From an uncultured bacterium (GTDB lineage: Bacteria; Krumholzibacteriota; Krumholzibacteriia; LZORAL124-64-63): DNA of 64,000 nt. The position numbers were made by a program, and so were the translations under genes. Below, one piece after another: positions 1-64,000 of the stretch. The stretch spans positions 1 to 64,000 of the forward strand of contig CALEMW010000040.1 of assembly GCA_937910695.1 (NCBI GenBank), in the 5' to 3' direction. Below the pieces are notes generated by a model that searched no databases, had not been told where the DNA came from, and saw only the letters and a list, made by a program, of their open reading frames with translations. How positions within the stretch are numbered: position 1 is the stretch's first letter; the number at the start of each line of letters is the position of its first letter.

Positions 1-691
1 AGGGGAACCAGCCCACCAGGGCGCCCCACTCGGTGGTCATGTTGGCGATGGTCATGCGCGCGTCCATCGAAAGGCTGGAGATGCCGGGGCCGGCGAACTC
101 GAGAGCAGCGTTGAGCACTTCGCCCGCGTTGTACATGCCGCAGAGGGTGAGGATGACGTCCTTGCCCGTCACGCCGTCGCGCAGCTCGCCCGTGAGGTTC
201 ACGCGCACGGTGCGCGGGATCTGCCACCAGAAGCGGCCCGTGGCCCAGATGGCCGCGGCGTCGGTGCGGACGACCGGCGTACCCACGGCACCCACGGCGC
301 CGTACATGTTCGAGTGACTGTCGCTGGCCACGCAGAAGCCGCCCGGCTTGACGTAACCGTTCTCGAGCATGACCTGGTGTCCGATGCCGGTGCCCGCGGG
401 GTAGAAGTCGACGCCCTGGGCCTTGGCGAAGGCTTCGATGCGCGCGTACTTGGCCAGGTTGCCCTCGCTCCTGTTCTGGATGTCGTGATCCAGGGCGTAT
501 ACGGGCTGGCGCGGGTTGTGGATCTTCTCCACGCCCAGCGATTCGAACTTGTTCAGCACCGCGGCGGTGTTGTCGTGGGTCATGATCAGGTCGGGGATCA
601 AGGTCACGAAATCGCCTGCGTGCAGTTCGACACCGGCGGCCAGATCGACGGCGTGGGCCTGAGTGATTTTCTCGATGACGGTCTGAGCCAT
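1..691 (-). CDS. Homoaconitase (fungal Lys4-type), N-terminal part, runs off the window
   Basis: Aconitase-superfamily [4Fe-4S] hydro-lyase, expected to interconvert homocitrate and homoisocitrate in the alpha-aminoadipate route. I translated the reverse strand from ATG at 691 (GGGAGG four bases upstream) for 230 codons without a stop; the C-terminus lies beyond position 1. Seen motifs are THDNT near the start, LDHDIQN, YPAGTGIGHQ, ASDSHSNMYG, VRTDAAAIWATG and TIANMTTEWGA. These follow yeast Lys4 more closely than bacterial LeuC or AcnA, which is why I call homoaconitase. The Fe-S cysteines are partly outside the window. Substrate is inferred from similarity; another 3-hydroxyacid hydro-lyase of the family is possible. 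Confidence 0.8.
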   Translation of the reverse strand, partial: MAQTVIEKITQAHAVDLAAGVELHAGDFVTLIPDLIMTHDNTAAVLNKFESLGVEKIHNPRQPVYALDHDIQNRSEGNLAKYARIEAFAKAQGVDFYPAGTGIGHQVMLENGYVKPGGFCVASDSHSNMYGAVGAVGTPVVRTDAAAIWATGRFWWQIPRTVRVNLTGELRDGVTGKDVILTLCGMYNAGEVLNAALEFAGPGISSLSMDARMTIANMTTEWGALVGWFP

Positions 692-817
692 GACGACCTC
701 CCGCGGCGGGATTGCGCCGAGAATGGTGGGTGATGCCGATGTGCGGCCCGGCTGGCGGCCGGGTGTGTCCTTATGGTGAGTAAAGTGTCATAACGGCGAA
801 GGCACCACAAGACGGCA

Positions 818-846
818 ATCGGCCCCCGCGGCATGCGGGGGCCGAT
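818..846 (-). terminator. Hairpin downstream of the CBS gene
   Basis: A 12-bp perfect stem (ATCGGCCCCCGC and its complement) with a 5-base loop, 28 bases past the stop of the CBS-domain gene and before the homoaconitase start. There is no real T-run on either strand, so termination is inferred from position and stem strength. Confidence 0.5.
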
Positions 847-873
847 ATTGTTGTTCGGGGATTAGGAGCATGC

Positions 874-1311
874 TTATCCCGGATATCCGCCCGTGATGTA
901 CTCGCTCAGCAGTCGCACCTGGGCCTTGCGGTCGTGGCTGATCTGCTTGACGCAGTCGCCGATGGAGATCAGGCCTGCGAGCTTGCCCTCGTGCATGATC
1001 GGCAGGTGGCGGATCCGCGCTTCGGACATTGTGGCCAGTACCTCCTCGACATCCTGGTCGGGTGTGGCGAAAACCAGGGCCGTGGACATGATACTGCTCA
1101 CAGGCGTCTCGCGGGACGAGCGGCCCATCAGGGCGACCTTACGCAGGTAGTCGCGCTCGGTGAGGATGCCGCGGATCTCGTCGTCGCGCACGAGCAGGGC
1201 GCCGACGCCGTGGGTGCTCATGACGGAGATGGCGTCGTAGACGGTCGCCTCGGGGGAGATGCTGTGCACGGTATCGCCTTTGACGGCGAGGATATCGGAA
1301 ACGCGGGCCAT
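874..1311 (-). CDS. CBS-pair domain protein
   Basis: A 145-residue protein made almost entirely of two CBS domains (about residues 8-60 and 73-130), which usually bind adenine nucleotides and sense energy state. Features seen: GVGALLV and GILTERDYLRKV in the first domain, HLPIMHEGKLAGLISIGD in the second. There is no enzymatic or membrane domain, so it is a stand-alone regulatory module of unknown partner. Start ATG 1311 is preceded by GAGGAG. It lies 37 bases downstream of heme A synthase on the same strand, so co-transcription is likely. Confidence 0.85.
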   Translation of the reverse strand: MARVSDILAVKGDTVHSISPEATVYDAISVMSTHGVGALLVRDDEIRGILTERDYLRKVALMGRSSRETPVSSIMSTALVFATPDQDVEEVLATMSEARIRHLPIMHEGKLAGLISIGDCVKQISHDRKAQVRLLSEYITGGYPG

Positions 1312-1348
1312 GGTCGCTCCTCTCGGATGGGGACCGGCCGCGGGCGGG

Positions 1349-2692
1349 TCAGGCCTGCGAGCGGACCAGTCGTCGGGTCCAGAGCATGAGCATCACCGAC
1401 ATCGTGAGGATCACCGCGCCGACGGTCTGATGGGTCGTCGTGAAGATCACGTCGAGCAGATGCGGCGCCTGGCGGGTCGTGGTCAGGCTCGTGCCCCAGA
1501 GGGCCAGCACGCCCAGGACCAGCTGCGTCGTCACCAGCACCATCAGCCCCCGGCCGAGGTACGGGATCACCGGCTGTCCGCGATGCTCGCCCCAGGCCCT
1601 CATGCCGGCGAACAGGGCCGTGCCGGCCACGATCGTCGCCATGGTGATATGGAACAGCAGGCCGTGGGCCACGTGGCGCAGGACGGCCCCGAGCATCAGT
1701 TGCACGATAACCATGATCACCAGGATCCGCGACAGGCCGTGGTCGATCCCGGCGCCCGGGTGGATCGCGGCCACAGCCCGGCGCCACAGGGGCGTCGTCA
1801 CGCAGAACAGGGCCACGAGTGTGGAAAGGAAGAGCTGGGCGAACACTCCGTGGACCACCGCGAGGGTGATGCTCGGAGTGGTGATCGCCGCATCCTGGCT
1901 CATGGTGAAGTGGCCGGTGACCCGCAGGCCGCCCAGGATCCCCTGGATGATGACCATGGCCAGCGCGGCGCCTGCGAGCCCCTTGACCCAGCGCCGGTTC
2001 TCGACCCGCCAGAGCTGGATGGCCAGCACCAAGGTCGTGAACCCCACCAGCGACCCGATCAGCCGGTGGCTGTGCTCGAAATAGATGCCCCCGGTCATGC
2101 GCGACAGGGGATAGAGGAACATGTTGGAGCCGAACGAGTTGGGCCAGTCGACGACGGCGAGGCCGGCCTGCTGGCCCGTGACCACGCCGCCGGCGACGAT
2201 CAGCAGCAGGGTGGCGGCGCCGGCCACCGACGCGAAGGCGGCGTCCCAGGCGCGGTCGGCGAGGCCGTCGGGGTCGAACAGCGGTTGGCCCACGAGGGGT
2301 TCGCAGCCGCCGGCGCCGCGGGAGCCGAGCAGGCCGCCGAGGGCCCCCAAGATTGCGCCGGCGGCCAGGGAGCCGGGCAGCCAGACCAGAGCCGAAGGGA
2401 GGATTTCGCCGCGCGCCGTGTCGGCGAGCAGGCTGCCGAGGATCAGCAGGTTGAGCAGCGACGAGAGAACACCTGTGCGTACGCCGGCCAATACGCCTCC
2501 GGTGGTCAGGCGGGCCGAGACGAAGCCGCCGAAGGCGAGAATCAGCAGCATGAGGGTCAACAGCACCGCACTGGGGGCCTGGAAGTCGGGCAGTCGCCCT
2601 ATGTAGCCCACGGTCCACATGGCCACCGTGGTGCCGAAACCGAGGGTGAGGATGTCGCTGCCGCGCGCTGCGGCGCGGGTTCGGTTGCCCAT
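1349..2692 (-). CDS. ctaA: COX15/CtaA-family heme A synthase with N-terminal membrane extension
   Basis: Integral membrane enzyme oxidising the C8 methyl of heme O to give heme A for the caa3 oxidase encoded at 32-36 kb. The 447-residue product is longer than usual CtaA (about 300-350). The catalytic eight-helix part begins near residue 150 and has the heme-ligand motifs EHSHR (206-210), VVHG, HVAHG and TTTHQT. Residues about 15-125 add roughly four further hydrophobic helices. ATG 2692 has AGGAGGAG just upstream. It is transcribed divergently from ctaB, sharing a 101-base promoter region. Confidence 0.88.
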   Translation of the reverse strand: MGNRTRAAARGSDILTLGFGTTVAMWTVGYIGRLPDFQAPSAVLLTLMLLILAFGGFVSARLTTGGVLAGVRTGVLSSLLNLLILGSLLADTARGEILPSALVWLPGSLAAGAILGALGGLLGSRGAGGCEPLVGQPLFDPDGLADRAWDAAFASVAGAATLLLIVAGGVVTGQQAGLAVVDWPNSFGSNMFLYPLSRMTGGIYFEHSHRLIGSLVGFTTLVLAIQLWRVENRRWVKGLAGAALAMVIIQGILGGLRVTGHFTMSQDAAITTPSITLAVVHGVFAQLFLSTLVALFCVTTPLWRRAVAAIHPGAGIDHGLSRILVIMVIVQLMLGAVLRHVAHGLLFHITMATIVAGTALFAGMRAWGEHRGQPVIPYLGRGLMVLVTTQLVLGVLALWGTSLTTTRQAPHLLDVIFTTTHQTVGAVILTMSVMLMLWTRRLVRSQA

Positions 2693-2793
2693 GGGGTCTC
2701 CTCCTGGTATCCTGCTGCGTGCGTGGGCCCGTCGCCTGATCTATCTTGGCGCGGCCGACGTCATTGCCACCGAACGAATGATCCTGGAGAAGC

Positions 2794-3654
2794 ATGACTC
2801 CCGCAACATGGATCTCGATCTATCTCGAACTGGGCAAGGCCAGGCTCAGCTCTCTGGTGCTGATCACCACGCTGGCAGGCTACCTAGGCGCCCGAGGCGA
2901 GGCGTTCCATTGGGTCCACTTGTTGGCGACCCTGGGAGGCACCGCCTTGGCTGCTCTCGGAGCCAACGGCCTGAACCAGGTCATCGAACGCGACCGTGAC
3001 GCCCTGATGGAGCGCACCCGCGAGCGTCCACTGCCGTCGCGGCGCATGGGGGTGACTCATGCTGCTGCGGCATCGACGACCATCGCCCTGGTCGGTTGCC
3101 TCGTGTTGTGGCGCTGGTCGGGTGTACTGCCGGCTCTGCTGGCCGCGGGGACCGTCGTGTTGTACGTGGCCGTCTACACACCCCTGAAGCCGCGCAGCAA
3201 CCTCAACACGATGGTCGGTTCGGTCGTCGGGGCCATTCCGCCGATGATAGGCTGGAGCGCCGTGACCGGCGGCATCGAGACCGGCGGCTGGCTGCTCGGT
3301 CTGCTGCTCTTCGTCTGGCAGATCCCCCACTTCCTGTCCCTGGCCTGGCTTTATCGCGAGGACTACCGGCGCGGCGGCTACCGCATGGTTTCGGTGGACG
3401 ATCCCAACGGCGACGCGACCTTCCGCCTGATGATGATCTACGCCTGGGTGCTGCTGCCCCTTGGTCTGGTGATGAGTTTCGCCGGGCTGGCCGGTTCGAT
3501 CTTCGCCGCCGGGTCGGTGCTGTTGGGCGCCGCCTGGCTCTGGCAGGGTATCCGTTGTTACCGCGACCGCAGCCAGGTCAACACGCGGCGTGTGTTCCTG
3601 GGCAGCGTGATGTATCTGCCCCTGCTGTTGACCTTGATGGTGGTCGCGCCATGA
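2794..3654 (+). CDS. ctaB: Protoheme IX farnesyltransferase (heme O synthase)
   Basis: UbiA-superfamily membrane prenyltransferase that adds a farnesyl group to protoheme to give heme O, the substrate of CtaA. 286 residues, a normal length. The Mg-diphosphate motif is visible as NGLNQVIERDRDALMERT followed by RERPLPSRR, the canonical N-x-x-E-x-x-x-D-x-x-M-x-RT pattern. About eight hydrophobic helices follow. ATG 2794 has GGAG upstream. The stop overlaps the next gene's start (ATGA at 3651-3654), so translation of the DUF3179 gene is probably coupled to it. Confidence 0.93.
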   Translation: MTPATWISIYLELGKARLSSLVLITTLAGYLGARGEAFHWVHLLATLGGTALAALGANGLNQVIERDRDALMERTRERPLPSRRMGVTHAAAASTTIALVGCLVLWRWSGVLPALLAAGTVVLYVAVYTPLKPRSNLNTMVGSVVGAIPPMIGWSAVTGGIETGGWLLGLLLFVWQIPHFLSLAWLYREDYRRGGYRMVSVDDPNGDATFRLMMIYAWVLLPLGLVMSFAGLAGSIFAAGSVLLGAAWLWQGIRCYRDRSQVNTRRVFLGSVMYLPLLLTLMVVAP

Positions 3655-4712
3655 GCGGACCGCGTCGTCTGCCCCGGGCGTTGTTCTGGTCGCTGGGCGG
3701 CGGCGTGGCGCTGGTGAGTTTGGCGGTCGCCCTGCGGATCCTCGTGCCCGCGGCGGGGGGCCGTGCCGAGACAGTCGGCGACGGTCGCGATCCCGGCAGC
3801 TACGGATTCGACCTCAGCCCCTGCCTCGTACCCAGCGAAACCCTCGTCTCGTCGGGCCTGCCCCGCGACGGACTCGCAGCTCTCGATCGCCCACTGCTGC
3901 TGGACCTTGCCGGCGTCGATTCACTGACCGCGGCCATGCGCGGCAAATATCTGGTTTCAACCGACCGCGTGGTCGGGATGGTGATCAACGGCTGTGCTCG
4001 GGCCTGGCCTCTGCGGGTGCTGAACTGGCACGAGGTGGTCAACGACACTCTCGGCGGCCGTGCGGTGGCGGTGACCTGGAGCCCACTTACGGGTTCGGTG
4101 CGCGCGTTCGCTCGCGACGTCGATGGTGCGGTTCTGCAGTTCGGCGTCAGCGGCCTGCTCACCGACGGCAACCTGCTGATGTACGCCCGCAGCGACACCC
4201 TGAGCTTGTGGAGTCAGCTTGCAGGGCGTGCCGTGACCGGCCCGGCCGCTGCTCAGGAACGCACTTTGCTCGACCTGCCCCTGGTCGTATGTGACTGGGC
4301 GGCTTGGAGGGCCCGGCATCCAGAAACCACGGTACCGCTGCCGGCCAAGGAGTATCGTAAGAGGTATGGAAGTGACCCTTACTTCTCTTACAGGCACGGT
4401 CATGTCGTGAGATATCCCGTGTCGATTCCGACCCTCGAGGATGCATTGGCGCCTTTGCTGTTCGTGCGAGACGCGAGCGGCGTCGTGCTGATCGACACGG
4501 CGGCGGTGGCTGAACTGGTCGGGGAGGGGGCGGCCTGGCAGCTCGAACGCCCCGACGGGACTCTTAGTTTTCACACGGGTACGACCCTCGGCGTGGGAGC
4601 GCCGGCGCTGTGGCTCGACGACTCCGAATCAAGGAATGATATGCGCGTGTGGCCGGTGTACCGTTACGCGGCCCGCACTTTCCAGATGGGGATCGAGGAG
4701 GTTCGACCGTGA
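3651..4712 (+). CDS. DUF3179 domain protein, membrane-anchored
   Basis: 353 residues with an N-terminal hydrophobic anchor (about residues 12-30) and a DUF3179 domain. The domain shows VVGMVINGCARAWPLRVLNW then HEVVNDTLGGRAVAVTW, the family's core. The usual Y-C-P-L-C-G motif is changed here to WSPLTGS, so the paired cysteines are missing. Function of DUF3179 is not established. The start is ATG 3651, overlapping the ctaB stop; a longer open frame exists upstream but lies inside ctaB. Its own stop overlaps the next GTG start (GTGA). Confidence 0.85.
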   Translation: MSGPRRLPRALFWSLGGGVALVSLAVALRILVPAAGGRAETVGDGRDPGSYGFDLSPCLVPSETLVSSGLPRDGLAALDRPLLLDLAGVDSLTAAMRGKYLVSTDRVVGMVINGCARAWPLRVLNWHEVVNDTLGGRAVAVTWSPLTGSVRAFARDVDGAVLQFGVSGLLTDGNLLMYARSDTLSLWSQLAGRAVTGPAAAQERTLLDLPLVVCDWAAWRARHPETTVPLPAKEYRKRYGSDPYFSYRHGHVVRYPVSIPTLEDALAPLLFVRDASGVVLIDTAAVAELVGEGAAWQLERPDGTLSFHTGTTLGVGAPALWLDDSESRNDMRVWPVYRYAARTFQMGIEEVRP

Positions 4713-6139
4713 AGTTCACCCTGCCGTTGATGGTGTTGATAACCGCGGCATTGCTCTCCGGTTGTTCCGACGACGGGGGCACGCCGACGCCACCGGAGAC
4801 TGGTACGGTCGTGGTGACGATCTCACCGGAGGGACTGGTCGTGAGCTGGACGCTGAACGGCCCCGACGCCTTCATTGCCAGCGGAAGACGCGATACGGTG
4901 CTCACAGAACGTGCCGTCGGCGACTACACCATGACCTGGGGCGAACTGCCGGGTTACTTCGAGCCTCCTATTGCTGCTCAGAACCTGAGCGCCGGCGAAA
5001 CGGTGACCTTCCAAGGCACCTATGTGCTCGACCCCACGGCGACAGGGTCGGTGGCGATCGACGTGTCGCCCGACGTGCTGCATCCCCGCTGGGTCCTGAA
5101 AATCCTGACCGGTGGCGGTCTGCATGACGCTGCAGGTATGGGAGATGCCACGATCGACGATCTCCCACCCGGCCCGCTGACGGTGGACTGGCAGCCGATT
5201 CCCGACTTCATCGAGCCCCACGGCGGCCAGTTCGATTACGAACTCGCCTCGGCGGAAGAGCTGACGGTAAGCGGCGCCTACACGCCGCGACCACCCCTCG
5301 ATATCCAGATGGTGCGGGTGGAGGCCGGTACCTTCGTCATGGGGTCGCCCGAATGGGAGCTGGGCTACGCGCCTCCCTTCGACACTCCGATCCGCCCCGA
5401 CGAAGAAGCGCCCCAGCACGAGGTGACGCTGACCCGGGCGTTGCTGGTGTCGACCTACGAGATCACCCAAGGGCAGTACCTCGGCGTGGTGGGCAGCAAT
5501 CCCTCGACCTTCGACGGCACGGTGAACCGCCCCGTCGAGACGGTGTCGTGGCTGCAGGCCTGTCAGTTCTGCAACGCGCTGTCGGCGTCGGAGGGGTTGG
5601 ATCTGGCCTACGACATCGTGGGGGCCGCGGTGGGCTGGAACCAGAACGCCGAAGGCTACCGGATGCCAACCGAGGCGGAGTGGGAGTATTTGTGCCGCGG
5701 CGAGCGTCCGGACGCCTTCGCCCACGGTCCGATCACCGTGTTGGGAGAGGGCCAGAACCCCGAATCCGATCCGGTACTCGAGCGCCTGGGCTGGTATTGG
5801 AGCAACAGCGGCGGTCCGTTCATCGGCTCGACCATGCCGGTCGGTTCGAAATTGCCCAACGCGTACGGTCTGTTCGACATGCACGGCAACGTCGCGGAAT
5901 GGTGCTGGGACCGGTATGGCGCGACCTATTATGCGGCGAGTCCGGAGACCGACCCGGACGGCCCGGCGGTCGGCAACCGGCGTGTGTTGCGCGGTGGATC
6001 GTACGCCAGCTATGCAAACGGCTGCCGCTCGGCTTCGCGAGTGGGGTTGGATCCTTCGGTAGGCGTGGGGAGCGTGGGGATCCGGGTCGTGCGATGGGCC
6101 GAGACCGTATCGGCCGAGAAGCCCAGGGATGTGAAATGA
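4709..6139 (+). CDS. FGE-sulfatase-fold lipoprotein with two PEGA-like domains
   Basis: 476-residue predicted lipoprotein: the lipobox LLSGC follows a short hydrophobic leader. Two repeated beta-rich domains of about 80 residues (about 30-105 and 112-195) resemble PEGA/carboxypeptidase-like surface domains. The C-terminal half is a formylglycine-generating-enzyme-like domain: MVRVEAGTFVMGS, EITQGQY, RMPTEAEWEYLCRG, GLFDMHGNVAEWC and RRVLRGGSY. The first catalytic cysteine expected after RGGSY is a serine, and only the later CRSASR cysteine remains, so true FGly-forming activity is doubtful. GTG 4709 was chosen for GAGGAGG eight bases upstream and the clean signal peptide. Confidence 0.85.
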   Translation: MKFTLPLMVLITAALLSGCSDDGGTPTPPETGTVVVTISPEGLVVSWTLNGPDAFIASGRRDTVLTERAVGDYTMTWGELPGYFEPPIAAQNLSAGETVTFQGTYVLDPTATGSVAIDVSPDVLHPRWVLKILTGGGLHDAAGMGDATIDDLPPGPLTVDWQPIPDFIEPHGGQFDYELASAEELTVSGAYTPRPPLDIQMVRVEAGTFVMGSPEWELGYAPPFDTPIRPDEEAPQHEVTLTRALLVSTYEITQGQYLGVVGSNPSTFDGTVNRPVETVSWLQACQFCNALSASEGLDLAYDIVGAAVGWNQNAEGYRMPTEAEWEYLCRGERPDAFAHGPITVLGEGQNPESDPVLERLGWYWSNSGGPFIGSTMPVGSKLPNAYGLFDMHGNVAEWCWDRYGATYYAASPETDPDGPAVGNRRVLRGGSYASYANGCRSASRVGLDPSVGVGSVGIRVVRWAETVSAEKPRDVK

Positions 6140-6549
6140 AGGAATACCGCACCACGATCAAGGTCCGCGGCTACCACCTCGACCTCTACGGCCACGTCAA
6201 CAACGCCCGCTACCTCGAATTCCTCGAGGAGGCCCGCTGGCGCATGATCGAGGGCTCGGCGAACCTGCAGGCCTGGAAGGAACGGGGCCTGGGCTTCGTG
6301 GTGGTCAAGATCACCATCAATTACCGTCGTGCGGCGGTGCTGGACGACGTGCTTGAGATCGTTTCCCACGTTCATCATCTCGGCGGCCGCAGCGGCATGA
6401 TCAAGCAGGAGGTCCTGCGGGGCGAGGGCGACGCTGTGGAGCGTGTTGCCGACGCCGAGGTGACCTTCGTGGTGGTGGACATCGCCACCGGCCGGGCGGT
6501 GGCCATGGCGGGCGAGATCCGCGATGCCCTGGCTCCCGGGGAATCCTGA
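6136..6549 (+). CDS. Acyl-CoA thioesterase, 4HBT (FadM/YbgC) family
   Basis: 137-residue hot-dog fold protein that probably hydrolyses acyl-CoA thioesters in the cytoplasm. The motif HLDLYGHVNNARYLEFLEEA matches the family signature D-x-x-G-H-V-N-N-x-x-Y, with catalytic Asp16. Length is typical. ATG 6136 overlaps the stop of the FGE-like gene (ATGA), so it is the fourth gene of a coupled run starting at ctaB. The link between this enzyme and the upstream genes is not obvious; the substrate is unknown. Confidence 0.87.
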   Translation: MKEYRTTIKVRGYHLDLYGHVNNARYLEFLEEARWRMIEGSANLQAWKERGLGFVVVKITINYRRAAVLDDVLEIVSHVHHLGGRSGMIKQEVLRGEGDAVERVADAEVTFVVVDIATGRAVAMAGEIRDALAPGES

Positions 6550-6645
6550 GGGGTTTCGTAGATGATCTTTCGTTCCGGCTCCCTTATCCTTAGCTTAGAC
6601 GTCGAAGAGAGCCTCGACACCGCCAGATCCAGGGAGCCGACCTTC

Positions 6646-8022
6646 ATGTCCTCACGACTGCGCATCTCCGCCGTAGCGATCGCCCTGATCGTCGCAGCCT
6701 CTTTGGCCCAAGCCACCGTCCTGCACGTTTCGCCCGACGGCACCGGGGATTATCCGACCATCCAGGCAGCCCTCGACGCAGCAGTGAGCTGGGACGAGAT
6801 CGAGCTCGCCGACGGCGTGTACACCGGCGACGGGAACCGCGACATCATCCACCCGGCCCTCTACCTGACGATCCGTTCCCAGAGCGGCGACCCCACCGCC
6901 TGCGTCATCGACATCGAGGCGGGACCGGGCAACGCCCACTTCGGGCTGAAGTATGGAGACGGCGGCTGAAGCCGCGGCACCGCCCCGGGTCTGCGGGGCG
7001 ACAAGGTCATCAACGGGGTGCTTGAGGGCGTCACCATCACCAACGGTTATCACACCACCGGACCCGCGGTGGTAACCTACGAGGGCGCCACCCTCGACGT
7101 CGCCCACTGCGTATTCACGAACAACACCGCAACCACCCACGGCGGCGCCGTGGCCAACTTCGCCGGCTTCGTGACCTACACCGACTGTGTGTTCAACGGC
7201 AACGCCGCGTTGCAGGGCGGCGCTGCCGCCGACCCTTCGTGCGGCGCCATGGACTTCACCAGCTGTGTGTTCGCCGACAATACGGCGGCCATCGAGGGCG
7301 GGGCCATCTTCATCAACGACATCTCCCAAAGCACCTGGACCGACTGCACCATCGTCGGCAACGCTTCCCCGGTGGGGTCGGGAGCCTTCATCGAAGCGTC
7401 GATCGACGGCCCGATCATGATCTGGAACACGATCATCGCCGACAACACCGGTGGCGCCGCGGTGGTTTGGGACGGCCTGGGTGTCTTGTTCTTGAACTGC
7501 AGCGATCTGTTCGGAAACGAAGGCGGCGACTGGGTCGGCGGCATCGCCGTCCAGGGGGGCATCAACAACAACTTCTCGGCTGATCCGGTCTTCTGCGACG
7601 GCGTGCCGGGCGCGGATCCCTACGGCTTGGATGTGTCCTCGCCCTGCAGCTCCGCGCTGAGTACCTGCGGCGGCGTCGGCGCTCGCGGCGTGGTGTGCGA
7701 CGGCATGGTCGGCAACGAGGACGAGCCGACGCCAGAAGCCGTACCTCGGTTGACCCTGCATCCATGTCGTCCCAACCCGTTCAATCCAGCGACGGTGATC
7801 TCGTTCGAGCTGGAAGAGCCGGGAACCGTCACGCTGCAGATCGTCGATGTCCGCGGCCGCCACATCGACGACCTCATGCACCAGACGATGCAGGCCGGAA
7901 CCCACACGACGACCTGGCTCGGCCGCGACGCCGCAGGCGAGCTCGTCCCTGCCGGCATCTATTTCGCCAAGCTGGTGGTCGGGGACATCGTCTTGTCCCA
8001 ACGCATGACCCTCCTCAAATAG
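6646..8022 (+). pseudogene. Secreted beta-helix repeat protein with FlgD-like C-terminus, split by in-frame TGA
   Basis: The same reading frame runs from ATG 6646 (signal peptide ending near SLAQA) to TAA at 8020-8022, broken once by TGA at 6967-6969. Before it is a pectate-lyase-like start (HVSPDGTGDYPTIQAALDAA). After it come right-handed beta-helix turns (GVTITNGY, CVFTNNTA, CVFNGNAAL, CVFADNTAA). The last 90 or so residues form a FlgD/T9SS-type-A-like sorting domain with PNPFNPATVISFEL and GIYFAKLVVGD. Both parts keep good codon use, so the stop is a recent nonsense change, a sequence error, or a recoded codon (see findings). AGGGAG lies nine bases before the start. Confidence 0.75.
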
Positions 8023-8025
8023 TGG

Positions 8026-8093
8026 GGAACGACAAGGGGGCCGTCAGAATCGAAACAGCCTGGAATCGATTCTGACGGCCCCCTTGTCGTTCC
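8026..8093. repeat. Long palindromic repeat, family 1, copy A
   Basis: A near-perfect inverted repeat: 28-base arms (GGAACGACAAGGGGGCCGTC then AGAATCGA, and their complement) around a 12-base loop AACAGCCTGGAA. It begins four bases after the stop of the beta-helix gene. Copy B at 8567-8632 has the same loop and inner stem but different outer stem bases, matched on both arms. It could terminate transcription, but it has no T-run and is far longer than usual terminators; a REP-like element fits better. Confidence 0.85.
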
Positions 8094-8240
8094 TCGAGTG
8101 GGGGAAGTGTTGTGGATGTGGGGCTGCCTTGGAAGCACTTGTTGGTTTTTGTTGGCTGGTCTGGCGATCGCGTGGTTAGGCATGCTAGCGCACCTCAAGA
8201 AGAGGGCGCCACTGTTTGTGATGAAGCGGAGGGCCAAGCA

Positions 8241-8561
8241 ATGGCGAAACTCCGATTGGTGACGATCCTGGTTGCGGTATTGGCGTGCTGCACCTGCGGC
8301 GCGGCGCCGCTGGCGGACAAAACAGTTGGGGCGCCGGCGTTCGCAATAGGAGATCCGATTAGGGTGGTGTTTCGATACGATGGCGGACTCGATGGGTGGG
8401 ATGGCGCAATTATGGCTGGAGAACGAAACGGCGAACCGCTCATGACCATCTCAAATTGCGCCGAATTCGTTCTTACAAGAGGATCAGGCGAATTCGTACC
8501 CGAGCAGCCCGGCTTCGTTGCTTCTCTATTCCGCCGCCAAGCCCCCTCCGGCACCCCCTAG
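8241..8561 (+). CDS. Small secreted protein of unknown function, possibly truncated
   Basis: 106 residues from ATG 8241, with GGAGGG eight bases upstream. The N-terminus MAKLRLVTILVAVLACCTCG looks like a signal peptide, with a cysteine cluster that could act as a lipobox. The rest has no recognised motif. The stop lies only five bases before palindromic repeat copy B and the last residues (FRRQAPSGTP) look unstructured, so the native C-terminus may have been lost. The gene sits alone between the two repeat copies. Confidence 0.5.
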   Translation: MAKLRLVTILVAVLACCTCGAAPLADKTVGAPAFAIGDPIRVVFRYDGGLDGWDGAIMAGERNGEPLMTISNCAEFVLTRGSGEFVPEQPGFVASLFRRQAPSGTP

Positions 8562-8566
8562 ATCGG

Positions 8567-8632
8567 GGACAGACAAAGGGCCGTCGGAATCGAAACAGCC
8601 TGGAATCGATTCCGACGGCCCTTTGTCTGTCC
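8567..8632. repeat. Long palindromic repeat, family 1, copy B
   Basis: Inverted repeat with 27-base arms (GGACAGACAAAGGGCCGTCG then GAATCGA) around the same loop as copy A, in the same orientation. Relative to copy A the outer stem differs at several positions and every change is matched in the other arm. It lies between the ends of two convergent genes (small secreted protein and ferritin), where it may also serve as a two-way terminator. Confidence 0.85.
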
Positions 8633-8637
8633 TGAAC

Positions 8638-9150
8638 TTAGGCGACCGCGGGAGGCGTCGGCACCGGCCGCGCCGCCAGTTCCCGATCCATCATGTACAC
8701 CGCATGCATGTTGTCGCCCATCATCGTCAGCTTGCCGCAGATGCCGTCGACGTTGGCCTCTTCTTCGACCTGTTCGCCGATGAACCACTGCAGCATGTTG
8801 GCGGTGGCGTGGTCGCGCTCGTCCATGGCCAGGCCCAGCAGGTCGTTGATGCGGCCGGTCATGTAGATTTCGTGGGCGAGGGAGGCCTGGAAGATGGCCA
8901 GGGGCGTGTCCCAGTCCACATCGGGCTGCTGGACGCCCTGCAGCAGCACGCGGCCGCCGGTCATGTTGACGTAGTCGTAGACCTTCATGGCGTGGAACAT
9001 CTCTTCCTGGGCCTGCATGCGCATCCAGTGGGCGAAGCCGTCGAAGTTCTTGGCTTCGCACCAGGCGGCCATGGACAGATAGAGGTAGGCGGAATGGAAT
9101 TCGGCCTGGATTTGATCGTTGAGGGCGCTCTGGACGGATTCCTTCAGCAT
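8638..9150 (-). CDS. Ferritin (non-heme, FtnA type)
   Basis: 170-residue iron-storage subunit forming the 24-mer cage. Ferroxidase ligands are visible as Glu17 (IQAEFHSAYLYL), Glu50 and His53 (QAQEEMFHAMK), with later HEIYMTGRIND and WFIGEQVEEE segments carrying the remaining glutamates. ATG 9150 follows GGGGAG; the open frame extends further upstream but that part has no family similarity. Ferritin buffers iron for the many heme and Fe-S proteins encoded nearby. No Fur-like box was recognised in its upstream region. Confidence 0.93.
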   Translation of the reverse strand: MLKESVQSALNDQIQAEFHSAYLYLSMAAWCEAKNFDGFAHWMRMQAQEEMFHAMKVYDYVNMTGGRVLLQGVQQPDVDWDTPLAIFQASLAHEIYMTGRINDLLGLAMDERDHATANMLQWFIGEQVEEEANVDGICGKLTMMGDNMHAVYMMDRELAARPVPTPPAVA

Positions 9151-9326
9151 AACTGGCTCCCCTTCGGCTTCGGGTCGGCTGTCGGTCGGGTGCGGCGGTG
9201 CCGCGTGGTGAAATCTAGTGGCCATTACGGTGACCTGCCAGTGAAAACGCCGGGAATTCCACCGACATCGTAGGGATTTGTGGTAAAGTCCGAATTCGAT
9301 CGACGTTCCCACAATGAGGAGAACAC

Positions 9327-10694
9327 ATGGCCCGAGGCGCCCGCCCGCTTGCTCGACGCCCCGTGACGAGAATCCTGACTGCCATCGTGGCGGTCGGTGT
9401 GGTGGCGCTTGTCGGCGGCGGACTGCTCCTCGATACGCCGAAGGTGAAGGGCGCCCTCAGGAGGGTCGTGTACGGTCGGCCGGCTCCCGAACTTCCCGGT
9501 CATTGGAATCCTGTCCAGACCCGCACCGCCTCTTCCATCTCCGATCGCGATCGCGAGAAGCGGATTCGCAAGCTGCTGAGCCTTGGTTACAGCGGCACCT
9601 CGCATCATGTCGGCGCCGATGCCGGCGTCATCATCCTCGACGAGGAGCGCGCCGCTCCCGGTCTCCGCTTCTTCGTTTCCGGCCATGCTCCAGAAGCGGC
9701 GCTGATGGAGCGCGACGGACGGATCGTCCACACCTGGACCTACGATTACACCGACCTCTGGCGTTCCCGTCCCGTCGACTTCATGCCTCCTGTACCGGCG
9801 ACAGGCTGCTGGCGTCGGGCGCACCTGATGGACGATGGATCGTTGCTGGCCGTTTACGAGGGTCACGGTCTGGTGAAGCTCGACCGCGACTCGAACGTCC
9901 TGTGGGCCTACGCCGGAAAATGCCATCACGATCTGGATATCGGACCGGACGGCAGCATCGTCGTACTGACGAGAGACGCCCGGGTCGAACCCCGCTTCCA
10001 TCCCGAAGAGCCGGTGCTGCTCGATTCGGTTACGTTCCTGGACTCCGAAGGCCGGCTCCAACTCCGGATCGACCTGCTGAACGCCTTCGAACATTCTCCT
10101 TTCGCCGATCTGCTTCCCAAGGCTCCGGCCTCGGGCGACCTGTTCCACACCAACACCCTCGAACTGCTCGACGGGCGCCTCGCTGAGCGCTCCGAGGCGT
10201 TCCGGGCGGGCAACGTGTTGATCTCGGTGCGCGAACTGGATCTGCTTGCTGTGCTGGACCCCCGGTTCGGCCGGATCGTCTGGGCCCGCCGGGGTCCGTG
10301 GTCGCGTCAGCACGAGCCGACGATCCTGGCCGACGGTCACATGCTGCTGTTCGACAACCTGGAACAGGGCGGTCGGTCCCGCGTGCTGGAGTTTGATCCC
10401 TTCACTCTCGAGACGGTCTGGACCTATGCCGACGGCCCCGAGACGCCCCTCTACTCGCCTACCTGCGGCGCGGCGCGGCGCCTGCCCTGCGGCAACACCT
10501 TGATCGTCGAGTCGGACAACGGCCGCGCGTTCGAGGTGACCCCCGACGGAGAGGTTGTCTGGGAGTTCGTGAACCCCTATCGGGGGGGAGCGGACGGGGA
10601 GCTCATCGCTGCGGTCATGGATATGGAAGTCTTGCCAGCCGACATTCCCTTGGATTGGCTTTCCTCTGATCCGACAAGGGTTTCCCTGCGTTGA
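9327..10694 (+). CDS. Arylsulfotransferase-like (ASST) beta-propeller protein, membrane-anchored
   Basis: 455 residues: an N-terminal membrane segment (about residues 20-42, VAVGVVALVGGGLLL) then a PQQ-like/ASST propeller. Repeated blade motifs are visible: RDGRIVHTWTY, LDRDSNVLWAY, LDPRFGRIVWAR, FDPFTLETVWTY, VTPDGEVVWEF, and conserved histidines in KCHHDLDIGPDGS and RQHEPTILADGHML. Such proteins transfer sulfate between aryl donors and acceptors or are non-catalytic relatives; activity here is not established. ATG 9327 follows GAGGAG. It is monocistronic, ending at the terminator near 10.8 kb. Confidence 0.78.
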   Translation: MARGARPLARRPVTRILTAIVAVGVVALVGGGLLLDTPKVKGALRRVVYGRPAPELPGHWNPVQTRTASSISDRDREKRIRKLLSLGYSGTSHHVGADAGVIILDEERAAPGLRFFVSGHAPEAALMERDGRIVHTWTYDYTDLWRSRPVDFMPPVPATGCWRRAHLMDDGSLLAVYEGHGLVKLDRDSNVLWAYAGKCHHDLDIGPDGSIVVLTRDARVEPRFHPEEPVLLDSVTFLDSEGRLQLRIDLLNAFEHSPFADLLPKAPASGDLFHTNTLELLDGRLAERSEAFRAGNVLISVRELDLLAVLDPRFGRIVWARRGPWSRQHEPTILADGHMLLFDNLEQGGRSRVLEFDPFTLETVWTYADGPETPLYSPTCGAARRLPCGNTLIVESDNGRAFEVTPDGEVVWEFVNPYRGGADGELIAAVMDMEVLPADIPLDWLSSDPTRVSLR

Positions 10695-10789
10695 TCCCTC
10701 AGATCACTCTTGCTTCTCAGCATCAAAAAGGTGGCAAAAGCACCTGTTCGGTGCGATTATGAGGCGCGCATCCAATCCCGGACAATAAT

Positions 10790-10820
10790 GGCCCCGGTTT
10801 AGAGGATCGGGGCCGTTTTT
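10790..10820 (+). terminator. Rho-independent terminator
   Basis: GGCCCCG stem, 11-base loop, CGGGGCC, then GTTTTT. It separates the arylsulfotransferase-like gene from the pyruvate dehydrogenase operon. Confidence 0.85.
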
Positions 10821-10915
10821 CAAGAGGCGCATGGCCGTGATCACGGCTCGGTGTCGGTCCGTCCGCATGAAGCAGCCGCCCCGCTCAAGGGCGGTGGATC
10901 CAGAAAGGATCATCG

Positions 10916-12013
10916 ATGCCCCTGAAGGACCTCGAGACCTGGAAGGTCTCCTACCTCCAGATCCTTGACGAAGACGGCAACGTCGACGCGGATCTCGACC
11001 CCAAGTTCAAGAAGGCCGAGCTGCTCGACATGTACCGGGCCATGCTCTGGGGCCGGGTGACCGACGAGCGCATGCTCAAGCTGCAGCGCCAGGGCCGCAT
11101 CGGCACCTTCGGCCCGAGCACCGGCCAGGAAGCCTCCCAGATCGGCACGATGTACTGGGCCGGCGAGAAGGACTGGTTCGTGGGCGCCTTCCGCGAGCAC
11201 GCCGCTCGCCTGCACCGCGGCGAGAGCCTGATCCGCCAGTTGCTCTATTACAACGGCTGGGAAGAGGGCAACCACAACGACGCGAACACGAACCCGCGCA
11301 ACCTGCCCATCAGCGTGATCGTCGGGGCTCAGCCCCTGCACGCGGTGGGGTTGGCCTATGCTTCGCGGTTGAAGGGTGAAAAGGATGTGTGCGCCCTGAC
11401 CTACATGGGCGACGGCGCCACCAGCGAGGGCGACGTGCACGAGGCCCTGAACTACGCCTCGACCTGGAAGCTGCCCGTGATTTTCGTCGTGCAGAACAAC
11501 CAGTGGGCCATCTCGATCCCCCGCTCCAAGCAGATGCACTCGCGGACCATCGCCCAGAAGGCCATCGCCTACGACATGCCGGGTGTGCAAGTGGACGGCA
11601 ACGACGTGCTGGCCGTGAGCGTGGCCACGCGCGAAGCTCTCGACCGCGCGCGCAAGGGCGAAGGCCCGACGCTGATCGAGTGCGTGACCTACCGCCTGAT
11701 GATGCACACCACCGCCGACGACCAGTACAAGTACCGGTCCAAGGAGGAGGAGGACGTGTGGTGGAAGCGCGACCCCCTGGTGCGTTTCCGCAAGTACCTC
11801 ACGACCAAGAAGTGGTGGAGCGATGTGCAGGAGGATGCGCAGCAGGAGGAGTTCAAGGCTGAGATGGACCGGCAGATCACCGAGTTCGAGGCCATGACCG
11901 AATTCAAGATGGATGCGCCCTTCGACCACGTTTACGGTACGACCCACGCGGTCATCGAGCAGCAGCGCGCGGAGTACCTCGCCGAGCTGGCCAAGGAGGC
12001 CGACCATGGCTAA
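10916..12013 (+). CDS. pdhA: Pyruvate dehydrogenase E1 component, alpha subunit
   Basis: 365 residues; with the beta subunit it decarboxylates pyruvate on thiamine diphosphate and reductively acetylates the E2 lipoyl group. The ThDP/Mg motif GDGATSEGD starts at residue 165 and ends in the NNQ at 194-196. GPSTGQEASQIG and SIPRSKQMHSRTIAQKAIAY, with GVQVDGNDVLAV, match the Gram-positive-type PDH alpha family rather than branched-chain enzymes. First gene of pdhA-pdhB-pdhC-lpdA. ATG 10916 follows AAAGGATC. The 3' end overlaps pdhB by eight bases. Confidence 0.9.
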   Translation: MPLKDLETWKVSYLQILDEDGNVDADLDPKFKKAELLDMYRAMLWGRVTDERMLKLQRQGRIGTFGPSTGQEASQIGTMYWAGEKDWFVGAFREHAARLHRGESLIRQLLYYNGWEEGNHNDANTNPRNLPISVIVGAQPLHAVGLAYASRLKGEKDVCALTYMGDGATSEGDVHEALNYASTWKLPVIFVVQNNQWAISIPRSKQMHSRTIAQKAIAYDMPGVQVDGNDVLAVSVATREALDRARKGEGPTLIECVTYRLMMHTTADDQYKYRSKEEEDVWWKRDPLVRFRKYLTTKKWWSDVQEDAQQEEFKAEMDRQITEFEAMTEFKMDAPFDHVYGTTHAVIEQQRAEYLAELAKEADHG

Positions 12014-12986
12014 GATCAACATGGTGCAGGCCATCAACCTGGCCCTCGACGAGATGATGGCCGAGGACGAGACCGTCGTGATCCTGGGCGAGGACGTGGG
12101 CGTCGACGGCGGCGTGTTCCGCGTGACCGAAGGCCTGCACGCCAAGTACGGCGAGGCGCGCGTCATCGACACGCCCCTGGCCGAGAGCGCCATCATCGGC
12201 ACCGCCATCGGCATGGCCATGGGCGGCCTGAAGCCCGTGGGCGAGATGCAGTTCAGCGGCTTCTCCTACCTCATGATTCCCCAGCTCGAAGGCCACGGCT
12301 CGCGCATGCGCGCCCGCACCCAGGGCCAGTTCACGGTGCCGATGGTCATGCGCCTGCCCTTCGGCGGCGGCGTGCGTGCCCTGGAGCATCACAGCGAGAG
12401 CCGCGAGGTGTTTTACGCCCACATGCCCGGCACCAAGGTCGTGATCCCTTCGGGTCCGCGGAATGCCCGCGCCCTGCTGCGGGCCGCGATCCTCGATCCC
12501 GATCCGGTCGTGTTCATGGAGCCGAAGCGCTCCTACCGCGCCTTCAAGGAAGAGGTGCCGGAGAAGCCCGAGACCATGGAGATCGGCAAGTGCCAGGTGG
12601 TGCAGCAGGGCAACGACATCACCGTGGTGTCGTGGGGCGCCATGATGCACACCACCAAGAAGGCCGTCGCGGAGATCGAGAAGGCGCGAGGGGCCAGCAT
12701 CGAGCTGGTCGACCTGCTGACCGTGGCGCCCATGGACAGCGACACCATCTGCGAATCGGTGCGCAAGACGGGCCGCCTGGCCATCGTGCAGGAGGCGCCG
12801 CGCAGCTTCGGGCCGGCCAGCGAGATCATCGCCTGCGTCAACGACAAGGCCCTGATGTATCTCGAGGCGCCGGCCAAGCGCGTGACCGGGTTCGACGTGG
12901 CCACGCCCTACTTCGGGCGCGAACTGCAGTACATGCCGACGGTGGGCCGCGCGCGCCGCGGGATCGAGGAAGCTCTCGACTTCTAG
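12006..12986 (+). CDS. pdhB: Pyruvate dehydrogenase E1 component, beta subunit
   Basis: 326 residues, transketolase-like pyrimidine-binding and C-terminal domains of heterotetrameric E1. Family motifs seen: LGEDVGVDGGVFRVTEGL, DTPLAESAIIGTAIGMAMGG, RLPFGGGVRALEHHSE, FMEPKRSYR and FGPASEI. ATG 12006 was chosen inside the end of pdhA (ATGGCTAA overlap, suggesting coupled translation); the longer upstream frame is not conserved. Nine bases separate it from the E2 gene. Confidence 0.92.
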   Translation: MAKINMVQAINLALDEMMAEDETVVILGEDVGVDGGVFRVTEGLHAKYGEARVIDTPLAESAIIGTAIGMAMGGLKPVGEMQFSGFSYLMIPQLEGHGSRMRARTQGQFTVPMVMRLPFGGGVRALEHHSESREVFYAHMPGTKVVIPSGPRNARALLRAAILDPDPVVFMEPKRSYRAFKEEVPEKPETMEIGKCQVVQQGNDITVVSWGAMMHTTKKAVAEIEKARGASIELVDLLTVAPMDSDTICESVRKTGRLAIVQEAPRSFGPASEIIACVNDKALMYLEAPAKRVTGFDVATPYFGRELQYMPTVGRARRGIEEALDF

Positions 12987-12995
12987 GAGGAAGCG

Positions 12996-14372
12996 ATGTT
13001 CGAGTTCAAGCTGCCGGATCTCGGCGAGGGCATCCACGAGGGCGAAGTGCTCAAGTGGTACGTGCAGCCCGGGGATCTGATCGAAGAAGACGCGCCGTTG
13101 GTGGACGTGGAGACCGACAAGGCCGCCGTGACGATTCCGTCGCCCCGGGGCGGCGTGGTGAGCATGACCACAGGCGAAGTGGGCGACGTGGTCGAGACAG
13201 GCCAGGTGATCTGTGTGATCGCCGTCGACGGTGAAGCGGCTGCGCCGACAGGGCGCGCCGCCGAAGAGACGCCGGTCGGACTGCCCGAGGCCGCAGATGT
13301 TCCTGCTGCCGCTGCCGTCGCCACGGCACCGAAGGCGAAGCCGGCCGCCGCCGCCACAACACAGGCCAACAGCGCCGTCGCCGGACGTCCGGTGCCTGCG
13401 GCCCCGGCCACCCGCCGCTTGGCCCGGGAGATGGGCGTGGACATCCATGCCATCGCCGGTTCCGGACCCGCCGGACGGGTGACGCCCGACGACGTGAAGA
13501 CCTACGCCGCCGGCGGGACCGCTGCTGTGGCTCCGGCCGTCCCGGCGACGATTCCAGCCGTCGCAGCCGTGGGCGCCGACCTTTCCCCGGTGACTAAGAT
13601 GGCTGCCCAGGCCAGCAGCGTGATCCCCTTCCTCGACCTGGAACCCCTGCCGGACTTCGCGCCGCAGGGCCCTGTCGTCATCGAACCCCTGCGTTCGATC
13701 CGCCGCAAGGTGGCCCGCAAGATGGTCACCTCGATGGTGCTGGTGCCCCACGTCGCCCACATGGACGACGCCGACGTGACCGACCTCGAGGAATTCCGCC
13801 TGCGTATGAAGGCCAAACGCGAGGGGTTGCCCGGCGGCAAGCTGACGCTGCTGTCGTTCGTGATCCGCGCCATCACGGCGGGCCTGCGGGCGGCGCCGGC
13901 GTTCAACGCCAGCCTGGATCCCTTCAAGGAAGAGATCATCTACAAGAAGTACTACAACATCGGGTTCGCGGCGGACACGGGGAAGGGCCTCGTGGTGCCG
14001 GTGATCCGCGGCACGGACATCAAGAGCATCAACGAGATCTCCCAGGAGATCGAGGAGAAGGCGGCCCTGGCCCGCGAGGGCAAGCTGCCCATCGAGGACA
14101 TGCAGGGCGGCACCTTCACGATCACCAACGTGGGGCCGTTGGGCGGCACGGCGCTGATCCCGACGATCAACTATCCCGAAGTCGCGATCCTGGGCATGGG
14201 CAAGGTGCAGGAGAAGCCGGTGGTTCGCGACGGCGAGATCGTGATCCGCAAGATCCTGCCGTTGACCCTGGCCTTCGACCACCGCGTGGCCGACGGCGCC
14301 GACGCGGCGCGTTTCGTGAGCGAACTGGTGCGCAACCTGTCCGATCCCAGCCTGCTGTTGTTGGATACCTAG
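12996..14372 (+). CDS. pdhC: Dihydrolipoamide acetyltransferase (PDH E2)
   Basis: 458 residues. One lipoyl domain (about 1-78) with the modified Lys42 in VETDKAAV; an Ala/Pro-rich linker (about 80-130); the E1/E3-binding domain (about 135-170, RRLAREMGVDIHAIAGSG); and the catalytic domain from about 225 with His428 in FDHRVADGADAARF. It transfers acetyl from the lipoyl arm to CoA and forms the core of the complex. Start ATG 12996 follows AGGAGG. The lipoyl lysine implies a lipoylation enzyme; an LplA-like gene lies at 17.1 kb. Confidence 0.93.
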   Translation: MFEFKLPDLGEGIHEGEVLKWYVQPGDLIEEDAPLVDVETDKAAVTIPSPRGGVVSMTTGEVGDVVETGQVICVIAVDGEAAAPTGRAAEETPVGLPEAADVPAAAAVATAPKAKPAAAATTQANSAVAGRPVPAAPATRRLAREMGVDIHAIAGSGPAGRVTPDDVKTYAAGGTAAVAPAVPATIPAVAAVGADLSPVTKMAAQASSVIPFLDLEPLPDFAPQGPVVIEPLRSIRRKVARKMVTSMVLVPHVAHMDDADVTDLEEFRLRMKAKREGLPGGKLTLLSFVIRAITAGLRAAPAFNASLDPFKEEIIYKKYYNIGFAADTGKGLVVPVIRGTDIKSINEISQEIEEKAALAREGKLPIEDMQGGTFTITNVGPLGGTALIPTINYPEVAILGMGKVQEKPVVRDGEIVIRKILPLTLAFDHRVADGADAARFVSELVRNLSDPSLLLLDT

Positions 14373-14382
14373 GAGGACCGCC

Positions 14383-15792
14383 ATGGTCATGGGCAGCCTG
14401 AACCAGGAAGTCGAGACGGTCGTCATCGGCTCGGGCCCCGGGGGTTATGTCGCCGCGTTGCGGCTGGCGGATCTCGGCAAGGACGTCATGCTGATCGAGG
14501 AGAAGGACCGCCCCGGCGGCACCTGTCTGCTCGAGGGCTGCATCCCGTCGAAGTCGCTGATCAACGCCGTGGAGCTGGGAGAGTCGGCCCGCCATGCCCG
14601 CCAGATGGGCCTGACCTTCGGCGAGATGACCGTCGACCACGTGAAATTGCGCGCCTGGACCGACGAGGTGGTTTCCACCTTGAGCAATGGAGTGAAGGGG
14701 TTGTTGGCCAAGCGTGGTGTCGAGGTGATCCACGCTCGCGCCCGCTTCGAAGACGCCCATACGCTGTCGCTCGACGGCGGCGGCACGGTGTCGTTCCAGC
14801 AGTGCATCATCGCCACGGGCTCGAGTTTGAACCGGCTGCCCGAGGGCATCGACCCGACGGTGTGGTCGAGCGCCGACGCCCTGAAGCTGCCCGAGATCCC
14901 CGGCTCGTTGCTGGTGGTGGGTGGCGGCTACATCGGCCTGGAGATGGGGCTGGTGTACGCCGGCCTCGGCTCGAAGGTCTCTGTGGTGGAGTTCTTCCCG
15001 CGTCTGCTGATGGGCGCCGATCTCGATCTGGTCGAGGTGATGGTCAAGCAGGTGAGCACGCGTCTGGATGAGCTGTTGGTCGAATCGCGGGTGGTGTCGA
15101 TCAAGCCGAGAGGCGACGTGTTCGACGTCGTCATCGAACACGACGGCGAGCAGACGACCCGTCAATACGATCGCGTGCTGGTGGCTATCGGGCGTCGGCC
15201 CAACTCCGAGGACATCGGACTGGAGAACCTCGACGTCGTGGTGAACGCCCAGGGCTTCATCGAGACCAACGGCGAGTGCCGGACCGGCGAACCCAACATC
15301 TACGCCGTCGGCGACGTGGCCACCGGCCCGATGCTGGCCCACAAGGCGAGCCGCGAGGGCAAGGTCGCCGCCGAGGCCATCTGCGGCCACCATGTGGAGT
15401 TCGACAACCGGGCCATTCCGGCGGTGGTGTTCACCGATCCGGAGATCTCCTGGTGCGGTCTGACCGAACGTCATGCTGATGAGCTGGGTGTGGAAATCAA
15501 GATCGGTCGCTTCCCGTTGTCGGCTCTGGGGCGCGCTCGCGCCATCGGGCGCACCGAAGGATTCGTGAAGATCATCTCGGAACCAGGCACCGATCTGCTG
15601 CTGGGCATGGGCATTGTCGGCCCCCACGCCAGTGAGCTGATCAGCGAGGGCGCTCTGGCCATCGAGATGGGGGCCACCCTGGCCGACCTCACCGACACCA
15701 TCCATCCGCACCCCACGCTGAGCGAGGCCATCATGGAGGCGGCGGAGGTGGCCGCCGGCACGGCCGTGCACATCCACGCTCCCAAACGCTAG
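14383..15792 (+). CDS. lpdA: Dihydrolipoyl dehydrogenase (E3)
   Basis: 469-residue FAD flavoprotein that reoxidises dihydrolipoamide with NAD+. The FAD motif is GSGPGGYVAALR, the redox disulfide is GGTCLLEGC (Cys48, Cys53), the NAD motif is VVGGGYIGLEMG, FAD is bound again at YAVGDVATGPMLAHKA, and the catalytic HPHPTLSEA is near the end. Last gene of the PDH operon, ten bases after E2, with AGGAGG upstream. ATG 14383 and ATG 14389 are both possible starts. A hairpin terminator follows. Confidence 0.94.
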   Translation: MVMGSLNQEVETVVIGSGPGGYVAALRLADLGKDVMLIEEKDRPGGTCLLEGCIPSKSLINAVELGESARHARQMGLTFGEMTVDHVKLRAWTDEVVSTLSNGVKGLLAKRGVEVIHARARFEDAHTLSLDGGGTVSFQQCIIATGSSLNRLPEGIDPTVWSSADALKLPEIPGSLLVVGGGYIGLEMGLVYAGLGSKVSVVEFFPRLLMGADLDLVEVMVKQVSTRLDELLVESRVVSIKPRGDVFDVVIEHDGEQTTRQYDRVLVAIGRRPNSEDIGLENLDVVVNAQGFIETNGECRTGEPNIYAVGDVATGPMLAHKASREGKVAAEAICGHHVEFDNRAIPAVVFTDPEISWCGLTERHADELGVEIKIGRFPLSALGRARAIGRTEGFVKIISEPGTDLLLGMGIVGPHASELISEGALAIEMGATLADLTDTIHPHPTLSEAIMEAAEVAAGTAVHIHAPKR

Positions 15793-15811
15793 TTATTATC
15801 GAAGATCGGAG

Positions 15812-15848
15812 AACGGAGGGACGGCCTTGGGGCGGTTCCTCCGTTTGT
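15812..15848 (+). terminator. Terminator of the PDH operon
   Basis: AACGGAGG and CCTCCGTT stem around an 18-base loop, followed by TGT. It lies 20 bases past the lpdA stop. The T-run is short, so efficiency is uncertain. Confidence 0.55.
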
Positions 15849-15951
15849 ATTGATGCTCAAGCTGTCGCTTACACGGTCGATAATGTCGCTAAGGATATGC
15901 CTGCAGGTGAGAATGGCCCGATTCTCAATGACTGGATTATGGGAGTCCACC

Positions 15952-17031
15952 ATGTTCAAGCGTCTGAATCTTGGGTACACGATCGGCGTCGGTTACGCGA
16001 TAGCATTGCTGTTCATCGTGGTAGGAACTGTGGTGATCGCGACCCAGCTCCAACACCACGCCAATGTGTGTTCCGCGATGGGGCTGAGTTTCGAAGCCGT
16101 GACGGTCATGAACGTGATGGCTTTGCGCACCCTCTTTCTGGGTGGTTTGGCCGCCTTAGTAACGGTACTCATGGGCTTTCTCGTAGTGCGCAACATCACG
16201 GGCGTTATGAAAGGGTTCGTGGTCGATATGGAGACCGGTGCCGGTGAAGTGGCGCGGGCGTCGGCCAGTCTCGCCGAATCGAGTCACCGGATCGCCCAGA
16301 GCAGCAGTGGACAGGCGGCGAGTGTTCAGCAGACTTCGGCCTCGCTCGAGCAGATGGAGGCGGCCGCCCAACAGAATACGGTCCATGCCCATGAAGCCAG
16401 CGAAGTGGCCTCGCGTATGCTCAACCAGACATCCCAGTGCCGTGATGCGATGCATCACATGAGCGAAACCATCGAACTGGCCAAGGCCACTTCGGACGAC
16501 TCAGCCAGGATCGTGCGCACCATCGACGAGATCTCCTTTCAAACCAATCTGCTGGCTCTCAATGCCGCAGTCGAGGCTGCTCGGGCCGGAGAGTCGGGCA
16601 AGGGGTTCGCCGTGGTGGCCGAAGAGGTTCGTAATCTTGCTCAACGGAGTGCCGAAGCTGCGAAGACGACGTCCGAGCTGATCGCGCAGGGCCAGCAGCA
16701 CGCCTCATCGAGCGTGGAGATGTGTCGGGAAGTCGTGGGTTTGCTGGACGCCATCGTCGGCGGCACCCGCGACGTGAGCGACTTGGTGGACCAGGTGCAC
16801 CGTGCCAGCAAAGAGCAGTCGACCGGTGTGCAGGAGATCACCCATGCCGTCGAAACCATCGACGCGTTGACCCGCGACAACGCCGGCAGTGCCGAGGAAT
16901 CGGCCGCCGCCAGCGAGGAATTCGCGGCTCAGGCGGACGAACTGCGCCGGATCATCTCGATCCTCGACAAGGTCTTGCAGGGGCGTCGGGCCGATGTCGA
17001 AGCTTCGTGGCGGGAAATCGTCTCACGCTAG
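15952..17031 (+). CDS. Methyl-accepting chemotaxis protein without a large sensor domain
   Basis: 359 residues. Two membrane helices (about 11-30 and 60-80) enclose only about 30 external residues, so there is no periplasmic ligand domain and no HAMP is obvious. The signalling domain has the conserved hairpin tip [20 protein letters not shown] with [21 protein letters not shown] at about 187-226, flanked by methylation helices. It should signal to CheA/CheW; no che or flagellar genes are in the window. ATG 15952 is preferred over the longer frame from 15850 because the leader starts cleanly there. The signal sensed is unknown. Confidence 0.88.
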
Positions 17032-17071
17032 CGGTCCTTGTGCCTCTCCCGTGCGCTGTTATCATGGCGCC

Positions 17072-17701
17072 ATGCGAAGAGATCCCCCATCCGATTATCC
17101 CCTCTGGGATGAAGACGACGACCTGATCGCCGCGGTGCGTGGTGATGAAGTCATGCGGATGCGCGTGCGCCGATGGGGCGATGTCGAGGTCGTGATCGGC
17201 CGTGGGGGCGCCGCGGAGGTCGAACTGGATCTCGAGGCCGTCGCCGCTGATGGTGTGCCTGTTCGTCGGCGTCGCGGGGGCGGGTGCGCCGTCGTGCTCG
17301 ATCCCGGCAACCTGGTCGTTTCCTTGGTTGCGCCTCTCGAAGGTGTGGGAGGAGTGACTTCGGCTTTTTCCGCCTGCACGGATTGGCTCTGCCGCGGGTT
17401 GGCCGAGGCTGGAGTGCCCGACGTCTGCGGCGACGGCGTCAGCGATCTCGTTCTCGCCGATCGCAAAGTCGGAGGCTCCTGCATCTACAGGACGCAAGGT
17501 CTGGTCTATTATTCCACGACGCTGCTGATCTCACCCGACCTCGAGCGAATCGAACGGTACCTGCCTCATCCTCCCCGGGAACCGGAGTACCGACATGGAC
17601 GGCGACATGTAGATTTCATGGGGGCTCTGCCCTTGGCGTTGGATGCCGATGCTGTGATTCGACTCGCCCTCTTGCTGGAGCGGGGCTGGACGGGCTGGTA
17701 G
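17072..17701 (+). CDS. Lipoate-protein ligase A-like protein (BPL/LplA/LipB fold)
   Basis: 209 residues with the LplA catalytic signature: RRRRGGGCAVVLDPGNLVVSL (residues 65-85) matches R-R-x-x-G-G-G-x-V-x-H-D, with the usual HD replaced by LD. DRKVGGSCIYR (130-140) holds the catalytic Lys132. It is shorter than LplA (about 330 residues) and lacks the accessory C-terminal domain, as in split ligases or octanoyltransferases. It could attach lipoate to the PDH E2 encoded 3 kb upstream; that is inference. ATG 17072 has no strong ribosome site, so the start is uncertain. Confidence 0.72.
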   Translation: MRRDPPSDYPLWDEDDDLIAAVRGDEVMRMRVRRWGDVEVVIGRGGAAEVELDLEAVAADGVPVRRRRGGGCAVVLDPGNLVVSLVAPLEGVGGVTSAFSACTDWLCRGLAEAGVPDVCGDGVSDLVLADRKVGGSCIYRTQGLVYYSTTLLISPDLERIERYLPHPPREPEYRHGRRHVDFMGALPLALDADAVIRLALLLERGWTGW

Positions 17702-17710
17702 GTCGAAACT

Positions 17711-18463
17711 CTATTCGGCTGTGCCGGCCGCGATGCTTCCGAGAACCAGCGACGCTACACTGAACCCGAAGACTCCCGGAATGCACATGCTGCTGGCCAA
17801 CCGCTGCCGTTCTCGACCGCGGTCGATCAGGCGCGGTTCGTTGGCCGGCAGGGGCCGGGCCACGGGCGGCTCTGTGGACCAGACGCAGGGGACGCCTTTC
17901 GCGTATCCCTGTCGCCTCAGGAATCTGCGCACGCGGGCGGCTAGAGGACACACGGAAGTCTCGGAGATATCCCCTGCATGAACGCTGGTCACATCGGTGC
18001 GCGAGGCTGCGCCCATGCTGCTGGTCACCGGGATTCCGCGTCGGAGGCATTCCTCGAGCAGGGCGACTTTGGGGTTGAGGCTGTCGATGGCGTCGACGAC
18101 GTGGTCCGGCGCCGGAACGAGCAGTTCGTCGGCGCTGTCGCGATGAAAGAAGGCGGTGACCGGAATGACCTCGGAGTCGGGACAGTTGCCGCCCAGGAAG
18201 GCCGCCATGACGTCGGCCTTGGGGCGGCCGATGTCGTCGGGCCCGGCGCAGGGATGCCGGTTCAGCGACGAGACGCTCACGACGTCGAAATCGACCACCG
18301 TCAACCGTCCGATGCCGCCGCGGGCGAGGGCCACGGCGGCATGGGATCCGACGCCGCCCTGGCCGAACACGGTCACGCTCGCGGAGCGGATCCGCGCGAA
18401 ACCTTCCTGGCCGTAGAGATCGACGGTGCGGGTGAAGCGGTCAGGAAAGGTGGAAGAGTTCAC
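17711..18463 (-). CDS. tcdA: tRNA threonylcarbamoyladenosine dehydratase, TcdA family
   Basis: 250-residue E1-like (ThiF/MoeB) ATP-dependent enzyme that cyclises t6A37 in tRNAs to ct6A. The nucleotide loop GQGGVGSHAAVALARGGIG, the VVDFDVV strand, SLNRH, and VVDAIDSLNPKVALLEEC are all present, as is the TcdA-type SSMGAASRTD segment. GTG 18463 has GAGGAA upstream and lies 23 bases inside the end of tatD, so the two are co-translated. It ends nine bases from the convergent ligase gene. Confidence 0.86.
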   Translation of the reverse strand: MNSSTFPDRFTRTVDLYGQEGFARIRSASVTVFGQGGVGSHAAVALARGGIGRLTVVDFDVVSVSSLNRHPCAGPDDIGRPKADVMAAFLGGNCPDSEVIPVTAFFHRDSADELLVPAPDHVVDAIDSLNPKVALLEECLRRGIPVTSSMGAASRTDVTSVHAGDISETSVCPLAARVRRFLRRQGYAKGVPCVWSTEPPVARPLPANEPRLIDRGRERQRLASSMCIPGVFGFSVASLVLGSIAAGTAE

Positions 18464-19187
18464 GGGCGTTCCTCGTGGTGATCCGGGAGATTTCGTCGAC
18501 GTCGACGCCGCGCAGTTCGGCCAGCGCGGTTGCTACCTGCACGACGTGGCAAGGTTCGCTTTCACCTGCCGGGACACCCTCGAGGCCGATCGATGGGGCA
18601 TCCGTTTCGAGGACGATCCGCTCCAGGGGAACCGCCAAGGCGCTGCGGCGCGGGCGGCGGGCCGTGGGGCGGGTGATCGCTCCTCCCAGGCCCAAGTACA
18701 GACCCAGGTCGAGGAAGCGGCGGGCGAGCTCGGGGCCGCGGGTGAAGGCGTGCACGACGCCGGGCACGGGTCCGTCGGACGCCAGGATCTCCAGCATTTC
18801 CTCGCTTGCGCCGCGGACATGCAGGATCACCGGAAGATCAAGATCCCGAGCCAACGCCAACTGCTTGCGGAAGACAGGAATCTGGATCGAAGGTGCGGGC
18901 GTGTCCAGCTTGAAGTCGAGGCCGATCTCCCCGACGGCGACGACGCCCGGACGCCGCAGCAGAGTTTCGAGCTCGACGAGGTCGAGAGGCTGATCGGCGA
19001 CCCAGGGATGAAGACCGAAGGCGGGGTGGACATCGGCGTGTTCGCTGTCCAGATGTGTGACGGCTGTCCAGGAGTCGTGGTCGTAGGCGGGTACGACAAA
19101 GTCCGTCACGCCACAGCTTCTGGCCCGACTCAGAACGGCGAGCGGGTCGTGTGCATGATAGGGATGACAGTGGCTGTCGATGAACAT
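18441..19187 (-). CDS. TatD-family metal-dependent hydrolase (DNase-like)
   Basis: 248-residue TIM-barrel hydrolase. Metal ligands are seen as DSHCHP at the N-terminus, GEIGLDF (Glu), LHVRG (His), VVHAFTRG (His) and LETDAPS (Asp near residue 195). Family members have 3'-5' exonuclease or quality-control roles; the substrate here is not known. It begins seven bases after the upstream kinase stop and overlaps tcdA by 23 bases, making a three-gene minus-strand operon. Confidence 0.9.
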   Translation of the reverse strand: MFIDSHCHPYHAHDPLAVLSRARSCGVTDFVVPAYDHDSWTAVTHLDSEHADVHPAFGLHPWVADQPLDLVELETLLRRPGVVAVGEIGLDFKLDTPAPSIQIPVFRKQLALARDLDLPVILHVRGASEEMLEILASDGPVPGVVHAFTRGPELARRFLDLGLYLGLGGAITRPTARRPRRSALAVPLERIVLETDAPSIGLEGVPAGESEPCHVVQVATALAELRGVDVDEISRITTRNARELFHLS

Positions 19188-19194
19188 TCGGGCG

Positions 19195-21153
19195 TCACTT
19201 CTCGGGGTGGATCGAAGCCTCCGCAGGAGATTCTGGCGTTACCCGGCGCGTGCGGTCGAGTTCTTCTCTGACGGCCCGGCCCAGTGCGTCCAGGGTCAGC
19301 GGTTTTTTGACGAAGGCGCCGGCCCCGAGCTCCTGTGCTTCCTTGACCCGAATGGAATCCGAGTAGCCCGAGACGATGATGGCTCTTTGACCTGGGGTGC
19401 GTTCGATCACACGCCTGTACGTTTCGGTGCCGTCGATGCCGCCGGGCATGACCATGTCGAGGACCAGGAGGTCTCGGGGTAGGGATTCGAGGAATCGCAG
19501 GGCTTTTTCGCCGCTTTCCACGGCCGTGGCGTTATAGCCGAGCTTGTCGAGGATGCGGACGGTGACTTCGCGTTGGACGACGTCGTCGTCGACGACCAGG
19601 ATCGTTTCTCCACGGCCGGTCACGCTGATGGTCTGCCGCGGTTCCACTTTGTCCCTGGTGATCGGGAAGTAGAGGCGGAACGTCGTACCTTCTCCAGGAT
19701 GGGATTCCAGGTCGAGGGAGCCGCCGTGGTCGCGGACGACGCCGTCGACGATGCTCAGGCCGAGACCGGAACCGCGCTGCTTCGTCACTGTCTTGGTGGT
19801 GAAGAAGGGGTCGAATATCTTGTCCAAGATGTCGTCCTCGATCCCTCCGCCCGAATCCTTGATGGTCAGCATGGCGTATTCGCCGCGGGAGATGCGGTCG
19901 TAGGCCATGGTGGCGTGGTCGACGTAGTGATTGGCCGTGGACACGTGGATCGTGCCGGACCCGTCGATGGCGTCGATGGCGTTGATCAGGAGATTGCTGA
20001 CGGCGCGGTGGATTTGGGAGGCGCCGCCCTTCACATGCAGCAGGTTGTCGGCCAGATCCATGGCGATGGTGACCGTATCCGGCTGCGGCGGAAGGTTGCG
20101 GATGGCCTGCTCGACGATGCGGTTCAGATCGAGGGATTCCTGATTGTAGTGGCCTCGACGTCCGAGGGTCAGCAGTTGTTGATTGATCTCGGAGATCTGT
20201 TTGGCCGCGTCCTCCATGCTGGTCAACAGCTGATGGGCGTCGTCTCCGTCGGGCAGGGAGTCGCGGATCAGTTCCGGATAGGCCATCAGGGGCCCGAGCA
20301 GGTTGTTGAAGTCGTGGGCCACCTGTCCGGCGATGTGTCCCGCCGTTTCGAGGCGCTGGCTGCGGGATTCGACTTCGCGCAGACGCAGGGTTTCGGTGAT
20401 GTCGCGGATGATGAACAGGATCTGATCGTCGGCACAGGCTGTTGCGCGGGCTTCGTAGTTCCTGTGTCCTCCCTCGACGAACAGTGCGTACTCCATCTTG
20501 GTCGTCTGTCCCGTAGAGAGGACTGTGGCGATGGTCTTCATGCCGAGTTCGGCGACGTCCCGCGGCATGACCTCGAAGATCGAGTGGCCGAGAAAGGCGT
20601 CTTGCGGCGAATAAACCCTGGTGTCGGCGGCTGCCTTGACGTCGATGAAGATTCCGTCCTTCGAAACGACGAGCATCAAATCTGGGATCGATTTGATGAG
20701 GGCCTTATTTCTCTGCTCGGCCTCGTCTCTGGCCCTTTGCGCCTCTATCCGAGCGGTGATGTCGCGCAATGCCGTGACCCGGACCTGCTTCCCGTGATAG
20801 GTAAGCATGCGGCCCTGAATCTCGCAGGGAAACGTACTGCCGTCTTTTCGGAGCGCTGTGACTTCGTAAGGTTCCTGAACGCCATCAAGCATGTTCTTCA
20901 TGACCAGCTCACGATTCTCAGGCACGATCCAGTTCGTACCTGGTTGGCCGAGTGCCTCTTCGTGGCTGTACCCGAATAATGCTTCCGCGCTGATATTTTG
21001 ATCAATGCAGGTGCCATTTTCTGAAAGGAAAATGGCCTCGAACGAGGCATCCGCTAACGCTCTGAGGCGTTGTTCCGAGTCGTTGAGGTGGCCTAACTCG
21101 GCACCGACTTCGTCGGAGGCATCATTGCACGACGTCATATCGCGTTCTGGCAT
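19195..21153 (-). CDS. Hybrid sensor histidine kinase (PAS-PAS-HisKA-HATPase-REC)
   Basis: 652 residues with no transmembrane segment, so a soluble sensor. Two PAS domains (about 25-130 and 145-260) precede the phosphoacceptor His in AGQVAHDFNNLLGPL (near 283), an ATPase domain with GGGIEDDILDKIFDPFFTTK and GSGLGLSIVDG, and a C-terminal receiver (about 515-640) with VVDDD, the acceptor Asp in LLVLDMVMPG, and KKP. The receiver contains an extra Gly-Ile after MPG. No DNA-binding partner is adjacent. The PAS ligand is unknown. Confidence 0.9.
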   Translation of the reverse strand: MPERDMTSCNDASDEVGAELGHLNDSEQRLRALADASFEAIFLSENGTCIDQNISAEALFGYSHEEALGQPGTNWIVPENRELVMKNMLDGVQEPYEVTALRKDGSTFPCEIQGRMLTYHGKQVRVTALRDITARIEAQRARDEAEQRNKALIKSIPDLMLVVSKDGIFIDVKAAADTRVYSPQDAFLGHSIFEVMPRDVAELGMKTIATVLSTGQTTKMEYALFVEGGHRNYEARATACADDQILFIIRDITETLRLREVESRSQRLETAGHIAGQVAHDFNNLLGPLMAYPELIRDSLPDGDDAHQLLTSMEDAAKQISEINQQLLTLGRRGHYNQESLDLNRIVEQAIRNLPPQPDTVTIAMDLADNLLHVKGGASQIHRAVSNLLINAIDAIDGSGTIHVSTANHYVDHATMAYDRISRGEYAMLTIKDSGGGIEDDILDKIFDPFFTTKTVTKQRGSGLGLSIVDGVVRDHGGSLDLESHPGEGTTFRLYFPITRDKVEPRQTISVTGRGETILVVDDDVVQREVTVRILDKLGYNATAVESGEKALRFLESLPRDLLVLDMVMPGGIDGTETYRRVIERTPGQRAIIVSGYSDSIRVKEAQELGAGAFVKKPLTLDALGRAVREELDRTRRVTPESPAEASIHPEK

Positions 21154-21266
21154 GGGACGAACTCCAGAATTGCAGGAAACGAGAAAGAGCTTTCAGGAGA
21201 GTATCGACTCAGCACTTGGGCGTCAATCGGATATGAAGAAAAGGAAACACCCCATTTAGCCTTCAA

Positions 21267-22694
21267 TCAGTGGATATACCCCAAAGATCGTAGTTGTTCG
21301 CGTGTGGCCGGGTCGATGCTGATGTCCTCGTCGCTGGTGGGGCTAATCTCAAGGGATTCAAGCAGAAGGCTTTTCAAAGCTCGGGTCTCGTTGCGTTGAT
21401 CACGCGAGATGTCGACGAGTTGGTGGGGATCGACGGCGATATTATGCAGAATGGTGCGTTGATCGCTGTCGACGGTCAGCCTCAGGTCGCCGAGGCGGAG
21501 GGTTCGATAGCTTCGACTCAGGGGCGCGACATCGAGGGAGGGGTTGAGCCGTCTCAAGGCGCCGGTCAGGGAGTTGTTGGGTTTGTAGTATTCAGCGATC
21601 AGAGGTCTGGGGCCCGGCTCAAGGTCCGACATCAACGAGATGCTGTGACGTCGCTTCGGGGACGGTTCGACTCCTGCAACATCTAGCAGAGTGGTGAACA
21701 GATCGCTCAGCATGACCGGTTCATAGCGGTCGCCCGGCTCCAGACGTCCGGGAGCGCGGATCACCAAGGGTACCGCCAGCAAAGGTTCGTTCACTGAGAA
21801 CTGGTGGGCGATCAGGCCGTGCTCGCCCAGGTGCTCGCCGTGGTCAGAGGTGATGATCACCACGGTGTCGTCCAGAACTCCCAGATCCTCAAGGGCGGCC
21901 ATCACGCCGGCCAGCAGTCCGTCGGTTGTGTTCACGTCGCCGCCGTAGAGGGCCGAGACCCGGGCCCAGTCCACCGTCTCGGGTGGGTGGAGGCCGGCCT
22001 GGTATTCCATGACCCAGTTGCTGCTCACCTGATCGCCGGCGGGGAGGTTCGCGAGGTGATCGGTCCGGAACTTGGTCGGCGGATCGTAGGGGTGGTGGGC
22101 CTCGAGGAAGTTCACGTAGGCGAAGAACGGTTTGTCGGTCGTGCGGTGCTCCAACCAGTCGCGAAATTGTCGTCGTGTAGTCTCGCCGCCTTGGTCGCCG
22201 CGGAAAGCAGGATTGCCTCCCGAGGCGGGGGCTTCGCTCTTCAGGGCGAAGCCGCGGAGCAGACCAGTCGTGCGGTCGGACAGCCAGGGGTTGCTGTAGA
22301 AGGCGGCTGTTTCGTAACCCTGGTCGGCGATGTATTCGGCTGCGGTCTTCCAGTCGTCGTTGAGTCGGGTGTGCTGGTGGTTGCAGTCGTGGGTCGATGA
22401 GAGCACGCCGGTGAACATCGAAGCATGGGAGGGAACGGTCCAGGGCGCGTTGGCCCAGGCTTCGTGGAAGACGGTGCCTTCGGCGGCGACGGCGTCGAGG
22501 GCCGGTGTCAGCCCACGGGTGCCGCCGCTCACACCCGTGTAGTCGTCACGGACGGTGTCGAGAATGATCAACAGGATGTTCGGGCGTCCGTTGCTGCCGC
22601 TGCATCCGTTCAGTGACACAGCCGCGGCGAGGAAAACGACGGTCGTGGCCGTGAGAATGAAAAGGAAGATGACTCGGGGCAAAATGCGGGTCAC
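21267..22694 (-). CDS. Sulfatase-fold lipoprotein with Thr at the nucleophile site
   Basis: 475-residue alkaline-phosphatase-superfamily protein, exported: hydrophobic leader then lipobox SLNGC (Cys31). Metal-site motifs ILLIILDTVRDD and VIITSDHGEHLGEHG are clear. In arylsulfatases the nucleophile sits in C/S-x-P-S-R; here the segment is WTVPSHASMFTG, with Thr86, as in phosphoglycerol and phosphoethanolamine transferases. It may therefore be a phospho- rather than sulfo-hydrolase or transferase. GTG 22694 is preferred to ATG 22781 because of GAGGAG just upstream and the clean signal peptide. Confidence 0.82.
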   Translation of the reverse strand: MTRILPRVIFLFILTATTVVFLAAAVSLNGCSGSNGRPNILLIILDTVRDDYTGVSGGTRGLTPALDAVAAEGTVFHEAWANAPWTVPSHASMFTGVLSSTHDCNHQHTRLNDDWKTAAEYIADQGYETAAFYSNPWLSDRTTGLLRGFALKSEAPASGGNPAFRGDQGGETTRRQFRDWLEHRTTDKPFFAYVNFLEAHHPYDPPTKFRTDHLANLPAGDQVSSNWVMEYQAGLHPPETVDWARVSALYGGDVNTTDGLLAGVMAALEDLGVLDDTVVIITSDHGEHLGEHGLIAHQFSVNEPLLAVPLVIRAPGRLEPGDRYEPVMLSDLFTTLLDVAGVEPSPKRRHSISLMSDLEPGPRPLIAEYYKPNNSLTGALRRLNPSLDVAPLSRSYRTLRLGDLRLTVDSDQRTILHNIAVDPHQLVDISRDQRNETRALKSLLLESLEISPTSDEDISIDPATREQLRSLGYIH

Positions 22695-22820
22695 GGCGAT
22701 CTCCTCGGAGTCATCCGGAATGCGGGGCCACGTTGGGTTTTCCTGTTCCTTGATGATGACGGCCTTCGCCTGGAACGTCAAGCCGGGTCCCGCCTTGCTC
22801 CTTGGGGAAGCGGAGTTAGA

Positions 22821-22846
22821 TTATCCGACAAGATATGTCCTGAATA
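22821..22846 (+). promoter_or_regulatory. Possible Rrf2/IscR-type operator upstream of the IscA-like gene
   Basis: TTATCCGAC, seven bases, then GTCCTGAATA: an imperfect inverted repeat 31 bases before the start of the iscA-like gene. The spacing and the CCGAC/GTC halves recall Rrf2-family boxes (IscR, NsrR, RirA). The halves match only partly, so this is a weak call. No rrf2 gene is in the window. Confidence 0.3.
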
Positions 22847-22876
22847 GGGTGCGACCAAGCGGACCGGAGGTACAGC

Positions 22877-23200
22877 ATGATCAACGTAACCGAGACGGCT
22901 CACCGTGAACTGTTGAGACTGGGTGAATCCCAGGGAGTGAAGAATCCTGTTGTGAGGATGGGAGTCGACGCCGGTGGGTGCTCTGGACAGTCCTATCGCA
23001 TGGGCCTGGAGCAAGCCGCCGCCGCCAACGAGACGGTTTTTGATCTCGGCGAGCTCAAAGTGGCCTGCGACGAGGCCGATCTGGCTTTCCTGGACGGCTT
23101 GACCATCGACTTCTCCAATGACCTGATCGGCGGCGGCTTCAAGTTCCGCAATCCGAACGCCCGGGGCACGTGCAGCTGCGGGACCTCATTCAAGGTTTGA
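22877..23200 (+). CDS. IscA/ErpA/HesB-family iron-sulfur carrier
   Basis: 107-residue A-type carrier that holds and delivers Fe-S clusters. The three conserved cysteines are Cys35 (DAGGCSGQSY), Cys99 and Cys101 (GTCSCGTSF). Length is typical. ATG 22877 follows GGAGG. Standing directly upstream of the Fe-S-rich ActB and cytochrome cluster, it may supply clusters to ACIII, but a terminator separates them. The upstream inverted repeat at 22821-22846 may give Fe-S-responsive control. Confidence 0.9.
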   Translation: MINVTETAHRELLRLGESQGVKNPVVRMGVDAGGCSGQSYRMGLEQAAAANETVFDLGELKVACDEADLAFLDGLTIDFSNDLIGGGFKFRNPNARGTCSCGTSFKV

Positions 23201-23205
23201 AGGAT

Positions 23206-23245
23206 CGCCGCCGCCGTGATATGAAAAGGCGGCGTCAGGTTTTTT
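23206..23245 (+). terminator. Rho-independent terminator
   Basis: CGCCGCC and GGCGGCG stem after the iscA-like gene, then TCAGG and a six-T run at 23240-23245. Separates it from the ACIII operon. Confidence 0.8.
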
Positions 23246-23376
23246 ATTGCCTTAAGCGGACAAATATTCTACGATTTCGCCGCTCGCGTTTCGAGAGGCT
23301 GCGCCGCATCGAACCGCGGGCGTTCTGTTGAAGACGATCTGGTCTGCCCCTACCGGGCGCAATCTGGAGCACCCAG

Positions 23377-24048
23377 TTGGACCACGACAAGCAAGGCCGC
23401 GACTCGTTCGAGTTCCCGAAATGGGCCAACGCCATCCGTCTCCCCGTCGCCCTGATGGCTGCCGGGGCTCCTGTCTATATCCTCGGCATGCTGTATCTGC
23501 TGTTCGATCCCGGAACGACCAGCGTGGGTTACCAACCTGAGCAGCCGGTCTCCTACAGCCACCGTCTCCATGCCGGTGAGTTGGGCATCGATTGCCGCTA
23601 CTGCCATACAGGTGTGGAAAAAGGCGCGGCGGCTACGCTCCCACCGACCCAGACCTGCATGAACTGCCATGCCACGATCAAGACGGAAAGCGATCGACTC
23701 ACCCTCGTGCGTGAGAGTTATCAGACGGGTCTGCCCATCGAGTGGGTGCGGATCCACGACCTGCCCGACTTCGTCTACTTCAACCACAGCGCCCATGTGA
23801 CCCGCGGCATCGGCTGCGAATCGTGCCACGGCCGGATCGACCAGATGGAGGTCGTTTCACAGGCCGAGGGGCTGAACATGGGTTGGTGCCTGGGTTGCCA
23901 CCGCGATCCCGAGGCGCATCTGCGACCCGTCGACGAGGCCACGACCATGGGCTGGACGCCCGGGTTGGACCAGCGAGAGCTGGGCGCGCAGCTGCGCGAG
24001 GCCCGTAACATCAACCCTCCGACGGATTGTTCGACATGTCATCGATGA
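23377..24048 (+). CDS. actA: Alternative complex III subunit A (pentaheme cytochrome c)
   Basis: 223 residues: one N-terminal membrane helix (about 20-42) then a periplasmic part with five CXXCH heme sites: CRYCH, CMNCH, CESCH, CLGCH and CSTCH, the last at the C-terminus. This matches ActA of ACIII, the quinol oxidoreductase that replaces cytochrome bc1. The start is TTG 23377, with TGGAG nine bases upstream; no ATG or GTG gives the full leader. First gene of a 12-gene respiratory run to 36.2 kb. It overlaps actB by four bases. Confidence 0.92.
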   Translation: MDHDKQGRDSFEFPKWANAIRLPVALMAAGAPVYILGMLYLLFDPGTTSVGYQPEQPVSYSHRLHAGELGIDCRYCHTGVEKGAAATLPPTQTCMNCHATIKTESDRLTLVRESYQTGLPIEWVRIHDLPDFVYFNHSAHVTRGIGCESCHGRIDQMEVVSQAEGLNMGWCLGCHRDPEAHLRPVDEATTMGWTPGLDQRELGAQLREARNINPPTDCSTCHR

Positions 24049-27000
24049 ACAAGAGCCCCGATCAGGCCTACTGGCGCAGCCTCGAGGAGCTGGGTGACAA
24101 GCCCGAATTCCGCCAGTTCCTCGAGGGTGAATTCCCGGCCGAGGCCGCCGTGCCTACCGACGCCGTGTCGCGCCGTCGCTTCCTGCAGCTCATGGGCGCC
24201 TCGGTGGCCATGGCCGGTGTGGTCGGCTGTCGCTGGCCCGAGGAAAAGATCGTTCCGTTCACAAGCCGTCCCGAAGGCGTGGATCCGGGAATTCCCCGGG
24301 GCTTCGCTACGGCCATGGAGCTGGCTGGCGAGATGCGGCCTCTGGTCGTGACCAGCTATGACGGCCGACCGATCAAGGTGGAGGGCAACGCCGACCATCC
24401 GTTGAGCCTCGGCGCGACGGACCACTTCGCCCAGGCCCTGGTGCTCGAACTCTTCGATCCCGACCGCAGCCGTCACGCCGTGGAGCGCCACGGCGGCACC
24501 GAGCACAAACGTTCCTGGAACGATTTCGAGACCTACGCCGCCGAGCATTTCGGCGCCCTCCGCGCCTCGGGCGGCACGGGCTTGGCCTTCCTGGTCGAGC
24601 GCTCCTCGTCGCCCACCCGTGCGGCCATGCAGGACCGTGTGCGTGAGGTGTTTCCTCAGGCCGGCTGGTTCGAATGGGAGCCGCTGACCCGCGACAACGA
24701 GCGTTCGGGAGCGGCCCAGGCCTTCGGCCACGCCGTGGCCACGAACTACCGCCTGGGAGAAGCCAAGGTCGTCGCCTGTTTCGATGCCGATCTCTTCCAG
24801 GATCACCCGACGGCCCTGCGCAACGCTCGTGAGTACACGGCCGCGCGCCGCGTTGAAGACGGGCGCATGAACCGTCTCTATGTGGTCGAAGCCGGCTACA
24901 GCATCACCGGCGGCATGGCGGACCACCGCTTCCCGACGGCTTCCTCCGCAATCGGCACGACGTTGCTGCAGCTGGCCGCCGAACTGACCACAAAGCAGGG
25001 ACTGGATCTGCCGGGCGACTTCGGCGGCATGAAAGAAGCCCTGGGCCACGCCGGTCACGCGCCGGCTTGGATTCCCGCTCTTGCCCGTGATCTGATGCAT
25101 CACCGGGGCGCCTCGGTGATCGCCGTCGGCTCCCGTCAGCCCGATTGGGTTCATACCCTGGCTCATCTGTTGAACCGGGCCCTGGGCAACACCGGTCGTA
25201 CGGTCGTGCATGTCGACCTGTCCGATCGCAACCGCCCGCACCACGCCGCCGCCATGGGATTCCTGGCTGATTCAGTGGGACGGGGCAGTGTGAACACTCT
25301 GGTCGTTCTCGGAGGCAACCCCGTGTTCGACGGGCCGGCCGATACCGACATGGCAGGGCTGTTCGCCAAGATCGAACACACGATCCATCTGTCCGACTTC
25401 GTCAACGAAACATCCAAGGCGTGCGCCTGGCATCTGCCGCGGGCCCACACCCTCGAATCGTGGTCGGATGTGCGCGACGCCGAGGGCCGCTACTCGGTGG
25501 TGCAGCCCCTCATCCGACCTCTCTACGAGGGGCGGACACCCATCGAGCTGCTTGCGCTGCTCCTCGAGGGCTCCCCGGCGGCGGGACATGTCCTGGTACG
25601 GAGCACGGCCGACGGCATGCTGCCGGTTCTGGACCGCGAAACGGCATGGCTGAAGCTGCTGCAGTCGGGTGTGTTGACCGGCTCGGAAAGCGTTGAAGTC
25701 GTTCCCACCCTCGAAGGCCGGGGGATCGTGGCGGGCGTACGTCGCGGCGCAGCCGCTCACGCACCTGAATTGGGCGAGAACAATCTCGAAATCATCTTCC
25801 AGCGCGATCCGTCCCTCTACGACGGCCGCTTCGCCAACAACGGCTGGCTTCAGGAGCTGCCGGACTTCATGACGAAGCTGACCTGGGACAACGCAGCCAT
25901 TTTGGGTTATGCCACCGCCGAAGCTCTGGGCGTGAAACATGGAGATCTGCTGACCCTGGATGTCGGCGGCCGCACTCTGGAGATGGCCGCCTTCGTGCAG
26001 CCGGGACAGGCGCCCTGGACCTGCGTCGTCCAGCTGGGTCACGGCCGCACGGCCGCCGGCCGCGTGGGCGACGGCACGGGCTTCGATACCTACACCCTGC
26101 GCACCGCCGCGACCCTCGACTTCAGCGACGGCCTGAAGATAGGCCGCACCGGCCGCAGCTATCCGCTCTCAACGACACAGGACCATTTCGCCATCGATGC
26201 CACGGGGCGCAACGAGCGTGAACAACGCTCCCACACCTTGATCCTCGAGGGCACCTACGAGGAGTACAAGCAGGACCCGAACTTCGTGGAGCACCGGCAT
26301 CACCTGCCGCCGCTGCGCTCGCTGTGGGAGGAACGGACCTACGAGGGCCATGCCTGGGGCATGACCATCGACTTGAACTCCTGCAACGGCTGCAACGCTT
26401 GCGTCGTGGCCTGTCAGGCCGAGAACAACATCCCGGTTGTGGGCAAGGACCAGGTGGGTCGTGGCCGCGAGATGTCGTGGATACGCCTCGACCGCTACTT
26501 CCAAGGCGAGCCCGACGAGGCCAAGGTGGCCCAGCAGCCCGTTGCCTGCGTGCACTGCGAGATGGCGCCCTGCGAACAGGTGTGTCCGGTGGGCGCGACC
26601 ATGCACAGCGCCGAGGGCCTCAACGAGATGGCCTACAACCGCTGCGTGGGCACTCGCTACTGCGCGAACAACTGCCCCTACAAGGTGCGGCGCTTCAACT
26701 TCTTCAACTTCAACAAGGACATTCCCGACGTCCAGCAGATGGTCTACAACCCGGAAGTCACGATCCGGGCCAGGGGCGTCATGGAGAAGTGCACCTACTG
26801 CGTGCAGCGCATCGAGAGCGTGAAGATCGAGGCCAAGAACGAGGGACGCGAGGTGCGGGATGGTGAAATCAAGACCGCCTGCCAGCAGACCTGCCCCACC
26901 GATGCCATCGTCTTCGGCGATCTGAACGACGAGACCAGCAAGGTGGCGGAACTCACGGCAAACGAGCGTTCCTATCACATGCTGGCCGAGCTGAACATCA

Positions 27001-27083
27001 AGCCGCGGACGAGTTATCTGGCCCGTCTGCGCAATCCGAACCCCGAACTGGCGGAGAGTTCCGATGGGCATCCTGCTCACTAA
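24045..27083 (+). CDS. actB: Alternative complex III subunit B (molybdopterin-like domain plus four Fe-S clusters)
   Basis: About 1012 residues. A Tat-like signal [12 protein letters not shown] near residue 45 leads into a domain related to molybdopterin oxidoreductases but lacking the cofactor role in known ACIII. The C-terminal ferredoxin-like domain carries [47 protein letters not shown] and CQQTC, enough for one [3Fe-4S] and three [4Fe-4S] clusters as in the Rhodothermus and Flavobacterium complexes. I start at ATG 24045 (ATGA overlap with actA); ATG 24036 and TTG 24027 are in frame. Confidence 0.92.
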
Positions 27084-28500
27084 GGAAATCGACAACACGG
27101 TCCACGACCCGACCCGGCCTCACGAGCTGATCACGGGCGGGCAGACCTTCACGTCGGTGACCGACCACATCTGCGGCATCGTGGAGCGTCCGGGCGCGCC
27201 GAAGGCCTGGTGGATCTCCATCGGCATCACCGCCTCGCTGGCCGCCGTGATGTTCGCGATGATCGCGTACCTGATCTTCACCGGCGTCGGCGTATGGGGC
27301 CTGAACAACCCCGTGGGTTGGGGCTGGGCCATCGTGAACTTCGTGTTCTGGGTGGGCATCGGCCACGCCGGCACGCTGATCTCGGCCATCCTGTTCCTGC
27401 TGCGGCAGAAGTGGCGGACCTCGATCAACCGCTTCGCCGAGGCCATGACGATCTTCGCGGTGATCTGCGCCGGAATCTTCCCGGGCATCCACGTGGGGCG
27501 CGTGTGGGTGGTGTGGTGGCTCTTCCCGCTGCCCAACTACCAGGCGATGTGGCCCAACTTCCGCAGCCCGCTGCTGTGGGACGTGTTCGCCGTGGGCACC
27601 TACGCCACCGTCTCGCTGCTGTTTTGGTACACGGGCATGGTGCCCGACCTCGCCACGCTGCGCGACCGGGCGACGAGCAAGGTCCGCAAGATCGCCTACG
27701 GCTTCTTCGCCCTGGGCTGGCGCGGTTCGAATCGGCACTGGCACCGTTACGAGAAGGCCTATCTGTTGCTGGCCGGACTCGCCACGCCGCTGGTGCTATC
27801 GGTGCACTCGGTGGTGTCGTTCGACTTCGCGACGGCTCAGGTGCCGGGCTGGCACACGACCATCTTCCCGCCCTACTTCGTGGCGGGCGCCATTTTCTCC
27901 GGCTTCGCCATGGTGATGACCTGCCTCATTCCGGCGCGCCGTGTTTTCAATCTCCAGAACTTCATCACGCTGTATCATCTCGAAACCATGGCCAAGATCA
28001 TTCTGGCCACGGGCACCATGGTGGGCTACGCGTACGCAACGGAGTTCTTCATCGCCTGGTACGGCGGCAACCCGGCCGAACAGTTCGCCTTCGTCAACCG
28101 CGCCTTCGGGCCCTACGCCTGGGCGTACTGGACGATGGTCAGCTGCAACGTGATTTCGCCCCAGTTCTTCTGGTTCAAGAAGATCCGCACGAACCCGTGG
28201 TCGCTGCTGGTGATCACCATCTTCGTGAACATCGGCATGTGGTTCGAGCGCTTCGTGATCACGGTCACGTCGCTGAGCAGGGATTTCCTGCCTTCATCGT
28301 GGGGCTACTACCAGCCTACGATCGTGGACATCCTGACCTTCGTGGGCAGCTTCGGCCTGTTCTTCACTCTCGTGCTTCTGTTCGTCCGTTTCCTGCCCAT
28401 GATCGCCATGGCCGAGGTCAAGACGGTCATGCCGCAGCAGCATTGGGAAAACAAGACGGCCCGCCCCGTCGGCGACTACCACGGGACGAACCCGGAATAG
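27064..28500 (+). CDS. actC: Alternative complex III subunit C (NrfD/PsrC-like quinol-binding)
   Basis: 478-residue membrane protein with about ten helices, the NrfD/PsrC fold, providing a quinol site facing ActB. Recognisable segments: [62 protein letters not shown] and [21 protein letters not shown]. These are strongly conserved in ActC. ATG 27064 overlaps the end of actB by 20 bases. Its paralogue ActF follows three genes later. Confidence 0.93.
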
Positions 28501-28549
28501 AAAGTCGGCCTGCGTGGGGACGACGAAGCGAACTTTGGAGACGACGCTC

Positions 28550-29107
<558 letters not shown>

Positions 29108-29111
29108 GGTC

Positions 29112-29768
29112 ATGCCGAAACCGTTCACATCGATCGTCCTGGTCCTGACGCTGCTGATGATGATCCCGCTGGCCCTGCTGGCCAAGCAGCGGGTCATCAA
29201 GGGTCGCAGCCCGCGGGCGAGCCTCGTCTGGGACATGGACAACCAGGACAAGGTGAAGACCCAGAAGGCCAATGCGATGTTCGCCGACGGCCGCGGCATG
29301 CGCCTGCCTCCCGAGGGCACGGTCGCCCGCGACGACGTAGTGGGGAATCCCGGCCTGACCGAAGGCATGGTCGACGGCGTCTGGGTCGAGGCCTTTCCGG
29401 TGCCCGTGGACGAGGCCCTGCTGACCCGCGGCCGCGAACGCTTCGAGATCTACTGTGCCGTGTGCCATGGTTACAGCGGCGAAGGCGACGGCATGATCAA
29501 CAAGCGCGCCAACTCGCTGATGGAAGGTACTTGGGTACCGCCCACCAACCTCGTGAGCGACGCCGTCGTCGCGCGACCGGTGGGGCACCTCTACAACACG
29601 ATTCGACGGGGCATCCGCAACATGCCGCCCTATGCCGCCCAGATTCCGGTCGACGACCGCTGGGCCATCGTCAGCTACGTGCGCGCGCTGCAGCTGAGCC
29701 GCGGCGCGGCCACAGTTTCCGATCTGTCGGCGGAAGACCGCGTCGCGCTGGGCGCGGCTGCGGAGTAG
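29112..29768 (+). CDS. actE: Alternative complex III subunit E (monoheme cytochrome c)
   Basis: 218 residues with an N-terminal membrane anchor and one cytochrome c domain: heme site CAVCHG near residue 116 and a distal methionine candidate in RRGIRNMPPYAAQIP. It would pass electrons from ActA/ActB hemes toward the caa3 oxidase. Length and the DMDNQDKVKTQ segment match ActE proteins. In the act operon between actD and actF. Confidence 0.92.
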   Translation: MPKPFTSIVLVLTLLMMIPLALLAKQRVIKGRSPRASLVWDMDNQDKVKTQKANAMFADGRGMRLPPEGTVARDDVVGNPGLTEGMVDGVWVEAFPVPVDEALLTRGRERFEIYCAVCHGYSGEGDGMINKRANSLMEGTWVPPTNLVSDAVVARPVGHLYNTIRRGIRNMPPYAAQIPVDDRWAIVSYVRALQLSRGAATVSDLSAEDRVALGAAAE

Positions 29769-29781
29769 AAGGGAGCAAGTC

Positions 29782-31002
29782 TTGGCTCATCAGCATCGAG
29801 ACGCGTCGATCCTCGAGCGGACACGCCTGACCCTCGACGGCGCCCATAAGCGCATCGTCGTGGTGGGGGCCGTGCTCGCCGTCGCGGGCCTCGGCGCCAG
29901 CTGGGTCCTGGGGCAGGGCGAAGGCGACGGCATGCGTCACTTCTGGTTCGCGTATCTGCTCAACTTCATGTTCCTGCTTTCGCTGTCCCTCGGCGCCCTG
30001 TGGTTCGTGCCCCTGCAGCACCTCACACGCTCGGAGTGGAGCGTGGTGATCCGCCGCATCGCCGAAATCGTTTCGGGGACGATTCCGGCCCTGGGGCTGC
30101 TGTCGATTCCTCTGCTGCTGAACCTCGACCACGTCTACCCCTGGACGGACGCCGCGCACATGGAGCACAGCCCGCTGCTGGCCCACAAGGCCGTGTTCCT
30201 GAGCCCCAAGTGGTTCATCGTGCGTGTGGCGGTGTACTTCACGATCTGGACGGCGTTGGCGACCCTGTTCCGGCGTTGGTCGCTGAAGCAGGACGAAAGC
30301 GGCGACGTGGCCTACACGCTCAGGAGTGAGAAGCTGGCTGGCGCGGCCCTGATCATCTACGGGCTCACCCAGACTCTCGCGGGCATGGACTTCATGATGA
30401 GTCTCGACCCGGTCTGGTTCAGCACCATGTTCGGCGTGTACTGGTTCGCCGGCATCGTCGTGAGCTTCTTCTCGTTGATGCTGCTGTTGACCCTGGGCCT
30501 GCAGCGTTCAGGACGCCTCGAAGGTCTCGTGACCAAAGAGCACTACAACGACTACGGCCGCGCCATGTTCGCCTTCGTGTTCTTCTGGGCGTACATCGCG
30601 TTCTCCCAGTGGATGCTCATCTGGTACGCGAACATCCCCGAGGAAACCATGTGGTTCCTCAAGCGACAGGAGAACGGCTGGTCGACGGTGGGCTACATCC
30701 TGATCTTCTGTCACTGGCTGATCCCCTTCGCCGGCCTGATGTCGCGCTTTACCAAGCGCCGCGTGCCGCTCATGGCGTTCTGGGCAGTGTGGATCCTGGT
30801 CATGCACTGGATCGATCTCTTCTGGTTGATCATGCCCGAACTCAGCCCCGGCGGCGTGCCGCTGCGTCCCGTCGACGTCACCCTGCTGATCGGCATGAGC
30901 GGCGTGTTCATCGTGGCCCTCGGGCTGCTGGCCGGCAATCGGCTGCTGATCGCCCGCCGTGATCCACGGCTCGTCGATTCGCTGAACTTCGAGAACTACT
31001 AG
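29782..31002 (+). CDS. actF: Alternative complex III subunit F (second NrfD-like membrane subunit)
   Basis: 406 residues, about ten membrane helices, paralogous to ActC but shorter. Seen segments include FWFAYLLNFMFLLSLSLGAL, HKAVFLSPKWF, TLAGMDFMMSLDPVWFSTMF and GRAMFAFVFFWAYIAFSQWM, all typical of ActF. The start appears to be TTG 29782, preceded by GGGAGC; no ATG lies at a suitable place. It likely forms the pseudo-symmetric partner of ActC. Confidence 0.92.
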   Translation: MAHQHRDASILERTRLTLDGAHKRIVVVGAVLAVAGLGASWVLGQGEGDGMRHFWFAYLLNFMFLLSLSLGALWFVPLQHLTRSEWSVVIRRIAEIVSGTIPALGLLSIPLLLNLDHVYPWTDAAHMEHSPLLAHKAVFLSPKWFIVRVAVYFTIWTALATLFRRWSLKQDESGDVAYTLRSEKLAGAALIIYGLTQTLAGMDFMMSLDPVWFSTMFGVYWFAGIVVSFFSLMLLLTLGLQRSGRLEGLVTKEHYNDYGRAMFAFVFFWAYIAFSQWMLIWYANIPEETMWFLKRQENGWSTVGYILIFCHWLIPFAGLMSRFTKRRVPLMAFWAVWILVMHWIDLFWLIMPELSPGGVPLRPVDVTLLIGMSGVFIVALGLLAGNRLLIARRDPRLVDSLNFENY

Positions 31003-31015
31003 GAGGCGGGCAGGC

Positions 31016-31324
31016 TTGAGCACGAAGACCCAAAGGGAAGGCCTGGCTCTGCTGGAGATCTTCACCGCTGCGGCGGTGTTCGTGCTGGTCACCGTGCTGG
31101 TGATCATCCTCCTGCAGATCGGGTTCTACGCCATGCGCGACCGCGAGTTGGTGCGTAAGAACATCGCGCCTGCCGAATTTGCGGATTTGCGTGCCGAACA
31201 GGTCGCACGTCTCGCCGAACCTGTGCGCTGGGTGAACGAGGAGGCCGGCAGGGTGGGCATGCCCATCGACAAGGCCACGGCCTCGGTCGTCCGCACCAAC
31301 GGCGGCGGGACAACGGCGCCATGA
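31016..31324 (+). CDS. Small single-helix membrane protein of the ACIII cluster
   Basis: 102 residues with one membrane helix at about 15-40 (IFTAAAVFVLVTVLVIILLQ) and a polar tail. No motif or cofactor site. Its place between actF and SCO suggests an accessory ACIII or oxidase-assembly subunit, comparable in position to the small ActG/ActH proteins, but I cannot assign it by sequence. TTG 31016 follows AGGAGG. The stop overlaps the SCO start (ATGA). Confidence 0.65.
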   Translation: MSTKTQREGLALLEIFTAAAVFVLVTVLVIILLQIGFYAMRDRELVRKNIAPAEFADLRAEQVARLAEPVRWVNEEAGRVGMPIDKATASVVRTNGGGTTAP

Positions 31325-32136
31325 TGCAGCGGGCGATGGCGCTGGTCTTCATGATCGCGCTGCTGGGGGCTGCAGCTTCTTCGGCCCAGGAGGACCGCAT
31401 CGAAGCGGCCCCCGCCGGACTCGAGGCGGTCGATGTGACCGAGCGGCCCGACGCCCAGGCCCCCTTGGACCTGAAGTTCGTCGACGAGGACGGCATGGAG
31501 GTGGCGCTCGGGGATTTCTTCCACCCCGGCCGGCCGGTGATCCTCAACCTGGGGTACTATTCCTGCCCCATGCTCTGCGGCCTGGTGCTCAACGCCATGG
31601 TCGACGGCATGAAGGAGTTGGAATGGACGCCGGGCCAGGAGTTCGAGCTGATCACGGTGAGCATTGACGCCCGCGAGGGGCCTCGGCTCGCCAATTTGAA
31701 GAAGGACACCTACCTGCAGTCCTACGGCCGACCCTCGGCCCGCTCGGGATGGCATTTCCTGACCGGGACCGCCGACCAGAGCCGGGCCCTCGCCGACGCC
31801 GTGGGATTCGGGTACGCCTACAACGAGGAACGCCAGGAGTGGATGCACCCCGCCGCGCTCTTCGTGCTGACTCCCGAGGGGCGCGTGGCGCGCTATCTCT
31901 ACGGTGTCAGCTTCGACGCCCAGACCCTGCGCCTGTCGCTGGTCGAAGCGTCGGAGGGCAGGATCGGCGGCAGCATGGACAAGGTCCTGCTGTTCTGCTT
32001 CCAGTACGATTCGAGCGTGGGCCGGTACGGACCGGCGGCGCGGAGATTGATGAGCGTTGCCGGATACGTCACCGTCGTCGTGTTGGGTCTTTGGCTGATC
32101 CAGCTGCGGCGTCGTGATCGAAGAAGGAAGTCGTGA
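31321..32136 (+). CDS. SCO1/SenC-family copper chaperone
   Basis: 271 residues: signal peptide ending near ASSAQ, thioredoxin-like domain with the copper-binding CPMLC (Cys82, Cys86) and His in EWMHPAALFV near 177, and a C-terminal membrane helix. SCO proteins deliver copper to the CuA site of oxidase subunit II, encoded directly downstream. ATGA overlap with the previous gene and TGATG overlap with coxB indicate one transcript and coupled translation. Confidence 0.92.
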   Translation: MMQRAMALVFMIALLGAAASSAQEDRIEAAPAGLEAVDVTERPDAQAPLDLKFVDEDGMEVALGDFFHPGRPVILNLGYYSCPMLCGLVLNAMVDGMKELEWTPGQEFELITVSIDAREGPRLANLKKDTYLQSYGRPSARSGWHFLTGTADQSRALADAVGFGYAYNEERQEWMHPAALFVLTPEGRVARYLYGVSFDAQTLRLSLVEASEGRIGGSMDKVLLFCFQYDSSVGRYGPAARRLMSVAGYVTVVVLGLWLIQLRRRDRRRKS

Positions 32137-33242
32137 TGAGCTTGAGCGGCATGCTTGGAATGTTGACGTCGCCCCTGAGCGCGGTCTCGGGAATTCCCTT
32201 CCTGGGGCGGGCCGACGGGGGGACCTTCTGGCTTCCCGTACGCGCCGCCGAAGGCGCCAAGGCGGTCGACGAACTCTTCTACTTCATCTTCTGGATCTGC
32301 CTGTTCTTCTTCACGCTGCTGATGGCGCTGATGGTGATCTTCGCCATCCGCTATCGCCGCCGGGAGGAGGGTGAGGAGGTCGAGAAGACGCCGAGCCACA
32401 ACCTGCCTCTGGAAATCGTCTGGACGACGATTCCCATCCTGCTGGTGGTGGCCATCTTCTTCTTCGGCTTCCAGGCCTACCTGGACATGTCTACACCGCC
32501 CACGGACGCCTACGAGATCCAGGTCACGGGGCAGAAGTGGAAGTGGAGCTTCACGTACCCCAACGGCTATATGGACGAGCTGCTGCACGTACCCGCCGGC
32601 CGTCCGGTGACGCTGGTGATGACCAGCGAGGACGTGATCCACAGCATGTCGATCCCGGCCTTCCGCATCAAGAACGACGTCGTGCCCGGCCGCTACCGCA
32701 AGGTGTGGTTCACGGCCAACCGACCGGGCGCGTACGACCTGTACTGCGCCGAGTATTGCGGCACCCAGCATTCGGGGATGATCTCGACGGTCATCGTGCA
32801 CGAGGCCGAGGACTTCGACGTCTGGATCGCCGATCACGGAGACATCCTGGGCTCGGTTTCGCCGGCCGAGGGCGGCGAGCGTCTCTACAATCTGCTGGGC
32901 TGCAAGCAGTGCCACAGTACCGACGGTGCGCCGGGTGTGGGGCCGACCTTTTTGGACCTCTACGGCACCATGCGCAAGATCCGCGACCAGGCCGACTGCG
33001 AGTGCGACGAGGACTACGTCCGCGAATCGGTGCTCGATCCCACGGCCCGGATCTCGCAGGGCTTCGAGCCGGTCATGCCGACCTTCAAGGGTCGGCTGAA
33101 GGACAAGGAAATCACGGCGATCATCGCCTACATGAAGACGCTGAGCGTTCACGCTCCCGACGAGCCCGCCGCCGACGAGGCGGCCGGCGAGGCCGCGGAG
33201 ACGGATACGACCGAGACCGATGCAGGCGACGGCGGCGAGTAG
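32136..33242 (+). CDS. coxB: Cytochrome c oxidase subunit II with fused cytochrome c domain (caa3)
   Basis: 368 residues. Two membrane helices (about 48-70 and 92-112), then the cupredoxin domain with the CuA ligands in [12 protein letters not shown], then a C-terminal cytochrome c domain with CKQCH and a likely Met in [10 protein letters not shown]. The tail is Glu/Ala/Asp rich. The fused cytochrome c defines a caa3-type enzyme that can accept electrons directly from ACIII. ATG 32136 has GGAAG upstream; GTG 32133 is a possible alternative. Confidence 0.93.
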
Positions 33243-33273
33243 CCGCGTCGATGAGAGATTCCGGAGGTTCCCG

Positions 33274-34937
<1,664 letters not shown>

Positions 34938-34941
<4 letters not shown>

Positions 34942-35804
34942 GCGACTCTCAGTCCTCCAGCCACGTGGACAGCGCGGCCCACGCCGCGAACCCGAATCTG
35001 CAGCACCATTTCGATTCTATGGAGCAGCAGTACGAATCGGGCAAGCTGGGCATGTGGCTTTTCCTCGTCACCGAGATCCTGCTGTTCGGCGGACTCTTCT
35101 GCGCCTATGCGGTCTACAGGCACAATCATCCGGAGATCTTCACCTACGCCCACCAGTTCCTCGACAAGTCCCTGGGCGGCTTCAACACCATCGTGCTGAT
35201 CGTCAGCTCATTGACCATGGCCATGGCCGTACGCGCAGCCCAGCTCGGGCAACGGCGGTTGCTGACCACCTGCCTCGCGTTGACGCTCGCCTGTGCGTTT
35301 CTGTTCCTGGGTGTGAAGTTCGTGGAGTACGAACACAAGTGGAAGCATGGCCTGCTCTGGGGCAAGAATTACGAGGTGCAAGGCGAGATGGCCGGCGCCA
35401 CGGAGGCGCTGATGATTCCCGCGGCGCCATCGCAGAGCGGTTCCGCAGCCGATGTCGACCCCAACGCCACGATCCTGCCGCGGGCCGCTCGAGCTCCGGA
35501 AGGGTTGGCCGCTGAGGTTGGCGACCACGGCGACGGCGTTGCAGATGCCGCCGACGATCACGCGACCCACGGTCTCGAACCCAAGAACGTGCATCTGTTC
35601 TTCGGAATCTACTTCGTCATGACGGGCCTGCACGGAATTCATGTGCTCGCGGGCATCGGCGTGATCACCTGGCTGTTGATCCGCTCACTGCGCGGCGACT
35701 TCGGCCCCGATTATTTCGCTCCGGTGGACTTCACGGGCCTCTACTGGCACGTTGTGGACCTGATCTGGATCTTCCTGTTCCCGCTGCTCTACCTGATCGA
35801 CTAG
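34938..35804 (+). CDS. coxC: Cytochrome c oxidase subunit III with a periplasmic/cytoplasmic insertion
   Basis: 288-residue membrane subunit. Helices begin at [19 protein letters not shown] (36-54), with later [21 protein letters not shown] and the C-terminal [18 protein letters not shown] typical of subunit III. Between helices, residues about 144-213 form an Ala/Asp/Pro-rich low-complexity stretch not usual in the family. It overlaps coxA by ATGA. No metal site. Confidence 0.92.
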
Positions 35805-35843
35805 CGGGGTTCGATGCCGGCAGACCGGCAGAAGGCGGAGACG

Positions 35844-36191
35844 ATGAGCACTCACGAGAACGAACGGCATCCGGACTTCGGTCATGTGGCCCCGCTGAAG
35901 GCCTTGTTCGGTACTTTCGGAGCCCTGCTGGTCCTGACCGTCGCCACCTACGGAGCCACATATATCGATTTGGGACCACTGAACATCTGGATCGCCCTGG
36001 GCATCGCGGTGATCAAGGGTTCGCTGGTTGCCATGTTCTTCATGCACTTGTGGTGGGACGGCAAGTTCAACGCCTTCATCCTGATCTGTGGGCTGCTGTT
36101 CGTGATGATCTTCATCGGCATCGCGATGCTGGATTCGGCGCAGTACCAGGCCGAGCTGATTCCGGGCTATGCTCCCGCGATACATCCCTAA
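35844..36191 (+). CDS. coxD: Cytochrome c oxidase subunit IV (prokaryotic small subunit)
   Basis: 115 residues with three membrane helices, COX4 prokaryotic family: PLKALFGTFGALLVLTVATY, IALGIAVIKGSLVAMFFMHL and FNAFILICGLLFVMIFIGIA. Last gene of the ACIII-caa3 operon; a strong hairpin follows. ATG 35844 has GGCGGAG eight bases before it, better than the in-frame ATG at 35814. Confidence 0.88.
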   Translation: MSTHENERHPDFGHVAPLKALFGTFGALLVLTVATYGATYIDLGPLNIWIALGIAVIKGSLVAMFFMHLWWDGKFNAFILICGLLFVMIFIGIAMLDSAQYQAELIPGYAPAIHP

Positions 36192-36210
36192 TCTACTGTT
36201 GGACAACGAG

Positions 36211-36238
36211 AACGCCCTCTCCGTACGGAGAGGGCGTT
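36211..36238 (+). terminator. Terminator of the ACIII-caa3 operon
   Basis: Perfect 13-bp stem (AACGCCCTCTCCG and its complement) with a two-base loop TA, ending GTTTCC. 19 bases past the coxD stop. Confidence 0.75.
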
Positions 36239-36555
36239 TCCTATCGCACGTGGTCTGCAACCACGGTCGATGCGTCTGGCCATGCCGGTTTGGCGGTTCC
36301 CGCGTCCTGAGAAGCGAGTGCCGCCGATGGGAGGGGTTGTGCGACCCGATCTCACCTTCCAACATACTTCTCTTTGGAGAAGTTCATGAATGTAAGGATG
36401 TGCATGTTTTGGGGCAAACGGAAAACCACCCTCAAGTTTCGAGTGCGAACGTCGAAGGATGGTTTGGGTGGAGATGGACCAAAACGCCAGCCGGGCAAGA
36501 CGATCTGTGGCGTCGTTTTCAGCCAGGATCGACACCATCGAGGAGTTGGAAGCGG
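36239..36555. other. Non-coding stretch upstream of hemerythrin
   Basis: 317 bases without a gene I can support. Open frames here lack ribosome sites and family similarity. It should contain the hemerythrin promoter; I could not pick convincing -35/-10 boxes. GAGGAG at 36540-36545 is the likely ribosome site of the next gene. Confidence 0.4.
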
Positions 36556-37002
36556 ATGAGCGAAATGGTTTGGAGCAGCGATCTCGAGACTGGCGTGGAG
36601 TTGATGGACGAAGAACATCAGTGCCTCGTGGCGATCTACAACGAGCTCGATGCCGCCTTGATGAAGGGCCGGGCGCACAAGAAGATGAATGATATCCTCG
36701 GTTCTTTGATCGAGTACACCCAGTTCCACTTCACCGACGAAGAAAAGTTGATGGAAGAGTCCAACTATGTCGAGTTGCCCCAGCACAAGAACGAACACCA
36801 GCAGTTGATCTTGAAGGTCCAGCGCTTCAAGAAGAAGCACGATATGGATCAGGAGCGCATCTCGAAACCGGTGATGAAATTTCTGGAGTTTTGGCTCACG
36901 AAACACATCCGAGGTTCTGATATGGAATTCGCTATGTGGCAGAAAGCGAATGAAGCGGCCGAAGCGGACGATGCCGGTGTCGAGGAGAAGGTCTCGACCT
37001 GA
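36556..37002 (+). CDS. Bacteriohemerythrin
   Basis: 148-residue four-helix-bundle di-iron protein binding O2 (or NO). All seven ligands are visible: His21 (DEEHQ), His58 and Glu62 (FHFTDEE), His77 and His81 (HKNEH), His117 and Asp122 (HIRGSD). Length is typical. It may store or deliver O2 to the oxidase encoded just upstream, or sense O2; inference from position. ATG 36556 follows GAGGAG. A terminator follows. Confidence 0.95.
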   Translation: MSEMVWSSDLETGVELMDEEHQCLVAIYNELDAALMKGRAHKKMNDILGSLIEYTQFHFTDEEKLMEESNYVELPQHKNEHQQLILKVQRFKKKHDMDQERISKPVMKFLEFWLTKHIRGSDMEFAMWQKANEAAEADDAGVEEKVST

Positions 37003-37025
37003 CGAGGATCCTACTGACATTGAAG

Positions 37026-37055
37026 GGCCGCAGCTCACACCGCTGCGGCCTTTTT
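37026..37055 (+). terminator. Rho-independent terminator after hemerythrin
   Basis: GGCCGCAGC and GCTGCGGCC stem, seven-base loop, then TTTTT. Confidence 0.9.
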
Positions 37056-37198
37056 CAATGCGGTCGACAGAGCGACGCCGATCTGATCCGCAACTGCACA
37101 GGTTCGGGACCTCGACCGGCGTGTCCCGGGTAGGAGCCGTGTCGCACCTGTGATAGGATTCCCGTGTCTACTGGTGGGTTTGCTGAGGAAAGGAAGCC

Positions 37199-38701
37199 AT
37201 GCTCAGTCGCGAACGTGCGAATGCCATGCTGTTGAGCGCCGTCATACTCTGTGTGGGTCTCGCAGCAATTCTGGTCTATGTCTGGACGCGCAGTGTCGAT
37301 CCCGGCGCGATCCTCGACATGGCCCTGGCCGATCCCGAGATCAAGCGCGAGGTGGTCTCGGAGCTCGTGAACATGAGCTATGGAGTGTACGATTCTCATC
37401 CCGATCCGGATGTGGGCCGGATCTTCCAGCCGAACATCGACAAGCAGCAGGGCAGTCTCGGTACGGTCACGACCAACGAGGCGGGTTTCCGTGAGCGGCC
37501 GTTCGTTCTGCCCAAGCCCCAGGGGACTGTGCGCGTCGTGGTGTTGGGCGACTCCTATGTGTACGGCAACATGGTGGCGGCGGACGAGCGCATGGGAGTC
37601 TACCTGGAGCGCTTCCTGCAGGAACGGGCGGGGGGGGGCGAAGCACCGATCGAGTGTCTGCATATCGGGATTCCCAGCTGGAACATCCTCTCCGAGTGCG
37701 CCTACATGCGCCGGAGAATCACCGACTTTCAGCCCGACCTCGTGGTTCAGATCGTGGTGCCGAACGACCTTGATGACCTGGCGGGTGTCCGCGGGTTCGG
37801 TGTTCTGTCTACGTTCAATCCCCGCTATCCACAGTACGGCTCCAGCCTGATCTCACGCACCCCAGGGGCCATGTCGGGGATCCGTTCGCAGGACCAATAT
37901 CTTCTCGACGGCCTGGACCACGAGAGCAGGTCGCGGTACAGGGAGTCGCGCATGGCGATCATGGAACTAGCAGAGCTCGTCGAATCGATGGGCGGTCGCT
38001 ATGTCCTGATGCTCAACTGGATGGCCAAACTGGATGCGGGCCGGCGTTTGCTGGCCGTGGGGTTGTCCGACGAGCAGCTCCTTCCCCTGCCGTTCTCATT
38101 ATTCCTGGACGAATCGTTGAAGATCGCCAAGAACAACGGTCATTGGAATCCCGCGGGCCACCGCCGCATCGCCCTGGATCTGTATTCGTTCATTCAAAGG
38201 AATCGATTGCTGCCGGGACTTTCACTTTCCCCCTGGCCCGAAGCCGATGAAGTCTCCGACGCCCTGGCGGCCGATGTCCGTGCCCAGCTCGACCGCGACC
38301 ACCCGGTTCGGCTGCCCCCGCGCAGCTCCCTGGACTTCCAGGACTGGACTGTGGGAACCGTCGATCAGATCTACGGGGGTGTCCTCGGCGTGATGGTCGC
38401 ACCCCGCGCCTCGCTTGTCTTGGCCCTCGGTGGTGGCCGCAAGCTTCGCATGGAAGGCCAGTTCGTGGATTCACCGGCGTTGGCGGAGGCCATTGTCCGG
38501 GTTTACGTCGAGGATCGGGAGCTTCCTGCAATCGCCTACAAACCTGGGCAGTCCTTCGTGTACGAAGTCGATCTGCCCCCCGACTTGGTGTCCGCATCCT
38601 GCGTCAACGTGCGGTTGGAGACCGACGATTTCATCCACGGAGGCCATGACGGTCGCTTCACGCTCAGCCTGTTGATCGCCACCGTGGCCATCGTGGAATA
38701 G
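37199..38701 (+). CDS. Membrane-anchored SGNH/GDSL-type hydrolase-like protein
   Basis: 500 residues with an N-terminal membrane helix (about 9-29). The SGNH block I serine motif is VVVLGDSYVYGNMV near residue 117, and the catalytic His block is NNGHWNPAGHRRIALDLY near 315, so an esterase/acyltransferase of cell-envelope glycans or lipids is likely. The final 150 residues form a beta-rich domain of unknown function. A run of nine or so Gs near 37.63 kb keeps frame. It is followed by three genes on the same strand, the closest 37 bases away. The substrate is unknown. Confidence 0.7.
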   Translation: MLSRERANAMLLSAVILCVGLAAILVYVWTRSVDPGAILDMALADPEIKREVVSELVNMSYGVYDSHPDPDVGRIFQPNIDKQQGSLGTVTTNEAGFRERPFVLPKPQGTVRVVVLGDSYVYGNMVAADERMGVYLERFLQERAGGGEAPIECLHIGIPSWNILSECAYMRRRITDFQPDLVVQIVVPNDLDDLAGVRGFGVLSTFNPRYPQYGSSLISRTPGAMSGIRSQDQYLLDGLDHESRSRYRESRMAIMELAELVESMGGRYVLMLNWMAKLDAGRRLLAVGLSDEQLLPLPFSLFLDESLKIAKNNGHWNPAGHRRIALDLYSFIQRNRLLPGLSLSPWPEADEVSDALAADVRAQLDRDHPVRLPPRSSLDFQDWTVGTVDQIYGGVLGVMVAPRASLVLALGGGRKLRMEGQFVDSPALAEAIVRVYVEDRELPAIAYKPGQSFVYEVDLPPDLVSASCVNVRLETDDFIHGGHDGRFTLSLLIATVAIVE

Positions 38702-38738
38702 TCGGGCGCCGTCATCGCCGAGCCGAGGAAGGAATCAA

Positions 38739-39650
38739 ATGTTACGACGTCTCTTCTTGCTGCTTCCGGTTGTTCTTGTCGCCTTGACGGCGGCATGCGG
38801 CATCGACACCGTTCGCATCGTCGCCGTCGGCGACCTGCACGGCGATCTCGACGCCGCCCGCCGCGCCTTGCGTCTGGCAGGCGCCGTCGACGAACAGGAC
38901 CGCTGGATCGGCGGCGACATGATCCTGGTCCAGACCGGCGATGTATTCGACCGCGGTGACGACGAACCCGATATCTTCTCCCTGCTCGAACGACTGCAAG
39001 TCGAGGCAGCCGCGGCCGGCGGTGCCGTCCACCTGCTCAACGCCAACCACGAGCTGATGAACGCCCGGCTGGACTTCCGCTACGTGACCGAAGACGGATT
39101 CGCCGACTATGCCGACACGCCGTACACCGTCGATGAGGAACTGGCCGCCTTGCCCGAGGCGCAGCGCGGTCGGGCGGCGGCGTTCAGGCCGGGTGGTCCG
39201 ATGGCCAGGAAACTCGCCGAGCGTCCCGTGATCCTCATTCTTGGGGAGACGGTGTTCGTCCACGGCGGGGTGTTGCCCGAGCACGTCGATCATGGTATCG
39301 AGCTCTGGAACATCGAAGTGCGGAATTGGCTGTTGGGTGAAGGATCTGCTCCCGACGGCGTGCACACGAGCCGCAGCCCCACCTGGAACCGCCTCTACTC
39401 CGACGCTCCCGGTGACAGCGCCGCAGCTGTTCTCGACTCCGTTCTGGATCGCCTGGGCGTCGAACGCATGGTGATGGGCCACACGGTTCAGGACGCCGGG
39501 GTGACCGCCCACTGCAGCGGCCGCGCCTGGTGCATCGACACGGGGATGGCGGCCCACTACGGCGGGCCGGTCGAGGTGCTGGAGATCGTGGGGGACGAAG
39601 TGACCATCCTGCGCGAATCAACATCAACCTCAGACGAGGAATCAGAATGA
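38739..39650 (+). CDS. Calcineurin-like metallophosphoesterase lipoprotein (Shewanella-like phosphatase type)
   Basis: 303 residues. Signal peptide with lipobox LTAAC. Metallophosphoesterase motifs in order: GDLHGD (32-37), GDVFDRGD, NANHE (GNHE-like), VFVHGGVLPEH and MVMGHTVQ. The arrangement with Arg-rich, WNR-containing middle part recalls Shewanella-like PPP phosphatases. As a lipoprotein it acts outside the inner membrane. GAGGAAGG precedes ATG 38739. Its stop overlaps the phosphohexomutase start (ATGA). Confidence 0.83.
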   Translation: MLRRLFLLLPVVLVALTAACGIDTVRIVAVGDLHGDLDAARRALRLAGAVDEQDRWIGGDMILVQTGDVFDRGDDEPDIFSLLERLQVEAAAAGGAVHLLNANHELMNARLDFRYVTEDGFADYADTPYTVDEELAALPEAQRGRAAAFRPGGPMARKLAERPVILILGETVFVHGGVLPEHVDHGIELWNIEVRNWLLGEGSAPDGVHTSRSPTWNRLYSDAPGDSAAAVLDSVLDRLGVERMVMGHTVQDAGVTAHCSGRAWCIDTGMAAHYGGPVEVLEIVGDEVTILRESTSTSDEESE

Positions 39651-41005
39651 CCTCACTTCCGGACTGTTTCAAAGCCTACGATGTCCGCGGCCGCGTTCCC
39701 GATCAGCTTGACGCCGAATTGGCCCGCCGGGTGGGCCACGCCGCCGTCCTCGAACTGGGCCTCGGCACCTACGCCGTGGGCCGCGACATCCGCGACAGCA
39801 GCCCCGAGCTGGCCGCAGCCCTGGCCGAGGGCCTGAACGCCGGCGGCGCCGACGTGGTCGACCTGGGACTGTGCGGTACCGAACAGGTCTACCACGCGGT
39901 TCAACATCTGGGACTGGCGGGAGGCGTGATGATCACCGCCAGCCATAATCCCTTGGGCTGGAATGGGATGAAGCTGGTACGCGAGGGATCGCGTCCGGTG
40001 AGCGGAGACACGGGTCTGCACGAAATCGGCCTGAGAGCAGCAGCCGGAGATCTGCCCGCGGCTGCCAGGAGCGGCTCGACCCGAACCGTGGACATCAGGA
40101 TCGAGTATGCCGAACATTTGCTCTCCTATGTCGATGTGAAAGCCATGAAGCCGTTGAAGGTCGTCGCCGACGCCGGCAATGGCTGCGCCGGTCCCGCGGT
40201 GGACCTGCTGGCTCCGCACCTTCCCTTCGAGATGATCCGACTTCACCACGATCCCGACCCGACCTTTCCCAACGGCATTCCCAACCCCCTGCTGCCGGAG
40301 AACCGCGCCGCCACCGCAGCCGCAGTGAGAGAACACGGGGCAGATGTGGGGTTGGCTTGGGACGGTGATTTCGATCGCTGCTTCTTTTTCGACGAGACCG
40401 GTGCCTTCGTCGAGGGCTATTACCTGGTCGGTCTGTTGGCCCGTGCCGCCCTGCGCCTCGAGGCGGGCGCCTGCATCATTCATGACCCGCGCCTGACCTG
40501 GAACACAGTCGAAGTGGTGCGCGCCGCCGGCGGCGTGCCGATGATGAACAAGACCGGCCACGCCTTCATCAAGGAGCGCATGCGCGCCGAAGACGCCGTC
40601 TACGGCGGGGAGATGAGCGCCCACCACTACTTCCGCGACTTTGCGTACTGCGACAGTGGTATGATTCCCTGGCTGCTCGTGCTGCAGGAGATGTGCGTGA
40701 CCGGTCAACCCCTTTCGGCCCTGGTCGGCGATATGCAGCGGGCTTATCCGGCGAGCGGCGAGATCAACAGGCGCATCTCTTCGCCCGAGGCCGCACTGCG
40801 TCTCGCCGAGGAGCGCTGGTCGCCGGGAGCCGTGCTGGTGGATCATACCGACGGCCTGTCCGTCGATCATGCCGACTGGCGCTTCAATCTGAGGATGAGC
40901 AACACCGAACCGCTCGTGCGGCTGAACGTGGAGTCGCGTGGCGATCCTATGCTGATGACGTCGCGTACCGAGGAGATCCTGACATGGCTCGACGGTCTGG
41001 ACTGA
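39647..41005 (+). CDS. manB: Phosphomannomutase/phosphoglucomutase
   Basis: 452-residue alpha-D-phosphohexomutase that interconverts hexose 6- and 1-phosphates. FKAYDVRG at the N-terminus, phosphoserine loop TASHNP (Ser99), metal loop DGDFDRC, sugar loop GEMSAHHYFRDF and the phosphate loop SNTEPLVRLNVES are all present and in order. Mannose-1-phosphate made here would feed GDP-mannose, the substrate of Gmd at 60.5 kb. ATG 39647 overlaps the upstream stop; the longer frame from 39530 lies in the phosphatase gene. Confidence 0.92.
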   Translation: MTSLPDCFKAYDVRGRVPDQLDAELARRVGHAAVLELGLGTYAVGRDIRDSSPELAAALAEGLNAGGADVVDLGLCGTEQVYHAVQHLGLAGGVMITASHNPLGWNGMKLVREGSRPVSGDTGLHEIGLRAAAGDLPAAARSGSTRTVDIRIEYAEHLLSYVDVKAMKPLKVVADAGNGCAGPAVDLLAPHLPFEMIRLHHDPDPTFPNGIPNPLLPENRAATAAAVREHGADVGLAWDGDFDRCFFFDETGAFVEGYYLVGLLARAALRLEAGACIIHDPRLTWNTVEVVRAAGGVPMMNKTGHAFIKERMRAEDAVYGGEMSAHHYFRDFAYCDSGMIPWLLVLQEMCVTGQPLSALVGDMQRAYPASGEINRRISSPEAALRLAEERWSPGAVLVDHTDGLSVDHADWRFNLRMSNTEPLVRLNVESRGDPMLMTSRTEEILTWLDGLD

Positions 41006-41778
41006 GAATAGTCCTGGGGGTTCTGCTGGCTGCGTCGTGTGCGGCGGCAGGAGATTCCTGGCGCACACTCGAGCCGGGGCTCGAACTGGCCGACTTCTCC
41101 GTGATCGACGACGACCGTGCTCTGCATGTGCTGCGCATCGATCCCGAACGCTTCGATCTGGTGCTGCTCAATTCCACGGCCCCCGGAGAAGGAGAACTGA
41201 ACACGGCCCGCAGCTGGGCCAGGGATCACGATCTCGTGGCTGCGATCAATGCGAGCATGTACCAGCAGGATTACCGCACGAGCGTCTCGCTCATGCGCAC
41301 CCGCGAGCACGTCAACAACACCTACGTTTCGAAGGACAACACGGTGCTGGCCTTCGACCCCATCGCCGACGACGTCGACCGAGTTGCGATCATCGACCGC
41401 ACCTGTGAGGATTTTGCCACCATCCGCACTCTTTACGGCTCACTTGTGCAGGGCATTCGCATGGTGTCCTGCCACCGGAACAATACCTGGTCCCAGCAGA
41501 GGCGCCGTCATGCCACGTCGGCCATCGGCCTCGACGCCGCCGGCCGTATCCTGCTGATTTTCTGTGCTCGACCCTTGTCGACTCACGATTTGATCAATCG
41601 CCTGCTTGCTGAGCCGCTTGGCCTGGAACGCTGCATGTATACGGAAGGCGGCCCACCGTCCCAGCTCTACGTGAACGCGGGGGGCGAGGAGCACGAGTAT
41701 GTGGGCGGGATCGTGGGTGGGGCCCGGTTGGGGGACGCCTATCCGGTGCCGAACGTCGTGGGAGTGCGCAGGCGCTAG
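40984..41778 (+). CDS. Phosphodiester glycosidase family (NAGPA-like) secreted protein
   Basis: 264 residues with an N-terminal signal peptide (IVLGVLLAASCAAAG, possible lipobox ASC). The NAGPA/DUF2233-like domain is recognised from DHDLVAAINASMYQQDY, RHATSAIGLDAAGRILLIFC and the C-terminal CMYTEGGPPSQLYV with GGIVGG. Family members cleave phosphodiester-linked sugars, often in the envelope. ATG 40984 lies 22 bases inside manB. Its stop codon shares CTAG with the stop of the convergent kinase gene. Confidence 0.82.
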   Translation: MARRSGLRIVLGVLLAASCAAAGDSWRTLEPGLELADFSVIDDDRALHVLRIDPERFDLVLLNSTAPGEGELNTARSWARDHDLVAAINASMYQQDYRTSVSLMRTREHVNNTYVSKDNTVLAFDPIADDVDRVAIIDRTCEDFATIRTLYGSLVQGIRMVSCHRNNTWSQQRRRHATSAIGLDAAGRILLIFCARPLSTHDLINRLLAEPLGLERCMYTEGGPPSQLYVNAGGEEHEYVGGIVGGARLGDAYPVPNVVGVRRR

Positions 41779-43706
41779 CCTTCGTCCGTGTCGTCGTCTC
41801 CGACGGCTTTCAGCGGCAGGACGACCGTGAAACTCGAGCCCTTGCCGTACTCGCTCTCCACGCGGATCTCGCCGCCGAGCTTCTTGAGGATGTTGTGGAC
41901 GATCGACAGGCCCAGCCCGGTGCCCTTGCCGGCGGGTTTGCTCGTGTAGAAGAGATCGAAGACCTGGGAGAGGTTCTCGTCGGGAATCCCGATGCCGTTG
42001 TCCTTGACCGTGGCGGCCACGCTCATGCTGGCGTCGCCGGGATCCTCCAACAGCGACACGCTCAGTTCGATGATCGCCTGTTCTGGCGATCGCTCCTCGA
42101 TGGCGTCCATGGCGTTCTTGAGCAGGTTCACGAAGATCTGCTCGAGCAACTGCGAATCGGTGTGCACGCCGGGCACGTTGCGCGCGTAGTGGCGCAACAC
42201 GCGCAATCTCAGCCGATTGGCCTCGGGACGGAGCAGATCGAGGGACTGGTCCAGCAGGCTCGTCACCGAAACCATGCGCCGCGATCCAGCGGAACGCCGT
42301 GCGAACCCCAGCAGGTTGTGTGTGATCGATGTGCAGCGTCGCGTGTGAACATAGAGCTTGGCGATGCTCTCACGCAGCGTGTTCGCGATCTCCTCGTCCA
42401 CTTCGGCGCTCTTTTCGTCGAGCAGATCCTCCATGATGCCGGCGACGGCTTCGATGATCGTCAGCGGGTTGTTGATTTCGTGGGCCACGCCAGCGGCCAT
42501 TTTGCCGATGGCGGCCAGCCGTTCTGTCTGGATCAGGTCCTCCTGCAGCTGGAGCCGCTCGGTGATGTTGCGGGCTATGCCCACCAACTCCACCGGCCGG
42601 CCCAGGGGGTCGTTGACCCGAGTCAGCGAGATGTTGGTGACCATCTCGCCTCCTGACCGGCGTTTCAGCTTCACGTCGTATGCGGCGGCGTGGCCATGTT
42701 CCAGGGCATCGTCCACCAGGCCGAGCAGGCTTTCCTCCTCCACGGCGAAGTCCTGGATGTGCAGCCGGAGCACCGAATCGCGGTCTTCGCCGAAGACATC
42801 CTCGGCGCTGTTGTTGTAGGAAATCAGGCTGCCGTTGGGTCGCGTCAGGAAAATGATATCGAGACTGTTCTCGAGGATACCCCGTAGCTCTTCCCTTGTT
42901 TCGACGAGCTCCTCGCGCTGGTGGACCAGCTTGCGGGTCGAGTGGTGCAGCTCGGTGATGTCTTCGATCAGGCCGAACAAGGCGATGGGCTCACCGTCGC
43001 TGACGACGGGGAAGATCGTGGCCGAGAAGTACATCCGCTCGCCGTTCGGCAACGGAAGCACGCCGTCGAAGGTGGCGGGTTGCAGGTCTTCGAGGACCCG
43101 TTGTTCCCGGGCGTGGATGCGTCGGGCGACGGCCGAAGGAAAGAGGTCGAAGTCGCTTTTGCCCAGCACCTCGGCGTGTTCCAGGCCGAGCAACGTGAGG
43201 GCCATACGGTTCATCGCCGTGTATTCGAGCTGGGTATCCTTCATGTAGATGGAGAACGGAGCGAATTCCATGAACTGGTCCAGGCGCGCGCGTGTGTCCT
43301 GCAGCTTGGCCAGGTCGAGGGCGCGGGCGGCTTCGCTGTCGCGGGTCAGTTCGAGCATGTTGAGCAGGAGGTCTACGGCCTGACGGCCCAGGATCTGCAC
43401 GTCGCGGGGGATCATGTCCTCGACTCCGAATCCGGGATGAGCGACGTCGCGCAGATCGAGCACCACGTCCACGTCGCTGTGTCCGAACACCTCGGCGGCC
43501 AGACGCCCGACGTGGGGTACGCCGATGGTGCGGGCCACCTCGAGTGCCGGGGAGCGGGAGTCGGCATCGCAGACTGCGATCACGCTCAGGCGTTCACCGG
43601 AGGGGCAGAGGCCGCGGATCGTGCGCAGCAATTCGGCTGCGAGTTCACCACCGCCGAGCAGGGCGATGCGGGAAACGACCGGAGGGTTGAGGTCAGTCCT
43701 GCTCAT
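41775..43706 (-). CDS. Sensor histidine kinase with N-terminal Rossmann-like domain and PAS domains
   Basis: 643 residues, soluble. Residues about 10-105 look like a nucleotide-binding Rossmann domain (IALLGGGELAAELLRTI, SVIAVCDADS, DVDVVLDLRD). Two PAS domains follow (about 140-260 and 280-400). The phosphoacceptor His is in AAGVAHEINNPLTIIEA near 420, and the ATPase has NLLKNAMDAIEE, DNGIGIPDENLSQVFDLFYT and GTGLGLSIVHN. Its 5' end overlaps the response regulator gene by 14 bases, so the two form one system. Confidence 0.88.
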   Translation of the reverse strand: MSRTDLNPPVVSRIALLGGGELAAELLRTIRGLCPSGERLSVIAVCDADSRSPALEVARTIGVPHVGRLAAEVFGHSDVDVVLDLRDVAHPGFGVEDMIPRDVQILGRQAVDLLLNMLELTRDSEAARALDLAKLQDTRARLDQFMEFAPFSIYMKDTQLEYTAMNRMALTLLGLEHAEVLGKSDFDLFPSAVARRIHAREQRVLEDLQPATFDGVLPLPNGERMYFSATIFPVVSDGEPIALFGLIEDITELHHSTRKLVHQREELVETREELRGILENSLDIIFLTRPNGSLISYNNSAEDVFGEDRDSVLRLHIQDFAVEEESLLGLVDDALEHGHAAAYDVKLKRRSGGEMVTNISLTRVNDPLGRPVELVGIARNITERLQLQEDLIQTERLAAIGKMAAGVAHEINNPLTIIEAVAGIMEDLLDEKSAEVDEEIANTLRESIAKLYVHTRRCTSITHNLLGFARRSAGSRRMVSVTSLLDQSLDLLRPEANRLRLRVLRHYARNVPGVHTDSQLLEQIFVNLLKNAMDAIEERSPEQAIIELSVSLLEDPGDASMSVAATVKDNGIGIPDENLSQVFDLFYTSKPAGKGTGLGLSIVHNILKKLGGEIRVESEYGKGSSFTVVLPLKAVGDDDTDEG

Positions 43707-44190
43707 ACTTCTGCCGCAGACGCTCGCCGGCGGCGAGGATATCGCTGGCGGTCGAGGATTGCCTCATGGCGATGCGCATCTCCTCTTGGAAGAGACGGCG
43801 CAGGTCGGTGCGCTTGCGGCGATGAGCCTCGCGGATGATGTCGACGAGTTCGTCAAAGGGGCAGGGCTTCATGACGTAGCGGAAGGTGCTGAGCTTGCCG
43901 GCTTCCAGGGCCGATTCGGTCGTGCCATGGCCCGTGAACATGATGGTCTGAATGAAGGGCTGGGCCGCCCGCAGCTTCTGCATGACCTCGACGCCGTCCA
44001 TACCGGGCATCTTGAGGTCGACCACGGCGACATCGAACTGACGGTGTTCAGCAACGGCCAGGGCTTCGGCACCCGAAGTGGCGGTGACCACGTCCATCCC
44101 ACGCTTTTTGAGGCGCTGGGACAGGAGGCTGACCAGGTCCTCTTCGTCGTCCACCATCAGGACGTTGATTGTGCGGTCGGGATCGGTCAT
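43693..44190 (-). CDS. Response regulator (receiver only, with C-terminal helical tail)
   Basis: 165 residues. Receiver domain with acidic pair in VDDEED, acceptor Asp58 in VAVVDLKMPGMDG, the TGHGT switch residue and Lys in VMKPCPFDEL. No DNA-binding domain: the last 45 residues are a charged helix. It likely works by protein contact or phosphotransfer, downstream of the overlapping kinase gene. Confidence 0.88.
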   Translation of the reverse strand: MTDPDRTINVLMVDDEEDLVSLLSQRLKKRGMDVVTATSGAEALAVAEHRQFDVAVVDLKMPGMDGVEVMQKLRAAQPFIQTIMFTGHGTTESALEAGKLSTFRYVMKPCPFDELVDIIREAHRRKRTDLRRLFQEEMRIAMRQSSTASDILAAGERLRQKYEQD

Positions 44191-44289
44191 GAGCGTCGGA
44201 CTTCCTCGAAGGCGCCTTCAGGTGAGTGCGTAACGGCCCCATTGTCGTGTTCGAGTACCGGGGATGTCAAGCGGCAGACGTGCCGTGCA

Positions 44290-45171
44290 TCAGAGTCCGC
44301 GCCAGGACTCCGGGATCAGAAGCGAGGAATCCCGTCGGCGCAGGGCTTCACGGAGCATTGCGAGGCCTTGCTCCCGATCCGTCGGCAGGTTCAACCGCAG
44401 GGGCAGATAGTTGCTGGCGTGGTTCGCGTGGAAGGTGCAGCGGCCGAGGCTGGCGCGGTCCACCAGGATCTCGAGCTCTGCGAGCATGCCCCAGGGGTCG
44501 GGAAGCGTGAACTCTCCGACCGCCTCGGCGTCGGCGAGGGGAGAGCCTGGAACCACCGTCGTGGTCAGTGCGCCGACGTAGGGCGGGTCCATGGCCGTCA
44601 ACAGATCCGCTGTCGCTTCGGCGTGTTCCCGGGTGCGCTCGACACCTCCGATGCCGAGCATGACGATCACAGAATGCCGGATGCCGGCTTCGCGCAACCG
44701 GGCCGCAGCCTCGACGGCTTCGGCGGCCGTCGAGCCCTTGTCGATCCGGCGCAGGGTCTCGTCGTCGCCGCTTTCGACGCCGTGGTACACGATGCCCAGG
44801 CCCAGCTCCCTGAGTGCAGTGAGGTCTGCGACGGATTTGCGGAGGATGCTGCGGGCGTCGCCGTAAATGCCGACTCGGCGCACCTGAGGCAGCCTGTTGC
44901 GGATGGCCTCGAGGATGGTGGCGAGCTTATCGGTAGATAGGACAAGGGCGTCACCGTCGCACAGGAACACGCGGCGGATGGCAAAGGGAACAGCGGCGGC
45001 TTCGTCGAGATCGGCGGCCACCTTGTCCCACGGCTTGACCCGGAAAGCTTGATCAACGTCGCGGTACATCATGCAGTAGGTGCAGCGATTCCAGCTGCAG
45101 CCCACCGTGACCTGGAGCAGCAGGCTGTCGGCCTCGCTCGGCGGCCGGAACATCTTGCCGACGTAGTCCAC
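44290..45171 (-). CDS. Radical SAM protein
   Basis: 293 residues. The [4Fe-4S]-SAM cluster motif is CSWNRCTYC near residue 25; MMYRDV follows. GVESGDDETLRRIDKG and VIVMLGIGG are features of the HemN/MiaB-like barrel. The reaction is not known. The GTG start at 45171 directly follows the TAG stop of the M29-like gene; ATG 45153 is a later alternative. The tight junction implies the two are made together. Confidence 0.8.
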   Translation of the reverse strand: MDYVGKMFRPPSEADSLLLQVTVGCSWNRCTYCMMYRDVDQAFRVKPWDKVAADLDEAAAVPFAIRRVFLCDGDALVLSTDKLATILEAIRNRLPQVRRVGIYGDARSILRKSVADLTALRELGLGIVYHGVESGDDETLRRIDKGSTAAEAVEAAARLREAGIRHSVIVMLGIGGVERTREHAEATADLLTAMDPPYVGALTTTVVPGSPLADAEAVGEFTLPDPWGMLAELEILVDRASLGRCTFHANHASNYLPLRLNLPTDREQGLAMLREALRRRDSSLLIPESWRGL

Positions 45172-46323
45172 CTAGAACACTCCGGTCCAGGCGCCGTCGC
45201 GCATGGCTTCGCGGGGACCGTCGGGCATGGCGAAGGTCAGCGATACCACCGTCACGTCGGGCTGGACCTCGGGAATGTAGACCCGGTCGATATGCACGAC
45301 GGCGTCTGCGGAGCTGAAGTCGCCGGGGCCGACCATGCCGCCGAAGTGATCGCTGCGGCCGAAGGCGATGTGCAGGCCGAGTTTTTCGTCGAGCAGGATC
45401 GTGCCGGTGGGTTTGAGGCCGAAATCGCCCAGGACGCCCAGGCCCAGCTCCGAAAGGTTCGCGTAGGCGGGTTCGGCGGCGATGGCAGCGGCCTCCTGAT
45501 CGCTCATTGGGCCATTTGTGAGCACTGCGACGGCCTTGTTCTCGGCGATGCGGTAGATGACGACCTCGCCGTCGAGCTGAACCGGCAACTCACCGGCGGT
45601 GCGGCTGGGGTCGCCCGCGATTTCCCCTTCGTAGGGCACGATATAGGTTTCACCGGACGGGAGGTTGCCCGCGACGCCGTTGGTGGGGAACAGGCCTCCC
45701 GAGGCGTGGCCGGTGCGGTGGCGGAGGTCGAGATGGAGTCGGCATTCGCGAGCGGCGACGCTGAACACGATATCGGCTCCGGTCGCCGCGTCCACCAGCT
45801 CCTTGAACAGGTCGACGCGGCGGTTCACTTCGCCGTAATCGATGCGCAGGGCGGGAATCATCGAGGGCAGGAAGCCGGGCATGGTCGCTGCGCGCATGGC
45901 ATGTTCGCGGGCGGCCACCTTCAGCGGCGCCGTGGCCGAAAGCTCCGTGGGGGCCATGATCAGGCTGTGTTCGGCGAAGAGATCCGCAAAGGAGAGGGTG
46001 GCGCGGCCGGCGAGATCGTCGGCATGATCGAGACGCACTCCGGGCGTCGCAGGCGTGCAAAGGGTCGGCAGGTCGGCGTTGTTACCGCCGACGTTGGGGT
46101 ACCAGGCCAGGGTAACGCGCTGGAGGCCCAGGTCGGAGGCCACGGATTCGAGTTCGGCGGCCCAGGCGGCGGCCATCGTGCGCCGGGTATGCCAATCGTC
46201 GTTGTCGGGAAGACGAACGTCGGGCAGATCGACGATCACGGCCAGGCCGGTGTCTGCGCTCGTGGGCTGGAACACACGGCGAACGAGCCGGGCGAGGTCG
46301 GTGGCGGACATGGTCTCGGGCAT
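45172..46323 (-). CDS. Putative M29-like (thermophilic aminopeptidase fold) protein
   Basis: 383 residues, cytoplasmic. The C-terminal half resembles M29 aminopeptidases: TNGVAGNLPSGETYIVPYEG (metal-ligand Glu region) and LLDEKLGLHIAFGRSDHFGG (His ligand and HIAFGR signature). The N-terminal half (about 1-150) has the alternating alpha/beta pattern of that family but no identity I recognise. Proteolytic activity is unproven. First gene of a two-gene unit with the radical SAM protein. ATG 46323 has GGAGCG-like spacing upstream. Confidence 0.5.
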   Translation of the reverse strand: MPETMSATDLARLVRRVFQPTSADTGLAVIVDLPDVRLPDNDDWHTRRTMAAAWAAELESVASDLGLQRVTLAWYPNVGGNNADLPTLCTPATPGVRLDHADDLAGRATLSFADLFAEHSLIMAPTELSATAPLKVAAREHAMRAATMPGFLPSMIPALRIDYGEVNRRVDLFKELVDAATGADIVFSVAARECRLHLDLRHRTGHASGGLFPTNGVAGNLPSGETYIVPYEGEIAGDPSRTAGELPVQLDGEVVIYRIAENKAVAVLTNGPMSDQEAAAIAAEPAYANLSELGLGVLGDFGLKPTGTILLDEKLGLHIAFGRSDHFGGMVGPGDFSSADAVVHIDRVYIPEVQPDVTVVSLTFAMPDGPREAMRDGAWTGVF

Positions 46324-46484
46324 GGATCGCTCCTGGTCCGGGTGGGGGTCGTCGTTCCGGTCATGGTAGCACCGGTCGCCTCGGGGCCCAAGATTCCTGT
46401 GGCGGGCGGTACGGGGCGGGAGCTATGTTCCGCAAGGCATACAGCGGGCCGTGTCGGCCCGCCTTTCGACGCACCGGAGGAACC

Positions 46485-47792
46485 ATGAGCCAGTCAAGGG
46501 AACCCAATCTCGCCCTATTCCTGGATTTCGACAACGTGGCCATCGGCGCCCGCGATGCGCGCCAACGGTTCAATATCGGCGTGGTTCTCGGCCGGTTGCT
46601 CGAAAAGGGCAAGATCGTCGTCAAGAAGGCGTACGCCGACTGGAGCTACTACAAGGACTACATGAACGACCTGCACGGCGCCGCCATCGAACTGATTGAA
46701 GTGCCGAGCACGCGCATGAGCGGCAAGAACAGCGCCGACATCCGCATGGTCGTCGACGCCATGGATCTGTGCTACAGCAAGGACCACATCGACATCTTCG
46801 TGATCATCTCAGGCGACTCCGATTTTTCTCCCCTGGTCTCCAAGCTGCGTGAAAACAACAAGGCCGTCATCGGCATGGGCGTGAAGGGCTCGACCAGCGA
46901 GCTGCTCATCAACAACTGCGACGAGTTCATCTTCTACGACGACCTTGTCCGCAGCCCGGTCCGCATCGAGACCGTCAAGATGGACGACGTGCCCTCGGAC
47001 AAGAAGAAGCTCTTCAACCTGGTGGTCGAGACCATCGAGGGCCTGCTCCACGAGCACAAGGGCGTCCTCTACTCGTCGCTGATCAAGGACACCATGAAGC
47101 GCAAGAAGCCCGACTTCAGCGAGCGGGCCTGGGGCTTCTCGTCGTTCAGCGATCTGCTCGAAGAGGCCATGGCATATGGCCTGTTGACGATAGAGCGCGA
47201 TGAGCGCGCCGGTGGGTCGTTCGTCGTCACTCGTCTGGGTGGTGAAGCCACTCCGAATGTGCCGGCGGCTGCGACGCGCAAGTCTTCACGTCGTCGTCGA
47301 CGTCGTGGCAAGGGCGACGACCGCCCCGTCGCCGAAGATGGAACAGGCACCACCGAGGCCGCTGCAGTTGAAGGCGAGCCTTCGACGTCGGGCACCTCTC
47401 CCGAAACGAAGAAGAAAACGACGCGCGGCCGCCGCCGTCGTTCTTCGTCCTCTTCGGCTACCAGAGCCGATGCAGCCTCCGCTGCCGCCGGCCGCGAGGC
47501 TTCTGCAGCACAGTCGACACCGGTGCCGTCGGTGAATCCGCCTGCTTCCGCAGAGTCCGCCAAGAAGGCGACGAAAAAGGCTCCGGCGAAGAAAGCCCCC
47601 GCCAAGAAGCCGACGACCAAGAAGACGACCGCCGTGAAGCCGACGAAGAAGGCCCCCGCCAAGAAGACGACGGCCAAGAAGACGACAGCCAAGAAGACGA
47701 CGACGAAGAAGGCTCCGGCGAAGAAGGCCCCCGCCAAGAAGACGACGACCAAGAAAACGACGGCCAAGAAAACGACGGCCAGGAAGGCCTAG
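46485..47792 (+). CDS. NYN (PIN-like) plus OST-HTH/LOTUS protein with histone H1-like tail
   Basis: 435 residues in three parts. NYN ribonuclease-fold domain (about 8-165) with the acidic residues in [18 protein letters not shown] and [12 protein letters not shown]. An OST-HTH/LOTUS RNA-binding domain (about 170-255) with [18 protein letters not shown] and [18 protein letters not shown]. Then a disordered basic region with RRRRRR and RRRR clusters and a final 80 residues of Lys-Lys-Ala/Thr/Pro repeats like histone H1 or HctB. It should bind and perhaps cut RNA, with the tail binding nucleic acid. ATG 46485 follows GGAGG. Confidence 0.85.
47550..47789 (+). repeat. Coding tandem repeat (Lys-rich H1-like tail)
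   Basis: Degenerate GCC-AAG-AAG-ACG/GCT type units encode repeated K-K-T-T-x-K and P-A-K-K-A motifs at the 3' end of the NYN gene. Length may vary between strains. Confidence 0.85.
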
Positions 47793-47826
47793 CCCGAAGC
47801 CTGATCCGTGCGGGAAGGACGGCGGC

Positions 47827-50145
47827 ATGACGGACCGGACTCCGGACCTGGGACGCGATCCCACCTGGCGGGAGCAGCTCGATTTCTACAGGGCCGAGGA
47901 ACCGGTCCTCTATGAGAAGATCATCCGGCACTTCCTGCTGCATCTGCTCGAAGAAGGCCTGATGACCATGGAGGACATGGAGGCCGAGGTCCAGCGCGTG
48001 GTCGGCGACGTCGACTTCATCCACTGGTCGAACCCCAACCGCCCCGAGCCCTCCCTGGGCAGCGAACAGATCGAGGCCCTGCGCGCCATCGTGCGCGACC
48101 GCGCCGCCGACCTTTGGTCCGATGTTAAAATCAACGACCTGATCATCATGGCCATCAAGAAGGACCTGGCCCTGCGCCTGGCCGAGATGGCCGACGATCC
48201 CTTTTCCTCCTGGGAGGAGATCCGTCGCGAAACCCTCGAGTTCTCCAAGATGCCTATCGGCGGCTCGTCGCTCACCCTTTCCGACGCCATGGGCACTCGG
48301 GTCTCGCTGATCCGTCGTCTGCTCTCCGACCAGCTAGAGTTCCTCAAGATCGCCAAGAACATCCTGACGATCCGGGACTTCTCCGAGATCATTTCCAGGG
48401 TCATCGGTCCCGAACGCGGCCTCGGCAAGCTGGGCGGCAAGGCGGCCGGCTTCATCCTGGCCCACGACGCTCTGACCAAGGCCCGCCGCGAGGGCCGCCC
48501 TGTGGGCGACTTCCGCACACCGCTGACCTACTACATCCGCTCCGACGTGATCTTCGACTTCCTCAAGGCCAACGGCCTGGGCGACGTGACCAACATCAAG
48601 TACCGCGACAACGAAGACCTGCGCCGCGAATACAACATCATGCGTCGCTTCTACCGCACGGGCCGCTTCCCGGACTACGTCGTACGCCGCCTCTCGGTCC
48701 TGCTCAAGACCCTCGGCGAGGTGCCGCTGGTGGTGCGTTCGAGCAGCCTGCTCGAGGATCGCCTCGGCTCGGCGTTCTGCGGCAAATACGTGAGCCTGTT
48801 CCTGGCCAACCAGGGCACCCTGCGCGAACGCATGGCCGAGCTGCTGCAGGCGATCTCCCAGGTCTACGCCAGCATCTTCAATCCCGATGCAGTGCAGTAC
48901 CGCACCGAACGAGGCCTGCTCGACTTCCGCGAGGAAATGGCCTGCATCATCCAGCCGGTCGTGGGCCAGCGCATGGGACGCTACTGGCTGCCGGCCTTCG
49001 CCGGGGTGGCTTTTGGGTCCAACGACTACCTCTGGTCGCCGCGCCTGAAGCGCGAGGACGGCATGGTGCGTGTGGTCGCCGGCCTGGGCACCCGCGCCGT
49101 GGACCGCGTGGGTGACGACTATCCCAAGCTCTTCAGCCCGGGCCAGCCCAGCCTGCGCACCGCCGTGCACCCCGAAGAGATCGTGCGCTACAGCCAAACC
49201 CACATGGACGTCATCGACCTCGAACTGAACAAGTTCGACACGGTGTCCGTGGCCGACGTGATGGCCGAGGCGGGAAACCGCTACCCCGGCACCCAGCACG
49301 TGTTCTCCATCTGGCGCGACGGCCAGCTCATGCCCGCTGTGGGCATCCTGATGAACGTCGATCCCAAGGACCTGGCCATCACCTTCGACGGCCTGCTCGA
49401 ACGCACGGCCTTCGCCAGGGAGATGAAGGAGATCCTCGACGTCCTCGGCGAAGTCTGGGGCGTGCCCGTTGATGTGGAATTCGCCCACGACGGTGAAAGG
49501 CTCTACATCCTGCAGTGCCGGCCACAGAGTCGCGGCGGTGAGAAGGCTCGCGTCGCAGTGCCCACCAACATCCCTGAAGCGGACAAGGTCTTCAGCGCCG
49601 CCCGCTTTGTGCAGACCTGCCAGGTCCACGACATCGAATACGTCGTCTATATCCCCTTCGACGCTTATGACGGCCTGGCCACCTACGAGGACCTCCTTGC
49701 CGTCGGCCGTACCGTGGGCGAACTCAACCGCACCTTGCCGCACCGCAGGTTCATCCTCATGGGCCCGGGACGCTGGGGCAGCCGCGGCGACATCAAGCTG
49801 GGCGTGCGCGTGGACTATGCCGACATCAACCACGCCCGTATGCTCGTGGAGGTCGCCCGACGCAAGGGCAGCTACGTGCCAGACGTGTCGTTCGGCACCC
49901 ACTTCTTCCAGGATCTGGTCGAGGCCGAGATCAGCTACCTGCCCCTGTATCCCGACGAGCCGGGCAACCTCTTCAACGAGGACTTCCTCCGCGACAGCCC
50001 CAACGCCCTGGCCGACATCCTCCCGAACCGGGCGTCCTTGACCGACGTCGTGCGCGTGATCCACGTGCCCGCCGTGGCGAACGGCCGGAACCTAGAAGTG
50101 ATCATGGACGGGGAGGGCGGCGAGGCGCTCGCCTATCTCGCCTGA
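47827..50145 (+). CDS. PEP/pyruvate-binding (PPDK N-terminal) domain protein
   Basis: 772 residues. The central part matches the ATP-grasp N-terminal domain of PEP synthase/[42 protein letters not shown] and [20 protein letters not shown]. The phosphohistidine swivelling domain and the PEP-binding barrel are absent, so it cannot do the full PEP synthase reaction. The N-terminal 190 residues and the last 190 ([20 protein letters not shown]) are specific to this group and unassigned. It follows the NYN gene by 34 bases, likely same operon. Confidence 0.8.
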
Positions 50146-50171
50146 GGAGTTCGTGGGGGATTCCTCGGACT

Positions 50172-50247
50172 CGGAGATGGAAAGACAATGCGCTTCTGGG
50201 CCGAACTTCTCCTGACGTCCCAGGAGCGCATTGTCTGTCCATCTCCG
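50172..50247. repeat. Long palindromic repeat, family 2, copy A
   Basis: Inverted repeat of about 76 bases. Outer arms CGGAGATGGAAAGACAATGC and complement (one mismatch, GAAAG against CTGTC), inner arms CTTCTGGG and CCCAGGAG, loop CCGAACTTCTCCTGACGT. It begins 26 bases past the stop of the PEP-binding gene. Copy B at 50759-50834 has the same asymmetric loop in the opposite orientation. Confidence 0.85.
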
Positions 50248-50366
50248 ACTTCGTGGAAACATGTACGAAGTCACCAGGCGGGAGAGGGGGCGGGCCTTTC
50301 GAGCAGGTCCGGGAGCCAGTCCATCAAGGGGCTGAAACCGCGGTCTCCCGTGCCCGGACGAAGTAT

Positions 50367-50759
50367 CTACTCGGACTCCACGATTTCAAGCAGTCGGGCC
50401 ATCGCAGTGACATCATCCGACGGTCTGGCGACAGCGTGGACCTGAGGGATATCCTCATCGTCATCGGTGATGAAGAGCAGAAAGTGATCGGACAGATGCA
50501 CTTGAGAAGCGGCGACATCGACACGGCTCAAGATTTCGCCCTCGATGGTCACCAACCGGTAGACGGACTCGTCCGAGCCTGGCTCAGGTGAACTCTCGAC
50601 GAGCAGGAGCCCCGTCGGCGTCGTGGAGATCTTCCTCAGGTTCGGCCTGTCGTACAGGGACGTCTCGTACTCGTCGACGACCCGGCCGTAACGTACCCAC
50701 CATGCCGGATCGCGCGGCCGGATGCGTTCTTCGGTGTCGGATCGCCAATCCCGGAGGTC
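50367..50759 (-). pseudogene. 5'-truncated gene fragment between two palindromes
   Basis: An open frame on the reverse strand runs from inside palindrome copy B to TAG at 50367. It has no ATG or GTG start and begins right at the palindrome edge. It encodes about 130 residues with natural composition: RIRPRDPAWWVRYGRVVDEY, ETSLYDRPNLRKISTTPTG, LLLVESSPEP, VHLSDHFLLFITDDDED. It looks like the C-terminal end of a beta-propeller-like or other beta-rich protein, family not recognised. The 5' part has been lost, with the breakpoint at the repeat. Confidence 0.65.
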
Positions 50760-50834
50760 GAGATGGAAAGACAGAGCGCTCCTGGGACGTTAGGAGAAGT
50801 TCGGCCCAGGAGCGCTCTGTCTTTCCATCCCGAT
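50759..50834. repeat. Long palindromic repeat, family 2, copy B
   Basis: Inverted repeat with arms GAGATGGAAAGACAGAGCGC and complement, then CTCCTGGG and CCCAGGAG, around the family-2 loop read in reverse (ACGTTAGGAGAAGTTCGG). Stem bases differ from copy A (AATGC against GAGCG) and the differences are matched on both arms. It ends 13 bases from the 3' end of glutamate dehydrogenase. Confidence 0.85.
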
Positions 50835-50846
50835 CCCCAGCAGAAC

Positions 50847-52133
50847 CTATACGAGCCCCCTCAACCGACAAGCTTCGGCGACCCTCTGGATGGCGATCAT
50901 ATAGGCGGCGTCGCGCATGATCACGCCGTGCTGCTCCGCGAGGTCGGTCACCGCATGGAACGCCTTGGTCATGATCGAGTCGAGACGTTCGAGCACCTCG
51001 TCCTTGGGCCAGAAGTAGTTCATGTTGCACTGCACCTGCTCGAAGTAGGAGCAGGTCACGCCGCCCGCGTTGCACAGGAAGTCGGGAATCACGAACACGC
51101 TCTTCGCGGCGAGGACCTCGTCGGCTTCGGGTGTGGTCGGCCCGTTGGCGCCTTCGGCCATGAACTTCACCCGTTCGGAGACCTTCAGCACGGTCTCGGC
51201 GTTGACCTGGTTTTCCAGGGCGCAGGGCATGAGGATGTCGACGTCCTGGGCGATCCAGGCGCCGCCGTCGAGCACCTCGTAGCCGGCGGCGGTGGCCTTG
51301 GTCTTGTCGATGCCGCCGAAGCGGTCGGTCATGCTGCGCAGTTCGTCGAGGTCGACGCCGGAGTCGCGCTTGAAGGTGTAGCTGCACTGGTCGCCCTGAT
51401 CCCAGCTCGATACGCAGACCACGTTGCCGCCGAGGTTGGTGTATGCCTCGATGGCGAACTGCGCCACATTGCCGAAGCCCTGCACCGACGCGGTGGTCGT
51501 CGCGATGTCAATGCTCTTGCGGAGCAGCGCCTCGCGCAGTGTGTAGACGACGCCGTAACCCGTGGCCTCGGTGCGGCCCTCGCTGCCGCCCTGGCCCAGG
51601 GGCTTGCCGGTGATCATGCCGGGGAAGTGGCCGCCGTTCATCTTCTCGTATTCGTCCATCATCCAGAGCATGTGCTGCCCGGTGGTCATCACATCGGGGG
51701 CGGGCACGTCCTGCACCGGTCCGATGGCGCGGCCCACCTGGCGCACCCAGCCGCGGCAGATGCCCTCCTGCTCCCGCATCGACAGGTGGTGCGGGTCGCA
51801 GATCACGCCGCCCTTGCCGCCGCCCAGCGGAATGTTCACCACGGCGCATTTCCAGGTCATCCAGGTCGCCAGGGCGCGGACCGTGTCGACGGTCTCCTGG
51901 GGGTGGAAGCGGATGCCGCCCTTGCAGGGGCCGCGGGCGTCGTTGTGCTGCACGCGGAAGCCGCGGAACACGGTCACCGAGCCGTCGTCCATGCGCACCG
52001 GGATGTTGAAGTGGAATTCGCGGTCCGGGTTGCGCAGCAGCGCACGGGCGGCCTCGTCGAGACCGAGCATCTCGGCCACGCGGTCGAACTGCCGCTGGGC
52101 CATGGCGAAGGCGTTGAAGGACTGGTCGGCCAT
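50847..52133 (-). CDS. Glutamate dehydrogenase (Glu/Leu/Phe/Val dehydrogenase family)
   Basis: 428 residues, hexameric type, reversibly deaminating glutamate to 2-oxoglutarate. Substrate-site lysines are seen in NDARGPCKGGIRFHP and PLGGGKGGVICDP; the catalytic Asp is in DVPAPDVMT; the dinucleotide fold is GFGNVAQFA; and PCALENQVN, EGANGPTTPEAD and PDFLCNAGGV are conserved. Cofactor preference cannot be read safely. No ribosome site is very strong (GAGC before ATG 52133). It ends next to palindrome copy B. Confidence 0.93.
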   Translation of the reverse strand: MADQSFNAFAMAQRQFDRVAEMLGLDEAARALLRNPDREFHFNIPVRMDDGSVTVFRGFRVQHNDARGPCKGGIRFHPQETVDTVRALATWMTWKCAVVNIPLGGGKGGVICDPHHLSMREQEGICRGWVRQVGRAIGPVQDVPAPDVMTTGQHMLWMMDEYEKMNGGHFPGMITGKPLGQGGSEGRTEATGYGVVYTLREALLRKSIDIATTTASVQGFGNVAQFAIEAYTNLGGNVVCVSSWDQGDQCSYTFKRDSGVDLDELRSMTDRFGGIDKTKATAAGYEVLDGGAWIAQDVDILMPCALENQVNAETVLKVSERVKFMAEGANGPTTPEADEVLAAKSVFVIPDFLCNAGGVTCSYFEQVQCNMNYFWPKDEVLERLDSIMTKAFHAVTDLAEQHGVIMRDAAYMIAIQRVAEACRLRGLV

Positions 52134-52282
52134 GTCGGCGCTCCTGGCTCGAAGGGGGAAAACGCAAGGTTACGACGGGAATCTAGCAACTGGGGAGCTG
52201 GGACCAAAAGAAAATCGGGGATGGCTGGCTGATATGATAAAATGGTTTCAAATCCACAAGCCACCATCTGAAGGAGAATCCC

Positions 52283-52879
52283 ATGAAGATGATCCTATGT
52301 GTCGTGTTGATATGTCTTCTGGCTGTTTCCTCCTCGGCTCAGATCCATCCCGACCCAGATGGTCTCGGCCTGTATTTCGACCCGGGCGGAACGGCCTACG
52401 AAACCCAGACCAGTGTTCCTTTCCAGCAGGTGACTGCCTACCTGCTTGCTACGAACATCACCGATCCGATGGGCATTTCGGGCTGGGAGTGCGCCGTGAT
52501 CACCACTGGCAGCGTGGCTGCTCCGTCCTGGACCGTCTCAGGAGGGCTGAATGTCACCGATGGCTCGGCCGGGTTGTTCCAGGTAGGTATTGGGCTGTTC
52601 GAATTGGCGCTCCCCTCGGCGCCGACGGTTCTGCTGGCAACCTGGACGGGATTCATCATGGCGCCGTTCGACATTGTTGAGTTCCTGGTGACGCCGTTCC
52701 CCGGTTCGGTCTCCTTTCCCGACAGCGCCGGCTACGCTTCGGGCAGCGACGCGGGCCATCTGATCCCCTTCGACATCAACGGCGGCTGTTTCGGGTCGGG
52801 GTGGACGATCATCAATATGTGGTGTCCGTTGGGGGCGGAGCAGCAGTCCTGGAGCGAGATCAAGACCATTTATCGCTAG
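52283..52879 (+). CDS. Secreted protein of unknown function with C-terminal SWSEIK motif
   Basis: 198 residues: signal peptide MKMILCVVLICLLAVSSSAQ then a beta-rich domain (LGLYFDPGGTAYETQ, WECAVITTG, DSAGYASGSDAGHLIPFDIN) that recalls cohesin-like or anchor domains of FCB secreted proteins. The C-terminus ends in QQSWSEIKTIYR. The same type of ending occurs in the unrelated protein at 54799-55488. AAGGAG precedes ATG 52283; TATGAT at 52233-52238 could be its -10 box. Confidence 0.7.
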   Translation: MKMILCVVLICLLAVSSSAQIHPDPDGLGLYFDPGGTAYETQTSVPFQQVTAYLLATNITDPMGISGWECAVITTGSVAAPSWTVSGGLNVTDGSAGLFQVGIGLFELALPSAPTVLLATWTGFIMAPFDIVEFLVTPFPGSVSFPDSAGYASGSDAGHLIPFDINGGCFGSGWTIINMWCPLGAEQQSWSEIKTIYR

Positions 52880-52949
52880 CTCGGGCAGTGCGAACAGCGT
52901 CCTGTGCCTTACTCTCGAGTTTTTGCCTCCTTGGAGGAAGGGAGGATCC

Positions 52950-53321
52950 ATGCTCCATGAGCCCCTCAGGAAGTCGCGTAACCGCCGTTCTAACAAACTC
53001 CTGGTGATGACCTCCATTTATGGATTGTTGTATGTCCTTTTCCTCGTCAGCGGGTCTTACGGTTCGGGCCATTCCGAGCCTATTGTTGTCAAACTCCTGT
53101 TTCTTCTGTTCCTCATTGGATATGCCACGGTCTGGCTGGACGAGCGCATCGGGGGAGTGATCTTCGTCCTGTGGTGGGCCGGGATGTGGTACCTCAGCCT
53201 GTTTGTATCGCTGGAGGATACCGGGAACGCAGTTGTCATGGGAGTCCCGCTTTTTGTCCTCGGAATCTTGTTCATCGTTTCATGGTACCGAAGGCGCGGG
53301 GCCGGACAGCCTACAGGGTAA
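52950..53321 (+). CDS. Small integral membrane protein, unknown function
   Basis: 123 residues with about four hydrophobic helices (about 18-38, 45-62, 67-82, 92-112) and basic ends. No catalytic motif. ATG 52950 has GGAGG six bases upstream, better than the in-frame ATG at 52923. Such four-helix DUF proteins are common and unassigned. Confidence 0.65.
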   Translation: MLHEPLRKSRNRRSNKLLVMTSIYGLLYVLFLVSGSYGSGHSEPIVVKLLFLLFLIGYATVWLDERIGGVIFVLWWAGMWYLSLFVSLEDTGNAVVMGVPLFVLGILFIVSWYRRRGAGQPTG

Positions 53322-53380
53322 TTGTTCAGCCAACCGCCTTTGCAGTTGAAGCCAATGATATCCCCGATTTGAGACGGAAC

Positions 53381-53406
53381 GAGGCCCCTCATCCCTGAGG
53401 GGCCTC
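53381..53406. terminator. Hairpin between convergent genes
   Basis: GAGGCCCCTC, six-base loop, GAGGGGCCTC: a perfect 10-bp stem between the membrane protein and the TPR gene, which face each other. No T-run on either side, so a weak or factor-assisted terminator. Confidence 0.5.
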
Positions 53407-53429
53407 GCTCATGTGAGGGGCTGCAAGTT

Positions 53430-54581
53430 CTACAACCCGCCATCCCCCAACGCCACCGCCGTCGGTTCCTCGTCGGCCACGACCGCGGAGTCGGCATCGG
53501 CGCTCATCGTGGAATCGGGCGCGTCATCCACGACACCATTGATGCCGGCCGACTCCGCGGCGTAGCGCGGCAGGGCCTCGAAGGAGGCGGCCAGGGCAGC
53601 CAGGTCCAGGGTCTCGCCGGCGGTTCCGCCGTCGGCCAGGAAGGCCTCGAGGCGGGCCAGGCTCACGTCGGCCTTGGCGTGGCCGGCGTCGGCGGCGACC
53701 TCGTAGGCCAGGGCGGCCTGTTCGGCGTGGCCGGTGCGTTCGAGGGCCATGCCTAGGTTGTTGAGGATCACGGCCGTTTCAGGGGCGAGTTCGGCGGCGC
53801 GGGCCAAAGGGGCCAGGGCGGCCTCGGGCGCATCCATCTCGAGGTGGATCAGGCCCAGGTTGTTCAGCGACCAGGGGTCGTCCGAGCGGCGGGCGAGGGC
53901 CTCGTGGTAGGCGTCCAGGGCTTCGTCGCTGCGGCCCAGGGTATGGAGGACGCGGCCGAGAACGCGGTACCCGTCGGTATATTCGGGATCGATGGAAAGG
54001 GCGTCTTCAACCGGTGCGAGGGCCTCGTCGGCGCGGGCGAGCTCGAGGCGCACGCGGGCCATGTTGACCAGGCTCTTGACGTGGTCGGGCTTCAGGTCGA
54101 TGGCGACGGCCAGGGCGGTCTCGGCCTCGACGACGGCACCGGACTTCCACAGGGCCAGTCCGAGCATGTAGTGGCCCCAGGCGTTGGCGGGACGCTGCTC
54201 GGTGTAGAGCGTGAAGAGGTCCGCGGCGGAGTCGTAGTCGCGGTCGTAGTAGGCCGCCTCGCCGTCCTGGTAGATCACCGCGGGGGTGGCGGTGGCGTAA
54301 CGGGCGAGGGGGTCGGCGGCGACGGGCTGTTCATCGGCGACGAAGGTCTCGGGGGTGGGCGCGGCGACGGTCTCGGCCGACGCGGCCTCCTGCCGGGCCT
54401 CGATCACCGCGGCGGCGAGTGCGGCATTGTCAGGACGCTCGACGGCGGTCACGGCTACGGGCTTGTCGTTGCCCATCTTCACGCCGATGGTCACTACGAT
54501 CGCCAGCATCAGGACGAACAGGATGCCGGCTTCGGCGAAGCGCAGGGCCCGGGGGGAACGGGTGGTCTTTTCGGTGGTCAT
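53430..54581 (-). CDS. TPR-repeat protein, membrane-anchored
   Basis: 383 residues. A single membrane helix at about 18-35 (GILFVLMLAIVVTIGVKMG), an Ala/Glu-rich linker, then about six tetratricopeptide repeats (about 105-330; NAWGHYMLGLALWKSGAVVE, VKSLVNMARVRLELARADEA, PWSLNNLGLIHLEMDAPEA). TPRs mediate protein contacts; partners are unknown. The tail is acidic and Ala-rich. ATG 54581 follows AAGGAAA. Monocistronic. Confidence 0.82.
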   Translation of the reverse strand: MTTEKTTRSPRALRFAEAGILFVLMLAIVVTIGVKMGNDKPVAVTAVERPDNAALAAAVIEARQEAASAETVAAPTPETFVADEQPVAADPLARYATATPAVIYQDGEAAYYDRDYDSAADLFTLYTEQRPANAWGHYMLGLALWKSGAVVEAETALAVAIDLKPDHVKSLVNMARVRLELARADEALAPVEDALSIDPEYTDGYRVLGRVLHTLGRSDEALDAYHEALARRSDDPWSLNNLGLIHLEMDAPEAALAPLARAAELAPETAVILNNLGMALERTGHAEQAALAYEVAADAGHAKADVSLARLEAFLADGGTAGETLDLAALAASFEALPRYAAESAGINGVVDDAPDSTMSADADSAVVADEEPTAVALGDGGL

Positions 54582-54726
54582 GGCGTTTCCTTCCGCTGGG
54601 GTCGGGGCAATGTGATGCTCCGCTCAGCGCAAGGAGGGGACCAGAAAACAGTCCCACCAGAGAACTCTCTAATATTATGAAGGGTAATACGTTATGTCAT
54701 CGCAAGGTGGAATGGAGCCAGAGGGA

Positions 54727-54781
54727 AGAAAAAAATCGTGTCCACCGGGACACAATGAATTGTGTCGGGATGGACACGATT
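54727..54781 (-). terminator. Rho-independent terminator with a nested double stem
   Basis: Read on the minus strand: AATCGTGTCCA with TGGACACGATT outside, and GACACAAT with ATTGTGTC inside, followed by a seven-T run (A-run at 54729-54735). It ends transcription of the secreted-protein gene whose stop is 18 bases away. Confidence 0.85.
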
Positions 54782-54798
54782 ACCCGAACAGGCCGCGC

Positions 54799-55488
54799 CT
54801 ATCTCCAGCGCGATTTGACCTCGCCCCAGCTTGCCGATTCGTTGCCGACGGTCCCGCAATCGGTCTCAAGCGCCCAGCTCTCGACGGTCACGTACGGCCC
54901 TTCGAAGTTGCAGTCGATCTGTCCGTAGAGCTCCACGACGGCGCCTGTCCCGACCAGCTCGTCGAGGCCGGTGACGTCGCCGCTCAAGAAGGAGACCCAC
55001 TCCCAGCAAAGGCCTGGGCATGTGTCTATGCCCAGGGTCCAGCCCAGGTCGGTAATCGTACCACGGGCCAGAGGCGTGTTGGGTCTGAGGGCATAGCCGA
55101 ACGAGTAGTAACCGGGTGGGAAGAGGGGCAGGCTCAGGTAGTGGCGAGCCCCGGCTTCATCGACGGCTTTGACGCGGTATTTTTGCAGAAGATCGGGACG
55201 CGACGGTATGTTGAACAGGGTGAATTGGGCCGGCCCGCTGGGGAAGGGGATCACAGAGGTTACCTCGGCGGTCTCGGCGCATTCACCGTACACGGACCTC
55301 TCCACGATCCAGCCCACCCAATCGGCCGGCAGCTCGGTGATGATGTCCATGTCAATGGTCACAAGGACCTGCTCGCCGGTATACACGGCGGTCACGTCGA
55401 GGGAGTTGACGTCCTGGGCCGCGGCGTTCGGCGCGCTCGAGAGGATCAGACCTATCAGGAGAAGAAACACGAGCGATATCGTTCTCAT
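54799..55488 (-). CDS. Secreted protein of unknown function with C-terminal SWGEVK motif
   Basis: 229 residues: signal peptide (ISLVFLLLIGLILSSAPNAAAQ) then a beta-sandwich-like domain with VTAVYTGEQVLVTIDMDI and WIVERSVYGEC, followed by a cysteine-containing region (DTCPGLCWEW, QIDCNFEGPY). It ends NESASWGEVKSRWR, close to the ending of the protein at 52283-52879 though the rest is not similar. GGAGG lies upstream of ATG 55488. Function unknown. Confidence 0.7.
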   Translation of the reverse strand: MRTISLVFLLLIGLILSSAPNAAAQDVNSLDVTAVYTGEQVLVTIDMDIITELPADWVGWIVERSVYGECAETAEVTSVIPFPSGPAQFTLFNIPSRPDLLQKYRVKAVDEAGARHYLSLPLFPPGYYSFGYALRPNTPLARGTITDLGWTLGIDTCPGLCWEWVSFLSGDVTGLDELVGTGAVVELYGQIDCNFEGPYVTVESWALETDCGTVGNESASWGEVKSRWR

Positions 55489-55592
55489 GATGAGAACCTC
55501 CTGCAAGGATATGGAATAGGATCGAACAGCGATCGCCCTGATGATATCACGAACCGAGCGACGAATGAATCATCTCGAAGTCGTTCCGGTGT

Positions 55593-56018
55593 TCACTCGC
55601 ACCAGCCGCAACCACGATCCAGAACGATGCGCCAGCCCGCGGCCTCGCGTCGCCAGACCGAGTTGAACGTTGCGACGCGTTCACCGGCCGCGTTGAACAC
55701 AGGCCCCGACGTCAGTCCCAGCTCCCCGCCCGCGACAACGACCACCAGCTCCGGCGACCAAGAGAACGGTGCGGCTTCGTTCTCGAAGAACGGCGCCCAT
55801 GCCGCGGCGACGGCTTCGGGGCCGTCGAGTCGGTGGCTCTCGTCGGTGAAGACCACGTCGTCGGCCAGGAAAGTGCGGAACGCGTCGTGGTCGCGGTCGC
55901 CCATGGTCTGGGCGAAGGCGGTCTCGACGGCGCGCAACTCCTGCTCGAGGGCGGGGATGTCGGCAGCGGCGGCGCTAAGGGCGGTCAGCAGCAACAGGGC
56001 GGCGACGAGGCGCATCAT
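55593..56018 (-). CDS. Secreted NTF2-like (DUF4440/SnoaL-type) protein
   Basis: 141 residues with a signal peptide (LVAALLLLTALSAAAAD) and an NTF2-like cone fold: LEQELRAVETAFAQTMGDRD, FLADDVVFTDESHRLDGPEA, VFNAAGERVATFNSVWRREA and GWRIVLDRG. Family members bind small ligands or are enzymes such as isomerases; role unknown. ATG 56018 starts at MMRLV; the longer open frame upstream is a shadow of the regulator gene. It follows the regulator by 14 bases. Confidence 0.75.
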   Translation of the reverse strand: MMRLVAALLLLTALSAAAADIPALEQELRAVETAFAQTMGDRDHDAFRTFLADDVVFTDESHRLDGPEAVAAAWAPFFENEAAPFSWSPELVVVVAGGELGLTSGPVFNAAGERVATFNSVWRREAAGWRIVLDRGCGWCE

Positions 56019-56032
56019 GGCGGTCTCCCGGT

Positions 56033-57415
56033 TCAAGGACGTTTGAGGCCGTGCCTCTTGATGACTTTGCTCAGGCTCGCATGGTCGGCGAGGCCCAGCT
56101 CGCGGGCGGTGTTGGTCAGATGCCATGCGTTGCGTTCGAGGGCGGCCAGCACGATCACGCGCTCGGCCTCGCCGCGAAGTTCCTGGAGGGTGCCGCCGGA
56201 CGTGCGGACCGCAGGCCCGTTGCTGGAGGCGGCTCCGGCCACGCCGGCCGGCGATCCGATCTCGCCAGGCAGATCCCGCGGCAGGATCTCGGACCCGTCC
56301 GCTGCCAGGACCATGCGTTCGACGGTGTTGCGCAGCTCGCGCACGTTGTTTCGGCTCCATCTGTGGATCTGCAGCCGCGCCATGGCTTCCGCTGAAACGG
56401 TCTTGTGCCGACAACGGAACCGCTCGCAGGTCGTGCGCACGAAATGGTCGACGAGGGCGGGCACGTCCTCGGGACGGTCGCGCAGCGGCGGCACCGTCAG
56501 CACGTGCACGTTGAGGCGGTACAAGAGGTCCTCGCGGAAGCGGCCGGCGGCGACGTCGCCGTCGAGGTCGCGGTGGGTGGCGGCCAGCACGCGCACGTCG
56601 GCCTTCAGGGTCGCGGTGGCGCCCAGACGCGAGAACTCGCCGGTCTCGAGCACGCGCAGCAGCTTCGCCTGCACCGCGGGGGGCAGCTCGCCGATCTCAT
56701 CGAGGAACAGGGTGCCGCCCCTGGCTGTCTCGAAAGCTCCGCGTCGCAGCCGGTCGGCTCCGGTGAATGCTCCTCGCTCGTGTCCGAAGAGTTCGCTCTC
56801 GACCAGGTTCTCTGGCAGCGAAGCGCAGTTGAGAGCCGTGAACGGTCCCTTGGGCCGCGCTCCGAGCCGGTGCAGCTCGCGGGCCACCAGTTCCTTGCCC
56901 GAGCCGCTCTCGCCCAGCACCAGCACGGGACTGGGAATGGGCGCGACCTTGGCGATTCGCGCCCGTAGATCGTCCATGGCGGTGCTGTCGCCGATCATGC
57001 CGGAGCCGTCGCCCAAGCGGCGCCTCAGGCTCGCCACTTCTGCGGCCAGGCGGCCGTGCTCCAGGGCGTTGGCGATCTCCTGGGCCACCCGTTCCACAGG
57101 CTCGTCCTTGTCCACGAAACCATAGGCGCCCAGACGCACGGCGCGGATGCAGCGGTCGAAGTCGCCGGTGCCTGTGTAGACCACTACCGGCACGTCGATC
57201 TCCTTTTCGCGCAGGCCGCGCAGCACGCCGAAGCCGTCGATGCCCGGCATTTCCAGATCGAGTACCACGCAGTCGACCGGTTCGGTTTCCAGGACGCGGA
57301 GTCCCTCGGCGCCGTCGGCGGCCTGCAGCACCTCGTGACCGCCGAGGCGGGCCAGATCGTAGGCGTACTGTTCACGCAGGGCGGGGTTGTCGTCCACGAT
57401 CAACAGTCGGCTCAT
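56033..57415 (-). CDS. NtrC-family sigma-54-dependent response regulator
   Basis: 460 residues. Receiver (about 1-115, VDDN, acceptor Asp53 in VVLDLEMPGID, KDEP), AAA+ sigma-54 activation domain (GESGSGKE Walker A near 165, GAFTGA loop, GGTLFLDEIGEL Walker B), and a Fis-type helix-turn-helix (about 420-458, RNAWHLTNTARELGLADHASLSKVI). It activates sigma-54 promoters when phosphorylated by the overlapping kinase. ATG 57415 overlaps the kinase stop (ATGA). Confidence 0.93.
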   Translation of the reverse strand: MSRLLIVDDNPALREQYAYDLARLGGHEVLQAADGAEGLRVLETEPVDCVVLDLEMPGIDGFGVLRGLREKEIDVPVVVYTGTGDFDRCIRAVRLGAYGFVDKDEPVERVAQEIANALEHGRLAAEVASLRRRLGDGSGMIGDSTAMDDLRARIAKVAPIPSPVLVLGESGSGKELVARELHRLGARPKGPFTALNCASLPENLVESELFGHERGAFTGADRLRRGAFETARGGTLFLDEIGELPPAVQAKLLRVLETGEFSRLGATATLKADVRVLAATHRDLDGDVAAGRFREDLLYRLNVHVLTVPPLRDRPEDVPALVDHFVRTTCERFRCRHKTVSAEAMARLQIHRWSRNNVRELRNTVERMVLAADGSEILPRDLPGEIGSPAGVAGAASSNGPAVRTSGGTLQELRGEAERVIVLAALERNAWHLTNTARELGLADHASLSKVIKRHGLKRP

Positions 57416-59163
57416 GGGGAGACCTCTTCGAGGGCTGCGGGCACATGCACCGTGACGGTCGTCCCGGCGCCCTTCACGCTGGTCATGGCGAGCTCGCCGC
57501 CGAGATCGCCCACCAGCCTGCGTACGATGGACAGGCCCAGGCCGGTGCCGCCGGGTTTGGTGGTGTGGAACATGTCGAAGGCGCGGGCCTGCTCGTTCTC
57601 GGTCATGCCCTCGCCGGTGTCGTGGACTGAGAGTCGCACACGGCCATCGTCGTCGCGGCCGAGTTCGAGATGGACGGCGGCGTCGGGGGCATCGCCTACG
57701 GCGGTGGCGTCGAAGGCGTTCCGCAAGAGGTTTTCGAGGATGCGGCGCAGGGCCACGGGGTCGGCCTTCACCATCAAGCATTCTTCGGAGGTGCGGACCA
57801 ATAGCCTGCCGCGATAGTGGTCGGCGAGGGCGGCGGCGGTGGCGCGTACGTCGTGCAGAACGGGATCACGCTGTTGGGCGTGGCGGGTCCAGCTCACAGC
57901 CAGCTTTTCGAGGTAGGCCAGGCTCATCTCCAGAGTGCGTTCGCGCTCCAGGAACACTTCGGGGAGCTTTTCCGGTTCATCACGGGCGACGCGGTCGAGG
58001 TGATGGATCACGTTTCGTATAGGCAGAAAACCGTTGCGGAGATCGTGGTTGACCTGACGGGCGAGGTCGCCGAGCAGGGCTCGGCGCTCCGTGGCACGCA
58101 GCCTATCCACGCTGTTGTGCAAGCGGATGCGCATGGATTCGAGAACGGAGGCGAGTGTGCCGACCTCGTCGTTCGATTCACTGGGAAAGTCGATGTCGAG
58201 GTGGTCGAGGTCCAGCGATTCGGCACGACCGGCAAGGTCGCGCAGAGGACGGGTCAGACGGGTGGCCAACAGGGTGGCGGCGAGCACGGCGAGCAGCACC
58301 GCCGCCACGGTGATCGCTGCGAAGCGCAGATCGATGGCGGCGAGCAGGTCGTCCCGGCCACGGAGCGGATGGGTCAGCAGCAGTGTGGCCGGGACCAGGG
58401 GGAGCGGTGTGGGACGTATGGCGTTGGTCGCGGACCGGACCCTGGGAAACGAAACGGCGCGGACCAAGTAGACGTCCTGGGGAACCAGGAATTCCGGGGA
58501 AGATAGACGATCTTGTCCTGCTTGTTCGAGAATATCGCGGAGGTCGGCGTCGGTGCTCAGGGCGCCGCCGTGGTAAACGAGCGACAAGGAAACATCTCCA
58601 CCCGAGAGTTCGGCCAACCCGGTGGTGGTCACCGCTCTGCCGCCGATCAGGGTGAGGAGTTCCCCGGCGATCCGGAGGGAGTCGAGGCGCACGAGGGCGA
58701 GGGCGTCGCCGAGGGACAGCAGGCCCAGGCCGCCTTCGACACCGCGCAGGGCCCCGCGTACTCCCCGGCCGTCGAATTCGCTGGTCCAGGCAGGGTCCGC
58801 CGCCGCGGAGGCGATGGGGTGGCCGTCGCCACCTAGAAGCACCAGGAGATCCAGGCCCGCCAGTCGTCGTGAGAGGGCCACGAATTCTTCGGGCCAGGCC
58901 GCGCGCTCTCGCAGGCCGGCTACGGCAAGAGCCAGGCCCTGATCGTCGGCGGCCACATCGCGCAGGGCGGCGAGTCGGTCATGGAGTTCGATGTCACGGG
59001 CCCGGATGCGCTGATCAAGCACGCCCACCAACGCATCGACACGCTGCTCGTCGAGGGTGACGATCCCTTCGCCGGCGGTTCGACGCAGAGCGACCCCCAG
59101 CAGGATCAGCGGCAGCAGGGCGGCGATCAGGATGACGGTGAATGTGCGCAGGCGGATCGACAT
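57412..59163 (-). CDS. Membrane sensor histidine kinase (partner of the NtrC-type regulator)
   Basis: 583 residues. Two membrane helices (about 8-26 and 285-305) enclose a 260-residue periplasmic sensor domain of unknown ligand. HAMP-like linker (LATRLTRPLRDLAGRAESLD), phosphoacceptor His in RQVNHDLRNGFLPIRNV (near 378), and ATPase motifs ILENLLRNAFDA, DTGEGM and GTGLGLSIVRR. First gene of the HK-regulator-NTF2 operon. Confidence 0.92.
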   Translation of the reverse strand: MSIRLRTFTVILIAALLPLILLGVALRRTAGEGIVTLDEQRVDALVGVLDQRIRARDIELHDRLAALRDVAADDQGLALAVAGLRERAAWPEEFVALSRRLAGLDLLVLLGGDGHPIASAAADPAWTSEFDGRGVRGALRGVEGGLGLLSLGDALALVRLDSLRIAGELLTLIGGRAVTTTGLAELSGGDVSLSLVYHGGALSTDADLRDILEQAGQDRLSSPEFLVPQDVYLVRAVSFPRVRSATNAIRPTPLPLVPATLLLTHPLRGRDDLLAAIDLRFAAITVAAVLLAVLAATLLATRLTRPLRDLAGRAESLDLDHLDIDFPSESNDEVGTLASVLESMRIRLHNSVDRLRATERRALLGDLARQVNHDLRNGFLPIRNVIHHLDRVARDEPEKLPEVFLERERTLEMSLAYLEKLAVSWTRHAQQRDPVLHDVRATAAALADHYRGRLLVRTSEECLMVKADPVALRRILENLLRNAFDATAVGDAPDAAVHLELGRDDDGRVRLSVHDTGEGMTENEQARAFDMFHTTKPGGTGLGLSIVRRLVGDLGGELAMTSVKGAGTTVTVHVPAALEEVSP

Positions 59164-59280
59164 GGTTCCTCCGTGTTTCCTTCAGCTTACAGCGCCCCGC
59201 CGGTCGGAACAACGGCCAGGTGCAAAAACAAGCCTCGGGGGGCTTGCCGAACGGGAACATCACGCTTAGTCTTGTAGATG

Positions 59281-59294
59281 CTTGTTACAACAAG
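59281..59294. promoter_or_regulatory. Candidate operator upstream of the CDGSH/YceI operon
   Basis: CTTGTTACAACAAG, a 6+6 perfect inverted repeat with AC spacer, 20 bases before the CDGSH start. Its position near the expected transcription start suggests a repressor site, for example of the MarR or LysR kind. No regulator gene is adjacent. Confidence 0.4.
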
Positions 59295-59314
59295 TAAATA
59301 CAGAGGAGTCGTTC

Positions 59315-59563
59315 ATGGACAAACCGAGAATCGCCGATGTCCGCCCTGCAGTCCTCGACCTAGAAGAGGGCTCCTATGCCTACTGCACGTGTGGATTGTC
59401 GACCCAACAGCCTTTCTGTGACGGCGCTCATGCGGGCACCGATTTCAGGCCGTCCATCTTCCAGATGGCCGAGCCGCGCCGTGTCGCCCTGTGCCAGTGC
59501 AAGATGACCAAAGAAGCTCCGTTCTGCGACGGAGTCCATAAACTGTACACCAAAGACGACTAG
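59315..59563 (+). CDS. CDGSH iron-sulfur protein (two motifs)
   Basis: 82 residues with two [2Fe-2S]-binding CDGSH motifs: YCTCGLSTQQPFCDGAH and LCQCKMTKEAPFCDGVH, each C-x-C-...-F-C-D-G-x-H. Dual-motif bacterial versions (MitoNEET-like) carry redox-sensitive clusters and are electron carriers or sensors. ATG 59315 follows GAGGAG; the upstream in-frame ATG at 59282 overlaps the inverted repeat and is less likely. Followed 34 bases on by YceI. Confidence 0.93.
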   Translation: MDKPRIADVRPAVLDLEEGSYAYCTCGLSTQQPFCDGAHAGTDFRPSIFQMAEPRRVALCQCKMTKEAPFCDGVHKLYTKDD

Positions 59564-59597
59564 AACCAGCGGCTTCGGCCGTGCGACAGGAGAGACC

Positions 59598-60179
59598 ATG
59601 CGCAAGATCACATTTTTGATTCTGGCTACAGCCCTGCTTCTGGGCGGGGCCGTCCAAGCCGCTACCTATACCATCGACGCCTCCCATTCCAGCGTGGGCT
59701 TCAAGGTGAAGCATATGATGGTCAGCAAGGTGCGCGGAACGTTCGACACCTTCGAGGGCAGCGTCGAATTCGAAGAGGGCGCCCCGGCCGACTGGTCCGC
59801 CGGTGCGGTTATTCAGATGGCGTCGGTCAACACTTCCGACGAAAAGCGCGACGCACACCTGAGCGGCCCCGACTTCTTCGACGCCGAGACCTACCCGACG
59901 ATGACCTTCGTCACAACGGCAGTAAAGCCGAACGGTGATGATTGGACATTGGTGGGCGATCTGACTCTGCACGGGGTCACCAAGTCGGTCGAACTGGAGT
60001 TGGAATACAACGGTTCGGTAGACGACCCCTGGGGCAATCACCGGATCGGCTTCTCGGCCGAGGGCGTCATCGACCGGGGTGATTTCGGCATTACCTGGAA
60101 CAACGCTCTCGATAAGGGAGGCGTCGCGGTGGGCAACGAAGTGACGGTTTCCTTGGAGATCGAGGCCATCCGGCAGTAG
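59598..60179 (+). CDS. YceI-family periplasmic lipid-binding protein
   Basis: 193 residues: signal peptide ending AVQAA, then the YceI lipocalin-like barrel with YTIDASHSSVGFKVKHMMVS, VRGTFDTFEGSVEF, VNTSDEKRDAHLSGPDFFD and YPTMTFV, the last two being highly conserved. It binds an isoprenoid or fatty acid. In other bacteria it is tied to acid, osmotic or quinone-related stress. Likely operon with the CDGSH gene. GGAGAG precedes ATG 59598. Confidence 0.93.
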   Translation: MRKITFLILATALLLGGAVQAATYTIDASHSSVGFKVKHMMVSKVRGTFDTFEGSVEFEEGAPADWSAGAVIQMASVNTSDEKRDAHLSGPDFFDAETYPTMTFVTTAVKPNGDDWTLVGDLTLHGVTKSVELELEYNGSVDDPWGNHRIGFSAEGVIDRGDFGITWNNALDKGGVAVGNEVTVSLEIEAIRQ

Positions 60180-61482
<1,303 letters not shown>

Positions 61483-61589
61483 CAGCTCTCTATACTCGCT
61501 TATCGATATAGAAGTAGGTATCACTCACCTACCGGTGATTGGGTTTTCCGAAGTATCTTCATGGTCGGCTGGAGATGAACAACGCTTTG

Positions 61590-61613
61590 AACCAACACCA
61601 TTCGGTGTTGGTT
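61590..61613. terminator. Hairpin between convergent gmd and rmd
   Basis: AACCAACACC and GGTGTTGGTT with a four-base loop, then ATTTCTC. Lies between the two facing genes; could terminate both. T-run is poor. Confidence 0.6.
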
Positions 61614-61648
61614 ATTTCTCATCAAAGACAAACGATTGAGCGTATGGA

Positions 61649-62620
61649 TCAGGGCCGGCTGTACTCGCGCCAGTAATGAAGGACACCAGCCAGAGTCTTG
61701 GACCATGGGGTCGACGGTCTCCAGCCCAGATCTGCCCGTGCCGCCGAAGCATCCCCCAGAGCAACCGGGACTTCGGACGGTCGCAGGCGATCGGGATCGA
61801 TCCGGACTTCGATATCCGCGGGCGAGAGGGCGAGCAAGTCGTCCAGAACAGATTGGATGGTGACGGGCCGACCCGTGCACAGGTTCCAGACCGTGCCTCC
61901 CGGGTGGTCGTGGCCGCGGTGCACGACCCGAACGTATGCGTCGAGCACGTCGCGAACATCCAGAAAATCTCGTTGGGCGTCGAGGTTGCCCACATGCAGG
62001 ATAGGATCCTGCAGGCCGTGTTCGATGCGGGCGATCTGAGAGCTGAAGGCGGACACCACGAAGTCCTGACGCTGGCCGGGACCTACATGGTTGAACGGAC
62101 GCAGGACGAGCGTGTGCAGGTCCTCGGAGGCGGCGTCGCGCACGAGGGCATCGGCAGCGGCCTTGCTGGAGGCGTAGGGGTTCATCGGAGCGAAGTGTGA
62201 CAGCTCGGTCACCGGACGTCCGGCGTTGAATTCGCGTCCGTACACCTCGGACGAACTGATGAAAATGAAGAGCCCGCCGGGAGCTTCGGCACGGGCTGCT
62301 TCCAGCAGTTGCATTGTGCCGATCACATTGACCTGCCATGTCAGCACAGGTTTCTGGTAGGAAGTCGGAACGTGGGATTGAGCAGCCAGGTGCACGACGC
62401 AGTCGGGTCGGTGGACTCGAAAGCAGTCGCGGACGGCTGATTCGTCCGTAATGTCGAGGGCGACGGTGCGGCGTGTCGGGCCTTCGGTCCAAGCCGGAGC
62501 GGAGAGGTCGGCTCCGATCAGGATCGCCTCAGGAAAATCTGCGGCGAAACGGTCGGCCAGGCGGCTGCCGACGAAACCGGCGGCGCCGGTGATCAGGATC
62601 GTACGAGGCGTTCGGGGCAC
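61649..62620 (-). CDS. NAD-dependent epimerase/dehydratase, GDP-4-keto-6-deoxymannose reductase (Rmd-like)
   Basis: 323-residue extended SDR. NAD fold ITGAAGFVGSRLADRF, catalytic SSSEVYG and NPYASSKAAADAL, and RPFNHVGPGQRQDFVVSAF with DFLDVRDVLDAYV, which are close to Rmd-type reductases making GDP-D-rhamnose from the Gmd product. A different 4-ketosugar reductase is possible. It faces gmd, converging at a hairpin, and lies 50 bases downstream of manA on the same strand. Confidence 0.85.
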   Translation of the reverse strand: MPRTPRTILITGAAGFVGSRLADRFAADFPEAILIGADLSAPAWTEGPTRRTVALDITDESAVRDCFRVHRPDCVVHLAAQSHVPTSYQKPVLTWQVNVIGTMQLLEAARAEAPGGLFIFISSSEVYGREFNAGRPVTELSHFAPMNPYASSKAAADALVRDAASEDLHTLVLRPFNHVGPGQRQDFVVSAFSSQIARIEHGLQDPILHVGNLDAQRDFLDVRDVLDAYVRVVHRGHDHPGGTVWNLCTGRPVTIQSVLDDLLALSPADIEVRIDPDRLRPSEVPVALGDASAARADLGWRPSTPWSKTLAGVLHYWREYSRP

Positions 62621-62670
62621 GGGACATCCTTCAGGGTTGATCGAAGATCTTGAACGGATCTTCTATGATA

Positions 62671-63867
62671 TCAGATCATCTCTGCGTTGACTGCAGCGCG
62701 GTGTCGGGTGTGGTCGGGTCTGGCTTCCGCTTTGAACAGATCCAGATCGCCGGTCAACCCGTAGGGGCCGTGGTGGGCCGTCACGGCCAGAGCTTCACCG
62801 GATCTCAGGTTTTCGCCGTCGAGCATGCCCTCGCCGCGCACCGCCACGAGGATCTCGAAGCCGTGGTCGGCCGTCGAGCGCCAGGGGGCCTCGGGTCGCA
62901 CCCGAATGCCGGTCAGTTCGAATTCGTCGGTCGGCGCGGCATAGACGCCGGCCTCCGGTTCGATCACCGTCGATGGTGTCGCATCGAAGGTGAGAGTCGC
63001 CAACAGCTCGTCAAGGTCCACATGCTTGGGGGTCAGACCGCAGCGCAGCACGTTGTCGGAGTTGGCCATCAATTCCACGCAGAAACCGCTGAGGTAGGCG
63101 TGGAGTTTGCCGGCTGAAGAGAACATGGCCTGCCCGGGATCAAGGCGGACGAGGTTGAGCAGCAGAACCGCGATGACGGCCGCGTCATGAGGATAACGGT
63201 CGTGGACTCGGCGCAGCCAGGAACCCTCGAGGTGGTCGGCGAGGCCGCCGTCGGCGGCAGCGAACAGACCCGCGTTGAGTCTGGTGATGCGTTCTTGAGG
63301 CAGGGACATCAACGCTGCAAAGAAGGTGCGCAGAGCGTCTGGGCCGGCTCCGGTGCGGAACGCTGCGATTTCGGGAGCGATCTCGACGAGATCGGCGGCC
63401 TTCAACAGGGACAGCAGCTCGTCGCGGGGGCGGAAACCGTTCAGCGCCCAGAATTCACTCAGGGCGCAGATGATCTCGGGCTTGTGGTTGTCGTCGCGGT
63501 AGTTGCGGTCAGGAGCGTCGAGGGGAACGCCGGCGGCGTTCTCTCGGGCGTATCCGGCCCGGGCCTGGGTGCGGCTCGGATGCGTTTGGAGAGAGAGAGG
63601 TTCTGCGGCAGCCAGCAGCTTGAAGAGGAAGGGCAGGCGTCCGTTGCAGGCGTCGGCCGCGGCTCCGAGTGCGGAAACAGGGTCGTCGGCGATGATGTCG
63701 TCGAGAGGACGTCCGTCGACTCGCGACGGCGCCTTGGGGTGGGCACCCAGCCAAAGCTCGGCTTCCGGGCGGGGCGATGGTACGGGCCGTCCCTGCAGGG
63801 CTGCGATATCCTCGCGGGAGCCCCAGGCGTAATTCATGATCTCGTTTTCGAGTCTCAGGATCGCCAT
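62671..63867 (-). CDS. manA: Mannose-6-phosphate isomerase, class I
   Basis: 398-residue zinc enzyme interconverting fructose-6-P and mannose-6-P. Zn ligands and family motifs: NYAWGSRE and AELWLGAHPKAPS near the start, PLSLQTHPS, DNHKPEI and AGKLHAYLSGFCVELMANSDN with VLRCGLTPKHVD. It starts the mannose supply for manB, gmd and rmd. ATG 63867 follows GGGAGG; the longer frame upstream is part of the preceding gene, which it overlaps by 13 bases. Confidence 0.93.
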   Translation of the reverse strand: MAILRLENEIMNYAWGSREDIAALQGRPVPSPRPEAELWLGAHPKAPSRVDGRPLDDIIADDPVSALGAAADACNGRLPFLFKLLAAAEPLSLQTHPSRTQARAGYARENAAGVPLDAPDRNYRDDNHKPEIICALSEFWALNGFRPRDELLSLLKAADLVEIAPEIAAFRTGAGPDALRTFFAALMSLPQERITRLNAGLFAAADGGLADHLEGSWLRRVHDRYPHDAAVIAVLLLNLVRLDPGQAMFSSAGKLHAYLSGFCVELMANSDNVLRCGLTPKHVDLDELLATLTFDATPSTVIEPEAGVYAAPTDEFELTGIRVRPEAPWRSTADHGFEILVAVRGEGMLDGENLRSGEALAVTAHHGPYGLTGDLDLFKAEARPDHTRHRAAVNAEMI

Positions 63868-64000
63868 TGGTCCTCCCGCAGCCGGGCGAAGGCTTCCCGG
63901 GACATCATTGCGACCTCCGCGGCATCGGCCTCGGTGTTCGCTGTGTGGAGTTCGTCCCAACTCAGGGCGTTGCCGGGCAGGCGCTCATGCCAGTCGTCCT
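63855..64000 (-). CDS. C-terminal end of an unidentified protein (cut by window edge)
   Basis: The last 47 codons of a gene entering from beyond position 64000, ending at TGA 63855-63857 inside manA. The translation ends with WDELHTANTEADAAEVAMMS, then REAFARLREDQWRS. The helical, charged end gives no family call; being upstream of manA, a sugar-nucleotide or glycan gene is possible. Confidence 0.6.
   Translation of the reverse strand, partial: DDWHERLPGNALSWDELHTANTEADAAEVAMMSREAFARLREDQWRS

Follow-up and report, generated by a model that had tools for sequence, protein, structure and literature searches.

T9SS type A CTDs are C-terminal Ig-like domains of about 70-100 residues on Sec-exported proteins, with motifs B, D (GxY) and E. 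Secretion requires their last 13 residues, notably the lysines of motif E, and the final 22 residues of Hbp35 are enough to have GFP secreted (PMC10202324). The shortest known T9SS CTDs, found in Prevotella intermedia, are 43-55 residues long and three-stranded, and keep motifs B, D and E (PMC11969387). Type B and type C CTDs, the alternative T9SS signals, have several motifs and about 100 residues or more. PorV and PorP/SprF-like shuttles divide the CTD signals between them, type B being read by a specialised PorP/SprF (PMC12618676). Outside the T9SS, LPXTG, PEP-CTERM, GlyGly-CTERM and MYXO-CTERM are short C-terminal signals, each shared by many unrelated exported proteins in a genome and each with a membrane helix after the motif.

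The window, a stretch of 64,000 nucleotides from an uncultured Krumholzibacteriota bacterium, contains both a T9SS domain, on a beta-helix protein, and a shorter type of ending (W-tail), on two proteins. The features are as follows.

52283..52879, + strand: W-tail protein 1, 198 aa, secreted, cohesin-like fold, ending AEQQSWSEIKTIYR; reading frame confirmed
52283..52339, + strand: Sec signal peptide of protein 1, MKMILCVVLICLLAVSSSA, cleaved between MKMILCVVLICLLAVSSSA and Q (A-Q site); read from the sequence and by heuristic
52829..52879, + strand: C-terminal tail and stop of protein 1, LGAEQQSWSEIKTIYR; core WSEIKTIYR at 52850-52876
54799..55488, - strand: W-tail protein 2, 229 aa from ATG (235 from an upstream TTG), secreted, ending GNESASWGEVKSRWR; reading frame confirmed
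55417..55488, - strand: Sec signal peptide of protein 2, MRTISLVFLLLIGLILSSAPNAAA, cleaved between MRTISLVFLLLIGLILSSAPNAAA and Q (A-Q site); read from the sequence and by heuristic
54799..54849, - strand: C-terminal tail and stop of protein 2, VGNESASWGEVKSRWR; core WGEVKSRWR at 54802-54828
7018..8022, + strand: secreted beta-helix protein, for contrast, whose residues 252-330 (about 7771-8007) form a T9SS type A (FlgD-like) sorting domain

The original prediction, made from this DNA, was that proteins 1 and 2 both carry signal peptides and have unrelated bodies with a common ending. Sec signal peptides are indeed clear at both N-termini, and a lipobox is absent from both proteins. BLASTP aligns only the last 16 residues of the two proteins (7/16 identical, E 0.01) and finds no similarity between their bodies, in agreement with that claim. 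From the window composition, the chance of one C-terminus fitting W..[ILVM]K...R is about 4e-6. The motif had been given as W-x-E-aliphatic-K; the shared ending stands, except for its fixed glutamate, since this position is variable. The ending of the beta-helix protein, described as FlgD-like, proved to be a T9SS type A sorting domain (TIGR04183 match at 24.9 bits, curated cut-off 23). The linker of this protein, MVGNEDEPTP, is similar to the V[GA]NED lead-in of W-tails. Protein 2 has one relative in the window's genome, likewise tailed.

The two neighbours end alike because the peptide is a tag on dozens of otherwise unrelated exported proteins. In the window's genome (4.14 Mb), 42 reading frames end in W-x-x-[ILVM]-K-x-x-x-R, against 2 for a reversed-pattern control, so that the motif is common there and not rare. 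A stricter DNA pattern of the ending gave 11 matches and its reversed control none. Matches were found in 80 of 80 Krumholzibacteriota genomes, up to 50 in each: the window's own family and the next have about 8 to 50 per genome (controls 0-3), other families 1-17. In a second phylum, Eisenbacteria-labelled, all 20 genomes match, 23-83 times each (controls 0-2). These genome counts are too low, since they rest on DNA patterns that require W, K and R, while orthologues vary at W and R. Among 259,000 translated residues the motif is terminal in 32 cases and internal in 2. The two internal cases are apparently one gene present in two loci.

The tail is about 15 residues long. Its consensus is [ST]-W-[SG]-x-[ILVM]-K-x-[LM]-[YFW]-R-stop, mostly after V-x-N-E-x or P-V-E. 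The logo for the window's genome reads V16-[AGP]-N-E-D-x-[ST]-W-[SG]-E-[IVLM]-K-[ST]-L-[YF]-R, and that for the Eisenbacteria-labelled phylum P-V-E-x-x-[ST]-W-G-x-I-K-A-L-Y-R. Because the search fixed W, K and R, independent evidence of conservation comes from the other positions. V at -16 (25/32), E at -13, S/T at -10, S/G at -8 and L at -3 were left free by the search and are conserved, as is P-V-E in the second phylum (18-19 of 21). Outside the tail, the majority consensus of 73 aligned tailed proteins is nearly empty.

The carrier proteins are diverse: 75 tailed bodies fall into 50 BLAST clusters, and the 32 from the window's genome into 26. Domains identified in them include beta-helix, Cleaved_Adhesin/MAM, lamin-tail, Calx-beta, CARDB, nuclease, fn3 and cohesin-like domains. 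That the tail sits on signal-peptide proteins is borne out by a simple heuristic, which found signal peptides on 71 of 79 tailed proteins against 48 of 134 other ORFs (36%), a background inflated by the lenient heuristic and a crude ORF caller. None of 75 tailed proteins has a lipobox at its signal peptide, which excludes a lipoprotein identity. Only one of the 75, as a borderline case, has a C-terminal hydrophobic stretch that reaches the threshold for a membrane helix (mean hydropathy 1.6 over 19 residues, within the last 60 residues). Pfam and NCBIfam scans of the tailed proteins gave no model for the tail, and a literature search for the motif and for C-terminal signals in these phyla found no description of it. 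As far as these scans and the literature searched go, the tail is apparently undescribed as a sorting signal.

The family of protein 1 has 8 profile matches in the window's genome and is present in 36 of 78 genomes of the phylum. The tail is kept in 21 aligned orthologues that share 22-45% identity with protein 1, a result with a mild bias, since the search model contained the tail. All 21 have K(-5), W(-9) is replaced by F or L in 7 of the 21, and the final R is present in 18 and lost in 3. AlphaFold2 models of the fn3 family described below, and of protein 1 with 20 relatives, have a confident body followed by a low-confidence, disordered tail with a short helix.

Among the NCBIfam names on tailed bodies are choice-of-anchor J and F and those of hydrolases described as dependent on rhombosortase, myxosortase or the T9SS. 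Some tailed bodies are thus of types that bear other sorting signals elsewhere. Because these names connect the bodies with other known signals, all choice_anch_J endings were read; the survey covers every such protein found in 20 genomes, the majority of which are tail-rich. Eighteen of them end in a FlgD-like T9SS domain, all at least 450 residues long, and 14 smaller ones end in a W-tail; three more are cut by contig ends and one has neither ending. In the protein 1 family, 26 proteins end in the tail (including its W-to-F/L form) and 8 in a T9SS domain, recognised by pattern. Two further members are truncated within such a domain or where it ends. One body family carrying either the tail or the T9SS domain is, at the level of sequence, the behaviour of alternative sorting signals. 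This alternation is the decisive result for the sorting-signal reading. It is confounded with protein size: among the loci examined, W-tail proteins have a median length of 254 residues against 830 for FlgD-domain proteins (Mann-Whitney p about 1e-14).

The idea of a sorting signal, already part of the original prediction, is thus supported as far as such comparisons reach: the motif is common, sits on signal-peptide proteins with unrelated bodies and alternates with the T9SS domain. We conclude that the tail is very probably a C-terminal sorting or targeting signal. Type A CTDs resemble it in their C-terminal position, their Sec-exported cargo, the identical body families and the presence in the same genomes, as well as in a basic last residue preceded by hydrophobic residues and a lysine. 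K(-5) and the terminal R of the tail can be set against the motif E lysine in an alignment made by eye only. In contrast to these domains, the tail is short and unfolded, with a W/F-x-x-aliphatic-K core and no GxY. It does not belong to the type A CTDs, because the defining domain (PF18962/TIGR04183) was tested and is absent among the 13 Pfam families of 73 tailed proteins and the 25 NCBIfam families listed. The P. intermedia CTDs are comparable in that a reduced C-terminal signal can serve the T9SS, but neither their motif B (G, Y) nor their motif D (GxY) occurs in the tail. Indeed, the last 20 residues of tailed proteins contain no conserved GxY or glycine, except for G/S at -8. Type B and C CTDs have no similarity to the tail. 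LPXTG and the CTERM signals are close to it in length and in number of cargos, but the tail has no helix after the motif. A sortase, exosortase, rhombosortase or myxosortase signal was rejected for lack of a C-terminal transmembrane helix (1/75 at threshold).

Relatives of the tail occur in several further phyla. The tail therefore has a long history in the FCB superphylum and comes in lineage-specific forms. The R-ending form gave 0-1 real matches in other phyla. In KSB1, Ignavibacteria, Kapabacteria, a Chloroherpeton-labelled genome and two other bacteria these single matches are to one orthologous protein, secreted, fn3-like and about 135 residues long; the bodies are about 30% identical, and W, G, K, M, F and R of the tail are invariant. 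Profile searches added to the fn3 family the endings WGMIKEMFK, from a Bacteroidetes-labelled genome, WGSLKAMFK, from a further genome, and WGSIKALFQ, WGGIKALFK and WGTLKAVFR, from Calditrichia. Endings of the type WGxIKAEFK are present in Fermentibacteria, where they stand after an fn3-like domain, and in one more Eisenbacteria-labelled genome. Two other Fermentibacteria genomes have WGxIKTLF endings.

T9SS machinery accompanies the tail in most cases. Above curated cut-offs, the window's genome encodes SprA (TIGR04189), a PorV family protein (NF033709) and the PorU sortase (NF033707), the PorU gene adjoining a PorV gene. PorV-like genes are multiplied, with 12 copies in this genome and 16 in another. 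SprA and the PorV family are above cut-off in nearly all tail-bearing lineages tested, and PorU in most; in Fermentibacteria PorU alone is below cut-off, and one genome with an fn3-like tailed protein has PorU and PorV and gave no SprA match. Aminicenantes, Acidobacteria, Myxococcota and Phycisphaerae genomes, with SprA, PorV and PorU below cut-off, yielded no convincing tails. In SprA-positive genomes of Zixibacteria, WOR-3 and Cloacimonadota, tails are few or absent. Since T9SS genes are also present in phyla with only rare or single-copy tails, the presence of the T9SS does not predict the tail.

Taken broadly, the tail is probably a new signal for surface sorting or outer-membrane secretion in several FCB phyla: an unfolded stretch of about 15 residues, with no membrane helix or domain, used on small proteins in parallel to the T9SS domain and read by a dedicated PorV-like shuttle or another machine. 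As to the route, we somewhat favour the T9SS, and we lean to the same degree towards the full statement that the tail is a portable sorting signal read by this system. The Sec system would export the small tailed proteins to the periplasm, the tail taking the place of the Ig/FlgD-like CTD of about 75 residues that larger proteins bear in the same cells. There, the T9SS would read the tail by means of the SprA translocon and one of the many PorV-like shuttle barrels, and take the protein through the outer membrane. PorU might act in the acidic linker directly before the tail, cleaving and attaching the protein there. By analogy with the short CTDs, Hbp35 and the division of signals between shuttles, a still shorter signal handled by another PorV-like shuttle is thus plausible. 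Several observations argue against the T9SS route: even the shortest known CTDs have the motif B and motif D GxY that the tail lacks, T9SS genes are also found where the tail is rare, one genome with the fn3-like tailed protein has no SprA match, and no PorV-like paralogue stands in an operon with tail genes in 20 loci. If the T9SS does read the tail, this would indicate where 20-80 uncharacterised exported proteins in each genome of entire uncultured phyla are likely to go. Sorting of the T9SS type, together with its signals, would reach beyond Bacteroidota, and the tail would be the smallest candidate signal yet for this system. A portable tag of 15 residues would also be a ready reporter for T9SS cargo choice, which is an open question (PMC10202324).

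A dedicated machine (translocon, peptidase-transferase or surface receptor), separate from the T9SS and coexisting with it, may instead read the tail. This is possible, but we regard it as doubtful. The scarcity of tails in the SprA-positive Zixibacteria, WOR-3 and Cloacimonadota, where abundance does not follow the T9SS, would be expected of such a machine, as would the lack of a recognisable CTD motif. Moreover, signals with many cargos and a restricted lineage distribution mostly go with one dedicated enzyme, for example GlyGly-CTERM with rhombosortase (PMC3237569). However, no candidate gene lies beside the tail genes in the loci read. In 12 loci of the single-copy fn3-like gene, the neighbours differ and no linked peptidase or translocon recurs, the exception being an MXAN_6640-family metalloprotease with a CTD in Kapabacteria-type genomes. 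In one genome a PorD-like gene, in keeping with the T9SS route, is directly upstream of the single fn3-like tailed gene. Furthermore, the ending that alternates with the tail on the same bodies is specifically the T9SS CTD, and no convincing tails came from surveyed genomes in which SprA or PorU does not pass the cut-off, except Fermentibacteria.

The tail could also serve in retention or docking: as a short amphipathic helix it would hold small exported proteins on lipid or on a partner in the outer membrane or periplasm. The S/T N-cap, the spacing of W, I and Y at i, i+3 and i+7, the short helix in both AlphaFold2 models and a mean alpha moment of 0.563 (0.397 shuffled, sd 0.020) all agree with this idea. 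The beta moment is nearly as high (0.535 against 0.387 shuffled), so that helix and strand cannot be told apart by hydrophobic moment, and model confidence is low in the tail. The invariant lysine and the fixed distance to the C-terminus fit protein recognition better than lipid binding, and on bodies known to be of an extracellular type the tail stands in for a secretion CTD. We consider docking improbable.

Shared ancestry, with one divergent family retaining its final residues or the tail belonging to a fold, is very unlikely: some bodies are paralogous, as the reduction from 75 to 50 clusters indicates, but the folds are diverse, no common domain is seen directly before the tail across classes, the tail is disordered in both models and a CTD replaces it on the same bodies. 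A C-terminal degradation or quality-control tag would, like the tail, be a free C-terminal motif on exported proteins, but is hardly credible for a peptide that is encoded and conserved phylum-wide on secreted enzymes and adhesin-type proteins and whose ending is charged, tail-specific proteases favouring nonpolar termini.

Apart from the tail, the body of protein 1 deserves mention. A dockerin assignment for the neighbours of cohesin-like tail genes found no support in Pfam. The AlphaFold2 model of protein 1 has a mean pLDDT of 83.7, and the folds closest to it in the PDB are those of type II cohesins (E 2.5e-4, TM 0.50-0.56). The likeness is weak by TM-score, and the top of the list is nearly all cohesins.

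The T9SS or its C-terminal sorting domains have been described as restricted to Bacteroidota (PMC10202324, PMC7906972). Among the surveyed genomes, homologues of SprA and PorU and PorV-like proteins score above curated cut-offs in many phyla outside Bacteroidota. In the own genome (G000), two loci carry T9SS homologues above these cut-offs:

G000:C22:32434-36870, T9SS homologue locus
G000:C219:50938-55406, T9SS homologue locus

PorV-family barrels are strongly multiplied: the own genome has 12, and the count reaches 33 in one genome of Calditrichia. Their numbers far exceed the count of known T9SS signal types.

The first W-tailed protein of the window (52283-52879; see also loci L224, L225 and L233) has a cohesin-like fold and tandem paralogues. 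In three genomes (G045, G046 and G004), the gene directly upstream of the cohesin-like gene encodes a secreted protein of about 230 residues with dockerin-like calcium-loop repeats; Pfam gave no confirmation of a dockerin in these upstream proteins.

A secreted fn3-like protein of about 135 residues, single-copy and with an invariant tail, is common to KSB1, Ignavibacteria, Kapabacteria, Calditrichia and their relatives (L124-L130, L151-L155). Its gene is preceded by a PorD-like (T9SS) gene in one genome, and in Kapabacteria-type genomes it adjoins an MXAN_6640-family metalloprotease with a T9SS-like ending.

The linker ahead of FlgD-like T9SS domains, including that of the window beta-helix protein (7018-8022), frequently contains V-G-x-[DE]-[DE]. 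It resembles the W-tail lead-in V-[GA]-N-E-D, and this likeness in sequence could reflect a processing site shared by the two protein groups.

Exceptional endings were also observed. The tail of two Fermentibacteria genomes (G094, G097), WGxIKTLF-stop, finishes on F without a basic residue and is a lineage-specific form. One internal motif copy, SWGSIKASYR, lies 320 residues ahead of the stop in a long frame of an Eisenbacteria-labelled genome (L139:12470-13933; also L116:1138-2601). Finally, a choice-of-anchor J protein of 1058 residues (L287, G035:C85:7843-8358) lacks both the T9SS domain and the W-tail at its C-terminus.
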